64,000 nt of DNA. Origin: Lophium mytilinum. Taxonomy: Eukaryota > Ascomycota > Dothideomycetes > Mytilinidiales > Mytilinidiaceae. Of this stretch, positions 1-64,000 are shown one piece after another. The notes under the pieces were generated by a model, which was given only the letters and a program-made list of their open reading frames with translations, was not told the DNA's origin and did not search any database. The stretch lies in contig MU004181.1 in assembly GCA_010093605.1 (NCBI GenBank), positions 3,502,215 to 3,566,214 on the forward strand. Direction: 5' to 3'. The position numbers and the translations under genes are program-made. Numbering within the stretch: the stretch's first letter is position 1; each line of letters begins with the position of its first letter.

Positions 1-200
1 AGGTTCAGCTGCTTCGGAAGAAGCTATGACATCCCCTTGACCACTCGCATTCAGGGCCTTCTCGAGCGTCGATGGGGAGATGACGCTGGTAGACTTCCGG
101 CTTCGAGCCTTTTGGATACGATTGCCATTGCTTAAAGGTGCTGAAGTGGAATTGGGGGTGATCGCAGCGGGGCTATCGGACGGACAGAGACACGAAGATG
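1..200 (-). CDS. Possible internal exon of a gene running off the left edge
   Basis: On the minus strand a textbook intron end (branch CACTAAC, then TTTCAG at 203-201) is followed by 66 codons open to the window edge. The encoded stretch is rich in Ser, Ala, Pro and Asn and has a basic patch (KARSRKS). There is no ATG in this frame, so the start would be in an upstream exon that I cannot fix. The low-complexity, nuclear-protein-like composition does not identify a family. It could also be chance open frame next to a chance splice signal. Confidence 0.35.
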
Positions 201-203
201 CTG

Positions 204-1987
204 AAAGGCCGTTAGTGGCAAGTAAGGTCCATGTAGGGATATACTAACTTTTTGGAAGGGTATAGGTGATGGAGATTGGACCGCAACTACATGTCCCGGC
301 AGGGTGCGGACAGCTACTCAGAGGCCGACCGGGTTTGCGGACCTCCTGTAGCACGCGGTCCTTGTGATCACATTTCGAAGATCTGTGGCCACGGATGCAT
401 GGGCCGCTAGAAAATGAGTCAGCAACGAGGGTATGGGGAATTTGCTTTTTTCGGTGCGTGTTGTGTAGTGAAGGGATATGTAGAGGAAGTAAGACAGGTC
501 GACATGCCGATATGCCAACTTAGCCTAGGAAGTGTATTGATGACAGAAGAAACCCTACTGGGCTTAAAGAGCAGAGCAGCTCAATTGGAGCGGCGTGAAA
601 GGACTGCATCGCAACATTGACTCACCAGGCGACCTTCTTCCTAATACCTTCAACGTCTACCCACATAGCTACGGGCTATCAAGGGTCCAGGGAGGTGCTC
701 GTTGAGCCTGGGTTGATCATTCGGGGACCTGGATGCGCCTGTGAGCGTGTGGCTCCCGATCGTGGGTGGAGGGCTCGCATCCGCCAAAGGCCCAGCGGGT
801 GCATCTCGACCCAGACAGCGCCGTTTAAGAAGCGCGGCGGCAAGACTGGCAGCTGGGAACGATGGACTGGAGGGTAAACTTACAGTGCTCAAGGTGCCGG
901 CACGTCTGGGGCCGGGGGGGCTGAAGCTGTCACACCTGTTCGGGTGCTGGCAGAACCTGGGGAGCAAATTGGGGTGCAGAGGAACAGGAGCAGCCCCGCG
1001 ATTCGGTGGCTCGAGCGAGAGGGGCCGGCGGGGAGAGAGAGGAATTGAGGCAGTTTCAGCGGATTGAGATGGACAATTTTAGACGCTGAGACGACGAGGA
1101 GAGCGGTTCCTAGACGAAGGGTCCAGGTTAGAACGACGGGCCTACTATAGATAGATATTGGCCAGAACGCCCGGTTTCGGCCACAAGTGCTCTTCGTTCA
1201 GTTGTGTTTTGCGATGCGCCGCGTGAAGTCGCCTGGCCTCCGTTGTCAGCGGGCGATGTCGAAGGTCGTGCGGCCGGGCATTCAGGTCATTGTCGGCACT
1301 GGGGGCCTGCGAGTGAGCAAGTTTAATTCCCTCTTTAGGCGATAGCGGCGCTTGATGCCACAGGAAAAACGAGCCCCGCAAAACACCCCCTCGGTGAAGA
1401 AAGCAACAAGGGAGGACCAGCGTGAGGATGGTGAGATCAAGGCTGTCAGACGCCTGAACGAGTCTTGATGGCGGGCCTGAAGGCAGTGCTCGGGCGGCTC
1501 TTTGTCCACGTTGAGGCTGCGAAGCTTTACAATAAGCCGCACTCGTATTGACCAGTCCTTGTGAGCCGTCCCTGCAGACGTCGGCCCTTTGAAAGCCCTC
1601 CCAGTTGCTGGAGACGAAACGCCCCTGCCGGAGTGCATCCCGAAGCCGACCCAGCACCCAACCTTGAAACACTCGACTCCGCCAATCTGTCACAGATCTT
1701 GGGACTGAAGCACCACCGCATGCCGCTATATTAACCGCATCTACTCCTTGCCATTTCTATCTATTTCGACCCGGCTGTAGGTAGTTGCAGTAGTCCCGAA
1801 TCCTTGCCATCACGTGGCCAAACTGAAGCATCGCTTAGACTGATGGAGCTAGTCTCCCATTTTTACCACCAACATCTTCACATATTCAGACGCTGTCTAG
1901 ATGAACATCAATATCTCATTCGCCGGCGTCCATATCTTAGCGTATGTAACTTCGTATTTGCTGTAAGCTACCTTGGTCAAGCCCATC
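204..1987. other. Intergenic, no supported gene
   Basis: Several frames are open for 100-180 codons between about 620 and 1720 on both strands. They overlap each other, have no recognisable motif, and mostly lack a good ATG. I see no RNA gene or repeat here. The last part (about 1750-1987) is the likely promoter and 5' leader of the EFM7 gene. Confidence 0.5.
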
Positions 1988-3045
1988 ATGACCTCTGATT
2001 CCGAGGATGGAGACTTGAATCTCTTCGCAGAGCCCGAAGGCTTCTATCAACCCGAAAAGAGCGCCACATATGCCCCTTATACCATGCTTTCCGGAAACGA
2101 GCTGGAAGTGCGCTTAGTGGGCCACAACCCTCTCTGGGTAAGACTCCTAGCCTAGATTTCTGAGCGCATCATATACCTTCATGGTCTCATCTCTTTCTGT
2201 TCTAGTCCAAACCTCTTTCATTCATCATCTCATATTATCATCGCTTAAACTTTTGAGTTATGATTTCCGACCTTGGCTTCCAAGTGCATACTCTAACAGT
2301 GCTAGGGCCATCTTCTCTGGAATGGCGGCCGCACTCTCTCAAAATACCTCGAGGACAACATCCCAACGATTAAAGGGAAGACAGTTCTTGAACTCGGCGC
2401 CGGCGGTGGGCTTCCAAGCCTTGTATGCGCCATCTCTGGGGCTACACAGGTCGTGGTGACTGACTACCCCGATGCCGACCTTGTCGACAACCTCCGTCAC
2501 AACATTACGAATTGCAGCTTATTGCCCGACACGTCTAACATTCATGCTGAGGTAATCACGTGCCCCAATAGCTACTTATCGACTAGATTAAATGCTGATG
2601 CTGATGCTGATGTTATATACAGGGCTATCTTTGGGGAGCAGACGTTGATAAGCTGACCGCTCACTTGCCTCCATCTAGCGAAACCAAACGCTTTGACGTC
2701 CTGATTCTCGCTGACCTCCTCTTCAACCACTCCGAGCATGCCAAGCTTGTCAAAAGCATTCAAGATACCCTAGATCACTCTCCTTCAGCCACGGCTTTTG
2801 TGGTGTTCACGCCATACAGACCCTGGCTGCTCCAGAAAGACCTGGCCTTCTTCGATCTCGCTCAGCAACGCGGCTTCACTGTTCGTAAGATCTTTGAAAA
2901 TATCATGGATAAGGTTATGTTTGAGGAAGATCGTGGTGTGAGTAGCTTCAAGTCTTTGTGGTTTCCAAGAACTTACATGAGTTAGGATGAGCTTCTCAGG
3001 CGTACGGTTTATGGCTACGAGATTAAATGGGCTGATGTTGTGTGA
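1988..3045 (+). CDS. EFM7: EFM7-type protein-lysine N-methyltransferase (eEF1A methylation)
   Basis: Seven-beta-strand SAM-dependent methyltransferase of the Efm7/Nnt1 family, which in yeast methylates the N-terminus and a nearby lysine of elongation factor eEF1A in the cytosol. Exons 1988-2137, 2306-2551, 2623-2937 and 2986-3045 join to 256 residues (yeast protein 261). The joins restore the family signature NPLW-GHLLWNGGR (residues 47-59). The SAM-binding motif I ELGAGGG is at residues 79-85, the acidic VTDYPD follows, and LADLLFNH matches the family's catalytic-side loop. All three introns start GT and end AG; the first has CTAAC before its TAG. The ATG at 1988 is the first in frame. The assignment rests on motif order and length; substrate is inferred from the family. 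Confidence 0.9.
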
Positions 3046-3778
3046 AGTCCTTCCGATGGACAAGCTATGGGCAGGATAACATTGATGTTCAGGCTCAAGC
3101 TGATCAGCTTGAGGAGAAAAAGAAAAAAAATGGAAGGCTATCCGGTTGATTGGCTGAAGTGCCAACTGCTAACACCCAACTTGACCAGAGTCCTACTGAT
3201 AGTCCGGTGGTGGTTGTGCCCGAAAAGACGTACGAGTAGGGTTTCGCAGCACTAGACCGCCTTGAATGAGTAGGGAGTAACGGAATCTGCTGCGAACGAC
3301 CTAGCTGTGGTGTTCAGCTTCAATGAGGAGACAATGCTCGCCATGTTCATGAGATCCAGCGATACCAGAACGAAAAAGATATAGAGTGTTTATTGAGATG
3401 CATTCGTGCAATATTTGATACCTTGGTATCATCACCGCGATAACAGCCCGTTCTTCAAAATCAGACGTGATACTAAGATTCCATTTTCCTCCGTTCTGAA
3501 ATATAAGCAATTTGATTGGTCTGGGGATGGCCTATCAACCTCAACCCATCTCTCACTTTAGAATATCCAACATGCAACCTCCCTATATCCTCCTTACTTT
3601 CTCATTCCTCCAATTAATACTCCAAATGCTCAAAGCCTGACCTAATGTAACGCCTCCAGACTCCGCAATGACGTGATTCCCGTCCACCAACTCCACAAAC
3701 CGCAATCCCCATCCCCATCCCATTCCATACCTCTCTCTACCACATATTCAAAACAGCCACCTTCCCAACCCCCCAAAA
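3046..3778. other. Intergenic, no supported gene
   Basis: This is the 3' flank of the EFM7 gene and the 5' flank of the rhodanese gene. The last 120 bases are a C-rich, G-poor strand (many CCCCA and CCACC runs), typical of a pyrimidine-rich fungal leader. No RNA gene or repeat was seen. Confidence 0.6.
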
Positions 3779-4258
3779 ATGCCACCACTATCCCCTTACA
3801 GCCCCCCACCAACCTCCCTCTCCATCGCCCAAATCCTCGCCTCAGCCCGCACCCACCTAACCCGCCTCACCCCCGCCGCCGCCGCCGCCGAACTCGCCCA
3901 ATACCACTCCCACCTCCAATCGCAACCTCCATCGCAAACCCCCCCGCCTCCCCCCGTCCTCCTCATCGACATCCGCCCCGCCGCCCAACGCGCAACCGAA
4001 GGCTACATCGCCGGCGCGACTGTCATCGAGCGCAACGTGCTAGAATGGCGGCTGGACCCGCGCAGCGACGCAAGACTCGAGGCCGCGGGGGGCAGGTACG
4101 ATGCGCGCGCGATTGTCATCTGCCAGGAGGGGTATACGAGCAGTCTGGCGGCGCGGGAGCTGCAGCGGCTGGGGCTAGCGCGGGCGACGGATGTCGAGGG
4201 CGGGGTGAGGGCGTGGAGGGAGGGGGGTGTGGAGGGGTTTGTGGAGGGGACGGAATGA
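3779..4258 (+). CDS. Rhodanese-domain protein
   Basis: Single-exon gene for a 159-residue protein with one rhodanese-like domain. After a Pro/Ala-rich N-terminus, residues 60-66 give the typical strand VLLIDIR, and an active-site loop with Cys115 follows (ICQEGYTSS), then the helix SLAARELQRLGL and the closing turn DVEGGVRAW. Cys115 is the residue expected to carry persulfide sulfur or to act in a related redox or phosphatase-like reaction; the loop length fits a sulfurtransferase-type single-domain rhodanese. There is no clear targeting signal. The coding region is very GC-rich with heavy use of C-ending codons. The true substrate cannot be told from sequence. Confidence 0.85.
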   Translation: MPPLSPYSPPPTSLSIAQILASARTHLTRLTPAAAAAELAQYHSHLQSQPPSQTPPPPPVLLIDIRPAAQRATEGYIAGATVIERNVLEWRLDPRSDARLEAAGGRYDARAIVICQEGYTSSLAARELQRLGLARATDVEGGVRAWREGGVEGFVEGTE

Positions 4259-4503
4259 TGGAGGCAGGTAGGTAGGCAGGAAATAAATGGCACACTAGGT
4301 ACAGCAGTTCAGCACTGTCTGAGGTCGCTCAAAGAGCTGTTAGGCTTGCCAAAGCTAGTGTTTTCTGGATAGCAATAGAATAGTAGCGGACCTCAAGCGG
4401 TGCTAAACAAGCGTATACAGTTCATAAATAGTGTGTACATGCCTTTTAGATGTAAACACTGCCACTCTCTATTAACCCTAATTACCACGCTGCCGTTTAG
4501 GTG

Positions 4504-4672
4504 CACCTGTTTACCACCGCTTGGGGTGCCTCAACAAGTTCCCATAGACCCCAGAAGGAAGAACTTCTATAGTATTTGAATTTCCGACAATGCATTAAAG
4601 CACTCCAAGCGGTAGCATACACACCTATGTAGACTAGAATAATACCTTTTTCATGCCCCGCGTGGGGGGGGT
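4504..4672. repeat. Hairpin MITE-like repeat, copy 1
   Basis: The 122-bp core 4504-4625 begins CACCTGTTTACC and ends in its inverted counterpart; the inner arms ACCGCTTGGGGTGC and GCACTCCAAGCGGT pair at 13 of 14 positions. Beyond the core, the right flank ATACCTTTTTCATGCCCCGCG matches the outer end of copy 3 (reverse complement), so the element extends to about 4672. The left outer end is not recognisable. No open frame lies inside, so this is a non-autonomous foldback or MITE-type element. Confidence 0.7.
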
Positions 4673-4767
4673 GGGTTGAAGAGGGGATGGTTTGGGGAGT
4701 AGGGAGGAGCTGCAATATGAGGTTTTCAAGAATAAGCATGTTAGTGGTATGACAAATTGATATATAG

Positions 4768-5010
4768 GCACGCTAGGCATGAAGAGAATGGCACACTCAG
4801 CAAGCACTCTGTCGTGTGCGGTCGTGTGTACACCTGTCTGCCACTGGTTAGAGTGCTTCAGCAGAATCTCACATAGCCCAAAGGTAAGTAGATTCTATTT
4901 TTCCTACAGTCTGAAAATGTATCGGAGCACCACAAGCAGCGGCAGTCAGGTGTAGAAGTAAATAAGGCACAATGTCTATTATGTGTGCCACCTTTTTGAG
5001 GACCAGCGTG
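4768..5010. repeat. Hairpin MITE-like repeat, copy 2
   Basis: The core 4831-4952 is again exactly 122 bp, with arms CACCTGTCTGCC and GGCAGTCAGGTG at its ends. It lies in the same orientation as copy 1 and is inverted relative to copy 3. Outer flanks also match copy 3: GGTCGTGTGTACA before the core, GGCATG plus a purine run at about 4780, and GCCACCTTTTT after it. This gives a nested structure of an outer terminal repeat and an inner hairpin, about 243 bp in all. Confidence 0.7.
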
Positions 5011-5238
5011 ATAGGCTAGCCGAGCGGTCGTGAAGTAGACTAGGGAAAGGTAACCACGCTATGCTGTGAAGAATTACCCTCCCAAAGCCTTCTGTATCCC
5101 TAGTTATGCCATTTTCCTTCATACTCCGTGAACATCATAGCTTCGTCAACCGGTACCCATATTACAATCGTTCTTATCGTTAACAAATGTACCTCCCATA
5201 ATGTGAACATGACGCGACTCCATGGAACATGTTGATCC

Positions 5239-7294
5239 TCAACTTTTGCGTGGTCTGCCCCTCTTCAACTTCTTCGGTGCACCGGCGCTGTGCTGGTTGT
5301 CCGGCTTGATAACAAACTCATCGCTTTCAAGATCGAGCGAGCCGCGAAGAATGCTGTGAGCTAGAAGGTCGCGCGTGTAGCAGGTTATTCCCCTACCCTG
5401 CAGAGCGGTTGCGTCTGGGTCTTTCCCGTCGCCCATCGCAAGGACGATGGTGTTCTTGTCGTCTTTAAATCCCGTTGCCATCCTGACCATGACTTTCACC
5501 GCTCCGGCTTGGAGAGCAACACCCTTTATGTCTTTCAATGGTTGATACACCTTGCTCAGGGCCGGTGTGAAACAAACCGTCTTGCCAGAAAAAAGAGTAC
5601 GCTGCGGCTGTCTGAGCACATCGCGCATCGAAAAGCCCCACGCTTCTTCGCTCTTATGATCTCGCGGAGCGAACCCATCTGGCTTCAGCAACCGACCCAT
5701 GGCGTGACTATTCACAAGCCAATCATCTGTAACAATAGGAATGCCAAGCACGACGGCAAGCAGGAGTTTGACGGTCTTCTTGAGCTCTGAACGTCCAACA
5801 CTACGGTGACGGAGTTAGTATGTCTTGACGAGGATCAAATATCTAGCACCACTTACCAGAGGATGTTTGCTTCCGTCATTTCGTCAACCAGTTTACCGCC
5901 ATGTTTGTCTAGAAACTTTACAATCTTCTCTTCCTCCATGATAGTGCTGTTACTGAATGCGATCCTCGGAAGTTGACTTTCGTATAGTTGTGACTCCGAT
6001 ACGGTATTTTGAGATGATCGCAAGTAATTCACGACTGGCGATGGCGACCTCTTTCCAGTTTTCGAAGCCTTGCTGGGCAGATTGGTACGTTTCGACGGAC
6101 GTGCAGTTGTGTCCACCACGATCTCCTCGATGCGACTGTCCTGCGATTCGGTTTTGGACGTTCGACGCCTTTTACTTGGGGGTCCCCTGACAGTGGCAGC
6201 CTCGAAACTTTCGCCGTCTAGATCGACGGGACTCGATCGCTTGCTATGTGTCTTTCGAATGATCACAGAGACACCCTTTTGCCTCGGCGGTGGCTCCCTG
6301 GTAGGCTTCAAGTCCTCTTCGTTGTGTCCAGAGGCATCTTCAGCATCTCCTGCATTGCCAGGTGCTGTACAAAATGGTCCCTGGGTACTGGCAGTCTCCA
6401 ACCCAGCGGGGTTCGTTCCACGCAGCTCCAACTCCTGAGGGAGGACGTACTCCCCAGTCAATCTCCAAGGAAACTCCCGAGTGGGGCCGTACTCTCCAGT
6501 CAATCTCAACTCCTGAGGGTGGACGTACTCTCCTGTCAATGTCGCAGAAGATCTCTTCCCGGATTGGGTTTGTTGCAGTCTTCGTGAAGTGGGTGTCTCC
6601 TCAACCAGCTCATCAGCTCGTGCCAAGGTAGGATTTGGAGTTGCTTCGTCAAGAAGTGAGTTCGGAACCTCTGCCTCTTCATCCTCCGTTTGGTCTGTAT
6701 CAGCATCCTCGTTTTGTAGGTCCACGACATCGGCAGCGGACGCCGACGAGCGGACTTGGACATGGTCAACAGCGTGGACAAGATTGGGCGCAACGTCGAC
6801 TGGAGCGTCCAGAGCTTCCACCTGATCATTCGTAACGCTCACTTGACCGTTCACACCGTCCATTTGATCATTCCCCACCTCCACTCGACCTAGCCTAACT
6901 TCGACATGGAACTTCGTAGCATGCGGTCTGAAGAAGAAGCTATCGCCATCCCTTAGAAATATGATCTCAATATTGCCCAACGAAGATGCGTTGATGGTAT
7001 ATTCCTCGTCTTGCTTTGCTTCTTTGGGCATTACCCGGATGGGCTCTGCTTTTGCCTGGAGCTTAACGCCACAGCGTTCCACGGCTTGATACAGTCAGCA
7101 GCTAGCCATCAATAGTGAGGAGCTGTTGATGCGAGCTTACTGATAGAACCGACGGCTTCGTCAGAGCCTGTGCTGCGGAGGTCATAGCTACCGTCGCTGC
7201 ATTCGACAATGTCCCGGCCTTGCCCTTCTGGGAGATTCCACTCGATAGAAGTCCCGGAGAAGTTGCGCTGCGTCACGGTAACGCTACGTTCCAT
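5239..7294 (-). CDS. Tandem-BRCT protein, Mdb1/MDC1-like candidate
   Basis: Exons 7294-7141, 7084-5857 and 5800-5239 join to 647 residues. The C-terminal third is a tandem BRCT pair: BRCT1 at about 418-490 (PRIAFSNST, GGKLVDEM, ILCVGRSELKKTVK, IPIVTDDWL) and BRCT2 at about 520-620 (KTVCFTPALS, ITCYTRDLLAHSIL). A basic tail KKLKRGRPRK suggests nuclear location. The middle is acidic and disordered and holds three LTGEY-containing repeats. The N-terminal 150 residues could hold a diverged FHA fold, but I do not see its signature clearly. Tandem BRCT at the C-terminus with this length resembles fission yeast Mdb1 and animal MDC1, readers of phosphorylated H2A in DNA-damage signalling. Nbs1- or Brc1-like roles are alternatives. 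The BRCT call is firm; the ortholog is inferred. Confidence 0.75.
6424..6543 (-). repeat. Imperfect in-frame tandem repeat (LTGEY units)
   Basis: About 2.5 units of roughly 45-50 bp within the BRCT gene. On the minus strand each unit encodes LTGEY followed by a Pro- and Glu-rich linker (for example VHPQEL, VLPQEL). Unit-to-unit identity is still visible at DNA level, so copy number may vary between strains. Confidence 0.7.
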
Positions 7295-7432
7295 GTTGCC
7301 GTTGTTTCATGCAGGAGGTTGATGCCGTGATACGTCGTGGAGTTGTGGGTGGGGGAATTGACGTGCCGGGACGCGACGTTAGCGCAGATCGTAACGGGCT
7401 GTCACGTGAGGCGCTAGGCCGACACGGAACAC

Positions 7433-7663
7433 CCGCGCGGGGCATAAAAAAGGTAGCACCCTCAACCGCATTCTGCACTTGTCTGCCGTTGTTTGGGGTG
7501 CTCCAATACATTTTTGGAAATGTAAAAGAGGTAGAAACTCTTAGCCTTGGGCTATCTGGAAACTTGTTGAAGCACTCCAAGCAGTGCCAGAACGGTGTAT
7601 GTACACACGACCGCAAAAGACAGATCTTGATGAGTCTGCCACTTTTTCCATGCCCGACGTGAC
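7433..7663. repeat. Hairpin MITE-like repeat, copy 3 (fullest copy)
   Basis: The inverted copy, with core 7476-7597 again 122 bp. Outer ends GCGGGGCATAAAAAAGGTAG (from about 7437) and CTGCCACTTTTTCCATGCCC pair as a terminal inverted repeat, giving about 231 bp. It lies about 140 bp upstream of the BRCT gene start, where it could influence that promoter. A short open frame crosses it but has no independent support. Confidence 0.7.
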
Positions 7664-8504
7664 ACCCCCGAACAACGCAGCCTTCTCCAGCCCCTACACA
7701 TATCCAGGAGAGCTTCGCGCTATCAGACAGCAGCCAGCCACTCGAGAAATCTATGCCGATGCTCGTCGCTTCCGTCGCTTGCTGTCAGACCAGCTCATTA
7801 GACTTGCCTGAGGGAGCGTGCGCTGTAGTGAAATCTCAGACATGGCCTGGAGAACAATACTAAGGGCTTTCGCCGGATATGACCAGCTCGCCAGCGGCTG
7901 CTTAAACACTCTCGAGAGGTGAGACGCCGCGAATAAGCATGTGTGATGAGCATGGTGAGTTCAGGAGTATCTTCTAGCGGCATTGGCGAATCTAGACAGC
8001 AGCGAGCGGTTGGCCTGAGGTAGTCGACTAGTTCAAAAGCAGGAATCATTCAAGAGCCATGGCTTTTGCATCCATGGTTAATTCATCAGGTTTGGACTTT
8101 TTGTGCTCGTGCAGGTGAGGTTTGAGGATGGATGCACGGTGGGGTGGTTGAGCGCTCCTTCTTAGTATTGTTCTGCTTCGGGGCCGACCACAATCGAGCT
8201 TCAACAAAATCCCCCCCACCAAAACGTGGCCACGGTCACGGCCCGGCCTCTGCATTGTCTCGCTTTCTATTGTTCCATACTTCATGGACCTTTTCTTCGC
8301 TGCTCCGCGCAACTAAAGCTGCAGCTTTTTCTTCAACATCCACAGATCTGCTACTCGCCATCTCCCTACTCGTTCTCGCGTCACGTCAAGACTCCCGGAA
8401 AGGTAGCCGTCTACTCCTCCGCTGACGGCGGCGAGGACACGACCGAGAAACTCAGTCTGTACTCCACACGTCGGTCGTCCTCAAACCCAGAGCTTGTCAG
8501 CATC
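7664..8504. promoter_or_regulatory. Upstream region of STE2, no gene
   Basis: No coding signal of its own. The frame of STE2 is open back to 8226 but without any ATG, so this part is read as 5' leader rather than an N-terminal extension. No pheromone-response element could be pinned down by eye. Confidence 0.5.
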
Positions 8505-9756
8505 ATGACGGCCTCCAACGGAACCGGCGCCCTTCCGCCCGACTTCAATCCATGGAATCAAACCTTCAAGCTCTACATGGCGGATGGCAGCGAGTTCTCA
8601 GTCGGCATGAAGGACCTGGATTACTACAGAAATTACGCCGTCAGGGTCTGCATCAACTTCGCTACTCAGATCGGAGCTTCCATCATGCTCTTGATCGTGC
8701 TATCCGTGCTTACCAGACGCGACAAGCGCAACGCCCCCGTCTTCATCCTCAACGCCTCCAGCCTGCTGGTCAATTTCATCCGGTCCATCCTGCAATGCCT
8801 GTACTTCACCGGATCGTACTACAGCCCTTATGCCTACTTCGCTGGCGATTACTCGCGGGTTCCGAAGGTCGAATATGGAGTCTCTATCACGGCAAACACT
8901 CTAACCCTGGTCTTGGTCATGCTCGTTATGTCGTCCTTGGTCCTCCAGGTCCGAGTGATGCTCATCACAGCTCCCAAAATCCAACGCTTCTGGATCATGG
9001 TCGTCACGTCCTCAATAGCCATCCTCACTGTCGCCTTCCGCTTCGGCTTGGTCGTTCTCAACAACGAGGCCATCATGAACATTGATAGCTTCTACAATTT
9101 GCAGTGGTTCTTGACCGCAACCTACATCACGCAGGCCGTTTCCATCTGGTTCTTCTGTACGGTCTTCCTCGTCAAACTCTTCTTCGCCCTCAAACAACGC
9201 AAGAAGCTCGGAATCGCGCAACTAGGGCCTATGCAAATCATCTTCATCATGTGCTGCCAGACGATGGTCATACCAGGTAAGCCCATCCTTAGGTTTCCAA
9301 ATCCTATTCGAGGCCAGCGCTAACATTGACGTAGCCGTCTTCACCGTCCTGAACTACGTCCACCCCGCGGTCGAGTTCGCTTCGCAGACCCTCACTATCG
9401 TGTGCCTCTTCCTCCCTCTCTCTGCGATCTGGGCCGGCACCGCCATCGAGGACCGAAGATTTGCTGTTCGCGGACCAGGCGCGCACCGTCAGCTTCTAGG
9501 GCTTGGCAAGACCATAACACCAGGCAGTACAACCACAGCCAGTCCAACCAAGCCTTTGATGTCCACTCGCTCTCACACCTTCTCTCAAAATACAGGCAGC
9601 CCAACCAAATCCTACATCTCCACCGGCTCTCACTCTTACACTCAGACTTCCTTGGAAAGCCCGTCTCCGATCTACAAGTCGTCTGAGAAGCAACAAGACG
9701 GGATTCGCGTCGAGAGGACATTCGAAATCTCACGGGACGACAAAGACATGGTTTGA
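8505..9756 (+). CDS. STE2: Alpha-factor-type pheromone receptor (Ste2 family GPCR)
   Basis: Seven-transmembrane receptor of the fungal Ste2 (class D1) family, which binds the peptide alpha-pheromone and signals through a heterotrimeric G protein to the mating MAPK pathway. Exons 8505-9276 and 9335-9756 give 397 residues. The N-terminus is short and extracellular with N-glycosylation sites (NGT near residue 5, NQT near residue 18), then seven hydrophobic segments, with the family-typical TM6 block QIIFIMCCQTMVIPAVF spanning the intron join (intron GTAAGC...GTAG, CTAAC branch). The cytoplasmic tail is Ser/Thr-rich with repeated SPTK motifs (TASPTKP, TGSPTKS), likely phosphorylation sites for desensitisation. 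The start is the only ATG in frame upstream of TM1. The gene looks intact. Confidence 0.95.
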
Positions 9757-9952
9757 GAGCTTCAGAAGATCAACGTTTACCAACGAAGCTCAGCGTTGCA
9801 AAATGGAGCTCAGGGCTTCGGTGTTCCATATTGGCGTCTGGAAACTGATGACTTCGAGGAAGCATCACTCATGCATGTGGGAGTAGGTACGGCGTATGCA
9901 TTCTGGCACTCAGTGGGCGCTCAATTTTGGGCTACTTACAATCTTTGACGGA

Positions 9953-10014
9953 CTTTTTCTTCTCTCTCACGAGGCCTTTTCTTCTCTCTCTCTTACGAGA
10001 CCTTTCCTTTTTTT
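9953..10014. repeat. Pyrimidine-rich tandem repeat
   Basis: Two imperfect units, each a CTTTTTCTTCTCTCTC-type run followed by (T)ACGAG, at 9953-9974 and 9975-10002, then a shorter pyrimidine run. It lies about 200 bp downstream of the STE2 stop. Confidence 0.6.
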
Positions 10015-10541
10015 AATACCCAGCTGCTCATGCACTCAGCATAGTACTTCGTGCGGGAGCTACTTCGCCCGTTTCGACTGGTCAACCTTTTCAATGCTGC
10101 GGTGATGGGCACGCGTTGTATGTATGTAGCAGTAGCTTCGGACAAGCAACTGATTCGATGCACGTGGATGTTCATTCCCACGTGCTTAAGTAATTAAATC
10201 CATCGGCTTCTTCAAGCCTTTCCTGTGGGATACTCGATCACACTCCGCGTTGTCAGTCAAGGAACAAGTCATCAGTGTCCAGTACAACCTCCAGGGTGGT
10301 ATGAGCTCGATATCAGAAGCGGGAATGACTACGATGTCCACCGAAAGTCCCACGTCTACTAAGTTTGCTTGCATTTGTCTCGCTCGTTGCACCACAATCC
10401 CGCGGCAGCCGCCCTCAGGCCCATCCTAAGTTGTAGACTACCTTCGCCATGCTCGCGGACTGTGTCTCGATGCAGAAAGATCCAACTACCCATCTACTAG
10501 CAGCCTGTTTAAGAGGCTTTTGGAGGGAGGGGAAGGGTGGG

Positions 10542-10708
10542 CTAATAGCATGCCAAAACCAACTCCAAAATGCACTGACTGGCCCCACTTCATGCTTCCC
10601 ACAACACTAAGTTCTGACCTAGAAATCAAGGTCCGACTTAGGGCGTACGGCAATAATAGGCCATAACCGACTCCAAATCGCACGGACTGGCTCCACTTTA
10701 TACATCTC
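10542..10708. repeat. Pair of ~57-bp direct repeats
   Basis: The segment 10542-10598 and the segment 10651-10708 share blocks CCAACTCCAAA / CCGACTCCAAA, then TGCACTGACTGGCCCCACTT / CGCACGGACTGGCTCCACTT. Roughly three quarters of the positions match and the offset is 109 bp. They could be a local duplication or part of an old element. Confidence 0.55.
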
Positions 10709-11096
10709 GCACCTGCAATCCTCCACGTCAGCCTAAATCCCAAAGGCCCGAGTTAGTGTCTGCGTCAAATACGATGGCAGAGTCGATATCATTTCACACA
10801 TCACCGCAATCAACGACAAGAAAATCTGCTCCATGGGCTGGGAACCTCAGTCCCGATAGAAAGCCTAGCATATGTAATTTCTAGCGAGTGTAGGGTATGG
10901 TATATAAGTCTGCATATACGCAATATACCAGACGAGTCATAGAAAAAGCAACACCGGCACTAGAAACTACCCACCACTATCATCGAATTCCAAGTTTGTC
11001 AATTTGTGTGTTGCCGCAAAACGCCTATTCGAAGAGGTCCGAGATCCGTCGTTGTGTGGCTCACCCCCACTCAGACGCGAAAGAAGCGAGGATCGG

Positions 11097-13662
11097 TTAC
11101 GAGCAGACGCCCTCCTGCCCGCCGATGGGGCTGGCGTCGCAGCCGTCAGGGTAGAAGAAGGATGCGACACTGTTCAGTTCATTAGCATTGTTTATTGAAA
11201 TCAAAAGGGGGATGAGAAAGGGGTGAAGCTTACGCAATGATAACATAAGCCGCAATCAGCAAGCTGCCTTCGAGGTAATTGCTCCGCCCGTCCAGGACGA
11301 GGAAGTTGACGACGAAGGCTGTGACGAAAAGCGAAACGGTCTCGAAGATGTTGAAGTACAGACTCATGGGCTTGTCCATGCACCAACCGAGGATTACGAT
11401 GACCGGAGTGATGAAGATTGCTGCAGTGTAATGTTAGCTTATTCGCTGTAGGGTGGTTTGGAAGATGGAGGAACCTACCAATTTGAATACTGCTACCAAC
11501 GGCAACACCAATAGCCAGATCCATCTTGTTCTTTGCTGCGACTGTGACAGCAGTGACGTGCTCTGCAGCGTTACCAACGATAGGCAAGATGATCAGTCCG
11601 ATGAAGGCTTGACTAATTCCAGTGCTCTCGACCATAGGCTCGATGGCGTCGCTCATGAAGTCGGCGCAGATGGCGACCAAGCCCGTGCTGATTATCAGCA
11701 TCATGATGGCCGTAGTGCGTGACATAATCTCCTCTTCTTCGACCTCTTCGTGTAGGCCAGAGGTGACCTGGACTGGATGAGGGGGTATAGGGGCGCGACT
11801 ATTCGACGGGATCTGCGTCAACGGTCTGTTGATGCGGTCAGGGAGGGATGCTGTCCGCCGGAGACTCCTAGGTCTTCCGGCAGGGATCGCGCCTAATGCG
11901 GGGGATCCCGACAACGCTGGGGGTTGCGGAGGGTTCGAGAAGACGTTATTAGACAGAAGAGACGGAAGGGCTGGACGGAGTGCGAAAGGTCGTTTAGGTT
12001 GAGGAAGTTCCACGGCCAAGTCTTCTGCGAATGCGACTTTAGGGGCAGCAACGTCATCCGCAACGGTCTTGGTCTTGCCTTTGGTGTCGTTCTTCTCGTC
12101 GAACTTCTCAGACCCGTGACTATGTCTCTTGTGCTTTTGCTTCCGGGTTTTCTTCTGACGCTTCTCGCGTTTGCCGTTGGGAGGAGAAGTAGAGGAACCG
12201 GCCTCGAAGTCGCGCACACGAGGCGCATTATCAAAGCGAGCAATTTCATCGGTATCAGCCTCGTCGCCACTCATGATAGCACCGAGAACTGATTCACGTC
12301 GAGATACAGGGTGCTGCTGGTCCTCAAATGTGTTTTCCTGGCCGGCTCTCTGGCTCTCGAAGAAATTCTTGTGGTTCTCGACAGACGGGGAGCTCATGAC
12401 CGAGGGGATGGAATGTGTATCCTTTGAGCTAGAACTAGACTTACGGCGCTTGCGATTTCTGAAGGCGCGCTTGAACCTCTTGGCAGTGGTGTGTGAGCCG
12501 GAAGATCCGTCCGAGTCCGTGCTGCTAGAGTCTGAAGAACTATCCGATGAGCTTGACGAGTTGAGCATATCTGCGAGGAGGCCGGGATGGGATTCCTCGT
12601 CGATGATGTGCTGAGGAGTACTGGCATACATATATGCATGGGACTTGAGCTGGAACAAAAGGTAAAGGATGTAGACAAGGAGGAGGATCACACTCGTGCC
12701 GCGGCTGACTTTGAGAGTCTGCAAGTCGGCCTTGGAGTAACTAGCAAATGCGGAGTGGAATGCTGTTGGGAGAAGAAGACTCATAACAGCTAGACTGAGC
12801 ATACAAGCGCTCATCTGGGTGATGGTACTATTGTAAACCTATCATGATTGTTAGTAGTGGGACTAAAGTGACGAGGCAGATGACTGACCTGTTCCTGGTA
12901 GCGCAGGCCACCGAGTAGGAAGGCCATGCCCAGAATGAGTAGCAGGTTTGCCAAGATGGATCCCAAAAGCGCGGCCTGGACGACGCGGATCTGGTTCCCG
13001 GCGAGTAAGATGATGAATAAAATCAGTTCAACAGCATTGCCGAAAGATACATTCAATAGAGCTCCCAGCGTATCGCCCAGCCTTGCGGCCACGCTTTCGG
13101 TCGCGTGGGCGAGCATTCCGGCGAGGGGAATAATGGCGATAGCGTTCATGGAGAAGATGATGACGGGGTTCAACCCGGCGGGCTTCGTGGCGATGCCTAT
13201 GGGCACGAAGACCAGCAGGACATTGAGCCAGGTGTAGCACACGGCCTCTTTCAGATGGGTGCCAAATCGGATGGAGCCCTTTTTCATGCGCGTAGTTAAC
13301 GGGGGTTTGGCGTCCTTCTCTAGGGCGGCAGGTGTCTCGCCCGCAGCTGCAGCCAGGTTATGCGGAGGGGGGGCCGGCGGCGGCGGCGAAGTCGATGTAT
13401 TGTCGGCAACATTGTTGCTGGTGGGGTCGCTATCGAGCGTGCCGCTGCCATAGTCGGGCTTCTCGGATGTGTGGTCGACTGCGCGCGTCGAGGGAGTGCT
13501 GCCAGAGCTGCTATTGAGGCCATTGACTCCAGCGGAATGGGCAGAATGAGTTGTGGGGAGAATGGAGGTCGGAGTGTCTTTCTTGTGACGTCTCAAGCCA
13601 TGAGTGTTGACCCAAGACTTGATACTGCCTATTTTACTAGAATCGTCAGAAGGTTGTCCCAT
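11097..13662 (-). CDS. Vacuolar-type Ca2+/H+ exchanger (CAX/VCX1 family) with long loop
   Basis: Cation/proton antiporter that loads Ca2+ into vacuoles. Exons 13662-12889, 12838-11479, 11420-11234 and 11169-11097 give 797 residues. The first half has the alpha-1 repeat signature GNAVELI in FGNAVELILFIILLAGN, preceded by LAHATESVAARLGDTLGALLN. The second half has the matching alpha-2 signature GNAAEHVTAVTVAAKNKMDLAIGVAVGSSIQI. The two repeats together are diagnostic. Between the halves sits a loop of about 300 residues with Ser/Asp runs, basic blocks (KRFKRAFRNRKRRK) and a Lys/His-rich stretch, far longer than in yeast Vcx1 (411 residues in total). The N-terminal 120 residues are disordered. 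The short last exon encodes a Cys-containing tail. The frame is intact across the loop, so the insertion is probably real protein. Confidence 0.92.
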
Positions 13663-15182
13663 CGAGGTGGTGCCGTTTGAGTGGTGTACAGGGCGTTAAG
13701 CGTGGGTTGGAGGGGACGCGAGGTAGCAACGTTCCGCGCCAAGCTTTCCTTTCGGGGTGGGCCAAGTAATCTGGGCCACGCTTGACGCGTAGAAGCAGGG
13801 AATGGGGTGGAAATGCAAGGAGTCAAGTGTGCCAGCATACATAGTAAGCAGACAGCCTTAGCACATCCGCGTGTTAGCAGCTCGCCCAGCGTTTGCACTG
13901 CTGTTTGATTTGCGCGCGGCTGCGTGCCGTCATTTGTCTCCGTGCCCGCATGACTCGCCCGATCTGATTGCCCTATCCAGCCTTTGCCACAGCACCGCCA
14001 CACCGCGAACCGCGATAGCCACGCACTTTGACCTCGCGTCATGCGGGGAGTCGAGATTGTGCATTCTGGCCAGTGGGCGCATATCAGATTCGTCACGAAT
14101 GCGAAGAGATGACCCCTCTAAGCCATATATAGCATCACCATGAGCACCGAGCCAGAAGCGAAACGAAGTTGCGGATAGCGCAGCGGTAGCGTTCAACCAT
14201 GGCACTGACCACCACGCTTCACTATTCCATTGACCTCCTTGCGTTGCTATTACAGCAGTCAACACCAGGCTTACTCTCCTTTTCTCGAGTCGCCTCGTTT
14301 TCTGCTCGTGGTTCCAAACAGCGCCCCTCTTAGACATATACGCCTGTATTCGACAAGCCGATTTAGAGACGAAGTAGACGTAGCGCGACTTGTCACTGTA
14401 TAGATGTGCCTACCGTATCACATAGTAACTGAGTATGCAAACGCCACCTTGGCACGCTAAGCAGATTCCCTAAACCCATCATTGTACAACTTGTCCGGAT
14501 CCCGAGCTGCCAGGTCCGAATCCGAGCTGTCAGGCTCCACACATATGGTTGATAGGGAGTGGCCTGATACGCTGGAACATGCAAGGTTGAAATAGCGCGC
14601 CAACGTGGGTGTTTGTATAATCTCAGTCAATACGGTAAGTCGTTGAGCGGCAGTAAGATAAATCAAGACAAGAAGTGGGGCTTAAAGCTGCTGTATTGAT
14701 GATGGTGAGGAAGCTAGCTATTGCACGGAAGGAGGATATATACAGGACACAGCTGAGTCAGCCATTAGCCCGGGAAAGGGCCAACATCGTGGTTTGACCC
14801 ACCTGTATAAGAATAGGGCCGAGGTGCAGTTAACTAGCAGCATGAAGGTAGCAAGCCTGGCAAACCCAATCACGACGACGAACTCGAATAACATTCTGAA
14901 CTTCACATCAAATACTTCTCGAACCTCGAAACGGAGAGGCCTTTCGACCCAGATGATATATTCTGATTAAGTCTTCTGCCATTATTACCCGACCGCCAGC
15001 TAAAAAGCGCGTAGTTCCCCCATTACTCCAAACAAGAACTCTATACTCCGGTGGTATCTTCACTGTGGAGCTCTCTCGCTACTAATACAACCATGTCTAA
15101 AATACCCAAGCTTATCCATGTCCCAACCCAGCCAAGCCGACCACGCAATGCATGAATGTAAACAACTGTCCTGTGTCGAACT
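13663..15182. other. Intergenic, no supported gene
   Basis: This is the promoter side of the exchanger gene and the 3' side of the LMBR1 gene. Open frames on both strands near 13.7-14.3 kb overlap without motifs. A short direct repeat (CCGAGCTGCCAGGTCCGAAT / CCGAGCTGTCAGGCTCC) lies at about 14500-14540. Confidence 0.5.
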
Positions 15183-17301
15183 CTAAAGTCTCACACGTCC
15201 CTCTGAGGCGCCACCGCCAAACCACCTCGCCAGCCCCTCTCTCCTCTGAGTCCCAGTGGCCGCCGCACCACTGTTCTCCGCGCCTTCGTCGCCGTCGCTC
15301 CCGCCCATCCATTTCGGTCTCCGGAATTCCGTGTCTTCGAACCAAGGGAACGTGTTTTTGACCCTGGCGCCGAAGTCGGAGAGGAAGTTGCCATCATCTT
15401 CATCTTCCACTACGGGCCTCCTCGCCTGCGGTCTTCTCGACGCCCCAGCCTCCCCATTGCTGGTTGGCGGGTTGTCTCTGTACCCTCCATTTGGAGGGCT
15501 TGATGTGGCGCCCCCTCGTTGGGCAAGCCCTAGGGTATTCCCACTCGCACCGTGGATCTCACGATCAATCAACGCGCGCCCTTCGCGCCAGCTCCCGGTG
15601 CCGTAGACGCCGGCTCCATCTCCGGTATCGTCCTCATCCTCTAGCAGATCGCCAAATCCGCAGATATTCTTAATCTTACCATACAGATTGAAACTCGTCG
15701 CGAGTACGGGTACAAGTACGAAAATGGGGAAGAAGGACGAGAAGCCCGAGCCGAGCGGAGTAAGGTCGATGAGCCGACCTAGGAAAAGGTAGAACGAGCT
15801 AGCCTTGTAAATCTTGGGATCCACAAAAGTGGTAAAATTGAAGGACAGCGGCACCGTAAGCTTCGCAACCTGAAGGGCGTACCATGTTGCCGATTCAAGG
15901 TAGGTTCCGCGTCGCACCAGTGCCCGGTTGCCCCATATCTTGACTTCAGTTAATGAAAAGAAGGCGCAGGCACACATGTAACTGAGCCAGGCGCCAGCGA
16001 TGAGTTGGCCTGCGAAGCCAATTTTACCCCTATTGGACTCTGGGTGGTGTACAACTGTAAGGCCGACTATGGAGAGCTTCGCCTCGTCGAGAGATTTTAC
16101 AATCTCGGACCAGATGATGGAGACTGAGGCGAGGGCAAATACCGCGGATGTAACGTAGTAAAGTAGTGGAATAATGTGCGTATGTAGAAGGTAACGGGTA
16201 TATGGAGTTAAGACTGTGACGCGAGAAAAATAGGTAGGGGCTGGTGCAGCAAAAGGAGAGTCTTGAAAATCCAGGCGCTTAGATGCCGCCGAGTCGAGGA
16301 TAGCCTGTGTCTTGGTTGCGTTGCGGACTAAATGGTCCCAAGAATCCGAAAAGCGCATCTTAGCGTGGCGTGCACGCTTGAGTTTGCGTGTCAAATCAGC
16401 GAGATAGCGCTCTGTGATAACAGGAGGCACTGTAGAGGTCGATGCTCGACCTGTTGATAAGGTAGAAGAGCCCCTGGCTTCTGGCAGGGAGGACGATTCA
16501 ACAAGCTCATCAATCCACTCCTGAAAGCCTCTCGTGATGCCATTTTTGCGCAGCTTGAGCTGCACGACTTGCGACTCGTACTGGTCAAGTTTGTCCAGGG
16601 CTTCCGTAAGCTTCTCATGGATATTCGGCGCCTGTGATTGTTGACGTCGAAGGCGATTACTTATGCTGGCATTCCGATATAAGGATCGGGGCAGAGCGAC
16701 AAGACCGTGGCCCATGAGATATATGGCTAGTACCAGCCCCCAGGAATATGCCAATGCCATAACCAATGCCTTGAATGTCTCGAAGTCAAATCCATTTTGG
16801 AAGATGAAGTATATGGCTCCGGTGATACCAGATCCAAGCGTTATCAGTTGATATCGACCGTTGGTACGTAGAGCATAAAGGAATCGATCTTTTGGGTCGC
16901 GATAGCCGGCGTCGCAATACTCTCCTAGGAGCGGCAGGACTACCCTGAAAACCATGAGTATACATACAACGTTGTACTAAGCGCTTGGAACAGGCAACTT
17001 ACCATGTCAACGCGAAAGTCAGCCAGTATGTTATCCGCCAACTAACCAACATAGCCCGTTGCGGAAGCCATATTCCCCTGTTTCCTCCCGTATCCGTCCC
17101 AGCAGTCGACGCAAGATCAATCGGGACCAGGAGTACTATGCTCGCAGGCAAGGCGATAGCGAGAAATACGGGTACTAGCACATACGCAGGCGTCGTCCGA
17201 AGCGGGAGGTAGTAGCGGAGAAGGAGAAGGACGAGGAGGCATATCGTGAGCAATGCGCCAGAAAAGAAGACATTGGAGCCTGCGGAAGAGCCCCCCATCA
17301 T
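15183..17301 (-). CDS. LMBR1-family multi-pass membrane protein (LMBRD2-like)
   Basis: Exons 17301-17003 and 16944-15183 give 686 residues. Around nine hydrophobic segments flank a central coiled-coil region (about residues 210-320), as in the LMBR1/LIMR family; family members act as membrane scaffolds or receptors, and the fungal role is not established. Recognisable blocks include WRITYWLTFALTW-VVLPLLGEY (across the intron, which the join restores), YLMGHGLVALPRSLYRNAS, and SLTEVKIWGNRALVRRGTYLESATWYALQVAKLTVPLSFNF (in parts). The C-terminus is Gly/Asp-rich and disordered and ends with a WF motif and a basic tail. Two adjacent ATGs at 17301 and 17298 start just before the first membrane segment; the frame stays open upstream to 17529, so a longer N-terminus is possible but less typical. 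Confidence 0.88.
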
Positions 17302-17862
17302 CTCGGAGAGTTCGAGGGGGAAGGTTTTGGTGAGGCTGGCGGTGGAACAAGGGTGATTTAGGGCTGGACAAGCACCTCCATTTCTGTAGTGAGCTAGAGT
17401 TGATGTGAAATCCGATAGTGTCGTGAAGCTGGAGAGGACGATGGGGCTCCAGGGTCTCTCGGATGTACGAAATAAAGTCACCCGTCCGTCAACGGCGCGC
17501 GCGGAATGAGTGATGACGAGTCGCCGCATTGCCGCTATTACACCGGATTACCTTGCTTCCACGTGATCTGCCCGAAACTCCAGCGCTCTTTGTCACCGCT
17601 GTGCCGCCAAAAGGGGTTAATTGATTCCATCGCCTCGGCGATGGCATCATCGGGATAGTTCCCTTCTATGCGGGGCGCGCAGCACATTGATATCTAATCA
17701 CCACTCCATTCCAAATTTTGCGAGACCAGACCCCGTTCCTAGACCCTTTGCCCTATATAAACATTCCGCCAACCCATCCTCTCAACCACTTCAACGCTGC
17801 ACAACACCGCCACCATTTCCTTCCTACGCCACTTCTTCACTCGCGCCTCCAGCCCAACCACC
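17302..17862. promoter_or_regulatory. Shared promoter region of the LMBR1 (-) and glutaredoxin (+) genes
   Basis: A 561-bp divergent intergenic region. A TATATAA box is present on the glutaredoxin side, listed separately. No coding signal beyond the open extension of the LMBR1 frame. Confidence 0.6.
17754..17760 (+). promoter_or_regulatory. TATA box of the glutaredoxin gene
   Basis: TATATAA in CCCTATATAAACATT, 103 bp upstream of the ATG at 17863. Distance and sequence fit a fungal TATA element, and inducible oxidative-stress genes often carry one. By-eye call. Confidence 0.5.
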
Positions 17863-18235
17863 ATGTCCGCCGCAAAGACCAAGGCCCAAGGCATCATCGA
17901 CGACAACGCCGTCGCCGTCTTCAGCAAGAGCTACTGCCCTTACTGCAAAGCCACCAAGGCCACCCTCTCCGAGCTCGGCGCAAAGTTCTACACCATCGAG
18001 CTTGATCAAGTCTGTAAGTCGCGACAGCCAGGTTTCCAAACGATTCAGGGAAGAAAGCTAATCTGTACTGCGAATAGCTGACGGTGCCGCGATTCAAGAT
18101 GCGCTCGAGGAAATCTCTTCTCAGCGCTCCGTCCCCAACATCTTCATCTCGCAAAAGCACATCGGCGGCAACTCGGATCTCCAGGCTCAGAAATCACAAC
18201 TGCCAGCGCTACTGAAGGAGGCTGGCGCTGTTTAA
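17863..18235 (+). CDS. Dithiol glutaredoxin (CPYC type)
   Basis: Small thiol-disulfide oxidoreductase that uses glutathione. Exons 17863-18013 and 18078-18235 give 102 residues, normal for Grx1/Grx2. The active site CPYC is at residues 25-28 (KSYCPYCKAT). After the intron come the cis-Pro region SVPNIFISQ and the glutathione-binding GGNSDL. A short N-terminus without targeting signal suggests the cytosolic form. The intron is canonical (GTAAGT...AATAG), and the join restores LDQVSDGAAIQDAL. It is divergent from the LMBR1 gene, with a TATA box 103 bp upstream. Yeast-type names GRX1/GRX2 cannot be told apart here. Confidence 0.95.
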
Positions 18236-18783
18236 GACAGCGGGATGATATATCATGAGCGACTTTGATCAGATGGAGTTGAAGGGCTTCACTTAGGGAA
18301 TTGGTGAATTACCGTTATGTACCCGAGGCAGTGGCCGCGTACCTCCATCAGATACAGAATCAAGCACGAAATACACGAACTATGCAGACAGACGCACGTG
18401 TCCAGAACTCCCAAAACCATGCATTTCGAAAAAGTATTGAGCTCGTGTCTAAAAGTGGGTACTCTTGAGTTTCCCGTCGTGCCTATACCCCACCCCCATA
18501 CACAGAGGAGCCTAGGCAGAGAAGGGAGACGTAATAGCCGCAAACAGGATGAGACAGGTTGATTTCAGAAGGAAAGATCAGCCAGGGCAACTCCCTGCCT
18601 ACGTATTTCCCTCTGCTCTCGCTCCGCTCGCTGCATGCTGCCATATATCTGATGCCCCCCCCTCAAGCTCCTCTAACCATCCCGACACAAGCCTCGACCG
18701 TTTCATTAGTGTCAAGTAATGCTTTCGTAGTGACTAGCAACTGTCCAAATTCCAACCGTTCGTCGTCAAAAGTCTATGACGCC
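18236..18783. other. Convergent 3' region, no gene
   Basis: The 3' UTRs of the glutaredoxin and PP2A-A genes meet here. I see no gene, RNA or repeat. The tract TGATGCCCCCCCCTCAAGC at about 18650 is a C8 run. Confidence 0.6.
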
Positions 18784-21014
18784 CTACGTTTGCATTGCCT
18801 CTGTAAAGCTCTGTGCAGCCGTGGTCGCGAAATACCTCACATCGACATCGTCGTCCTGCTGCAACTTCTCTAAATTGGGCAGAATCTGCTTGGCGATTAG
18901 ATCCTGTCCCTTCGCGCAGCCAGTTCCTGGTGTTCCGGCTTTCTGGAGAGAAAGGACAGTTCCGTGCTCCGGAAGCTGCTTCAGGGTATCGATGAGTACA
19001 GCGTAGGATTTGGCGACATTGAAGCGAATATTGGGGATGTCGTCGTTGACCAGCTTGTCCATCATGGGTAGAATAGATGCCTCAATCACTTCTAAACTAA
19101 GAGCCGGCGCAAGAGTCTGAAAATGATTGTTAGTGCCAAGGCAATGAGCATAGCGCAGCTGTAAACTTACAGAAACGGCAAAGCAGGTCGTCATTCGGTA
19201 TAGATAGTTTGGATGTTGACCCATGGCTATGACTTTGGGGATGATGGCTTCGTTGGCCCACTCCACTCCGAACACTTCGGTAAGCTTCTTCAAGTTCTGT
19301 GTTGAGGCTTCTCGGATAGAGAACACGGTGTCTCCAAGCCAGCTCATGCACAAGCTGCTGAGCTTTTCGTCGAAGAACTTGACTCCCAATTGGGAAGCGA
19401 GGAGAGGAACGTATTCGATGATTGCAAGTCGGACGCGCCATTGCTTGTCCTCTGCCAGGGTCACTATTGCGGGAAGGAGAGATTGAGAGAGCAGCTCGAT
19501 GCCGATTACTGGACCACATGTTAGATGTCGTGATGAATTGGTCGCGTGACATAACGTACCGTTGTTGACGAGCTCAAGCTTCGAGATGATGTTCAACCGA
19601 ACATCTGGGAACTCGTCCTTGAGCATCTGAAGGAACATAGGGAGGAGATGGGAGATAGTCCTGGGCCACATTATTAGCTAAAGTACCATAGGGAAAATGT
19701 AAGAGAGTGACATACTCGTCCTTCCCGAGAATCGGGGCCAGCCCGCTGATCTGGGTGCCAAGAGCTGCGCGGACATGCTGAGATTGATCTGAGACAAGCT
19801 CTTCTATGCTTGGCATAACGTCGTGGAGAAGGATATCTCCCTCGAGCAGGGCGCAGAAACCTATCGTGGTCAGAATCTGGGCCAAGCCTTTGGAGCACAA
19901 ACTCAAAACAACTTACCGGGAATCTGCCCCGCAATTGCACTCCGCACCTCCGCCTCAGTGTCCTTGAGAAGCTTGACAAAAGATGGGACCAAATCCCGGC
20001 TGACTACTTCCTCGTCCACGGCTTTCGCAATCTGGAAGAAGACATTAGCCTTGGTAAGGAATAAAGCAGTTGGATATGCACTTATTACCTTTTCGAATCG
20101 ATCTGCCACCATGTACCGCACTCGCCAGCTCTTGTCCTCGAACAGACTCCGTAGGGCTGTAAGAAGAACACCATGGCTAGACTGCTGCTCCTTCGGTACA
20201 GCCTCCGCGATTGCAATCAGTATATCCACCGTCAAGAGCCTAACGCTATCCTGATCGTCGCTAGCAAGGTGCTGGAACAACGGAATCATCTCATCGATGA
20301 CGATAGCGGCGGGCATAGTTTTGATAAACTTTGCTAGGTTGCTGGCAGATTGTCTCCGCACCATGGGCGTATCATCGTGAACAAGTGCTCCGTATTGTTG
20401 CCTCAGCCCTTCCTGGGATGGAGGGGTAGCTCGGCTGTAGGGGACGTTGTAGAGGCCGGTCGCGGAAATCTTGGAGGTGAACCAATCTGCTTTCGAAAGA
20501 CGGACCACGAGTGGGATGAAGTATTCCTCAATCTGCGACTGGGACAGCTGCTCGCAGATTTTGTTCAAGGACTCCACGGCCTGCATGTGACTGTTAGCAC
20601 AAGCTCGATTACGAGCATTCTGGGGCGTTAATTACCTTCTCCCTAACCAACGGCTCCTCTATCGCTGCGAGATTCTCTAGCGGTGAGAGCAAGACATGAC
20701 CGTACTCTGGGCCCCCCACATACTCAACAAAATTGCCCAACTCTTCGCTCAAGGCAGTCAGCACCTCGTCCTCGTCTTCCACCGATTCTACACCAATTGT
20801 TAGCCAGGTAATTCCGATAGAAATCCAAGGGTGTTTATGCCATACCATCGAGGAAGGGTATCAGTTCATCTCTTGTCCTCTCCGCGCCGAGGGCCAGCGC
20901 GATGGTGGAGAGACGATGGATCGCGTTCAATCGCAACAAGACATCGTCATGCTTGAGCTCGTCGATCAGAACAGCGATTGGGTACAGCTCGTCGGTTTGA
21001 TTCGCGCCCTCCAT
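18784..21014 (-). CDS. TPD3: PP2A scaffold subunit A (HEAT repeats, Tpd3 type)
   Basis: Structural A subunit that holds the catalytic and regulatory subunits of protein phosphatase 2A. Eight exons, 21014-20846, 20787-20636, 20580-20089, 20031-19917, 19860-19716, 19660-19560, 19508-19171 and 19116-18784, give 614 residues, in the family range. HEAT repeats run the whole length; typical blocks are [19 protein letters not shown] at the start, [54 protein letters not shown], and RVxL-type repeats to the end. All seven introns are short with CTAAC/CTGAC branch sites. The ATG at 21014 begins [20 protein letters not shown], matching the family N-terminus. An insertion of about 20 residues near the C-terminus ([14 protein letters not shown]) is somewhat unusual. 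Confidence 0.95.
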
Positions 21015-22163
21015 GGTTCCTGTTCTGGGTGTTGGGGATTATGCGGTCGGAGAGGCCGGTGGGAGCAGTCGTAGGAATACGGCGTGGGAGGCAATTCCCC
21101 GTCCAAGCTACGCAGAGTCAGAATCTCGAGTGAATAGAGGCACACGCAGAGCGCAAGATCGGGTTGGGCGTACGAAGTGACTGGGCGAGCTGGCAATGAG
21201 GCAGGAAGGCGGGAAATTCGAGGCGAGGGTGACGCGGCGGTAGGGTCGCGAGAGAGTGTAGTGGTAGGCGTCTACCCCAGCTTGACGGGGTGTGGAAGGC
21301 GGGCAGGCGTTGGAGGGCGCGCTGGATGTTGGTTTTGCTGGCGATGATGCAAAGGGTTGGAGCGCTTCTTGAGGTCCAGCGTTGCGGGTTGTTGGTGTCG
21401 GGGCCAACAGCCACACAATGTGGCGGGGGCGTCTGGGCAGCCTTCCAGGTTCCAACTTCAGGTGCCAATCCATCACCATTCTTCTCTCGTCTCACATCAC
21501 TTCAATCGTACTCAAAGCATCTAAACACCGACCTCGATCATTCGCGTCAAGCCCTTTTGCTCCTCGCTTCAAGTGACGCCTACATTGACCGACATCGGAC
21601 AGGAAACAGCCTCCAGCGCTTTACGTTTTCGTCAGAGTCTAGTTCGAGACAGCTTCAAGTTTATCCAAAGATTATCCTGCTTTCACACATATCTGTGTAC
21701 CTCTGTTGGGGGTTTTGCAGTGCTTCCGTACATCCTCGAAGATCTAAATAAAACATGTATCAAGCTGTCTCTAACTGACTAACCTCTTAGCTCTCTGAGC
21801 CACCCAAATACTCTCAAATATACTGATCGATCCTGCCCCTATGTACCAAGTCGTTCTTCAGCATCAGTCTCACGTGACTTTCTCAGCGATGGATATATCA
21901 CATTGGCTATGTATTCGCTACTCCAGTCTCTTCCAACCTACCGGCTGCTTCTAGGCCACATTAGGATTATCGTCATCCATACCGAACAGATCTGTCGTTA
22001 GAGCTAATACAGAGAATCCCGTCGTGTTCACGAATACTAGCCTGGTAGGTAAATTTCAATTGTGGCTATGATCTCCTCATATTCCCGTCTACAATCAATC
22101 TAATGGAGGGTTGAACCCCACAGTCCTGCACCTGGCACTTTACATCAGATATCAGTGCGTACC
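21015..22163. other. Intergenic, no supported gene
   Basis: Upstream of the PP2A-A gene and downstream of the PNPOx-fold gene. Open frames at 21.1-21.75 kb on both strands overlap without motifs. No repeat or RNA gene was seen. Confidence 0.5.
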
Positions 22164-23064
22164 CTATTTCTCCTTCTCCACCGCCGCCTCATAAGCACTC
22201 ACCCGACCATCCCTATTCGCCACAGCCCTCCAACCCTCAATATGCCCCGGCGTCTCCTCCACCAAAGTCGCCTTCGCAGGAATAGGTTCCCCCCACTGCG
22301 TCCAGCTCGGGACCACCCCCGTCCACACCCTCTTCCTCAACGCCTCATCCTTCGCATCATGCCTATCTTCGCTCGGGCCCCCATTCCGAATCTTCGCGCT
22401 CGCATGACTAATCTTCACCCGCAAGATAGTCGTGCTCGTCATCTCCGTCTTATTCGGCGGAACGCGGCAGTTAGCCCAGAGATTGGGGATCATGTTGTTC
22501 GTGATAAGCTCGAGGGCGTACAGCTTCTCAGCCTCGTCGGTCACGAGCGATGCGTAGCCGAAGACGACGGCGGAGCGGTAGTTGCAGCTATGGTGGTTGG
22601 GCGTGAGGGCGAGGACCAGGCCGTCCATGAAGGTGGCGGCGACGGTCACGGGGGTGCCTTGGTCGTCGCCGCCGGCGGACGGCTGCTTCATCAGACGTGA
22701 GCCGACGTAGCCGTGGATATAGAGGTCCTGCTCGCTGGCGGCTGGGTCGGCGTCTTGCGAGGCGAAGGAGCCGGTGACGCCTAGCATGGGCAGCACGGCG
22801 GGGAATGGGTCGTCTGCTGCGATGGGATTGAAGGAGACGTGGACGACGGGGCAGGAATTGACGATGCTGTGGACATTCTTGTAGTCGTAGTTGCCTGAAA
22901 GGATGTCAATTGAATTCGAAAGAATAAAGCATTCAGTAACACGGGAACGAGTGAGAGTGTCAGATAAAATCGATGCTTCGTGCGAAAATAGCGGCATTAC
23001 CTCTCTCTTTCCCCATTCGTTTCACGGTATTGACAGCGGTCTTTTCGTAGACTAGGGATGCCAT
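22164..23064 (-). CDS. PNPOx-fold flavin-binding protein
   Basis: Exons 23064-23001 and 22894-22164 give 264 residues. The order RMGKERGNYDYKNVHSIVN (a substitute for the family start in which Arg/Lys and a Tyr precede the first strand), VVHVSFNPI, LYIHGYVGSRLMKQ, VTVAATFMDGLVLALTPNHHSCNYRSAVVFGYASLV, then a helix and W-rich C-terminus matches the Pyridox_ox_2 / nitroimidazole-resistance branch of the pyridoxamine 5'-phosphate oxidase-like fold, which binds FMN or related cofactors. The conserved NYRS region after HHS is the family hallmark. The reaction is not known; many fungi carry such a protein. The intron is canonical and restores GKERGNYDYKN. Confidence 0.85.
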
Positions 23065-23801
23065 GTTGATGAGATGCTCGAACTAAGCTGCCTCAAACTT
23101 TACTTCTCTTCCCTAGAACAAAGGAGTATTTATATGCTCGTCAACTTGTCTGGTGGGGTTGGATTGTGACTCTTTCCTACAGTCCGATCATGGACCTCTT
23201 TCTGATTACGGGCCGGCCTTTGAGAAAACGGCGATTGGAGGGAAGACTCGGGTGAACCTGCTAGTTGTGGCTTAGTCTATAGGAATAGTATCGCACAGTA
23301 TTGCCGTAGTCACTTCTAGGACTCTATTTAGTGCATCACCACCACTCTTGCAGGGAGGAGTCATGCACGTAAGCCAGGGCCTTATACTCCTCTCCTGGGG
23401 TCTGCTCGAGGAGTACTATATACCTCCAATACACTTCAAGAGATTTTCCATTTTGCTTCTCCTAATAGAAGCTCCATGCGAAGGTTACCTGTTTGGGAAG
23501 TACATACATACACTACCTTGTTATTAGGTTGTCTAGTATTGTATAGTTTCTGTTTGCAAGTTCTGCTAACCTTAGTATCTTGAAAGAGCTGTACAATGGT
23601 AGCATTTCGCCATTCTACCGTGAGATTTGCCATACTAGCTTGATATCTCCTCAAATTTACTCATAGTCTATCTCACTATCCAGCGTTTGAGTGAATTGAC
23701 GGGCTCATCTCCGTCTTTACATCTGGGTCTACTATCTATGCTAAGAAGCACCGCTGTCTTTGCCCCCAGAGTTAACACAAGCCAGCTTCCGTAACCTCCA
23801 T
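23065..23801. other. Intergenic, no supported gene
   Basis: Promoter side of the PNPOx-fold gene and 3' side of FRS1. AT content is higher than in the genes. A short minus-strand frame at 23436-23654 has no motif. Nothing else seen. Confidence 0.5.
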
Positions 23802-25697
23802 CTACAAGAAAACCTCCAGGTTCAACTCTAGCGTACTAACCGGGTATCCGAGTTCGAACTTTTGCAGGACAGACGGATGCAAGATGCCAAAGGAGCCGAT
23901 GACGCGCTCCTTGCCATCAAGCCGTAGAATCACCTTTGCAGCGTGGCCGGGCAGGTACGTAGCATCTGGCACAACATCATTAGCATGGCTACTGGAACCC
24001 CAAAGAAAAGAGTAACGTTACCTTCGATCTCCTCAATCCAGTATCCTTCCAGCTTATCGTTCTTCAGTCCATCTTCTCTCGTGATGAACGCTGATTGCAG
24101 CATCATCATGATGCGATCCAACAAGCCATGCACAACCTCGAATCCAGACGACTTGCCCAAGTAAGCGGCCGCAAAATGCCTCTCATTCCTGCTCTTCCTC
24201 TCTTGTTTCAGGTCCTTGAAGCCGACATCGCTAACCTCGAAGATCTTTAGAGGCACGCTACGATGCTTGTTCGAGTTGAGAGTCTTAAGTAGGCCGGGTA
24301 GAAGTGACGTCCGCACGATTTGGTATTCCGCCGTCTTGGGGTTCTGCAGCCTGATCGCGGTGGTTCCGTCGTCTTTGCGGTTCAACCACGCGAAGTTTTC
24401 GTCGTGTGAGCAGAGAATCAGCGGCATGACTTCTGAAAAGCCGGCCATAGCTCCCTCAAGCCTCACAATGTCACTGAGCTTGTTGATAGGAAGTGGAGCG
24501 GCCACAGATGCGGTCTTGTTAGGGTAGAAGCGGGGGAGCTTGTTGAAGCCGTATGCAATAGCCAGATCTTCCATAATGTCTGCTTGATGCAGGACATCAG
24601 CTCGAGTGATTGGAACACTGATGCTGAGGAGTGAGTCATCTGTCGGGTTCGGTTTTGCGTCGTATCCCATGCGTTGAAGTAGATGTGATATTTCAGAAGG
24701 GCTAAGATCAAGTCCAGTAACCTGGTTGAGGTAGGGAACTTCGGCTTGCATTTCTCGTGGAGTCAAATCTGGCTCCTCCCGAGACTCCTGGTTATGCGGT
24801 GACACGATCTTCAAGGGTTCTACAGCTTCCGCGTACCCTGCGAACATGGCGACTAGCATGTGGCAGACGATTTCAACTTTCGTCTTGTCGGTTGCGGTGA
24901 TTTCTATCAGGACATTTTTCGTGTCGAGGGTGATCTTGGAGTGGTCGCCATTGATGATGGGCGGGAGGGAAAGGACAGTTCGATTCGCGTCATATAACAC
25001 GGGATAGACCGGACTGTCTCGTATTATGTGAAGGTAACGGCCGAGGTGCTTGTCTTTCTCATAGAAATCCATCATCTGCTTCGCGTTCATCTTTTTCGTC
25101 TGGTTTAGCGGGGTGAACTCAATCTCCTCTGGCGGCAACGCCTCGTAGCTGAAGGGTCCTTGAATGGTATCAAGATCATGTGTTCCGATGGAGACCAATG
25201 TCCGCTGTCGAGCTAGATTCTGATGTAGCTTGTCCTGGAGCGCAATGAAGCTATCATATCTCGCCTGTGTGAACTTGATGTTCCGTAGTATACATCCCGC
25301 AATTAGGGGCCGGATCTTCGAGGTCTAGTTTCACATCAGCACCTTGACCCGAAGACCAATCGTTCCCAGTTATGCCACTCACAGACTCGTCCACATTCAA
25401 CACTTGTAGCTCCCCACCAGACGGTGGGGTCAGCGAGAACTTCGGTAGTCTCTCCTTCTCTAGGTACACTCTCAAGTTCATCGCAATGCCTTCGAAGCAC
25501 AGCATGTCGTATCTGTTCGCAGGAATCTCGATCTTCAACTGCGGCGGCTGCGCCAGATCCTCCGCCTTCTTACTCGTGCTTGTGTCCTCATCTAGCTCAA
25601 TCCCAAACTCGAAGCATAGCTCGTCGAATTCCTGGGTGGTATATTGTTTTCCCAAAGCCTCGTACAGCGCCGCCTTGTCAACGGCGATCGTAGGCAT
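23802..25697 (-). CDS. FRS1: Cytosolic phenylalanyl-tRNA synthetase beta subunit
   Basis: Beta subunit of the alpha2-beta2 enzyme that charges tRNA-Phe. Exons 25697-25383, 25324-24022 and 23965-23802 give 593 residues (yeast Frs1 595). The N-terminus [20 protein letters not shown] is family-typical. The B3/B4 domain follows the first join ([28 protein letters not shown], in parts), with [23 protein letters not shown] in the core. The B5 domain and catalytic-like core contain [23 protein letters not shown], with the conserved [11 protein letters not shown]. The C-terminus [14 protein letters not shown] is the usual ending. Introns carry GTGAGT and GTAACG donors. The gene appears intact and single-function. 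Confidence 0.95.
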
Positions 25698-26315
25698 GGC
25701 TGCGGTGAGCCCTGAAAGAGGGCAAGCAGTCGGAGAGTATTGCGGGACGCGAAAGACTCAAGTTGTGCAGGTAGAGAGGCCCAATTGTAGAGTAGGAAAC
25801 AATTCCTCGTCCTGGCGTTCGTAGTGGGGTAGTTCGATCGTGTGGAGGGTCGTTGGTGGTACTTTCGGGGTCGAAAAATCGATATTTTGGGACTAGAAGG
25901 TGAACGGAAGTTTCAGTAGGTCAATGCGATCAAATTTTGGGCGTGGCTCCCTCGAGAGGCAGCTTGGGGGTTGGAGCTGCGGTATGACTGTCCCGTCTCG
26001 AAAATCCACGTCGGAGAATCGATCTCGCGGTCCGTGCAGCCGCATTAGAGCGGTTTGGCGACCGAGAGATGCTCAGGGTCGCACTTCTATCATTATCTAT
26101 ATAAATCAAAGCAATCTAGATGTATGCAATATCAGAGTAATATAGATCCTTTTTGTAAGGCGGATATGTTCTTCCTCTTCATATCGTGCAAACTGTACAG
26201 GCCTAAAAGTAATGCATTCATTGCTCGGCTTCGAAAGTATAATTATCTTGGTTTGCCTTCATACTTGACATCTAACATTCATACTGTAGATCTCAAAGAG
26301 GAGAACGCCGTCTAC
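25698..26315. other. Intergenic, no supported gene
   Basis: Promoter of FRS1 and 3' flank of the alpha-galactosidase gene. The part from 25950 is AT-richer. A repeated pattern of GAAAATC/GAGAATCGAT occurs between 25875 and 26020 (GAAAAATCGATA, GAAAATCC, GAGAATCGATC), perhaps a regulatory motif. No gene. Confidence 0.5.
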
Positions 26316-27800
26316 CTAGGCAGGCATCAAACTAAACAGTCGACTCTCCCCTTCGTCCAGTATCGCACTCAAACCTCCACTAACGCTCCCCAGATCCTCC
26401 TTCTGCCAAACGTTCCTCACGTTGTATGTTCCAGTCAGGCCCAGATCCTCATAGGAGGCCGTCACATTTTGAGTCCCACTGTCACTCGTACCGAACCCGC
26501 CCTGGCCCTGATCAGGCCCGTAATTGACCAACACAACGACCGCTTCGCCAGTACTCGCATCAGGCCCACCAACCCAAGCCTGTAGCTGCTTTGCGTCCAA
26601 GCCACCAGTTCCAGGGTTCCTAGGCTGCATGGGGAACTTTGCTGCGAAAGCCGCTACTCCCAGCGCATCGGGGTCTGTGAGCAGCTTACGACCTAGATAA
26701 TCTAAGTTCGTGAGGTCAGAGCCAACAATGAGGTTTGCAGCGGCACCGAACCAGTGCGTCGCAATTGTCTGCCTCTGTACATCAGACACACCGCTGATGC
26801 TTGCAGCATTGCCGATCAGCAAGTTATCCATGTCCGGGTAGATGGTCAGTGTATCGCTGTCGCCTTTGACGACGCTAGCTATGAAATCGCGGTAATTGTC
26901 AATGGCTCTTTGAACGGTGACCCACTTGACAAAGATCGACGATCCGCTTTCGTTAACGTCCTGATCTGTACGCATGCTGTCGGCGTTGCTTGCCCAGATC
27001 GGAAAATACTCGCTACTCCGATCCAATTTCCAGGATATGTCGAGGCGTATTTCGCGGCCAGAATTCTGGATCGCCTTGTGGAAAGCTATTACTGAGCCGC
27101 TGTTGTCAGCTGGGAGGTTTCCACCGTTGTCTGGAGATCCTGGAGTGATGTAGTCCAGCTTGATGAGATCGACGCCCCTGTTGCGTGTTAGTAGATGATA
27201 TGAGAACGAAAGGCTAATTCTAACTAGGAAAACTTACCACTCAGCAAACAGTTTGACAACAGAATTGTGCCACTGCTGCACCCCATCTTTCGCGAAATCA
27301 AAGTCGCACCGAGCGAATCCGTTATTGTTTCCACTCATAGTATCGTTGATCTTGATGCTCGTTCCCTCGATAGTCTTGTCCGCGTCGTTGCAAAACGCCC
27401 CTGGAAGCACGTAAACGCCAACTTTCAGTCCCTTACTGTGAAGGTGGTCCGCCAGCGCCGGTAAGTCGAACTTATCGGGGTCGTCAGTGATACGCCCATA
27501 GTCATCGCCGTGATCGCCGACGCTCCAGCCAGAGTCTAGGGAGCAGTATTCGTAACCTGCACCAAGAACGGCTAGTTCATCACATTGCGTAATGACCCCG
27601 GCTTGGTCGAAAGAAAAAGATGCAGTTATGGATGGATTCGCTTGGATAGGGAAGGAGTTCCATCCTCGTGGAGGAGAGGTGAACCCATTTGGTGTCAACT
27701 CGGTTCTGATGACTTTAAGTGGAGTGGCGGCGTGGCTGAGGGATGGAAGGAGAGTTATTGGAATAGCAAGGAGCCTAAGGTTGTGAAGGGCATAGAACAT
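26316..27800 (-). CDS. Secreted alpha-galactosidase-like glycoside hydrolase (GH27 type)
   Basis: Exons 27800-27238 and 27177-26316 give 474 residues. Residues 1-24 are a signal peptide (hydrophobic core LLAIPITLLPSLSHA). The GH27-type barrel follows: PPRGWNSFP near 43-51, CSLDSGW, LKVGVYVLPG, then the nucleophile strand DLIKLDYI with Asp196 across the intron join and RTDQD (residues 257-261) as likely acid/base region. Next come DMDNLLIGN and a Gly/Ser-rich C-terminal beta domain. The fold and motif order fit fungal alpha-galactosidases that release galactose from plant galactomannans and raffinose-type sugars. The N-terminal repeat of the motif TSPPRGWNSF is a little diverged from classical enzymes (usually TPPMGWNSW), so substrate range is uncertain. 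Confidence 0.85.
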
Positions 27801-28790
27801 CTCTCAGAAACGGTGTATGGGAATCTAAGGAAGTAAGAAGTGGGGAAGAAAAGGCGTTGGTGATTCTTGAAGAGAACTAACAGGATCAGTTACCTTCAAG
27901 TAGCAAGGTCGCTGTGAAGCCGCGGGTAGTGTCAGGATTTAGCAAGCACAGCTGGCGCCATCAAGGGTCGCACACGTCTAAATTATGACTAGATACTACG
28001 AGGGATTATAATGTTATACAAGATTGTAAGCAAGAGTATACGGTTGAGGCTGACGAGATCGTCAGGTAGTACTTTGTTACTATCGGGAGAGGCTGAGCAC
28101 GTTAGGCAGAATGTAATTGATTCTAATCAGACATTATACCGTGGCCCTCATGCTTGCGTCATGTCAGTGTGCTTAGTATTTTTAGTGGCTCGCGGCTCTT
28201 GCTGCTTCAAGAAGCTAGAGAATGGCACCACCTACCATGTCCGACATTGACTACTTACTGAGGTACGAGGCATTTCTAAGCGTTTCAGACTCAGAGCACA
28301 AAAGGTAGAGCTCTACGAAGCATGGCTGAGTTAAGCCTCGTCATACCCCGCACTCTCCGCCGTTCTCGTATAAGTGATCATGCTGAATATACTTTAACCC
28401 GTTCGAGGAGCTCTGTCATGGGTATCATCGATCCCGTAAGCATTAAGATTTTACAGTGCCTCGCACTGGTCCGTATATGTACAATTGTCTGCCACTTCTC
28501 AAGGCTATACCCCAGTTGGGACGTTGCACTGCCTCTGAAGCTTCAGTGGAGTTATCGAGATCCTAAAGCAGGTCAGATCAATACGTATGCGAACTCGTAC
28601 TCATTTGCTCCGACCCACCTCTGGTCAATCGTCGACGTCGCGACTAGACCCATCTACCGTTAAGAGGGTACTATGATTCGCGTCAACACAGCAAACCGCT
28701 TGCAAAGCTTCTATGTCAGCCTCGAGCAGTCTTCAGCCGCTTAGGATATCTGGCGAGCCCCACTTTCAAGACCGTTTCCAGCCTGCTCGA
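27801..28790. other. Intergenic, no supported gene
   Basis: Promoter of the alpha-galactosidase gene and 3' flank of the Zn2Cys6 gene. Moderately AT-rich. Short frames at 28.0-28.66 kb have no motif. No RNA gene or repeat seen. Confidence 0.5.
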
Positions 28791-30755
28791 TCAATTCAGG
28801 GAATCAAGCCAAAACTCCGCATTCGACCACGTATCCAGGTAGGTATAGTCTCCTTCTAGAGACAACTGCTGGCCCATTGCGGGCATATCTGCCGAGATGG
28901 CTGTCCCAAGCGATTGCTGCGGCTGCTGATCCTGCATTGCCGACTTATCAATAGAAGTCCGAAACGACGCTTTGATAGTCTCCCACTGGTCTAGCAGCCT
29001 CGCAAAATAGTGAGGTTCTCCCTGCGGCGTGTTCGTCCACTGCAGAATTGCTCGAGTACGAGAGCAGAGCTGATCTAACGAGCTCTCGTACTTGATCATT
29101 CGGGACACAGAGTCTTCGGTGAAGGTGTTCGAATAGAGAACGTGCGTGATGCGGCTCCCGAGCTTGACGATGTAGTCCAGCTGCCTCCACTTCAGCGCAG
29201 TCCATAGACTCATGTCACTGGTAGTGAGGGACATGATAGTAGTCATATATCTGCGCACGGCGGTTAAGCAGTCAAAGAGGATGGCGACTCGAGTCATTGA
29301 GATAGGTTGACCTTGTAGGCTCCCGTAGAGCCCGACTTCGTGAGTGTAGGCATCTATGAGGTTGTGCCAGACGCCTAGTTCATCTGTTTTCTAGTCAGCT
29401 CTATAAAGTTCGTTTTCTTGAGGTTGAGATGTTGCTAACAATGATCCTTTAGTTCGGGGGGTAATTTAGACTTCCAGCCCTTAAGTTGCCGCTCGATAGC
29501 ATCAACCAGGAGCTTTATCTTCTCGTCGTTCGTCGTATCTCCGGTACCCCAGTCCCCATGGTGGAGATTGTCATACACTTGCTCGTTGATATGCATTAGC
29601 CGAACGAAGTGGACCAGAACCTTATCAGAGGGATACGTTGATTCTTCCGCCAGTGAGACGGCGCATTGCTCTAACCACTCGGTATATTGTAAGGGATTTG
29701 CTTTGCGAAAAAGGACAGCAGATCTGCAAGGGTTAGCCAGTTCTCGTACGTAGAAAATCCCTAGCTTAGTTACATACAGAGTGCAAGCAAGGTATGTTCC
29801 GATGAGTGCGCGTTGTGCCTCGCGCTTCCAGAACTCCGACAACCCGCCAGATATCGACGATTGGGTCACACCAACGATAGCATCATGTTGACTCGAGCAT
29901 TGAGGCTTTTTATGCAAACCGAGCTCAATCACAAGGTTTGCTGCCAATGACGCTAGCCTGAAACCCTGCTGGGAGGGCTGAGGTGTGAAGAAATGGTACC
30001 TTTGTTCATTCAGATGATGTCGATTGCAGTGTTTGGGCAAGCTTACCAGCTCAGGTACACCAAAAGACCTTGAATAAGGTCCATGGACTTTTCGCCCTTA
30101 ACAAAGAACCGCTCACCCATGTCCTTCAGAAATTCCTGTTCCAGCCTAGTTTGGTCCGTCCGGTGCCTCCAGCGCGTCACAACAATAATGGCCAGCAGAA
30201 GGAACGGCCTCTCTTGACGAAAGCTTCGAACATCTACCGGATCTGCAATCTGTACACATGCAAAGCTTCCTCCTATAGAGCGGTAGTAGGCTAACGACTC
30301 GAGGAGCAGTTCCTGGGAAACGGAATGGATGGATTCACGTGACGTGTCATCGGAAGTTTCCGACGACTGTGATGCCGCAACAGAGAGACGTGCCGACGAG
30401 ATTGGAGTCGGGTGCGATATGCCTGGAGTGTCCTGAGCAGCAACTCCTGGTGTTGCTGTTGCGAGAATTCCCATGATGCTGGTTAGGCTCTGCTCGAGCT
30501 GATCCATCCTATTGCGTATGTGCCGGGTTTGGCGCTTGGGACGGCGGGACTCTGGTATAAAACATTCGGTATTGTATTGATAGCATCTAGCTCCCCGGTC
30601 AGTGGCCTAGTAGGCGAAAATCGATCAGTTCGTCCGCACCTTTGGCAAACATTGCTGCCCTCTCTCGGCAGACAGCGGATCTTCTTGGACTTGCATTCTG
30701 CGCATGCTTGGCCCCGACGTTCTCTAGTACGGGTTACGCTTCGCTCTTCCGACAT
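28791..30755 (-). CDS. Zn2Cys6 fungal-type transcription factor
   Basis: Exons 30755-30640, 30586-30047, 29999-29778, 29723-29440 and 29383-28791 give 584 residues. The DNA-binding cluster is C-x2-C-x6-C-x8-C-x2-C-x6-C at Cys18, 21, 28, 37, 40 and 47. The last two cysteines appear only when the 53-nt intron 30639-30587 is removed, which fixes that join. A basic linker and a short heptad-like segment (NRMDQLEQSLTSIM) follow, then a fungal-TF middle homology region with RLASLAANLVIELGLHKKP. A 54-nt in-frame intron (29777-29724, GTATGT...CTAAC...GCAG) is inferred from signals and from the restored CTLSAVLFRKANPLQYTEWLEQC. ATGs further upstream in frame leave the start slightly open. It is divergent from an MFS transporter gene, its probable target. 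Confidence 0.88.
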
Positions 30756-31319
30756 GTTGGCTGCAGAGCATGTTCGAGTTGGTAATGTGTATGGTTTAAA
30801 CATGCCGTGGAATATCGCATCATTTCTTGGGACCCGGAAGACGGCCAAAAACCGGCGCCGGAAAGGCAGATCTAGCCGTCGACGCCACCTTGACGATATA
30901 GAGGCTAGGGGCTGACCATTCACAGTGCAACACTGTTGGCTTCGCGCACGTGACGGGCGTATTTCAGGTTCCGATTTCCGAGATTTTCATAAAGCTTCAT
31001 GCAACACTTGCTTAAAAATGAATAAACGCGGGGTCACACCCGCTCATTGGGGTTATGTCTGGCTGTGTGGCTGTGGCTAAGGTAGCCAGGTCGCTGGATC
31101 TGTCAATGATAGCTACCGTGGATATGGGCTCGCTCATAAAGCCTTCTTGTCTCCGCGGTTCGTTTCTTCGCGTCTGACCACCTTCAACTTGTCCCAGGTC
31201 GTTTCGTGGCCAATCTGTCTCCTCTTCTCCTGCTTCGAGGTCTGGGGTCCCAATACTGTTTCCTATAGATACAACCCTTCATTTTCTCTTTAATACGTGT
31301 GATTCCCCGATCGACCCAC
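30756..31319. promoter_or_regulatory. Shared promoter of the Zn2Cys6 (-) and MFS (+) genes
   Basis: A 564-bp divergent region. Zinc-cluster proteins bind CGG/CCG triplets; candidates include CCGGCGCCGG at 30853-30862 and ACGCGGGGTC at about 31027. These are only by-eye matches. No coding signal beyond the possible N-terminal extension of the Zn2Cys6 frame up to 30923. Confidence 0.45.
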
Positions 31320-33308
31320 ATGTCTCCGTCTAAAGCCGAGAACGCCAGCCTTCGCATCCGCGAAGGTTCCTTTCAAGCCACCGAGACGGGGTCGAACTCA
31401 GATGCCGACAGCATAAGGAATGAAGAACCTGGAAATGAATATGAGGTAGAAAAGAAAGACTACGCCGATGCAATTGAGGAAGCCGATGACGGTGAACGCA
31501 CGCCCTCAAAGCCGTTGTCGTCGTACACCTTGAAGACATACCCATGGCGACCGCACGCCACCGATTTCCAAGCCCTCGTGGACTACAGCTACAAAGGAAG
31601 CGGTACTACAGAAGACCCGTACATTGTTACTTGGCTCAATGACGACCCGGAAAACCCCAAGCAGTGGAGCCCAGTTCGGCAGTGGACAATCCTCATCCTG
31701 GTGGCCTTCCTCTCCCTCTGTGTTTCCCTGGCGTCGTCCACGTATACTGGAGCATTGGCTCAGGTGATGGAAGAGTTTCATTGCAGTGAAGAAGTTGCCC
31801 TTCTTGGCCTCTCGCTGATGATGATTGGCTACGCATTCGGACCACTTATCTGGGCGCCCCTGTCGGAAACCTGGGGACGCAGGGTCGTTCTCTTCCCGAC
31901 TTTCGCCTTGTACGTATTCTGGAGTTCTGTGTGTGTAGCCTCACAGAACATCGAGACGCTACTGATCTTCCGGATGTTTGCTGGTCTCTTTGGCGCTAGC
32001 ACCATGGTCATTCCTGGCGGGATTGTAGCAGACGTCTTCCCAGCGGAGACTCGTGGGGCTGCCCTCGTCTTGTTTACTGCTACTCCGTTCTTGGGCCCAT
32101 CTTTGGGTCCAATCGTGGGTGGCTTTCTTGCTGAGAGCGGCGGGTGGAGATGGGTGCTGGCGCTCCTGGCTATTTTTGCAGCAGTCATTACCGTCATCGG
32201 TTTCATCTTCATTCCGGAAACTTTTGCCCCGGTGTTGCTGAGGGCTCGAGCGAAGAGGTTGTCTGAGGTTTCTGGGAATGTCTATCTCACAGCCATGGAT
32301 GCAGAGCGTGTCGTAAGCGTCGGACAGGTCCTTCGAACCGCGCTGGTGCGACCTTGGGTCCTGCTGTTCCGAGAACCCATCGTGATGATTCTGACCGTGA
32401 GTCTGCACCTGAGCACTGTTCTGTCATGTCTGGCGAATACTAAACTCAAATGTGGTTTGAATAGATATATATGTCGGTCATTTACGGAACGCTTTATCTA
32501 TTGTTCGCAGCCTACCCCATCGTGTTCCAACAAGGCCGCGGCTGGAGTGAAGGCATCGGCGGTCTCGCCTTCTTAGGAGTCTTTGGAGGAATGATGATAG
32601 GTGTCGCTATTGGTTATTGGGACAACGAACGATACAAGAAGTTGCATGCTCTCCATGGAGGATTCGCACCTCCAGAGACGCGTCTCCCACCAGTCATCTA
32701 CGGTGGAATCGCGATTATAGTGGGTATTACTTGGTTCGCAGCCACCAATGCGCCAAATATCCACTGGGCGTCGAGTGTTTGCGCTGGAATCCCATTTGGA
32801 CTAGGATTTGTCTTAGTCGTCGTGTGTAACACGAATTATCTGTAAGGAACCCCCGCACCAACCCCGAGGAAATGCTGATGTGAAGTAGGATCGACTCTTA
32901 TGTAATATACGCTGCCTCAGTGTTAGCGGCAAATAGTGTGATAAGGTCTCTATTCGGCTGTGTCTTTCCATTGTTTGGAAAGACTATGTTTGAGGTATGT
33001 CAGACCGAGTGACGTACAAAACACTGCTTCTAGGCTCTCACCTGCTGACTCGAGCGTAGAACCTTGGTATACACTGGGGGTCTGCCGTACCCGGCTTCAT
33101 CGCTCTTGCTTGTTTCCCTTTCCCGATCCTCTTCTACCTCTACGGGGCCAAGATTCGAGCCAAATGCAAGTATGCAGCCGAGGCAGCAAGAGTGCTGGAC
33201 CAGATGAAATCGAACCTCGAGCGCCAGCGTACAAGAGAGACAGCCGAGAGGAGGGTATCGGTTGCATTAAGCTTTTCTGGGGAGCCAGAGAACAAGAAAG
33301 GCCCTTGA
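31320..33308 (+). CDS. MFS drug/polyamine-type transporter (DHA1, 12 TM)
   Basis: Exons 31320-32396, 32465-32841, 32889-32994 and 33060-33308 give 602 residues. A cytoplasmic N-terminus of about 130 acidic residues ends in the DHA1-typical [10 protein letters not shown], followed by twelve hydrophobic segments. Signature blocks are the loop 2-3 motif [23 protein letters not shown] in TM4, and [33 protein letters not shown] (TM5 region, in parts), which are typical of Flu1/Tpo-like exporters. The C-terminal exon carries [19 protein letters not shown] and a basic tail. Likely role: proton-coupled export of drugs, polyamines or a metabolite at the plasma membrane. All introns are short and canonical. 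Its promoter is shared with the Zn2Cys6 gene. Confidence 0.92.
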
Positions 33309-36300
33309 GCTTATTTGAAGTGGATACCTTAGAAGTTTGTATGAGGACTGATCGTATTAGAACTAGAATAGACAAAGTAGATGTTCCTGGTGCGGGATTG
33401 GTGCGAGAGTGTGATATATAGTCACCCATATCAATAGAACTTGGTTCTTGTGAGGGACGAGGCCGAAGAATTGAGAGTTACTTGTTGAAAAGACGTGACA
33501 TGAGAAGAAGAAGCCTCGCGACGTAGACAACGCCCGGCCTAAAGAAATGCGACCCTCGACCGTGGTTTTGGATGATCTCTCAGCTATTCCTGAGAAGAGC
33601 ATGGCAGCTCTATTCCGCAAAGTTGAAGTAAGGAAAGCGGAGCTAGGAGGCATGAAAGTAGGAAGATCACACGCATGCGACAGTCTCTCGAAGTTGTTTG
33701 TTCGTTTAGTCTGGTTCTCTACAATGACTGGAGCACTTTGAGTAGGGACAGGTTAGCGGGTAATAGCCCGTGTTCCAGATATTGCGCGCCGTAATAGGAC
33801 TCGAGCAAGGCGAGAATTATGTATACCCAATGAATCTCAGACCGTGTGGAGTATGCGGGGAATGTGTCAGCAGCGAGCCGTGCCGTGCCGCCCATGGTTT
33901 GGCCCAGTGCCGAGTCTTTGGAAGAATCATTTCTCGAATGTGATCGGTCATACAAGTGATCAGCTACTCGGCGATGCCGCACATGATGACAGTCAAATCC
34001 TCGCGACTCGCAGCACTGATCTGCACAGGCTGAAGTTAATAGTGGTAGCCGTCACCTGATACAAGCGAGAAAATCGCGCAACCAGACGACGGAAGCTCAG
34101 CTCCAGGAGGGGCCTGCACTGAAACATAGTCGACAAACGGCCTGGCAATATCGCTTCCTTTTAAGACGCGAGAATGCGGAGACGAGCCGCGCTGAAGGGG
34201 CTGGATGAAGCATCTTCTGAATGGATCTAGGCTCCAACTTCGTGGCCGTCGTGCGGGAAAGAAAGAACGGATGATGTTTTGACAACAATGCATAGTGCCT
34301 TACGATGGGTGTTCGTTTCTGCTACTCTCAGCGTACATCAAGAACCTTTTAGGTTCTCATAAGATGGGAGTCGATCATTCCGGGGAACTGATCAAATCTT
34401 TTAAAAGATTTATTCCGAGGCGTCTGCATCTAGTAGCTGGAGAATCAGATTATGACGATGCCCCCTCTACGAAGGGGGATGTGAAGCGCCGAGTATCTGC
34501 TTCGACTCGGCATTGTTTGGGCGCAGATATAGATCACGTGCCTACAATACGAAAATTGAGTTTACGAGACATCTGTAGACCTCACTGATTCACAGGCATA
34601 GAAATTGCACTCTCGATGATCGAAAGGGACCGGATCTTGGACGCCGTCGAAGCGGTGGAGAGGGCGACCGGTCGTCGGAAAAGTCGGGTGAGTCATGCTG
34701 GCTGGCCTTGACAGCGGCTACAGGAGGGCATGCATGGCGACGTGGACGCATGCAGCTGTTGATCATGAAACGGCAAACCTGGAGTGTCAGTTGATCGATT
34801 GGCGGTGACGATGCTGCCGTGAGCGGGCAGAGAAGAAGCTTGCAATGTGGCGGGCAGAGGAGAGGTTTTGGACTCGTCGCCTACCGTCGGCCGACACAGC
34901 GACTGGCGACGTCGGGCTCACCTGACCTGGAGAGATACCCTTGCGCAGCTGAGGGCGCTGCAATGAAGCATGAATTCATGCACGATGCTCCAAGCTTCCA
35001 GAAAGCTTCCAATGGCGAGGGTGTCGCCACAGCCGAGTGGGGAGACGAAGAGCACCGACGACAGGATTCGGCGACCCCAGACTGGCATTTGGGTGAGGCG
35101 CAGTCTGTGCAGATGGATTTTCCCGAGTCACAGGGAGGGCCGCCTTTGGGCTCGCTGCAGATTTTGAAACCTCGACGCCATGGATAGCTATCGATACCAC
35201 CCAGATGGCGCACTCGATAGGCACCAAGCAAATCCGGGGTCGCGCGCAGTCGCGTCGCTGGAGCAGAGGCAGCCCAATGGACCGAAGTGCAAGGAAAGGA
35301 GAGAGCCACATTGAAACGGCCGCAAGCGCGAGGCCCGGCCATCTCTCCGAGCATCGCAGCCTTCCATCTGGCACGGCGCCGCCTGTTGCCGGTACTTTCC
35401 AAGACTTGGAGATGCTGGAGACATGGTGGACGTGACTGCAGAGAGACAAGAATAGACTCGGCGAGGGCGAGTCACGTGGCGATACCAACTGCTGGTCCCG
35501 GGCCGGTACCCTGCCGGTGAAGACGCAACCTTCGCTCGCTCGCTACCTCTCCTGCGGCCCTCGGGGTCGCCTACGCCACAGCGCTGGAGGTGTACCGAGT
35601 GCTGCACCGCCTCATCATGCGCGCCGTCGATCATGTCGAAACATCGCATTCACGACGCGGCCTCCGGTTGAAACACATGCCAGAGCAGCTCGTCGTCATG
35701 GCTCGCCGCAAACTTTGCATGGCGCGACTCTGCGGTGCTTCACTACGCGCCGAGACGGATGCGACTCTTCGGCCCATCTTTGGCCTCTGGTGGCAGTCGT
35801 CGTCCCAAACAGCAGCCCAATGAGACCGGGAAGCAGGGATGCGATCAAGATGCACTATGCCGGGGTAACGCTTTCATCTTCGCCCGAACAACGTCAGCCT
35901 ACCATCCGACTATCGTCCCCTGCGCGACACCACTCCCTTCCACCGCCCACTGCCCACACGAGGCCCACCAGAGCCCAGCCGACCAGAGTCCCCTCCATCG
36001 TCTGCCCGTCCCGAAGCAGCATCTGCGCCGGCTGGGATCTCCATCGGGAGGGCCAAATCGAAGCTCCCATTCTTCTGGAATCCCAGATCACCTCGCAGAC
36101 AGCCGCGAGAGACCCAACCACGGCCAGCGCTCCTCCAGCTGCCGTCGTCTGCGGCGTGTATCTGCCCGCTCGCCTGATGTCCAGCCGTGCAGATTGATCG
36201 GGGAGAGCGTGAGCGGCCGCTGAAGCCTGCTCTGAAGCCTGGTGGATGCCGCTGCTGCCACGGCAGGTCGAGCCTCGCCCTCAGCGCCGCCGTGAGCCCT

Positions 36301-36891
36301 TCGACTCGGCCTGCCCTGCGTACTTCCGTGGCAGCCGGCCCAGCTGCAGCCTCACGCCGTCATCTCCGTGGTGCGTGAGGGCCTTGGAATAAGGCCAGAC
36401 TGGAGCGTGGAGAGGCAGCAGGTCGCAATTTCTGGCAGCGCAGCACCGGCGAACCAGGCCTGCAGGCTGGCGTGCCTCTCGCGATGCCGGGCGCGGTCAG
36501 CTTGGACGTCGACCAGGCGTGCATATGCACCTCCGATTAAACAAGTAAGTTCCAAAGCGTTGAATGCGCGCGGTGCACAGCCCGTTGGGGCTACCTGCAG
36601 TAGCTGACCTGGGTTTGCCGAGTGGGTGGCCACTTCGGCCTGCTCCACCCACTGCCTCTTTATATCCCGACCACCCCACTGCTAGCCACGCTGCCCTCAC
36701 CTCTCACCCTCCTCTTCCGCCCCCTCATTCGTCCGTCTCCTTCTTCTCTCTCACACAAGGCGTGCAACCGTAATTCCTGTATTGGACCGCCTGAGACTTT
36801 GTTTTCTTCTCTTTTGTTAGTCTTCGTTGTTACCACCGCCCATAATCGTCGCATACATCACATATCTCACACATCTCACCTCGTCGTCGCC
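33309..36891. other. 3.6-kb gene-poor, GC-rich stretch
   Basis: No conserved protein could be recognised. From about 34.6 kb the sequence is GC-rich and frames are open on both strands for 100-230 codons (for example 34881-35402 minus, 35517-36197 plus), which is expected by chance at such composition because stop codons are rare. These frames overlap each other and lack domains. The part 36650-36890 is the promoter/leader of the next gene, with CTTTATATCCC at about 36657 and a pyrimidine-rich leader. A lineage-specific gene or a non-coding RNA here cannot be excluded. Confidence 0.5.
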
Positions 36892-37935
36892 ATGCCGATC
36901 CAGCTGCTACCCGCCTCAGCGGCCGCCTTTGCGCCGCGCTCCGCGCCGACCATCGTCCTCAACAACAAGGTGGAGCCGTGGCTAACGCAGACGCTGAAGC
37001 GCACCAACCGAGTCAAGCGCCCGCTCAATAGCGTGCCCCAGCACTATCGATGTCTCACCGAGACCCTCTCCGGCTCGGGTGCCATCTGGACGCTGTGCTC
37101 CATCATGCTACCGAAGGCGCCCGACGCTGAGCTGCGCAAGGACCATAACCCATTGATTGAGGCCATGTTCAACTACCAGCTCATCCACATCGAGGCCTAC
37201 GTCGTACATGTCGACATGGTGTCACAGCATGAGGTTGCATTCAAGCTCACCCCCGAGACTATTGAGGCCCTCATCGAGTACCACAAGGACATCTACTCCG
37301 TCGACGTGTCGGCGAGCACCTGGAACTGGGCCGAGAAGGAGGCCCAGCTGAAGAAGTTGCAGGAGGAGTTTGTGCAGGCCGCCAACCGCTTCGTGTTTCG
37401 AACAGGCTCCCGCGCCCTGGAGGGAATGGAGGAGGATGGTGCCGGAGAACTGCTAGATGGCAGGGGAGAGGACGTCAAGAACTCCATCATGGGACTGTTC
37501 CTCCCGCTCCTTCCTCCTCCACCAAGGATCGTCGACGTCGTTAGGCCCGCGCCGCTTCTCCCAAGCTCCCCTGGAGGCGTTAACTGGTGGCAACCGACCC
37601 AGCATGTCCCACCGCCTCACCCGGCCCCGGTTGAGTCGTGGAGGGTGCTGCCGTCGACACCAAGCCCGACCATCGCGACCTGCTCCGAGCAGCAACAGAC
37701 TTTCTGGACCACCGTGGGCTTCAACGACATTCAATTACCGTCGCCGACGCCGTCGTTCAGCCAGCCTTTCTACACCTCGAGCCACTATCACAGCCCTCCT
37801 ATGGCGACTGCTCCCATCCCGAACCTCCCGCTGCCTAGTGTTCTCGCACAGCAATGTGGGTCGAGCGCTATGCACTCGTTTAACGGGTTCGGATGGGGCA
37901 ATGAGTTCGCACCGCAGTACGCCGCCTTCACCTAG
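36892..37935 (+). CDS. Unrecognised 347-residue protein, Pro-rich C-terminal half
   Basis: A single exon from a well-placed ATG (GTCGCCATGCC) to TAG. I do not recognise the family. The N-terminal half looks folded: an alpha-helical region with HNPLIEAMFNYQLIHIEAYVV and a charged, coiled-coil-like helix (WAEKEAQLKKLQEEFVQAANRF) at about 142-163. The C-terminal half is rich in Pro and Ser (LLPPPPRIV, HVPPPHPAPV) and ends in aromatic/Gly/Asn motifs (GFGWGNEF), suggesting a disordered, possibly nuclear protein. Codon third positions are strongly GC-biased like the neighbouring conserved genes, which supports coding. The frame is also open upstream, but the ATG used here has the best context and comes after a pyrimidine-rich leader. 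No signal peptide or membrane segment. Confidence 0.65.
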   Translation: MPIQLLPASAAAFAPRSAPTIVLNNKVEPWLTQTLKRTNRVKRPLNSVPQHYRCLTETLSGSGAIWTLCSIMLPKAPDAELRKDHNPLIEAMFNYQLIHIEAYVVHVDMVSQHEVAFKLTPETIEALIEYHKDIYSVDVSASTWNWAEKEAQLKKLQEEFVQAANRFVFRTGSRALEGMEEDGAGELLDGRGEDVKNSIMGLFLPLLPPPPRIVDVVRPAPLLPSSPGGVNWWQPTQHVPPPHPAPVESWRVLPSTPSPTIATCSEQQQTFWTTVGFNDIQLPSPTPSFSQPFYTSSHYHSPPMATAPIPNLPLPSVLAQQCGSSAMHSFNGFGWGNEFAPQYAAFT

Positions 37936-39299
37936 GCGCCTACAGTAGCGCTCAGACGTCAAACCCCCCTAGGAGCTGTGATGTGCTCGTGTCTTCACTT
38001 CTGCTCCCCCCTTTACCGCGACCAGGCCCCTGCGCAGAGCCTTACGACGCCCTACACGAGACGAGATATGCGATGTTGCACGAAGTGATGTCTATCGAAC
38101 ATCCACAATACAGCATGGGCCGGAGTTTCATCGATTTAGCGACTGCTTTACTCTCTTCTCTCGTACAAATTTCCTTGGATATCCGTGTTTAGTACTGTCT
38201 GCTTTTTAGCGAGCGTGTTTTGGATTTCCTTTGTGGTTGTTTTGCATAACACCGGCCGGACCAGCCTTTTCCTTGCTGTTCTGCATCTCTGGGAGGCTTG
38301 CATGTCGCGCATTTAAAGACGGGTACAGCCTCACGGCTACGGGGCGGGCACACTCGGTTCGTTTACTGTTTTTCCTTGTCGTTACGGACGACGTTGCACA
38401 TGGCACGAGACTGGCATGCCACTCGACCAATTCTGCACGCCGTTCTTGTTTCCCGGACTGGCATTGAGTGCCAGCAGGACATGCTGGGAGGCACGACAAC
38501 AACAGCATATGCTCATCTGGTATGTCGCATTATGTTGTCCTGCGCACTGGGAATTGGAGGGTGCGGATACAGCCAAGGTCGAGTCGTGGTTCGCCTGCGG
38601 CGGATGGCTCTCGGAGACTGTTTCTTCTGCTTGCGGAAGGACAGCGCTGAAGTACCTCTGGCTGCAGTCCTTAATCCTCCCAAACACTCTGCGCGGGACT
38701 GTAGGTTCATCTCCTACTCTCCGGGACTGGTCCCGGGGATGCTCTCCATCGATGGAGAGAATCAGATGCTGGACAGAAGCTAGCTTCTCATACACGCTAA
38801 ATCTAATAAAACAATGAAAGAGATTGACCATACAACCACTTTGATACTGCCTGTCCTGGTGATGATTCTTATCAGTCGAGCATGTCTGAGCGATGGTAAT
38901 TCACATCAATGTACCATGTGAGATCGTGAGACGGCAATGGCAGCCGGGATGTGTTGGAGCCTCAGTCCCCACCAGCGCTGACTCGCGAACGGCCAATTGC
39001 TGCAGCGGAATGTTGGTGTTTGCAGGCCGGAAGCAGCAGCAGCACGGCGGACTATGGGCCCTCTAGGACGAGGGCAGTCATGTTCACGACGGCGTCTATC
39101 CTTTGTCGCTGCCTGAGGTTCCTACCCTGTTGCTGGGCGTGCTCTCTCCTCCGCCAGGCCGCCGCTTTGTGTTTCGTGCTCCGCCCAGTCTCCAGACCTC
39201 CACCCATCAACACCATGCTGCCTTATCGCATCACCATCGCAGTCCCTCGGCCATCCCCCCTCGCATGATCGCACCGACGACACCTGCCCGACCCGAGCG
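37936..39299. other. Intergenic, no supported gene
   Basis: The 3' flank of the unrecognised gene and promoter of the Vid24-domain gene. Several frames are open on both strands between 38.2 and 38.8 kb, overlapping and without motifs. The last 200 bases are CT-rich, fitting a leader. No RNA gene or repeat seen. Confidence 0.5.
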
Positions 39300-41390
39300 A
39301 TGCCACCCGCAAACTCGAGAGCCATCAGCCCCCTCGCAGTACGTATTCCGCTACGCGCCATGTCTCCGCTGCCCGCCCGCCCGCAGCTTCATCCGCCGCG
39401 ATTGAGCCTCAGTTGACCTGTTCGTCTTGCGTAGGAATCTGCGTCGCGCGCTGCCACCCCTCCGTCTTATCTAGCGGCGCTGCGTGAGTTGGAGAGCCCC
39501 GTCTCCAGCTCTGTCCTCAACCTCGCGGCCACACTAACCACCCAGGCCGAAGACGACGCTGACGCCGAGAACCTGCGATTCCTGCGGTCGCCCTTGGATC
39601 CCCAAGATGAATGGCGGGCGGAGAATGCCCGGGAGCGATTGCGGCGGACTTCGGAGGAGCAGAGCGACGATAGAGAGCGCCACGACAGATTCCGCCGCGT
39701 CATGAGCCGACTGAGTCGCCAACACGAACCTCCTGCCTACGGAGACCGCATACCGAGCCAGAATAACCTGTACGACTGGTCCCCCGCAAACGAAGCCGAT
39801 GGTGACGAGGAGCTGGAACAACTGTTGCAAGAGCTGGGGCAGCGGCAGCCGAGTACCCACCCCGACATACTGCGCGAGCTGGCCCGCTCGCAGTTGGATG
39901 CTGAGCGGGAATCGCGGCGCGCATACTCGTCGAGGCTCCTGAGCTCTAACCAGCCGTCTCAGACGTCGGAGAGCTCGCTAAGGTCTGCAGCAATCTTGCA
40001 GTCTGTTCGAAGACACCCCAGATTCTCAGCCCGCACGCGAGACTATATGCATCGGTACATTTCTGACAGAGACTCTGCGGATAGGGCGACGCATGATGGC
40101 GAATCGAGAGATCGTCGTAGCCCCTCCCGCTCCGCTGCGACCAGCACGGGCTTGGGAGAGCGCAGCCGTTACGAAGCTAGCCGCCACGCATGGCAGGCCC
40201 AGCAGCAGCTACAGCGGTCGGACCGTGACCGAGCTATCGTGGATCGGAGCCTAGAAAGAGATCGGGTGGCGCGACGAGACTACCGCCGCGAGTATCTCGA
40301 GAACCCTTCGAGTTATCCCGCCTCCACATCTCCGTGGCTGGAACAAACCATCAAGTACCTCTCCCGGCTTCGATCTTCCAACTCCTACGAAGACAGCCTC
40401 GGATACGCTGTGGATGGCGGCTTCGTGAACAAGGACTTCTTTGGCGATGACCACGATGACTTCATCCTGGATACTAGCACCATCCTCCCACCTGCTGAGA
40501 CGTCCTGGTTGGCACCGGGAGCAGTCCTGTCCGGATCGCAGCATGCTACCAACGTAACTTCAACTTTGACTCCAGCCGCCGCCGTCAGGGGAGATTCACT
40601 TCTATACCACTCTCGGAACGCCGATTCTACAGCTCCCACGCTTTTTGACGGCGCACGCCCATCACTAAGCCATAACTACATACCCCCATATCGCCGATCC
40701 GGCGAAGTGGTAACGACTTTCTCTCCCCAACAGGATCGCTGGCCCGTCAAAGTCACAATACACGCTGTAGATTACGACACCATGAGCTTATCTGCAACCA
40801 TGGAAGCATACAACGTTCCCTCGCACCCACAATCGTTTGTCGGCATGCTCAGTAGTGCCAACAACTCCGCCTCCTCTGATAACCCCACGCCAATACGAAC
40901 ATCGAGCATAACAACCTATCTAGAAGGCGAGATTCTCGACTTCCGAACACACACCCTCCTAACCGAATCGTTCAAGTCAAGCTCGGTCATCGACGCCACA
41001 TACTGGAGAAAATTGCCACCATTCTCCAACCTCACAGACGACGAATTAGTTCACAAGCTCGTCTCGCAGCGATGGATGGAGCAACTTAGCCAGGAATGGA
41101 TCCTCATGCGATGGAAAGAACGCTGCTTCGTGAAAAACACACGCGCGTTCAACTCTGCCAACCCCACCCCCACAGACTTGCATCCGCGGAACTTTCTCAA
41201 CCCTGATCCCGAAGACGATGTCACCGAGGATGGATGTGGACTAACCATTTCGGGCTTTTACTACGTCTGCCTCCGGCGCAGCGATGGCGCCGTGGAAGGC
41301 TTGTATTATGACCCACAGAGCTCGCCGTATCAGCACCTCAAACTCGTGCCCGTGAGCGGGGGCGTGTTTCCAAAATGGGAGTTCAGGTAG
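39300..41390 (+). CDS. Vid24/GID4-domain protein (GID E3 ligase substrate receptor-like)
   Basis: Exons 39300-39338 and 39435-41390 give 664 residues; the tiny first exon (13 codons) is joined in phase by a GTACGT donor and GCGTAG acceptor. The C-terminal third holds the Vid24 beta-barrel domain: VTIHAVDYDTMSLSATMEAYNV, SITTYLEGEILDFRTHTLLT, then YWRKLPPFSNL, QEWILMRWKERCFVK and the closing LTISGFYYVCLRRSDGAVEGLYYD (given in parts of the domain). This domain recognises N-degrons such as Pro/N and recruits gluconeogenic or other substrates to the GID/CTLH ubiquitin ligase. The N-terminal 400 residues are long, Arg/Ser/Asp-rich and disordered, unlike yeast Gid4 (362 residues), so it may be the larger Gid10/Vid24-like paralog found in filamentous fungi. 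Confidence 0.85.
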
Positions 41391-43903
41391 CCAACACCTA
41401 CCTTCACACATCTCAGCATTGGCCAGAGAAAGCGCCATGGGACGGGCGTCGTCCTCAACACATGCACCTCCATGCCGTCAGCGTACTCAAAGACCCCTGA
41501 CTTCCCTGTCACCTCGTCGAGCGCCCCTTGATTCATCCTGCTAGAGCAGATAGCATCGGAGCAGTGCACACTGTTGGTATTTCGATGAAGCACCCTTCCT
41601 TCTCATCCCTCACCTTGAATCTCACTCCTCTGCATATCCTCTGGCGTTTTCTACGGTTTCAACGCCCCTCGTTGGGTTTGGTCATGGGGGCCGGTCAGGC
41701 GTTTGCATACTATATACTTAGTCTGAGTCTTGGGTCAAGGTGGCTGACCTGTCCCTACGAATGGTAGAACGAATGATGCATCAGTATTCTTATCACGCGC
41801 TCGTATCGAAATAAGTGAGTGATTGGTGAAGCGTTTCTATGGCAAGACCTGCCTTCACGGTTTTTCTTCGATGTTTGTAACGGTAAAACAAACAGGGGGC
41901 GTGCTATGTGCCCGCCACCGCCTCTCTGCGTCTATCGAATTCATGCAGTTGAGTAGTGAGTATCCGCACTTAAAACGCGCAACGCAGTGATGAGATACCG
42001 CAATGACTTCTCTGCCTACTCATAGTATAAGAACGCCTTCGCTATCTCCGTTCCCTTTGCTCTGAAAAGTGGCTTTGCGTTGAGCACGCCATGTCTTCTC
42101 CGCTTTCCAATCGCGTTTCACGCGGTCAAATTCGTGACTTCTAGCGACTAAAGCGGGCAATGCGTGGCAGCAGTCCCTCCGCAGCCTGTTTAGGTCTATG
42201 TACACACGTATAGCTTCTAGCTTGTCGTTTGTGGGAAGTGATAGGCAAGGCGTAAGGAGGACGCCCTGTGATCCTCCTCTACGTGGAGGCGGTATCTACT
42301 CTGCGGCTATTGATCATATCTGTATGCGGTTGGATTGGTGGCTTTAAGCAACAAAAGAGGCGGGGGTGACCAAGCTGGGCATGTGAACCTCCTTCTTACA
42401 ACAAGACATCAAAAGAATCAGTAGAAGGATGGTAGAGACACGTTTGTAGGTGAGAGTTCGTGGTAAGACGAACTTGTAGCTACTTACAAGTCCGATGGCA
42501 GCAGAAAGGTCCTGGTGGCTAATGCGAATGCTAGTAATTCTCCCTCCTGGTGTCAAACATGGTGGGTGGATGCGACTTCCGGGGTTCGATTGCGGGTGAC
42601 GCTGCTAATGCTATGTACAGTATGACGGTGAAATGCACCTTGGAGTTGGCAGAGCTTTGGAACATGACTGACAAGCACCTATAGCAATCACTGCCGGTAG
42701 CAAGCTGGGGTCCTTTCCTGTATATCAGTTCATCTTCCAGCTAACATCAGACGCTACGGCCGGCATTCAACACATGAGGGTCTGTTGAGAGAAGCGAAGA
42801 GCTTGTTTCGTGGACTGGATGTGGTTATGGCTGAATAGGAGCGTTATAGGGGGACCCAAGGGCTGACGATACTAGATGCATAGGACCCTTCTTGCTCTTA
42901 TTGCGGTTGGAGTGCGGTTGCGAAGTAGGAGGCAGAGGCACCAGGCTTGGTTTCGGGGTGATAGTAGCTTCTTTTAAAAAAAGTATAAAGAAAGTAAGTC
43001 CTACTTTGGGAATCGAACTTGGGACCAAAAGGAGAAAAAAGCAAAAGATATTCAAATCCCATATCACAAAGGAGCTAGAGAGCTTCCCATAACCAACCGG
43101 GCCATGGGTGTCTCATTGCACTTGTGAGGACGAGAATTTCTGAGGGAATGGTAAAATATTTTGACATATATACCGGTAAAGAGTGCGCAGAGGAAGATTG
43201 ACTGTCGCGCGGTGGTGATGATGATGGGGGGAGGGGCAAGTTGGAAGCTGGGCTAGTCATTACAAGCTCTTGTAAGGACCGAGTGCTCCAGGCATGTCGA
43301 CACTATTCGAAGGGTAGACCGAAATCGTAAAAGGGGGTTGCTACAGTGCTCAGGTTGGAGCTGCTCTGTTGCAAGGTAAGGCTGGGTCGGTTTTGCCTTT
43401 GGGTAGTTGGGTTGAAAGTGCCTCTTTAGTGCCACAAGATAAAAATATGAGGGCTAAATGCGTCAATATAAACTTTTGGACAAGTTGAGATATAGTTTAT
43501 TTAGCAAGGGGAAGCTTGATTCAGACGTTTCATTCTTTTGATGAAATGAGAGTTTGATTACAGAATTCTGACATCGGACGCAAAAACCTCTACATATCTC
43601 TCAAAGATGTCAGTGATTCTGACTGCCTGTCGCACTTTCTCATGGTCTTTAAGTGGCTTGTTGAGGTCTGGGTTCCCACCGAACCTACTGTAAAGTTAGG
43701 GAGTTGCACCTCCCACTGCAATACTATCCTCGGACTTGAAGCGCGTGCTAGGAGCTGGTAGCCATGCCACATTCACCTACTGTCTCTTGGAAGTTTGCGA
43801 TCTCAGTCTCCTTGCGTCGGCCTTTCTGCACTCCGCCGTAAGCTTTGGTCATCTTGAAGCTTTTATTCGCCCTCTTGAGGCTATCACTCCGCCCCTCGTT
43901 CTC
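41391..43903. other. 2.5-kb gene-poor region
   Basis: This lies between the Vid24 and MED10 genes, which converge. No conserved protein is visible; short frames have no motifs. It contains one SINE-like relic (listed). The stretch 43090-43560 is AT-richer. Confidence 0.5.
42976..43104 (-). mobile_element. tRNA-derived SINE-like relic
   Basis: On the minus strand a Pol III A-box-like TGGCCCGGTTGGTTATGG (43104-43087) is followed by a B-box-like GGTCCCAAGTTCGATTCCC (43026-43008) and then a T7 run (42982-42976), the Pol III terminator signal. The 3' part GGTCCC...TTCGATTCCC is typical of tRNA T-arms, but its stem does not pair, and the A-B spacing is longer than in a tRNA, so it is not a working tRNA. 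The layout (A box, B box, T-run) fits a tRNA-derived SINE or a decayed tRNA copy. Only one copy is in this window. Confidence 0.4.
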
Positions 43904-44426
43904 TCAATTTGCTACCGTTCCCCCAGTAGACTCAACTACCCTCTTCACATCCCCTTTCAGTTCTGGTATGCCAGTCATTATCTCCTTTGCGAGGATGTCC
44001 CTCAACTGCGCAAACGCCTCGCTCTTGCCCTTCAGCAACTGGTTCGACCGCTGGAGCTGTTCCATCATCTCGCGGGTGTAGATGTCGGGGTTGCGGGCAT
44101 GCTCAACATAGCTAATGACTTCAGGCGGGATTTCGACGTTAATGTGGGGGGCGGTGCTTTTGAGGTCGTTGAGGTTCCTCAAGAGGCTCATACTGGTGGG
44201 GCGTTAGCGGCGTAGGCCGAGGATTCGGGGTAGAAGGAGGCTGTACATTTCTTCTCTCATGGCGTTCACGGAGGGCGCGCCTTCATGCTGGTATGCTGTG
44301 ACAGTGAGACTGTAGAGGTTCTGGACGATGGCTTTGAGCTGGGCTGCAAGTTTGTCAATATAAAATACTCAACGGCTACAGGATTTAGTCTATACCATCT
44401 ACGTCGTCTAGCGATGGGGGCGCCAT
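43904..44426 (-). CDS. MED10: Mediator complex subunit 10
   Basis: Middle-module subunit of Mediator (yeast Nut2), needed for RNA polymerase II activation. Exons 44426-44396, 44343-44247 and 44192-43904 give 138 residues, close to the yeast protein (157). After a 10-codon first exon (MAPPSLDDVD) come the family blocks QLKAIVQNLYSLTVTAYQ, then SLLRNLNDLKSTAPHINVEIP (in parts), and PEVISYVEHARNPDIYTREMMEQLQRSNQLLKGKSEAFAQLRDILA, the hallmark of MED10 (given in sections). Introns have GTATAG and GTACAG donors with GCTAAC/TTGAC branch points. Divergent from the PXA-domain gene across 296 bp. Confidence 0.92.
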
Positions 44427-44722
44427 GTCTGCAGTGTTCACGGAGAGTGATTGTGTGCGATGAGGTTGAAACAAGGTCAAAGTTCGCGCCAATGTGAACC
44501 GCGGAACGACGCGATGCTAAGCTTTCCGCCCGGAGCGCACGTTGTTCCATCCCCGATCCGCATATTGCGTTGGCAGTTGGTGTTGAACTTCCTGCCCAAC
44601 GTCACCACGCCACTTCCCCACGATATTCTGGACATCCCGAAAGAGCTGTTCCTTGCAGCACGCCCCTTGCAGTAGCAACATCGCACATCACACCGTGGTA
44701 TCGAGGGAACCATGAAGCGGCG
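44427..44722. promoter_or_regulatory. Divergent promoter of MED10 (-) and the PXA-domain gene (+)
   Basis: Only 296 bp separate the two start codons, so they share control sequences. No TATA box is evident on either side. A minimal upstream ORF lies at the end of the region (listed). Confidence 0.55.
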
Positions 44723-44726
44723 ATGA
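44712..44726 (+). promoter_or_regulatory. Minimal upstream ORF overlapping the PXA gene start
   Basis: ATGAAGCGGCGATGA encodes Met-Lys-Arg-Arg-stop. Its stop overlaps the main start as ATGA, with the main ATG at 44723. An ATG with a good context this close to the main start will capture some ribosomes and may lower or regulate translation through termination and reinitiation. Confidence 0.6.
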
Positions 44727-47610
44727 CGCAGACAGCATCGCGCGAGACGAATCTCCCGCAGACGCAGCCACCAACATCCAAAGCGACCTCCACCGTCCCA
44801 GCGGCCGCCGGAGGTAACCTGTCAAATCCCCTTCGTGCGACTGGCACCCGGTCCACCGAGACACCAAAGCATGCGCCTGATACAACCTCCGACAAAGCCA
44901 CAGCGGCCTTCATTCGACGCACCCTTTGCGCGCATAACGTCCTTTTGGGCAATGGCGAGAAGGGCCGGAACACGCCCCTCCCCATCGATGAGCTGCTTCC
45001 GCCCCTGACGAGCTCCAACGACGTTGATCTGCAGCTCTACGCGATCATTGCCGTGATCATCAAGGAGTTCGTGTACACCTGGTACTCCAAAATTACGCCG
45101 GATCAGGTCTTCGTGAACGAGGTGATCCAGGTCATTGCACACTGTACGCGAGCACTGGAGCAACGCCTCCGCAAGGTCGATCTGGAGGCCCTGCTGCTGG
45201 ACGAGATTCCCGAGCTGCTGGAGGCTCATGTGAATGGTCGGTATATCGCAAGCATTGGGCATCACCACGGTCGAGAGCTAACCACCCCGTACTCCAGCCT
45301 ACCGCATCTCGCACCAGAGCCTACATCACAATCCACTAGTCTCACATCCTCGGACTATCTACCACACGCTCCACCCGCATCCTGCGCTCTCGCCTGTGCC
45401 GCTCGAATCTGACCCCGCAAGCGTCGCTGCTCAGCAGCAGAACGAGGCGGCATGGCGCCAACTGGTCGTCCAGGGTGTATTGGCTGTGCTGCTGCCGACG
45501 GAAGACCTGGAGAATGGCTGCTTGCGCCTGCTAGTGGCAGAAATCTTCGCCGAGATGATTGTCGGTAACGGCATCAGTGAGAAAGCGTGCGAGGGCTGGC
45601 TGCTCTGGGAGGGTGTCACGAGGATTGCTGAGGTCCTACAAGCGGGCGCCGACGCGGACGACAGGTCATCAAAAGAGATGAAGCCAGAGCAAACAATGAG
45701 CCGTCTGGAGCGATACGGGCTGCTCTCGTCATCCCTCGAGGAGGCCGCCGAGCCTGTCAAGGGCCACAAGACGCCATCGCCGCGGCGCGCGAGCAGTCAT
45801 GGGGGCGCGTCGACGTCGGTGGCCAGGGCGTTCTGGCTGGCGGTCCAATACGCATTTTTGGCGTGTAATGCGCTGCGAGCCGTCATTGTGGCTCTGGCAA
45901 CCTGCTCGTCTCTCCCACCAAGATCTGTGGCAGGAGTCAGTGCCCCAGCGTCCACTAGTGAGCATCGCCGATTGCTGCCGCAACCAGCAGAGGGTGCAGC
46001 AGAGGGCGGCCACGGGGCAGGGAAGCGGGCCATGGTCAGCATGAATGTGTGGTCCTGCACGGCGCGATTGCTGTCGCTGGAGCGTCGCATGCCATGGCTG
46101 GCGGGCGTCGTCGCGCTGCTGCACTGGATGGTGGTGCGCGGGCCGGGCAGGGTGGGTGATACAGATGGCGTATTGGATAGGTGAGTTGCATTCTCACGTC
46201 TCTCTCTCTCTGCTCGTTGGGCAGCGCTCGGGGGGGCGCTTGGCCCTGTCTCCGAGGTGCATTTAGTGTCCGCTTCCTTTTGTCAGACCGCATCGCCGGT
46301 CGGTCACTTGACCTGGCTGCCGCCCAATGGCCGTCGCCATCAGGCGTCGTGCATGCGCCGGCCGTGCCATCCCTCCCGCCATCGCGGCCCGTGGTGGCAG
46401 GCGTCTGGGCTGTGCGTCGCACTGCCGGCCGACTTTGGCTGCACGCCTGCACGCCTGTTACCTGCAACTCGACGACGACATGGACCAGCGCGCAGCGGGT
46501 GGGTTGCAAGCCGCTGCCCGACCCGGCGCCAGCATGGGCTCCCTTCACACCGAAGCTCTCCCCGCCGGACGCGAAGGAGCGGGACGTCTTATCGCAACGC
46601 CTACGCGCCGGCTGATCTGGCTGAGCGCGGCCAGTCCCGTCGCCCGCCTGCGAGAGCCTGGTCAGACCTGGGAAGCACGCAAGCCTCACTCTCACCACCA
46701 CCAGGCCACCCGAGGTATGCCACCAAGACGCTGGCTGCGATGTCGCTGGCGCACCATCCCCGCGCGCCCTGAGACACCGGCCCTGCGAGCCTGTCCGCCG
46801 TGCATTGCGACCCCGCGCCGTCGAAGAATTGCTGGCCTCAAAGCGCCGCAACTGGCTCGACGGCACCGCGCTGCTGGACGCTGCTCGACGCTGCTGGCCT
46901 AGCATCTCGTCGCTGTTCCACCATGGTGATTGCGGTCGCGGAGGCAATGTCCTCACATGCACCCGGAGCATCCGCTGATACCGCAGCCCTCACTGCAATT
47001 ACCAACCCCATGAACAATCCCAATGTCGCTATCGGCCAGCCATCCATCCCCAGATTCCGCCCTGTGTCACCCGACGGACGACGGTTGCCCTTCGCAGCGC
47101 GCAGCCCTTGTTTCCCCTGTCAAGCTCCGAAACTCTAACGCAACCCTTTTCGCTGCCCATCGTATGACTGACGTTGCTTGGGCCCAGAACTCACCCCCCC
47201 GCTAACGCCTTCTCTTCTCCCACAGGCTGCTCTCGCACACCTTCCACGCTCGCGTCCTCAACCCTTCCAACCTGCCCCCGCTCCTGCGCACCGTCCGCGC
47301 AACCCTCTTCCCCAACAACGGCCTCGCGCCCCCACGGCAGCCTCCCACCCCCGCCGAGGCCCAGGCAATCAAGCACCGGTGCGCAGCCACGTTGCTGGCG
47401 CTGCTGCCGGACCCCGTTGTGGCTACCTTCTACGCGACGCGGCAGCCCGACCAGATGCGTGTGCAGGTCGAGTCGCTGCTCGACTGTCTCGGCGACGCTT
47501 ACCTGAACAAGCATCTCGTCTTCGCCATCCTGGAGCTCATTGTCGTGAGGCTGGTGCCCGAGATTGCGGAGAAGGGTGTTGTGGAGCTGATGGAGGAGCG
47601 GTTGGGGTAA
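44723..47610 (+). CDS. PXA-domain (PX-associated) protein
   Basis: Exons 44723-45236, 45298-46180 and 47226-47610 give 593 residues. The N-terminal PXA domain starts after a disordered 60-residue leader: FIRRTLCAHNVLL, ELLPPLTSSNDVDLQLYAIIAVIIKEFVYTWYSKITPDQVFVNEV (in parts), and, across the first intron, ELLEAHVNAYRISHQSLHHNP and RTIYHTLHPHPALSPVPLE, which are typical of fungal PXA proteins. A second helical region continues to GVLDRLLSHTFHARVLNPSNLPPLLRTVRATLFPNN (joined across the large intron). PXA domains are found next to PX/RGS domains of sorting nexins in endosomal traffic; this protein has PXA but no PX domain. The 1,045-nt second intron is unusual for a fungus. Confidence 0.85.
46181..47225 (+). 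other. 1,045-nt intron of the PXA gene, GC-rich
   Basis: Donor GTGAGT at 46181 and acceptor CCCACAG at 47219-47225 restore the continuous protein ...GVLDR-LLSHT.... The usual introns in this window are 45-170 nt. The interior is GC-rich and open in several frames on both strands, one of 311 codons on the minus strand, but all are low-complexity (Arg/Ala/Pro/Ser) and have no domain. It may be an insertion or may hide an undetected small exon. Confidence 0.7.
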
Positions 47611-47675
47611 GGCGCAGTAGTAGTTTCCCTTGTTCAAAAGTGGCTTGAAAGGAAACCCTCCAATTCGCATGTACA

Positions 47676-47867
47676 TACTGTGGTATCCGGCGTATCTTTT
47701 GTGAGTGGGGACTGAGGCGCGTCAGCAACAGGGGATTAAAACACACACCAAAACAAGGGTTTCCACCAATTATTTCTTCAGCATTTACGTTACCGCGTAG
47801 CCGTGCGCTTACCGAGATGAAAACGCCACAGTCCCCACTCACAAAAGATACGCCGGATACCACAGTA
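47676..47867. repeat. TA-flanked hairpin MITE with 39-bp perfect arms
   Basis: The left arm 47676-47714 and right arm 47829-47867 are perfect inverse complements over 39 bp (outer ends TACTGTGGTATCCGG and its complement); a further block GGCG/CGCC pairs after one mismatch. Both ends carry TA, the target duplication of Tc1/mariner-type insertions, so the element proper would be CTGTGG...CCACAG, 47678-47865, 188 bp. Perfect arms mean recent origin. It lies just downstream of the PXA gene stop, possibly inside its 3' UTR. No coding capacity. Confidence 0.85.
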
Positions 47868-49524
47868 CGTAAATGCGGCAAATTGTTTCGAACTAGCGCC
47901 TCATTTTTCTTGAGAGAGCGGCATTATTGCCGAACCCAGCCCCTACCAGCCTCAGCCAGCCTCGCGAAAAAAAGGGTGATCGACTCCAAGCTCCCGCCAA
48001 GCACATCACGCCGTTATTTGCAGTGCGGAGGATCTCCCCCCTTCCCCCCCTCTTTTCTCGGAGGTGGGATTCGGAACCGGTAAGGTGCATTTTCTGCCGA
48101 TTTGCCTTGTAGGGCAACACGCGGAAACGAAAACAAGATGAGAAAAGAAGGGGGGGCAAAAAACGGTCCCCCGGGCGGCTATCGCAGCCTTCTTGTTCGT
48201 AGATCTGTGGGTGCCCGGTTGATGGAAGATGGGGGCGATGGAGCTAGTATCCCGTTTTTTCCTTGGTTAAGAAAACGTAGACGTGACGGTTGGCTTTGTC
48301 TACTAAGCTAGCGTTTCTCGTAGCTTCAATTTGCGATGGCTCTGGAACTCTGGACTAAACTACTGGGACACCCCTTCTGCGAAAATCAAATTAAATCTGC
48401 CCTGGTTTTGATGCGATTGATGGGTGCAGGTCTATATCTTCAGGCGAGAAATGGGGGGTGCTTGTGAGACACAACCCCCCCACCACACAAAACTCCCCGT
48501 CGGTGAATTAGAGCGGGCGGGGAATTCTCCGTGGAGTGGAATGCCCAAAAAGGGCCCAGGCCAGACCCTGTCTAGCTTTTCTCTCGCAACTGTATGTAGA
48601 TCGGGGCTGGCTCGCTCGCTCGCATCTGCCCATCGGCTAAGCATGGGGTTCGCAGTATCTGTCAAAGCCCCGTTTTCCATCAATCAAGCGATCAGTATAG
48701 TCGCCGTAGCCCCCCCATGACATCTCCGTGACATCTTTCGTGCAATGCAGGAGTCCGTTTCCTGTCGCCAGCCCTAGACGTCGCCTAGACCACCATTTCA
48801 GCCCTGTGGTACGCCTGAAACTAGCCCTCTTTTCTCGCACGCATTGCACAAGGGTCTACTGTGTTGTCCCCATTCCAGGGCACGCACGACGACGGCGATC
48901 AGGTACAAAAACGATTTACCAGCAGAAAAGGTGCATCAGATGACGAAAGTGAGGCTGCGCGTAGCCGAAGACGTTTGTTTGTTCGAGAGCGGCTAAAGCA
49001 AAGAGAAACTACTAACGGTGGGTACACACACATGCGCACGTCTCTCTGTGTCCAAAAGCGGCCCGAACCGAAACACCAACACACCTGGCGACACAAGAGG
49101 TGCCCGAAGCGCCCCCCCAAGTCCAACCTGACCCGGCAACCTGCCACCTAGCAATCCCCACCCCCCTAGTTGCTCCATCCCAGGCCCTTAAGAGCAGTTC
49201 AATAAGGAAGAAAAAGAACAAAGAGTAAGCAAAGTAGGGAGAATCTCGTGGGCCGCGCGCGTACCAAAGGCCCCGCTTTCAGGAAAGGGGAACCAGGAGT
49301 TTGCGCGACCAGTATTCATTTCCGGACTAGAGAAAAAGCAAAACAAGGGTAGTTAGTAGACAACGCTTGGATAACGTATGAGAATGAAACATGCCCGAGA
49401 AAGAGGCGCTAAGAAGATGAGATAAGAAGATGGTTAGTAATAATAGAAGGCCCGCGTGAGCAGTTATTCGTCTTTTTTATAGAGGAAAGAATGGAGAGCG
49501 TATAGAGGCACACATAGTGCTTGC
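47868..49524. other. Intergenic, no supported gene
   Basis: 3' flank of the PXA gene and of the CENP-B-type gene. Overlapping short frames without motifs. Runs of C/G (CCCCCCACCACACA at about 48478) and purine tracts occur. No RNA gene recognised. Confidence 0.5.
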
Positions 49525-49923
49525 TCAGCCGATTGAAAGGCTAAAGAAAAAAAGAAGAAGGGTTGGAAATAGTAAAACAGAAAACAACAGACAAGAAAGT
49601 CCCATGAAACGATAGCCACAACGTCCGAAAATATGCCGCCCAAAGTGTTGCGAGGATGATGTGAATGATGCTGATGCTGCCGCTAACCAATGACCGTAGT
49701 GTGCGCCGTCAACGGTTATGAGGGAATGATGCAAGCTCCAGAGTTCCCAAAGTCCAGCCGGTTGTAGATGTAGATGTAGATGTAGATGAGATGTGGCCCC
49801 TCGCTTCCTGAATCCAAGCTCTTCCCAAATCCGTTTCTCCTGGATCAATAGAACACCCAGTCCGAACCCATAACAGAAACCCCAGAACACGATACGACCA
49901 GTCCAATTAGGACTCTTAGACAT
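49525..49923 (-). CDS. Possible small membrane protein (hypothetical)
   Basis: An ATG 25 bp after the stop of the CENP-B-type gene, same strand, opens 132 codons. The start reads MSKSPNWTGRIVFWGFCYGF followed by LGVLLIQEKRIWEELGFRKRG, which looks like a short protein with one membrane segment and a charged tail. The later part is less convincing: an (ATCTAC)n microsatellite encodes a His-Leu repeat, and the C-terminus is a hydrophobic run from a poly-purine/pyrimidine tract. The real protein, if any, may be spliced or end earlier. It could equally be a chance frame in the 3' UTR of the upstream gene. I do not recognise a family. Confidence 0.35.
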   Translation of the reverse strand: MSKSPNWTGRIVFWGFCYGFGLGVLLIQEKRIWEELGFRKRGATSHLHLHLHLQPAGLWELWSLHHSLITVDGAHYGHWLAAASASFTSSSQHFGRHIFGRCGYRFMGLSCLLFSVLLFPTLLLFFFSLSIG

Positions 49924-49948
49924 CTCGAAGACTTTGTAGCATTCTCAG

Positions 49949-51675
49949 CTACTCCACCTTCCTCACTGCATACTCTTGCTCGGGAATTCGATGCAGTCCT
50001 CCCGGCAAATGCTCTCCCTGCCTCTGCAATTTCAGCTTCTCCATCAGCTTGCCAATGGTCATGTAATCCTGGGGCTCCACGAAGCCGGTTGGCTGATGCT
50101 GGAAGAAGTTCATGACAAGCTCAAGAGCCCGTCGAGCGTCTTCTTGAGACGGTGAAACCGGTGAATTATTCTCCGGACTCATCGGAGACGAATGCTGTCT
50201 CTGCTGGCCGACTGGGAGCACAGCTGGTACGGGTGGAGGCTGCATTGAGCTAGTCACAATCTGTGCCTGCGAGGTTTGCATAGCGTCGTCCATGCCGCTC
50301 AGCGATTGCATCTCCGACAACGGAGATTCGAGGGCGGTGCTGCTGAGGAACTTCGGCGTCATTGGTTCTGATGATGGCGGTGGCGACATATACTGCTCCA
50401 CACCGACAAGCATCGGGAATGTCTGGCTTCGAGGTCGTTGGAAATTACTGCTTCCTGGTTGTCCTCTCGCCTGCTGTGAAGGCATAAATGGGCTTGGTCC
50501 ACACGCCGAGTCTGGAGTGAAGAACGGCGAAGTAGGGCTGGTAGGTCCTGCCGAGAAGGATGAAGGAGCAGTGTCAGTGAAAACACTCGAAAGAGACGTA
50601 GTACTCTGCGAATGGAACGGTCGATGGCCGTTCGTATAGTCAATGAAGCTGTCCGGGCTGTCCGTTTTTAGGTTCTCCTGGCTTTTCGAGGCTGACATGG
50701 TGAGAGGCGAAGGCGCCCCACTCGGCGATATTGGAGAGATGCCGCTGGGCGTCTGTGAGCTGGACGGTGGGTTCGAGTGACCTTCTGATTCTTCCGCTAT
50801 TGAGTTCTTTCGAGACTTCGCACCCATGAGATTGTTCTTCTGCTTGAATTTTTCGAGCCAGCTGGTACTGTTGGCCTTGAGGTGGCTGTCTGAGTTGCCG
50901 ACTGTCGTCGCAAAGAACCGCGCTTTCTCCCTTATCATGGCATCATTCAAAGGAAGGCCTTGCTTCTGGTGATTCCGGGCCCAGTTGGACAGGGCCCTTT
51001 CGATGTCTGGAAACTTGCCTTTGGATCTCTTCACAGGCGAGCGGCTGCCGTCGTCCTGGTAGAGGTATTTCTCCTTCTGCCGCAGGACTTTGGACACAGT
51101 ACTATACAGCACAATCAACAAATGCAACACCGTTAGATTAATAGTTCAAGTACCTTCTTTCGACACCGAACATAGCTGTCCTTCTGTCAGCTCGGACGAT
51201 TCTGCAAGATGCTTGGGCACTTACCTCCAATCTCTGTCTGCTTGACCGTTGGGTGCTCTTCATGATAGAGACACATTCGCCTCCGATCCGAGTCGGTCAG
51301 AGTCTTCCTTGGGGTCGAGGTGCTGTGCGAGCGGGTCGAGGTCGCTGACACAGGCGTCGCCGACGCAGGCGTGATGGGGACGGGCGCAGTGGGATACACT
51401 GGGGCGACATAGCTCGAGTTGCTCGTCAACATGCTCGGCCATTGAGGCATGATCAAGGGCTGCAGCTGCTGGTGCGTCGTCCTGGGCGGATGCATCTGGT
51501 GAGCTGAATACATGGGCTCCATGGGCAGCGGGGTGAAGGCGAAGCCATTGTACTCCTGGACGGGCGACTGATGCTGCGAGTGAGAGTAGGCATTGGAGTC
51601 GACCCATTGGGCATTGGGGTCGTGGTATCCAGGCTCCTGATGGTGTTGCTCGTGCTCCATACCCATCTGGCTCAT
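49949..51675 (-). CDS. CENP-B-type HTH DNA-binding regulator
   Basis: Exons 51675-51225, 51175-51154 (22 nt) and 51101-49949 give 541 residues. The N-terminus is Gln/His/Pro-rich. A pipsqueak-type HTH (TLTDSDRRRMCLYHEEHPTVKQ, continuing EIGAMFGVERSTVSKVLRQKEKYL across both introns) is followed by a CENPB-type DNA-binding domain (FPDIERALSNWARNHQKQGLPL, DAMIREKARFFATT, WLEKFKQKNNL). The micro-exon encodes exactly the turn AMFGVER, which fixes the splicing. The C-terminal half is Ser/Pro-rich with SP/TP phosphorylation motifs. There is no DDE transposase domain, so this is a domesticated regulator like fungal RfeD/Abp1-type proteins, not a transposase. Target genes unknown. Confidence 0.88.
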
Positions 51676-53279
51676 GTCGGCAGCAGGCTCAATGCAAGAT
51701 TGCGCGCGGTCGACCGTGCTATCTGGGAGTCCGTGTTTAGATGTCTGGCAATGGGGGTGGCAAGGCGGGCATTTGCGCCCAACGGTCGTGTGCCTGGACT
51801 AGAGGGAGCTCGTTGTCGGCAGCGTGCATGCATGCATGAGAAGGTGCTGTTCCTGACGAAGCGAAACGCACTGTACCACGCGGAGGGGGGGCAGGCGGAT
51901 GGGTGGGCGACACAAGGGGAAACGAAACGAGGCTCGGGCCCAGCTGGGGGCAACGACGTCCTTTTGCAGCACTGGCAGCACTTTGCAGCACTGGCGGGCA
52001 GCAGCAGGTGCGACGGCGGAGACTCTGGGAGTAGATGATGCAGGACGGCGGAGCGTAGCGGGCGGCGAGGTAGCTCTGGCGGGACGGGTGAAGCGGGAGG
52101 GACCGTAAGGTAGATGCGCAGCAAGAGGACCGTTTCGAGCTCCGCAAAAGCCCCGTTCTGCCCGTCGACGACGCCGTGAGCGAGCCGTGGGCGCCGCGGA
52201 CAGGGCTCTGCTGCTCGCATGGAGCTGGGGCTTGAGCAGCAGTAACGGCTCCGTCTGGGGGTGAGTGCACGGCGCCGATGGTGGCAGCTCGCACACGCCC
52301 TGGACAGCCAGGAAGCCGGCCTCGAGATGGGCCTCTCGCCGAAGCGACGCTGGGCACGGCGGCCACAGAAAGGCGGCCGCCAGTGGTGGAGCCAGCGCCA
52401 GCAGCGACAAATCGGGAGCCCAGGCGGATATGGTGGCACTCGGGGCCTGTCAAGCTGCTTGCACGGGGGCTCCACGGCTGCTCATCCTGCTCATCGCAGG
52501 CAGCTCAAGCCCAGGACCTGCTGGAACGGCATCCCCCAGCACGCACCACGGCCCCAGAGCGGCCGCCGTCCGACGTCCCTGGCCCGCCGGCTAAGGTCAC
52601 TTGGTACCCCAGCGGCATGCCCTGTCTGCCGTGCGCGCAGAGTGGCAGTCGTCGATAGTGCCATGGTGCGGTCGCGGCGCTGGGTGCTCGTCGCCAATGG
52701 GCGCCCTCACTGGTCAGGTACCGGAGCGCAGCCACGCCGCATGGCCAGGGCGTGGGAGGCATGCTGGAAGCGTGCTCTGCGTGTGGAGCGGCAGCGTGGG
52801 CGTGAGCGTGTTGGAGTCGTCGGGCTGTTGGGGCTGTTCCCAGGTTGGAGGAGCGCTGGAGGCATGTTGGAGCGGCGTCTGCGGGCTGAAACGCATGCCG
52901 ACATCGCTGCGTCTTGGCCGTCGAAGCCACCGAGACATTTTAGGTTTGAGCTTCAGACGGGGACTTCGGCAGCCACTCACACGCGCCTCCTCGGCGGAGT
53001 CGACAGGGAGGCACCTGGCGAGGCCCCATTTAGCGCTCCGTCACCACCAACGAGGCGCTGCGCCAGGGCCTGTCATCCTAACTCTCCGACGAAAACTGCC
53101 GCCTCCAGCCAATCAGTCGCGCAGACAGGGAAAAAGGGCGTGAAGGCGATCGACGCATTTTCTGCATTTCCGAAATAGCACGCGAAAAACAATAACGGGT
53201 GAGACCATCCCAATCGCACCGCTCACTTTTCGAGACACCCGCCCGCGTGGGCAATCAAGCTCCGTGCAAGCTTCACTGT
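51676..53279. other. GC-rich upstream region, no supported gene
   Basis: Very GC-rich, with overlapping frames on both strands (up to 305 codons at 52261-53178 plus). The frames are low-complexity Arg/Ala/Gly/Pro, have no domain, and overlap in at least four registers, so they are read as chance. The first few hundred bases are the promoter/leader of the CENP-B-type gene. The transposon starts at its right end. Confidence 0.5.
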
Positions 53280-53869
53280 ATTATAGCGGTTTTTCTCCCT
53301 TACACACCTCCGTGCTAACACCCCCCCGGATGAGGCCTAGCGGCCTCGCACGGGCGTAACGCCTATACAAATTGAGGTTAGCCGCGTATTTAGTGTACAA
53401 GGAATATAGCAAGAGGGTCCCTGTAGTTTAGCTAGCTAAATAGGGCAATATTAACGGGATTTTTAGCTAAGGTTCCGCGGCTAAAAAATTACTACCTAGA
53501 AATTATTTTTTTAAGGTTTTTTATAAATATAAGTAATAATAAGTTTAATAATAGGTTTCTACTACTCTAGGTAGCTTTAAATTAATAGGAAGCTTAACTC
53601 TATAAGGCTTAGTGTAGTGTTAGAGCCCTAGATAGGCATATACACTTCTAAATACCTAATTTTAAGTAGAATCTTAATAATATAGATAAGGAGGTTTACT
53701 ATTAAGAGACTTAGTAAGTATATATATAGTAGGGCTGCATAGCCTTACTATTAAGCTATTACAGCCTTTCTATTTTAATGCTGTAGCTAATAGTTTATTA
53801 GGTTCCGCCTGTATAAAATCTAATATTTAGCACCTATATTATTTAATATAGATAAAAAGATAAGGTTTA

Positions 53870-54690
53870 ATATATACTCCGCCACGCCCGAAAAAGTAAT
53901 ATATACTGTAGCTAAGCGCCTAGTATACCTAGAGAGGTACTACTTGCACATAATGCGCATGGGGCGCAGTAGATTCTAGATATTAGAGGTTTTTAATAGC
54001 TTAATTAAGCGGCTATATAATAAGTAGAAGGACCTACTATATTAAAGGCCTTAGCTTAATAAGTATATAACGCTTAAGAGGTATACTAGAGCCCTTAAGA
54101 GGTAGGGCTATAGTAGAGGTAGAGTATAGAGCTCTATAGATAGTACTTTTTTTAGGTTTTATAGGCCTAAGGATAGTTAATACTAGCTTACTATATACTC
54201 TAGATATTATAAAGGAAATAGACTAAAATATTAGTCTATTATAATACTAGATGGGCTCGCCTCTTATATCTTTCTATCCTTTCTAGCGCTAAGTAATAAT
54301 TAGAACATCTATTTATAGTTAGGAGTAATTAAGAGGCTCTAGAACCTCTTTATTAGTAGGCCCGTGTTGTATTTATATAGTAATAATGCGTACTAAGAGA
54401 GCTATAGATATATTCCTCTATAGAGCAATTAGAGAGGGTTTAGATAGTTAAGCTATAAGTAACTATAGTTAAATTATAAGCTTAGCAGCGCTAGAATTAT
54501 AGTAGAGAATACCTTTAGAAAGATTAAATAGCTATTTATATATAATTACCTTAAATAGAGCCTCTAGTATAGTAGCTAGCCGCTTACCGCATATTTTATA
54601 GTGTTAGTACTCTTCTATAATATTTTAACGTGCCTCTAGAGCATAGTAGATCTAATTATAAAGCGGTTTAATTATAAGCCGCTGTCTATA
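53870..54690 (+). pseudogene. Decayed DDE_Tnp_4 (Harbinger-type) transposase
   Basis: Read in one main frame, the plus strand shows the landmarks of the Harbinger transposase family in the right order, broken by TAG/TAA at positions where CAG/TGG/CAA-type codons would be expected: a helical start (ATPEKVIYTVAKRL), SSIDSTFFRFYRP where the family has a GxIDGT...RP motif, ILDGLAS (family PDGLxS), LYLYSNNAY (family YGDxAY, second Asp region, here changed to Asn), and SSARIIVENTFRKIK (family RxxVExxFGxxK, with the third acid Glu). The many stops mean it is dead. Motif assignment is by eye. Confidence 0.65.
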
Positions 54691-54899
54691 GAGAAGTATC
54701 TTAGTATAGGTATAGTAGAAGATAGGCCTAAGAATAAGGCTATAGAAAATAGGTAGTATGCAGGAAACGGGTTATATATAGAAAAATAGGTAGTATATAG
54801 AAAGTAGATAGTTTCTAGGCTATAGAATAGAATAGAAGTATTAAAATTACACTAGTATATACTAATAGCCTCTTAGTAATTTACTTAATTTAAACTCTA

Positions 54900-56200
54900 C
54901 TAATAAGAACGCATAGATTCTCGCTAAACCTGCTACTGCCTACTATTACCTAAACCTTATTCTTGCACCTGCCTAGCTTAGCAGCTACTAATTAGTTAGA
55001 TTCTCTTATTAAGGCTCTTTTAATATACTTAAACCTAACCTTCTATACTAACCTACTACCCGTTCTATCTACCTCTACGCTTTAATAGCTGCCTTATTAT
55101 CGCCTATAGGTTATTATTTACCTTCTACTACTTAGTACGGTCCTTCTATATCTTCTAGTAAAGTCCTGCAATATTGGCCGGCCTAGAAACTATCCTCTTA
55201 TAAAGTTTAAGCTTACGGCGCCTTATTTCTAGTTCCTTCTTTCTCTCTTTATATTAGATAGCCTCTTAAGACGCTATAGCATTAAAATAGTAGTTAAATA
55301 GCTAGTTTATAGCCTCTATAGAATACTAAGTATCTACTACAGCTTAATAGTAAGAAGTATCTAGGTTTATACTAGTATATAGCACTATACGTCTCTCTCT
55401 ATTCTCTTTCTCTTCTCTCTTCCTCTTTACCACGCGCTAGAGGCAGCTAATAGCTACCTTATTCTTCTCTTTCTTCTTTCTATTAAGCTCCTCCGTTAAT
55501 TTCTTTTTATCTAAAGCCTTCTTATTTACTATAGTAATAATATTATTAACTCGCGCATTAAATTAATCCGGATTCTTACGCCCCGTGCCCTTATTCCGGC
55601 CTATAAGATAGGCCTCTTAGTAGCCTATCTAGCTCTTAAGAATCTTTAGGCTGCCGTTCTTATATATACTGTTCTTGGCGCTAAAGATTATTTAATAGAG
55701 ATAGGACAGTTTAAAACCTAGTTTCTTTTTATACTTAATTATTATATTCTTATAAAATAACTTATTTAAAGTAGCCTTTATATATAACTCTTTGCGGGCA
55801 ATAAAGAGAGTAGCTATATTAAGCTAGAGGCCTTTATTCTATTCTATAGACTTACTATGCGTCTTCTACTTACCTCTACTATTTATATAGAACTTATAAA
55901 TTTTACTAGTAATTAGGGCAACGTTCTTATCTATAGGTGCCTTAGTGGCCTTCCTAGAGGCTACTTATTTCTTTAGCGCTACTATTTTAGTAGGGGTAGA
56001 AGAAGGTATATTCTTCTTATTATTCTCCTTATTATTATTATTATCTATTATTATAGGCTTATTCTCTCTATTTTTCTTAGCCTTGCTATTATCCTCTATA
56101 GCCTTCCTATTCTTCTTTCTCTTCCTCCGTGGTGTAGCCTTTCCTTTACCCTTTAGCGCGGCTACTTCCGTAGCTTAAGGCGCGCCTAGTTCTATAGCCT
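54900..56200 (-). pseudogene. Second decayed gene of the transposon, opposite strand
   Basis: The minus strand has a long, mostly open register broken by few TAG/TAA codons. It encodes a Lys/Asn/Glu-rich stretch, then blocks such as KFYINSRGKQKTHSK, QLNIATLFIARKELYIKATL and GRNKGTGRKNPD, and ends with a basic coiled-coil-like region (LDKKKLTEELNRKKKEKNK). I do not recognise it. Harbinger elements commonly carry a second, DNA-binding protein; this could be that protein, although no Myb/SANT repeat is visible. Exact limits are uncertain. Confidence 0.4.
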
Positions 56201-56542
56201 GCGGCGCGCGCGGTTCTATAATTAAAACCGGCGGCAATAAAGCTATTATAATAGGCGGCTGTAAGGGTGTTAATATAGTAGTTAACTATAGAATATACTA
56301 AAGAGAAACTAGATAAGTTTAATACATCTTATAATACAGCGGCAGTATTAGAGCTAGTAAGCTCGCAAGTATTAAAGTAATAGGCGATAAAGCAATTATA
56401 TATACTTTTAGCTAACTATTATTATAGTATAGTTGCAGCGCGTACTACTATTACCTCTATAGAGAACTTAAATTCTATAGCGCAATGTTATATATATTAT
56501 AATACTTATAGCCCGTGCTATTATAGAGTAGAGGGGGCCTAC

Positions 56543-56626
56543 AGGCCTAAGGCTAAGAAGGCTTATAGGCCTAAGGTTAAGGAGGCCTATAGGCCTAAGG
56601 CTAAGGAGGCTTACGGGCCTAAGGTT
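56543..56626 (+). repeat. 24-bp tandem repeat inside the transposon
   Basis: Three and a half units of AGGCCTAAGGCTAAGGAGGC plus TTAT. In the plus-strand frame each unit encodes eight residues (RPKAKEAY), a Lys-rich repeat, so it was probably part of a coding region. Units differ mainly by C/T changes. Confidence 0.8.
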
Positions 56627-56896
56627 ATTAGCTAAAAGGTGCAGGAGAATTATATACCGGCCGCGTAAGATAGAGAGGGGGTAATTAGGTATCTATAGGT
56701 ATATACGGGTTATACCCTATATATAGTAGCTAGTTTAGATTATTTAAATTACTATAATAACTTATACTAATAAAACTATAGGTATAAATTAGAATAGTAT
56801 ACGCAACGCGTTAATACGCGATACATCTAATGTTAATTCTACCTATACGCTAAGCTACTACACCCTCCTTCTAAACCTTATACGGCGATTATTAAG

Positions 56897-56935
56897 GTGT
56901 AGTAAGTACTACACTAAGTGTAGTGCTTACTACAC
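56897..56935. repeat. Near-perfect 39-bp palindrome near the transposon right end
   Basis: GTGTAGTAAGTACTACACT, one central A, then its complement with a single mismatch (18 of 19 pairs). It lies about 170 bp inside the right end. It could be a subterminal transposase-binding site or a relic of two facing arms. Shorter versions of ACTACAC occur next to it. Confidence 0.8.
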
Positions 56936-57111
56936 TCCACACTGTTTATAAAGGAATTGTGTAAGCCATCTTATTTCCGTACTAACGCGTTAAATTAGTG
57001 GCGTACAGGGGCCTCAACACCAACCTTTCCTCTCACGGGCGCGCTAGGCCGTGCGGGGCCGTGCGGGAGGTGTGGCAGCGGAGGTGTGTGAGGGAGAAAA
57101 ACCGCTATATT

Positions 57112-57464
57112 TCCTATTGCGGCCGATGCTGCCCGTTTGCTAGCTGATCGAGCAAGGCCGTTGCCCGTATCGTGCGGGAGCGACGGCGCAGCCAGAGAGC
57201 TGCCCCAGAGCCGATCCGCGTGGACGCTACGCCGGCCGGAATGAGCGTGCTGGTGCGGATGCAAATGCCATTGGTGCCGCCGCGGACCACTCCTCCACCT
57301 TTGCTTGCAAGTGCCAGGGGTCCTCGAGATTCGAGCTCCCTCGTGACGCAGTTGGGGACTGATACGAGAATGAGACACTCGATAGCATCCTTCACGTCCG
57401 TCCATCGCGCCACTAGCAAATCGTCCTTTTGGCAGGCCGCGATGGGTGCCGCGAGTCGCGCTCT
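57112..57464. other. 3' flank of RBG1, no gene
   Basis: GC-rich sequence between the transposon and the stop codon of RBG1. Open frames here on both strands have no motif. It probably holds the RBG1 3' UTR. Confidence 0.5.
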
Positions 57465-59112
57465 TCAGCGTTTGACGATCGTTACTGGTTGCGCCTGCCG
57501 TTAGCCAAGAGATAGACCGAGATAGCCTGCGTTGGTGTTGCACTTACTGATGTCCTCGTCCGCAAGCTCATGGGCCAGTCCCACGCGCTGCGGCTGGTGC
57601 TTGACCGACTTGCCGTACACTATTGCGTGCTTGAACGTATCGAGGATCGTCTTGTGGATCGAATTACACTGCAGATGTCAGTCAATACTCCTAATTCTTC
57701 CCGGACCGAGGGAAACTAACAAAGTCCTCCACCGTGCAAGCCGTAGACCGCAGCACCACTGGAGCAGTGTAGTCGGGCATCTTCCCCTTGGGCTTCGTAT
57801 AGATCCGGCGCAGCGTCAGCTTCTCCCACATCTGCTCCATCAATTCGTCGACGTTCCACCCGTGCTCCGAGCTGATCGGGCAGGCATTCGGGATGCGGTA
57901 TAGCAAGTCGAGCTCCTCGATAGAGATTGCGTCGATTTTGTTTAGCGCATAGATCACGGGAATGTAGCTTCTGCTTTTGGCCTCGAGAACATCGATCAAA
58001 TCGTCGACCGTCGCATCACAACGAATCGCTATGTCGGCGGACCCAATTCGATACTCGGACATGACCGCTTTGATCTCCTAGAAGACATGTTAGATTGGCC
58101 ATGGGTCCATGGGAGGGAGACAAGACGAATGGCACCCACGTCATGGCCGATATGTGTCAGCTGTACAGTGCTGGTGATGTTGATACCGCCCTTGTCCTTC
58201 TTTCTGAAGTGGATGTTGGGAGGCTGCTTGTTGATCCTGATCCCAAAGCCTTCCAGTTCGGCCTCGATGACGCGCTTGTCGGTAAGTGGTTTGTTGACGT
58301 CCAGCACGATGAAGATCAGATTGCACGTCTTTGCGACTGCGATAACCTGTCGACCACGACCTTTGCCGTCCTTTGCACCCTGGATGATACCGGGAAGATC
58401 GAGCATCTGGATCTTGGCACCATTATATAGGACCTGGCCTGGCACGGTCGTGAGCTATACAATCGTCAGTGGTAGTAACTTGGGGGTCGTGATGGATGCG
58501 GTACAGTTGTGAACTCGTACGCAGCAGCTACAGTCTGTTAGCATGTTTGGGTGAACAGTTTGCGAGCGTGACGCAAACTTACCTTCCGAGTGTTGACCGG
58601 TCAATCTGCTCATCAACGTACTCTTTCCCACAGAGGGGAATCCGATAAACCCACTAGCCTCAGGTCAGCCTGATTCGAAACAGCAAAGCTCATGCTAGGT
58701 AGACATACACGCTGGCAACGCCGGTTCTTGCGACATCGAAGCCAACTGTATAATTCGTGAGACACAGCTCTTGTCCGGACCAGAAGCCGCAACATACCGC
58801 CAGCTCCTCCTCCGCTAGACGTCGGGGTCAGCAGTTCGCGTTTGAGCTTCGCCAGCTTTGCCTTGAGCATTCCTGTTTCTCAACTTAGATCGTGGCCGAC
58901 GGAGACTCGGGGAGTATGGCGTACCAAGATGGAAAGAGGTCGCCTTGTTCTTTTGCGTCTTGGCCATCTAAATCGGGGTCAAACGGGGGTTCCAGCGGGG
59001 ATTTGGAAGAGCTCACTTCGGCCTCGATATCCTTGATCTGTCGGACGGCATATTAGTGATGGAGTGCAAGCATTGGCTCGAGGCATCGTACCTTATCCAC
59101 GGTGGTCGACAT
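57465..59112 (-). CDS. RBG1: DRG-family GTPase Rbg1
   Basis: Translation-associated GTPase (human DRG1). Eleven exons: 59112-59092, 59037-59017, 58967-58925, 58872-58798, 58745-58709, 58653-58583, 58527-58505, 58454-58140, 58077-57721, 57668-57548 and 57484-57465, giving 367 residues (yeast 369). [24 protein letters not shown] and [16 protein letters not shown] form the N-terminal helix; G1 is GFPSVGKS at about 70-77, G3 is DLPG in [19 protein letters not shown], and G4 is NKID. A TGS domain ends with the usual [14 protein letters not shown]. Four exons are only 20-23 nt. Every join is in phase, which makes this one of the most securely spliced genes here. It normally acts on ribosomes with partner Tma46. 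Confidence 0.95.
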
Positions 59113-59630
59113 GTTGAAGGATTGGGGACACTGAGCTCAGCGGCGTGCTGTATGTGTAGTGGTCTCTCGTCCGGTCGAGATTGTAAGTTTGAAGGCGGTT
59201 TCTTGGTGATAGGCCTGGCATTTTTTGAGGCGGAAGTGACGCTGGATGGCGGGGCTCCGGAGAAACAAGGCCCCGGCGAGGCTGAGATTTACGACCACGT
59301 CGAGGCTATTCACGGAGCCCGCCCGATGCCAACCGTGAGAATGCACATCGGAGGGGAAGCTTGGAATGCTAGGCATGACACAACCACCGCGTTTGATGCA
59401 GATACCTCCGGGCTTGGTGTCACGTATCCTTAGAACACCATCATTACTGTCGCGGTTCCGGTGCTCGCCATCGCTATTGTCTGACATCGAACTCCGCTAG
59501 ACCAACGTGGCTTGTTCGCGCTTTGTTCCTTTGTATAAAGCCAATACCATACGCTGCATAACTCGCCGCCTATCTTCCCACCAAACTCAATTCAAACAAC
59601 GTGTTCATTCCATCCATCCATCCATCCATC
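59113..59630. promoter_or_regulatory. Divergent promoter of RBG1 (-) and cysteine dioxygenase (+)
   Basis: A 518-bp region without a gene. A CCATCCATCCAT microsatellite (59610-59630) directly precedes the dioxygenase ATG and belongs to its leader. No TATA box is clear. Confidence 0.55.
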
Positions 59631-60432
59631 ATGCCAGCCCTTGCGAGAGACGTTCTGTTCGGCCCAACCTCGAGCCCTGCTAAGCAACCCGATAACTTCC
59701 ATGCCCTCGTGCATAAGCTCAGTAAAGTTCTGGGGCCCAGCTCCGGCATCGACTCTCAAGACGTCGACCCTCAGCAACTCCAGACGCTGATGGAGGAGTA
59801 CGTGTCCAATCCATCAGAGTGGGAAGATTACGCTCTGGGCGATTTGTCGAGGCCATACACAAGAAACCTTGTAGATCGAGGGAATGGGAAGAGCAATCTG
59901 GCACGTCTCTAGTGAACGTCTTACGGAAGCTTGCTGACCCACTTAGCTCATCCTAGTTTGGACGCCAGGCAAAGGCAGTCCCATTCACGAGTAAGTATAA
60001 CTGTCAAATAACTACCAAAGTCTCTGCTAACAGTGTCTAAGCCATGCAAACGCCCACTGCATCATGAAGGTCCTAAAAGGGCGTCTCCAAGAAACTCTTT
60101 TCGACTGGCCGGACAAGCTTGCCCTCAACAACGGCCAACCCTCACCCCTAAACGTCAAAAGGGATACCATCTACCGAGAGAACGAAGTCACATACATGTC
60201 AGACACGCTCGGCCTACACAAGGTCCGCAATCCGGATCCAAATGAGATTGCAGTCTCACTACATCGTAGGCATTTGAACTTTGATTGATGCATACAGCAT
60301 GCTAACAGTGATTTAGTGTACACACCTCCCAATGCTGCGGTTTACGGATGCCATACTTTCGATCCCAGTACGGGTTCCGCCGTCCATGTCAAGCAATGCA
60401 ATTTCTTTTCTGATCGAGGACAGAGGATCTGA
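59631..60432 (+). CDS. Cysteine dioxygenase
   Basis: Iron enzyme of the cupin family that oxidises cysteine to cysteine sulfinate, controlling sulfur-amino-acid level. Exons 59631-59900, 59947-59990, 60042-60265 and 60317-60432 give 217 residues. The three iron-binding histidines are His104 and His106 (PIHDHANAHC) and His164 (GLHKVRNP). Cys111 and Tyr181 sit where the Cys-Tyr crosslink forms in the mammalian enzyme, and His179 matches the HLY motif. The first intron begins GC rather than GT (CTG|GCACGT); no GT donor gives a working frame, and the join [13 protein letters not shown] is family-typical. The other introns are canonical. Confidence 0.93.
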
Positions 60433-61966
60433 GTCTAGTTTCTCCTGCGTCATCCTTTTCCCATCTCAAGCTGTTAGCGTTGCGAGACTTCTTCACAAGC
60501 GAATCCTTCAAGCAATCCTAGGTTCTACTCAAACGAGATGATTGTGAGGCGTTCGGTCTTGTTTCACTTGGCGCTCTATTCTGGTTCATTGTCTTTGGCG
60601 CATCTAGTCTCATATCCAAGCGTTCAGAATAGATTTGATGGCATCAGCTCCACGTCCCCACTGCGGCGCAGAACCTTCACTTTGCTTTCATTAAACCCTC
60701 TCTCCACATCCAACTTCCAATTTACCAGTTTCTCAATCCTTGCGAAGCCATCGTTGCTGATCCTCGGCAAAGCTCCTAGAGCCCCTTGCTTTACACTTCT
60801 GAAAGCCACCTGTAAACCACCATCAGCCCATCGCTCGGATACCTCGGCCCTCTGATCACATGACCGAATCTTCATGCGTGGCTGCGGCGAAGCTGTCTCA
60901 AGGATCCTTCCGCGGGACCGCTCCCGAGTACCCGCGTCCCCTGTCGTTTCGTTAATCTCTGCAAGGACGCCGCAGCGAGGGATGAAGACCCTCATCGGAA
61001 TACGAGGCGAAAGGAATGTTGATGCAGTAACGCCAAGTCTCATGAGCGGCTCCACCACCTCCTAGCGACGTGCGTGGGAAAAAGCAATAGTTACAGGTAG
61101 ATGCTGTGTCCCCAACTCCCGTCCAGAACCCAAGCCACCAAGTCCCTTCCCTGGTGGATGCTTCCAAGAGATTTGCTCTACTCCTTGCTCGAAGCAGCCT
61201 AATAGCTCTGTATTTGTTATGATCCTGTCTTCTTGACTATAGGTTCCTGTCTATGAAATGAGGAGTGACGACACCGGGTCTCCCCAGCGTCCACGCCACA
61301 ACTACAGCAATTGATCACTCGGTTTGACATGTGATTCTTTGCAACTTTACTCACTGAGGAGGCCCCACACAACGTGCTGGAAGTGCCACCCAAGGCCATA
61401 GACACTTTGCAGTGATGCGTCGCAAAGAGTGACGGATCTGACCGTATGAATGGATTTAAGCAGATCGCGGCGGGTTCATTCATCATCTTGATTAGCACTA
61501 CTACCTCGAGCAAAAGGTCAATCTGTCAAAGCGTAGAGAACGCACCGGGGAGTGCAGAAGTGATCTACTGCGCGCCGTCATAGCATTCAATCTACTGCTT
61601 CCTCACTTGCTGCGCTCTGAATGTATGTGCAAGCGCTACGCGCTGATTACTGTAATTTCATACGAAGCGAAGGGTATATGTACGAAACAGGGCATGATCC
61701 ATCTCCATAAAGCATACATCTCACCCGTATCCAATGCAAACCCGTGCCCACGAAAACAAAAAGGGGCCACGCCCATCGATCCATCGTGTGTATGCTGCGA
61801 AGGCTGAAGTCCAAGGTCATTCAAAACGCCCAAGCACGTGAACCAGGGATCAAGGCCCAGCATATCCTATCAATTCCCTGTCGTCATCGATGAGTCTTCC
61901 GTATCTGCGGTATGTCAGTATGTAGCTCAAACTAGAAAGCTGCGCAGAAAACGTGGGCGGATAGAC
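60433..61966. other. Intergenic, one weak ORF
   Basis: 3' flank of the cysteine dioxygenase and of the GT90 gene. One weak minus-strand frame is listed separately. I see no other coding signal or repeat. Confidence 0.5.
60624..61043 (-). CDS. Weak hypothetical ORF (139 residues)
   Basis: From an ATG at 61043. The second half (ARIEKLVNWKLDVERGF, then SKVKVLRRSGDVEL) has a protein-like charge pattern, but no family is recognised. A plus-strand frame of 105 codons overlaps it. It may be an exon of a spliced gene, a decayed gene or chance. Confidence 0.25.
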   Translation of the reverse strand: MRLGVTASTFLSPRIPMRVFIPRCGVLAEINETTGDAGTRERSRGRILETASPQPRMKIRSCDQRAEVSERWADGGLQVAFRSVKQGALGALPRISNDGFARIEKLVNWKLDVERGFNESKVKVLRRSGDVELMPSNLF

Positions 61967-63892
61967 TCACTCTAGTAACAAGCGGAAAAACCACGCTTCA
62001 AAGTCGCTGTTCCTAAGCACCTTGTTTGCCCACACGCGCCCAGCCATTGCCATCTTCTCTGCCTGCTTTCGGCCGTCTTCCTCTCCAGACATGTACCGCA
62101 CAGCCTCTAGGTGCTCGTCTCCCCTGAGCGACAATGGGACGTAGTGCACCCACGGCTTCAGCCACTCCTTATGCCATTCCTGGAAGATGGCCATCTTGTA
62201 CACCAAGCTCTTGCTTTTCAGGAACGCGTAGAATCGGCCACTGAAAGCGTTGCCATCCATGTCGAGAAGATGTCTCCATTTCCAGGCGTCCTGTCCATCA
62301 ACACGGTCTACAACCTCGAAAAACTCTTTCTGTGCATCGCAGTCTCCTTCGTCGCACTGGCCTAGATGGGAGAACTTGACGTCGATGACATTTTTGAAGT
62401 CGTCACGCGGGACTTCTTCGATCTGCCAATCTGGTGGGGTAGCTTGGCCGTGTTTGACAATGATCTTGGCCGTGTCTGGTGCGTTTAGTCGCTGAACGAT
62501 GTGCTGCCGGTGCTGTCGCCTCCAGCCTCCATTGCGACTGAAACCACCAGTCGTCGATCCACGCCAATAAAGACTGTCGGTCTTGTTGTCCCAGGTCGTA
62601 TCGCGAGTTTCATCATAACCCACTCTTGTATCCCAGTACCAAGGACTAGGGTACAAGATATCTTGGTACGACGATACTTTAGACTGCGAAAATATCGGGA
62701 TCAAGTCGTGAACAATATTGTAGGCGTTAGGACGCTCGAAGAAGCCGTAGGTGTGGCTCAGCGAGGGAGAGTTGCAGATGTTTCCAAAAGCAGAAGCATT
62801 GTAGACAAAGCCCAGAGAGGTTGCCGAATACGAAGTCAGATTATCAGCAGTATGATCTTCATAGCTCCTGGAAGGACTCTCTGGAGAACAAGACATGCGA
62901 GAATGTGTCCAGGTCTGCTGGTGTGCAAATCTGTTGAAACGGGTAGTCTTGAAGTCTTCGATACGTTTGCCGTCATTCATATCTTTTGGCCGGGTGGAGA
63001 ATTTGTTCCTCGGTGTACGGTTCCCGAAAGCTGCAGGCATCCTCTGATCTTTTGCAGCTTGAACCATTTGGGACAGTTGATCATGCGGCACTACCACACG
63101 AGGTTCGTCGTGAACGTTGAAAGCGAGATCCATATCAGGCAAGAATTCCATGAACTGGCTCATCATGCCGACAGTGGCTTTTTGTTGCCATTCAGGACCC
63201 CCTTCGACTTTGACAGTGACTCCGTCCCGTATCAGAACACCGATCAATGCGTTCTCTTCCATTCCCAAGGCCTCTCTTACCCGAGCCCTAATAGTCGATG
63301 GCTTCAGCGCCCAGAACGGGAGAAGTGTTTCTTGGATGGTATCAAACTCGTCAATCAGCTCAACTCCAGACCTCTGCGCGAACTCATACCAACGGTCGAA
63401 GTTCGGCGGAGGTGGGATTCCATATCTACGCCGATATTCTGTGACTGCTGCCGCCAGCGACTTTGATTGTCGGTCTTGTAAATCCCGGAAATCTTGTTCT
63501 GCCGACTTGATGAGCTGGTCAATCGGATGACCTAACTTGGTGTCCAGAGGAATTGGCCCAAGCGCTGATTCGGGAGGCAAGTCAAAAAACGCGCTAGGTG
63601 GATCCATAGCATCCCCTGATCTGAACGCAACATTACCGTAAAAGTTTTTCGTGAGCATTACGAGGAAAGACACTGATACAAGCAAGAAAAGGAGGCGCCG
63701 GGCTCGCGTCGTCATCCTACGATCGGTTGACGCGTTCGACGAAGACGATGGATTGAACAAGAACAGGATAGACGCGGCCCCAAAGATAATCAGGAACCAA
63801 ACGCCAGAAAATGATGCTCCCATCTGTAAGCGCGCAATGAGGTAAGAGCCCACAGCGATGAGAGCTGTCGGAAGGGCGCCTTGGTAATGAAG
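61967..63892 (-). CDS. GT90 (CAP10-type) glycosyltransferase, 5' end cut by window edge
   Basis: A large exon of 641 codons begins after an intron end (CTAAC, then CCTCATAG at 63893) and runs to TGA at 61967; upstream exons are outside the window. The N-terminal part has two to three membrane segments (ALIAVGSYLIARLQ, GVWFLIIFGAASILFLFN, LLFLLVSVSFLVML), then a stem and the catalytic domain: PDMDLAFNVHDEPRVV, YNIVHDLIPIFSQSKV, SYQDILYPSPWYW, DSLYWRGSTTGG, DVKFSHLGQCDEGDCDAQ, KWRHLLDMDGNAFSGRFYAFL and KSLVYKMAIFQEWHKEWLKPWVHYVPLS (given in parts), the hallmark of the CAP10/Glyco_transf_90 family. Family members transfer xylose or other sugars in the secretory pathway, and in Cryptococcus are needed for capsule; the fungal substrate here is unknown. 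Confidence 0.9.
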   Translation of the reverse strand, partial: LHYQGALPTALIAVGSYLIARLQMGASFSGVWFLIIFGAASILFLFNPSSSSNASTDRRMTTRARRLLFLLVSVSFLVMLTKNFYGNVAFRSGDAMDPPSAFFDLPPESALGPIPLDTKLGHPIDQLIKSAEQDFRDLQDRQSKSLAAAVTEYRRRYGIPPPPNFDRWYEFAQRSGVELIDEFDTIQETLLPFWALKPSTIRARVREALGMEENALIGVLIRDGVTVKVEGGPEWQQKATVGMMSQFMEFLPDMDLAFNVHDEPRVVVPHDQLSQMVQAAKDQRMPAAFGNRTPRNKFSTRPKDMNDGKRIEDFKTTRFNRFAHQQTWTHSRMSCSPESPSRSYEDHTADNLTSYSATSLGFVYNASAFGNICNSPSLSHTYGFFERPNAYNIVHDLIPIFSQSKVSSYQDILYPSPWYWDTRVGYDETRDTTWDNKTDSLYWRGSTTGGFSRNGGWRRQHRQHIVQRLNAPDTAKIIVKHGQATPPDWQIEEVPRDDFKNVIDVKFSHLGQCDEGDCDAQKEFFEVVDRVDGQDAWKWRHLLDMDGNAFSGRFYAFLKSKSLVYKMAIFQEWHKEWLKPWVHYVPLSLRGDEHLEAVRYMSGEEDGRKQAEKMAMAGRVWANKVLRNSDFEAWFFRLLLE

Positions 63893-64000
63893 CTATGAGG
63901 AAGCAACGAGTGTTAGCGAAGTCCGTAAAATGTTGGGGAAACGAGAGCTCCTGTCAATAGCAGCGGAAAAGCGCGAGGAACAGAGAAAGATGGTGAGTCC
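63893..64000 (-). other. 5' intron (or upstream part) of the GT90 gene
   Basis: The acceptor at 63893-63894 implies that the last 108 bases are at least partly intron of the GT90 gene. No donor could be fixed inside the window. Confidence 0.5.

Follow-up and report, generated by a model that had tools for sequence, protein, structure and literature searches.

A RIP-decayed two-gene transposon, probably of the Pangu group, in Lophium mytilinum, with a candidate paired exchange of partner domain and end motifs

Results

The window analysed here, a stretch of 64,000 nucleotides from contig MU004181.1 of Lophium mytilinum, carries what is very probably a two-gene PHIS element, decayed by RIP and flanked by ANT target-site duplications. 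The best overall explanation, to which we give a probability of about 0.7, is a cut-and-paste transposon of the Pangu group of PHIS elements, destroyed by RIP, in which the product of the second gene (the partner) would bind the element ends, and in which a domain of this partner and its binding sites would have been exchanged together between two subfamilies. The limits of the element are as follows.

53283..57108, no strand: whole element, 3826 bp, subfamily A, RIP-decayed (inverted repeat, RIP indices, copies at 93% and 85-88%)
53280..53282, no strand: left target-site duplication, ATT (identical triplet on both sides; ANT in 7/7 complete end pairs)
57109..57111, no strand: right target-site duplication, ATT (identical to the left one)
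53283..53299, plus strand: outer 17 bp of the left terminal inverted repeat (0/17 fixed transversions between subfamilies)
57092..57108, minus strand: outer 17 bp of the right terminal inverted repeat (0/17 fixed transversions)

Ends, target sites and copies

The terminal inverted repeat is 45 nt long and 84% complementary, its outer 17 bp being the same at both ends. Within it, the 18-mer ATAGCGGTTTTTCTCCCT is found at both element ends in inverted orientation. The search space was the 43.18-Mb assembly (24 contigs), and the copy counts given below are lower bounds. The 18-mer occurs 9 times in this genome, compared to 0 times for a reversed control pattern. Genome-wide, seven end pairs are complete, and their flanking triplets (ATT, AAT, AAT, AGT, AAT, ACT and AAT) are the same on the left and on the right each time. 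Fot1-like elements make a TA duplication; this was rejected for the present element since the triplets differ in their middle base from one element to the next, each time with the same base left and right. No paralogous empty site came up when the seven joined flanks were searched in the genome, the 14 matches all being flanks of the elements themselves. Rfam gave no match over positions 50000-60000 of the window.

At least six copies of the element were found: one on contig C1 (the window), one on C19 (93%), two on C6 and C11 (86%), and two on C14 and C8 (85-88%). The C1 and C19 copies form subfamily A, the four others subfamily B, and 147 fixed transversions separate A from B among 3790 comparable sites. 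The copies were examined singly, not as a family consensus. Those on C14 and C8 are each interrupted by an insert with 203-233-bp direct repeats, ∼90.6% alike, as in an LTR retrotransposon. There are also two miniatures, a 0.5-kb one on C13 with A-type ends, and one on C21 that is devoid of the outer left end. Matches of ∼70 bp to positions 54749-54819, present at nine other loci, were discarded as copies, being an 18-bp minisatellite of another repeat.

Decay by RIP

Within the element, the TpA/ApT index is 1.84, compared to 0.71 in the rest of the window, and (CpA+TpG)/(ApC+GpT) is 0.37 compared to 1.23, meaning that the indices are not at background. Among the differences between the full-length copies of subfamily A (C1 and C19), 248 of 252 are transitions, and for the full-length pair of subfamily B (C6 and C11) the count is 209 of 209. 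A few transversions are present in the short left pieces of the C14 and C8 copies (for instance, 4 of the 23 differences between C6 and C8). We conclude that the window element and its sister copies were destroyed by RIP after insertion at an ANT site. Inverted ends, 3-bp ATT flanks and RIP-like decay had all been proposed in the earlier note on this DNA; each of these is borne out, and the ends are common to other copies in the genome. Because RIP cannot make transversions, the fixed transversions between the two subfamilies could be used to look behind it.

The transposase gene

53656..54882, plus strand: transposase gene, decayed, 409 codons as read, not necessarily from true start to true stop (PF13359 at E 5e-16 over residues 161-322; Ka/Ks 0.17)
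54136..54621, plus strand: DDE_Tnp_4 catalytic domain (IDST, second acidic site reading SNN, E of VENTF)

With TAA and TAG read through, the frame starting at 53284 matches PF13359 (DDE_Tnp_4) with an E value of 1.5e-16, over model positions 1-157 of 158. The same family was matched in all six copies (best E 6.7e-17), which establishes the plus-strand transposase of the Harbinger type that had been suspected beforehand. Ka/Ks was computed from transversions only, between A and B, taking codons as they stand and TAA or TAG as Gln. It is 0.17 in the transposase frame, against 0.50-3.72 in the other five frames, with fixed transversions between the subfamilies at 23 of 1227 sites. IDST and VENTF still show their acidic residues, while the second acidic site reads SNN in 6/6 copies; IDST, the second D and the E of VENTF are what we take to be the landmarks of the DDE motif. 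One N of SNN may formerly have been a D, and RIP of an Asp codon would explain the change. A profile search of the PDB with the transposase returned 0 matches at E up to 0.1.

The partner gene

54969..56900, minus strand: partner gene, decayed, 644 codons as read, not necessarily between its true ends (transversion Ka/Ks, indel lengths, composition)

As read, the partner comprises a P/Q-rich repeat region, a K/R-rich region, a central block and a charged C-terminal part. The choice of its frame by TGA or stop counts was abandoned, as none of the six frames of the stretch contains a TGA, and its absence from the partner frame is therefore uninformative. Moreover, one of the plus frames contains fewer TAA and TAG codons than the partner frame (43 vs 53 of 644 codons). 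Such counts would suit a frame that is a by-product of RIP composition, with no gene behind it, a possibility that is hardly credible in view of the transversions and indels. The transversion Ka/Ks is 0.42 in the partner frame, compared to 0.72-2.98 in the five others, and the distribution of the transversions over the three codon positions (26/16/40) also argues against a by-product of composition. Indels between A and B inside the partner sum to 6, 24 and 24 bp (one of the 24 being aligned as 2+20+2), all of them multiples of 3, whereas indels outside both genes are 1 or 4 bp long. One 24-bp indel lies between C1 and C19.

We conclude from these substitution patterns that the second, minus-strand gene is real and was under selection, because this selection is seen in transversions, which RIP cannot make. 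The long decayed gene announced on this strand therefore stood up to the transversion-only test. More generally, repeats destroyed by RIP, in which stop counts are misleading, can be screened for coding constraint with such a frame test.

We then turn to the family of the partner. With the whole partner, Pfam gave no family for any of the six copies at E up to 5. With the central block and E up to 10, three unrelated families appeared in 2, 1 and 1 of the 6 copies, the best E being 0.012. In profile searches of the PDB, the whole partner had 0 matches at E up to 1, and the block a single chance-level match (E 1.5). When the genome was searched with the partner at E up to 0.01, nothing but the six copies of the family came up.

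Across the superfamily, the second gene usually encodes a Myb/SANT protein, as stated in the accessible texts of PMC4482050 and PMC9710019. By our own reading, the block holds K/R-rich, helix-like stretches, as might be expected if the partner were an ordinary Myb/SANT or MADF protein made unrecognisable by RIP, which would also be compatible with end binding. We consider this unlikely. None of the six partner copies matches a Myb family, whether searched whole (E up to 5) or as the block (E up to 10), and hhalign to the Myb of another Harbinger element of this genome, on C6, gave a probability of 0.2%. A search of the genome with PF12776 points to one place, which lies within that C6 element. 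As a control, a real Myb frame of the genome was subjected to simulated RIP decay: 8 of 8 decayed versions still matched PF12776, with E values from 2.6e-5 to 0.21, just one of them above the curated cut-off. A Myb as typical as this control would thus probably have been noticed, while a more diverged one might not, and the control covers Myb, not MADF. That the partner is no obvious Myb/SANT protein, as had been noted at the outset, agrees with both Pfam and hhalign.

Blocks that differ between the subfamilies

53300..53329, plus strand: inner left inverted repeat, subfamily-specific (fixed transversions at 11/29 sites; CACACCTCC at 53303-53311)
55623..55917, minus strand: central block of the partner, residues ∼329-427, ∼99 codons, proposed end-binding domain (46/295 sites)
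56881..56945, no strand: right subterminal subfamily-specific block, with a 19-nt palindrome at 56897-56935 (16/61 sites; loose alignment, two 4-bp indels)
57036..57091, minus strand: inner right inverted repeat, subfamily-specific (12/55 sites; CACACCTCC at 57080-57088 and 57066-57074)

Fixed transversions between A and B occupy 16-38% of the sites in these four blocks, compared to 0-3.5% elsewhere; the limits of the end blocks, as well as the motifs, were picked once the alignment had been viewed, and the partner block was delimited by best fit. In the interior of the element (53483-56882), the observed clustering of transversions was reached in 0 of 2000 shuffles. The flanks of the partner block have 1.1% and 2.1% of fixed transversions. 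At the protein level, A and B are 57-59% identical in the block and 70-89% over the remainder of the partner. In the block, 24 of 99 third positions are different, against 16 of 538 in the remainder, and the transversion Ka/Ks of the block is 0.37. Judging from these alignments, the block looks like a replacement by a diverged but functional version, rather than like a release from selection.

The inner ends were compared for short motifs. The A-type motif CACACCTCC starts at base 21 from the left end, and at bases 21 and 35 from the right end, in 3/3 cases (C1, C19 and the C13 miniature). The B-type motif CCCACAC is placed at 15, 21 and 35 from the left and 21 from the right in all four B copies, with one or two further occurrences at 33 and/or 44 from the right. 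CACACC, the core of the A motif, is also present in B copies, at left 17 (4/4) and right 46 (3/4), so that the A and B motifs are not cleanly distinct. Neither CACACCTCC nor CCCACAC is found in the interior of any copy, which says little, as RIP removes CpA there. When end stretches were shuffled, the observed number of CCCACAC in C6 was reached in 0 of 10000 trials and that of CACACC in C19 in 1 of 10000, figures that are descriptive, the motifs having been picked post hoc.

A possible role of the partner at the ends

We lean towards the view that the central domain of the partner reads the inner-end motif, because both changed together while there was next to no change in the transposase and the outer 17 bp; this evidence is correlative, and the single pair of subfamilies amounts to one unreplicated event. 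The sequence of events would be the following. The element inserted at an ANT site, and its transposase would have cut at the outer 17 bp, which are invariant. Through its central domain of ∼99 residues, the partner would bind a motif starting at base 21 and repeated near base 35, and would recruit the transposase to the ends, in the manner of the ORF1/Myb proteins of Harbinger3_DR and Ping. At the time of subfamily separation, or of a recombination, the domain and its sites would have been swapped together, the outer ends and the transposase being kept. RIP finally destroyed the element along with its sister copies. According to the accessible text of PMC2836001, in Harbinger3_DR the ORF1 protein binds the element ends and interacts with the transposase, and transposition requires it. 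For Ping, that of PMC9710019 reports that ORF1 is needed for transposition and that end binding is supported, and it names a 9-bp subterminal motif.

The same transposon might instead have acquired its four blocks as a chance mosaic, i. e. as a recombinant with foreign ends and a foreign partner segment, devoid of any functional link between them. Mosaics arise through recombination anyway, and the raised synonymous divergence of the block, visible at the third positions given above, speaks for replacement from a diverged relative rather than for fast adaptation. Yet both inner ends changed with the motif start at base 21 kept, the transposase and the outer ends hardly changed, and a chance mosaic requires several breakpoints falling just so. 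We regard it as rather improbable, and keep to a partner that would read the inner ends.

A stronger form of this proposal is only tentative, and we would not bet on it: the domain, non-Myb and of ∼99 residues, would read a 7-9-nt motif at bases 21 and ∼35, the domain and the sites forming together one specificity cassette. If so, a lineage can change the ends that are recognised while keeping its transposase and its outermost 17 bp. The paired change of the block and the inner ends amounts to a concrete prediction of residue-to-base contacts in a Pangu element. In the open-licence papers searched, no description was found of a partner domain and an end motif being exchanged as a pair, which is weak evidence of novelty.

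Discussion

Assigned by its features, the element probably belongs to the Pangu group (PHIS) and not to canonical PIF/Harbinger, because all seven complete end pairs have ANT duplications. The TWA duplication (TTA or TAA) of canonical PIF/Harbinger occurs at 0 of these 7 pairs, and this class was therefore rejected. An ANT duplication is the mark of Pangu in the accessible part of PMC4482050, a group called Harbinger2 in Repbase according to that of PMC12730594. The designation as Harbinger-type in the earlier note consequently stands for the superfamily and the DDE_Tnp_4 transposase, but not for canonical PIF/Harbinger.

Two other Harbinger-like families are present in the same genome. One, with copies on C5 and C18 and further relatives, resembles the window element in its ANT duplication, its RIP decay and its match to PF13359. 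It is 4014 bp long, with ends AGACGGATTTC, and the two completed copies are flanked by ACT and ATT duplications; among three copies seen at one end only, the left flank is ANT in one and not ANT in two. A search of the genome with the window transposase did not find this family at E up to 0.01, as it is too diverged. In a blastp comparison of read-through frames between the two families, a pair of non-coding frames scored best, meaning that shared composition swamps the comparison.

The other, at C6:1063496-1067715, is a canonical Harbinger with ends GGGCCAGTTCGG, a TTA duplication and little RIP signal, whose Myb was used in the hhalign comparison above. Its PF12776 Myb gene on the plus strand and its DDE_Tnp_4 gene on the minus strand are convergent, as are the two genes of the window element. 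A convergent two-gene layout with a partner other than Myb had been expected to be unusual, which did not hold on either point: the canonical Harbinger of this very genome is convergent too, and a Pangu second ORF without known motif is already published in PMC4482050, as far as its accessible text goes. Neither the layout nor a partner without recognised Myb is new. On this second ORF, the results of that paper report no known motif, while its discussion lists Pangu with a Myb/SANT partner, and the two statements disagree in the text available. As to the orientation of genes in fish Harbingers, nothing was found in the accessible text of PMC9179366.

With canonical PIF/Harbinger elements such as Harbinger3_DR and Ping/Pong, the window element shares the two-gene design and the transposase family; they combine a TWA duplication with a Myb/SANT partner, whereas here the duplication is ANT and no Myb is detectable. 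Compared to Pangu, three differences were observed. The inverted repeat begins with AT and is 45 nt long, whereas Pangu repeats of 11-40 bp, usually beginning with AG or GG, are given in the available text of PMC4482050, a wording ("usually") that we did not treat as defining. The six copies described here are RIP-decayed. They fall into two subfamilies with distinct end motifs and a distinct partner block, of which no description was found in the same portion of that paper. Pangu is recorded there from two ascomycetes among others, and the likeness lies in the 3-bp ANT duplication, the DDE transposase, the second ORF without known motif, and the size, 3826 bp here compared to an average of 3487 bp for autonomous Pangu elements.

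RIP at the ends of the element, and its surroundings

RIP largely spares the outer 100 bp at each end of the window element (53283-53382 and 57009-57108), and the same sparing is found at the ends of all six copies of this Pangu-group transposon. Over the six copies, CpA+TpG amounts to 7-13 per 100 bp in the outer 100 bp of the ends, versus 1.6-2.7 inside. Two copies are split by inserts bearing direct terminal repeats of 203-233 bp, one of ∼8.5 kb on contig C14 (1458844-1467338), the other of ∼7.2 kb on contig C8 (1240569-1247777). Judging from their ends and a 5-kb part of one of them, these inserts are probably LTR retrotransposons.

Near the window element, a minus-strand reading frame (49949-51145) stays open over 398 codons, is free of RIP decay and encodes a Tc5/CENP-B-type HTH domain (PF03221, E 2e-17). 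Its product could be a host CENP-B-like protein.

Other repeats in the genome

A second, RIP-decayed family with the ANT type of target-site duplication has loci on contigs C5, C2, C18, C19 (at 44566) and C8 (at 1794192). Its ends are AGACGGATTTC, and two copies are 4014 bp long. Identity among the five copies is 91-94% over the stretches compared; the C2 and C8 copies lack ANT at their left flank. Another RIP-like, AT-rich locus (C3:2582060-2582794) shows weak similarity to the window element's DDE_Tnp_4 transposase (29% identity, E 2.9e-4). A dispersed repeat carries, in the nine loci inspected, an 18-bp minisatellite with a unit like GGTAGTATATAGAAAATA.

Finally, C6:1063496-1067715 is a canonical Harbinger with a TTA duplication and scant RIP signal. 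Its long inverted repeats begin GGGCCAGTTCGG, and its genes are convergent, Myb_DNA-bind_3 on the plus strand and DDE_Tnp_4 on the minus strand, with 5 in-frame stops within the transposase match.
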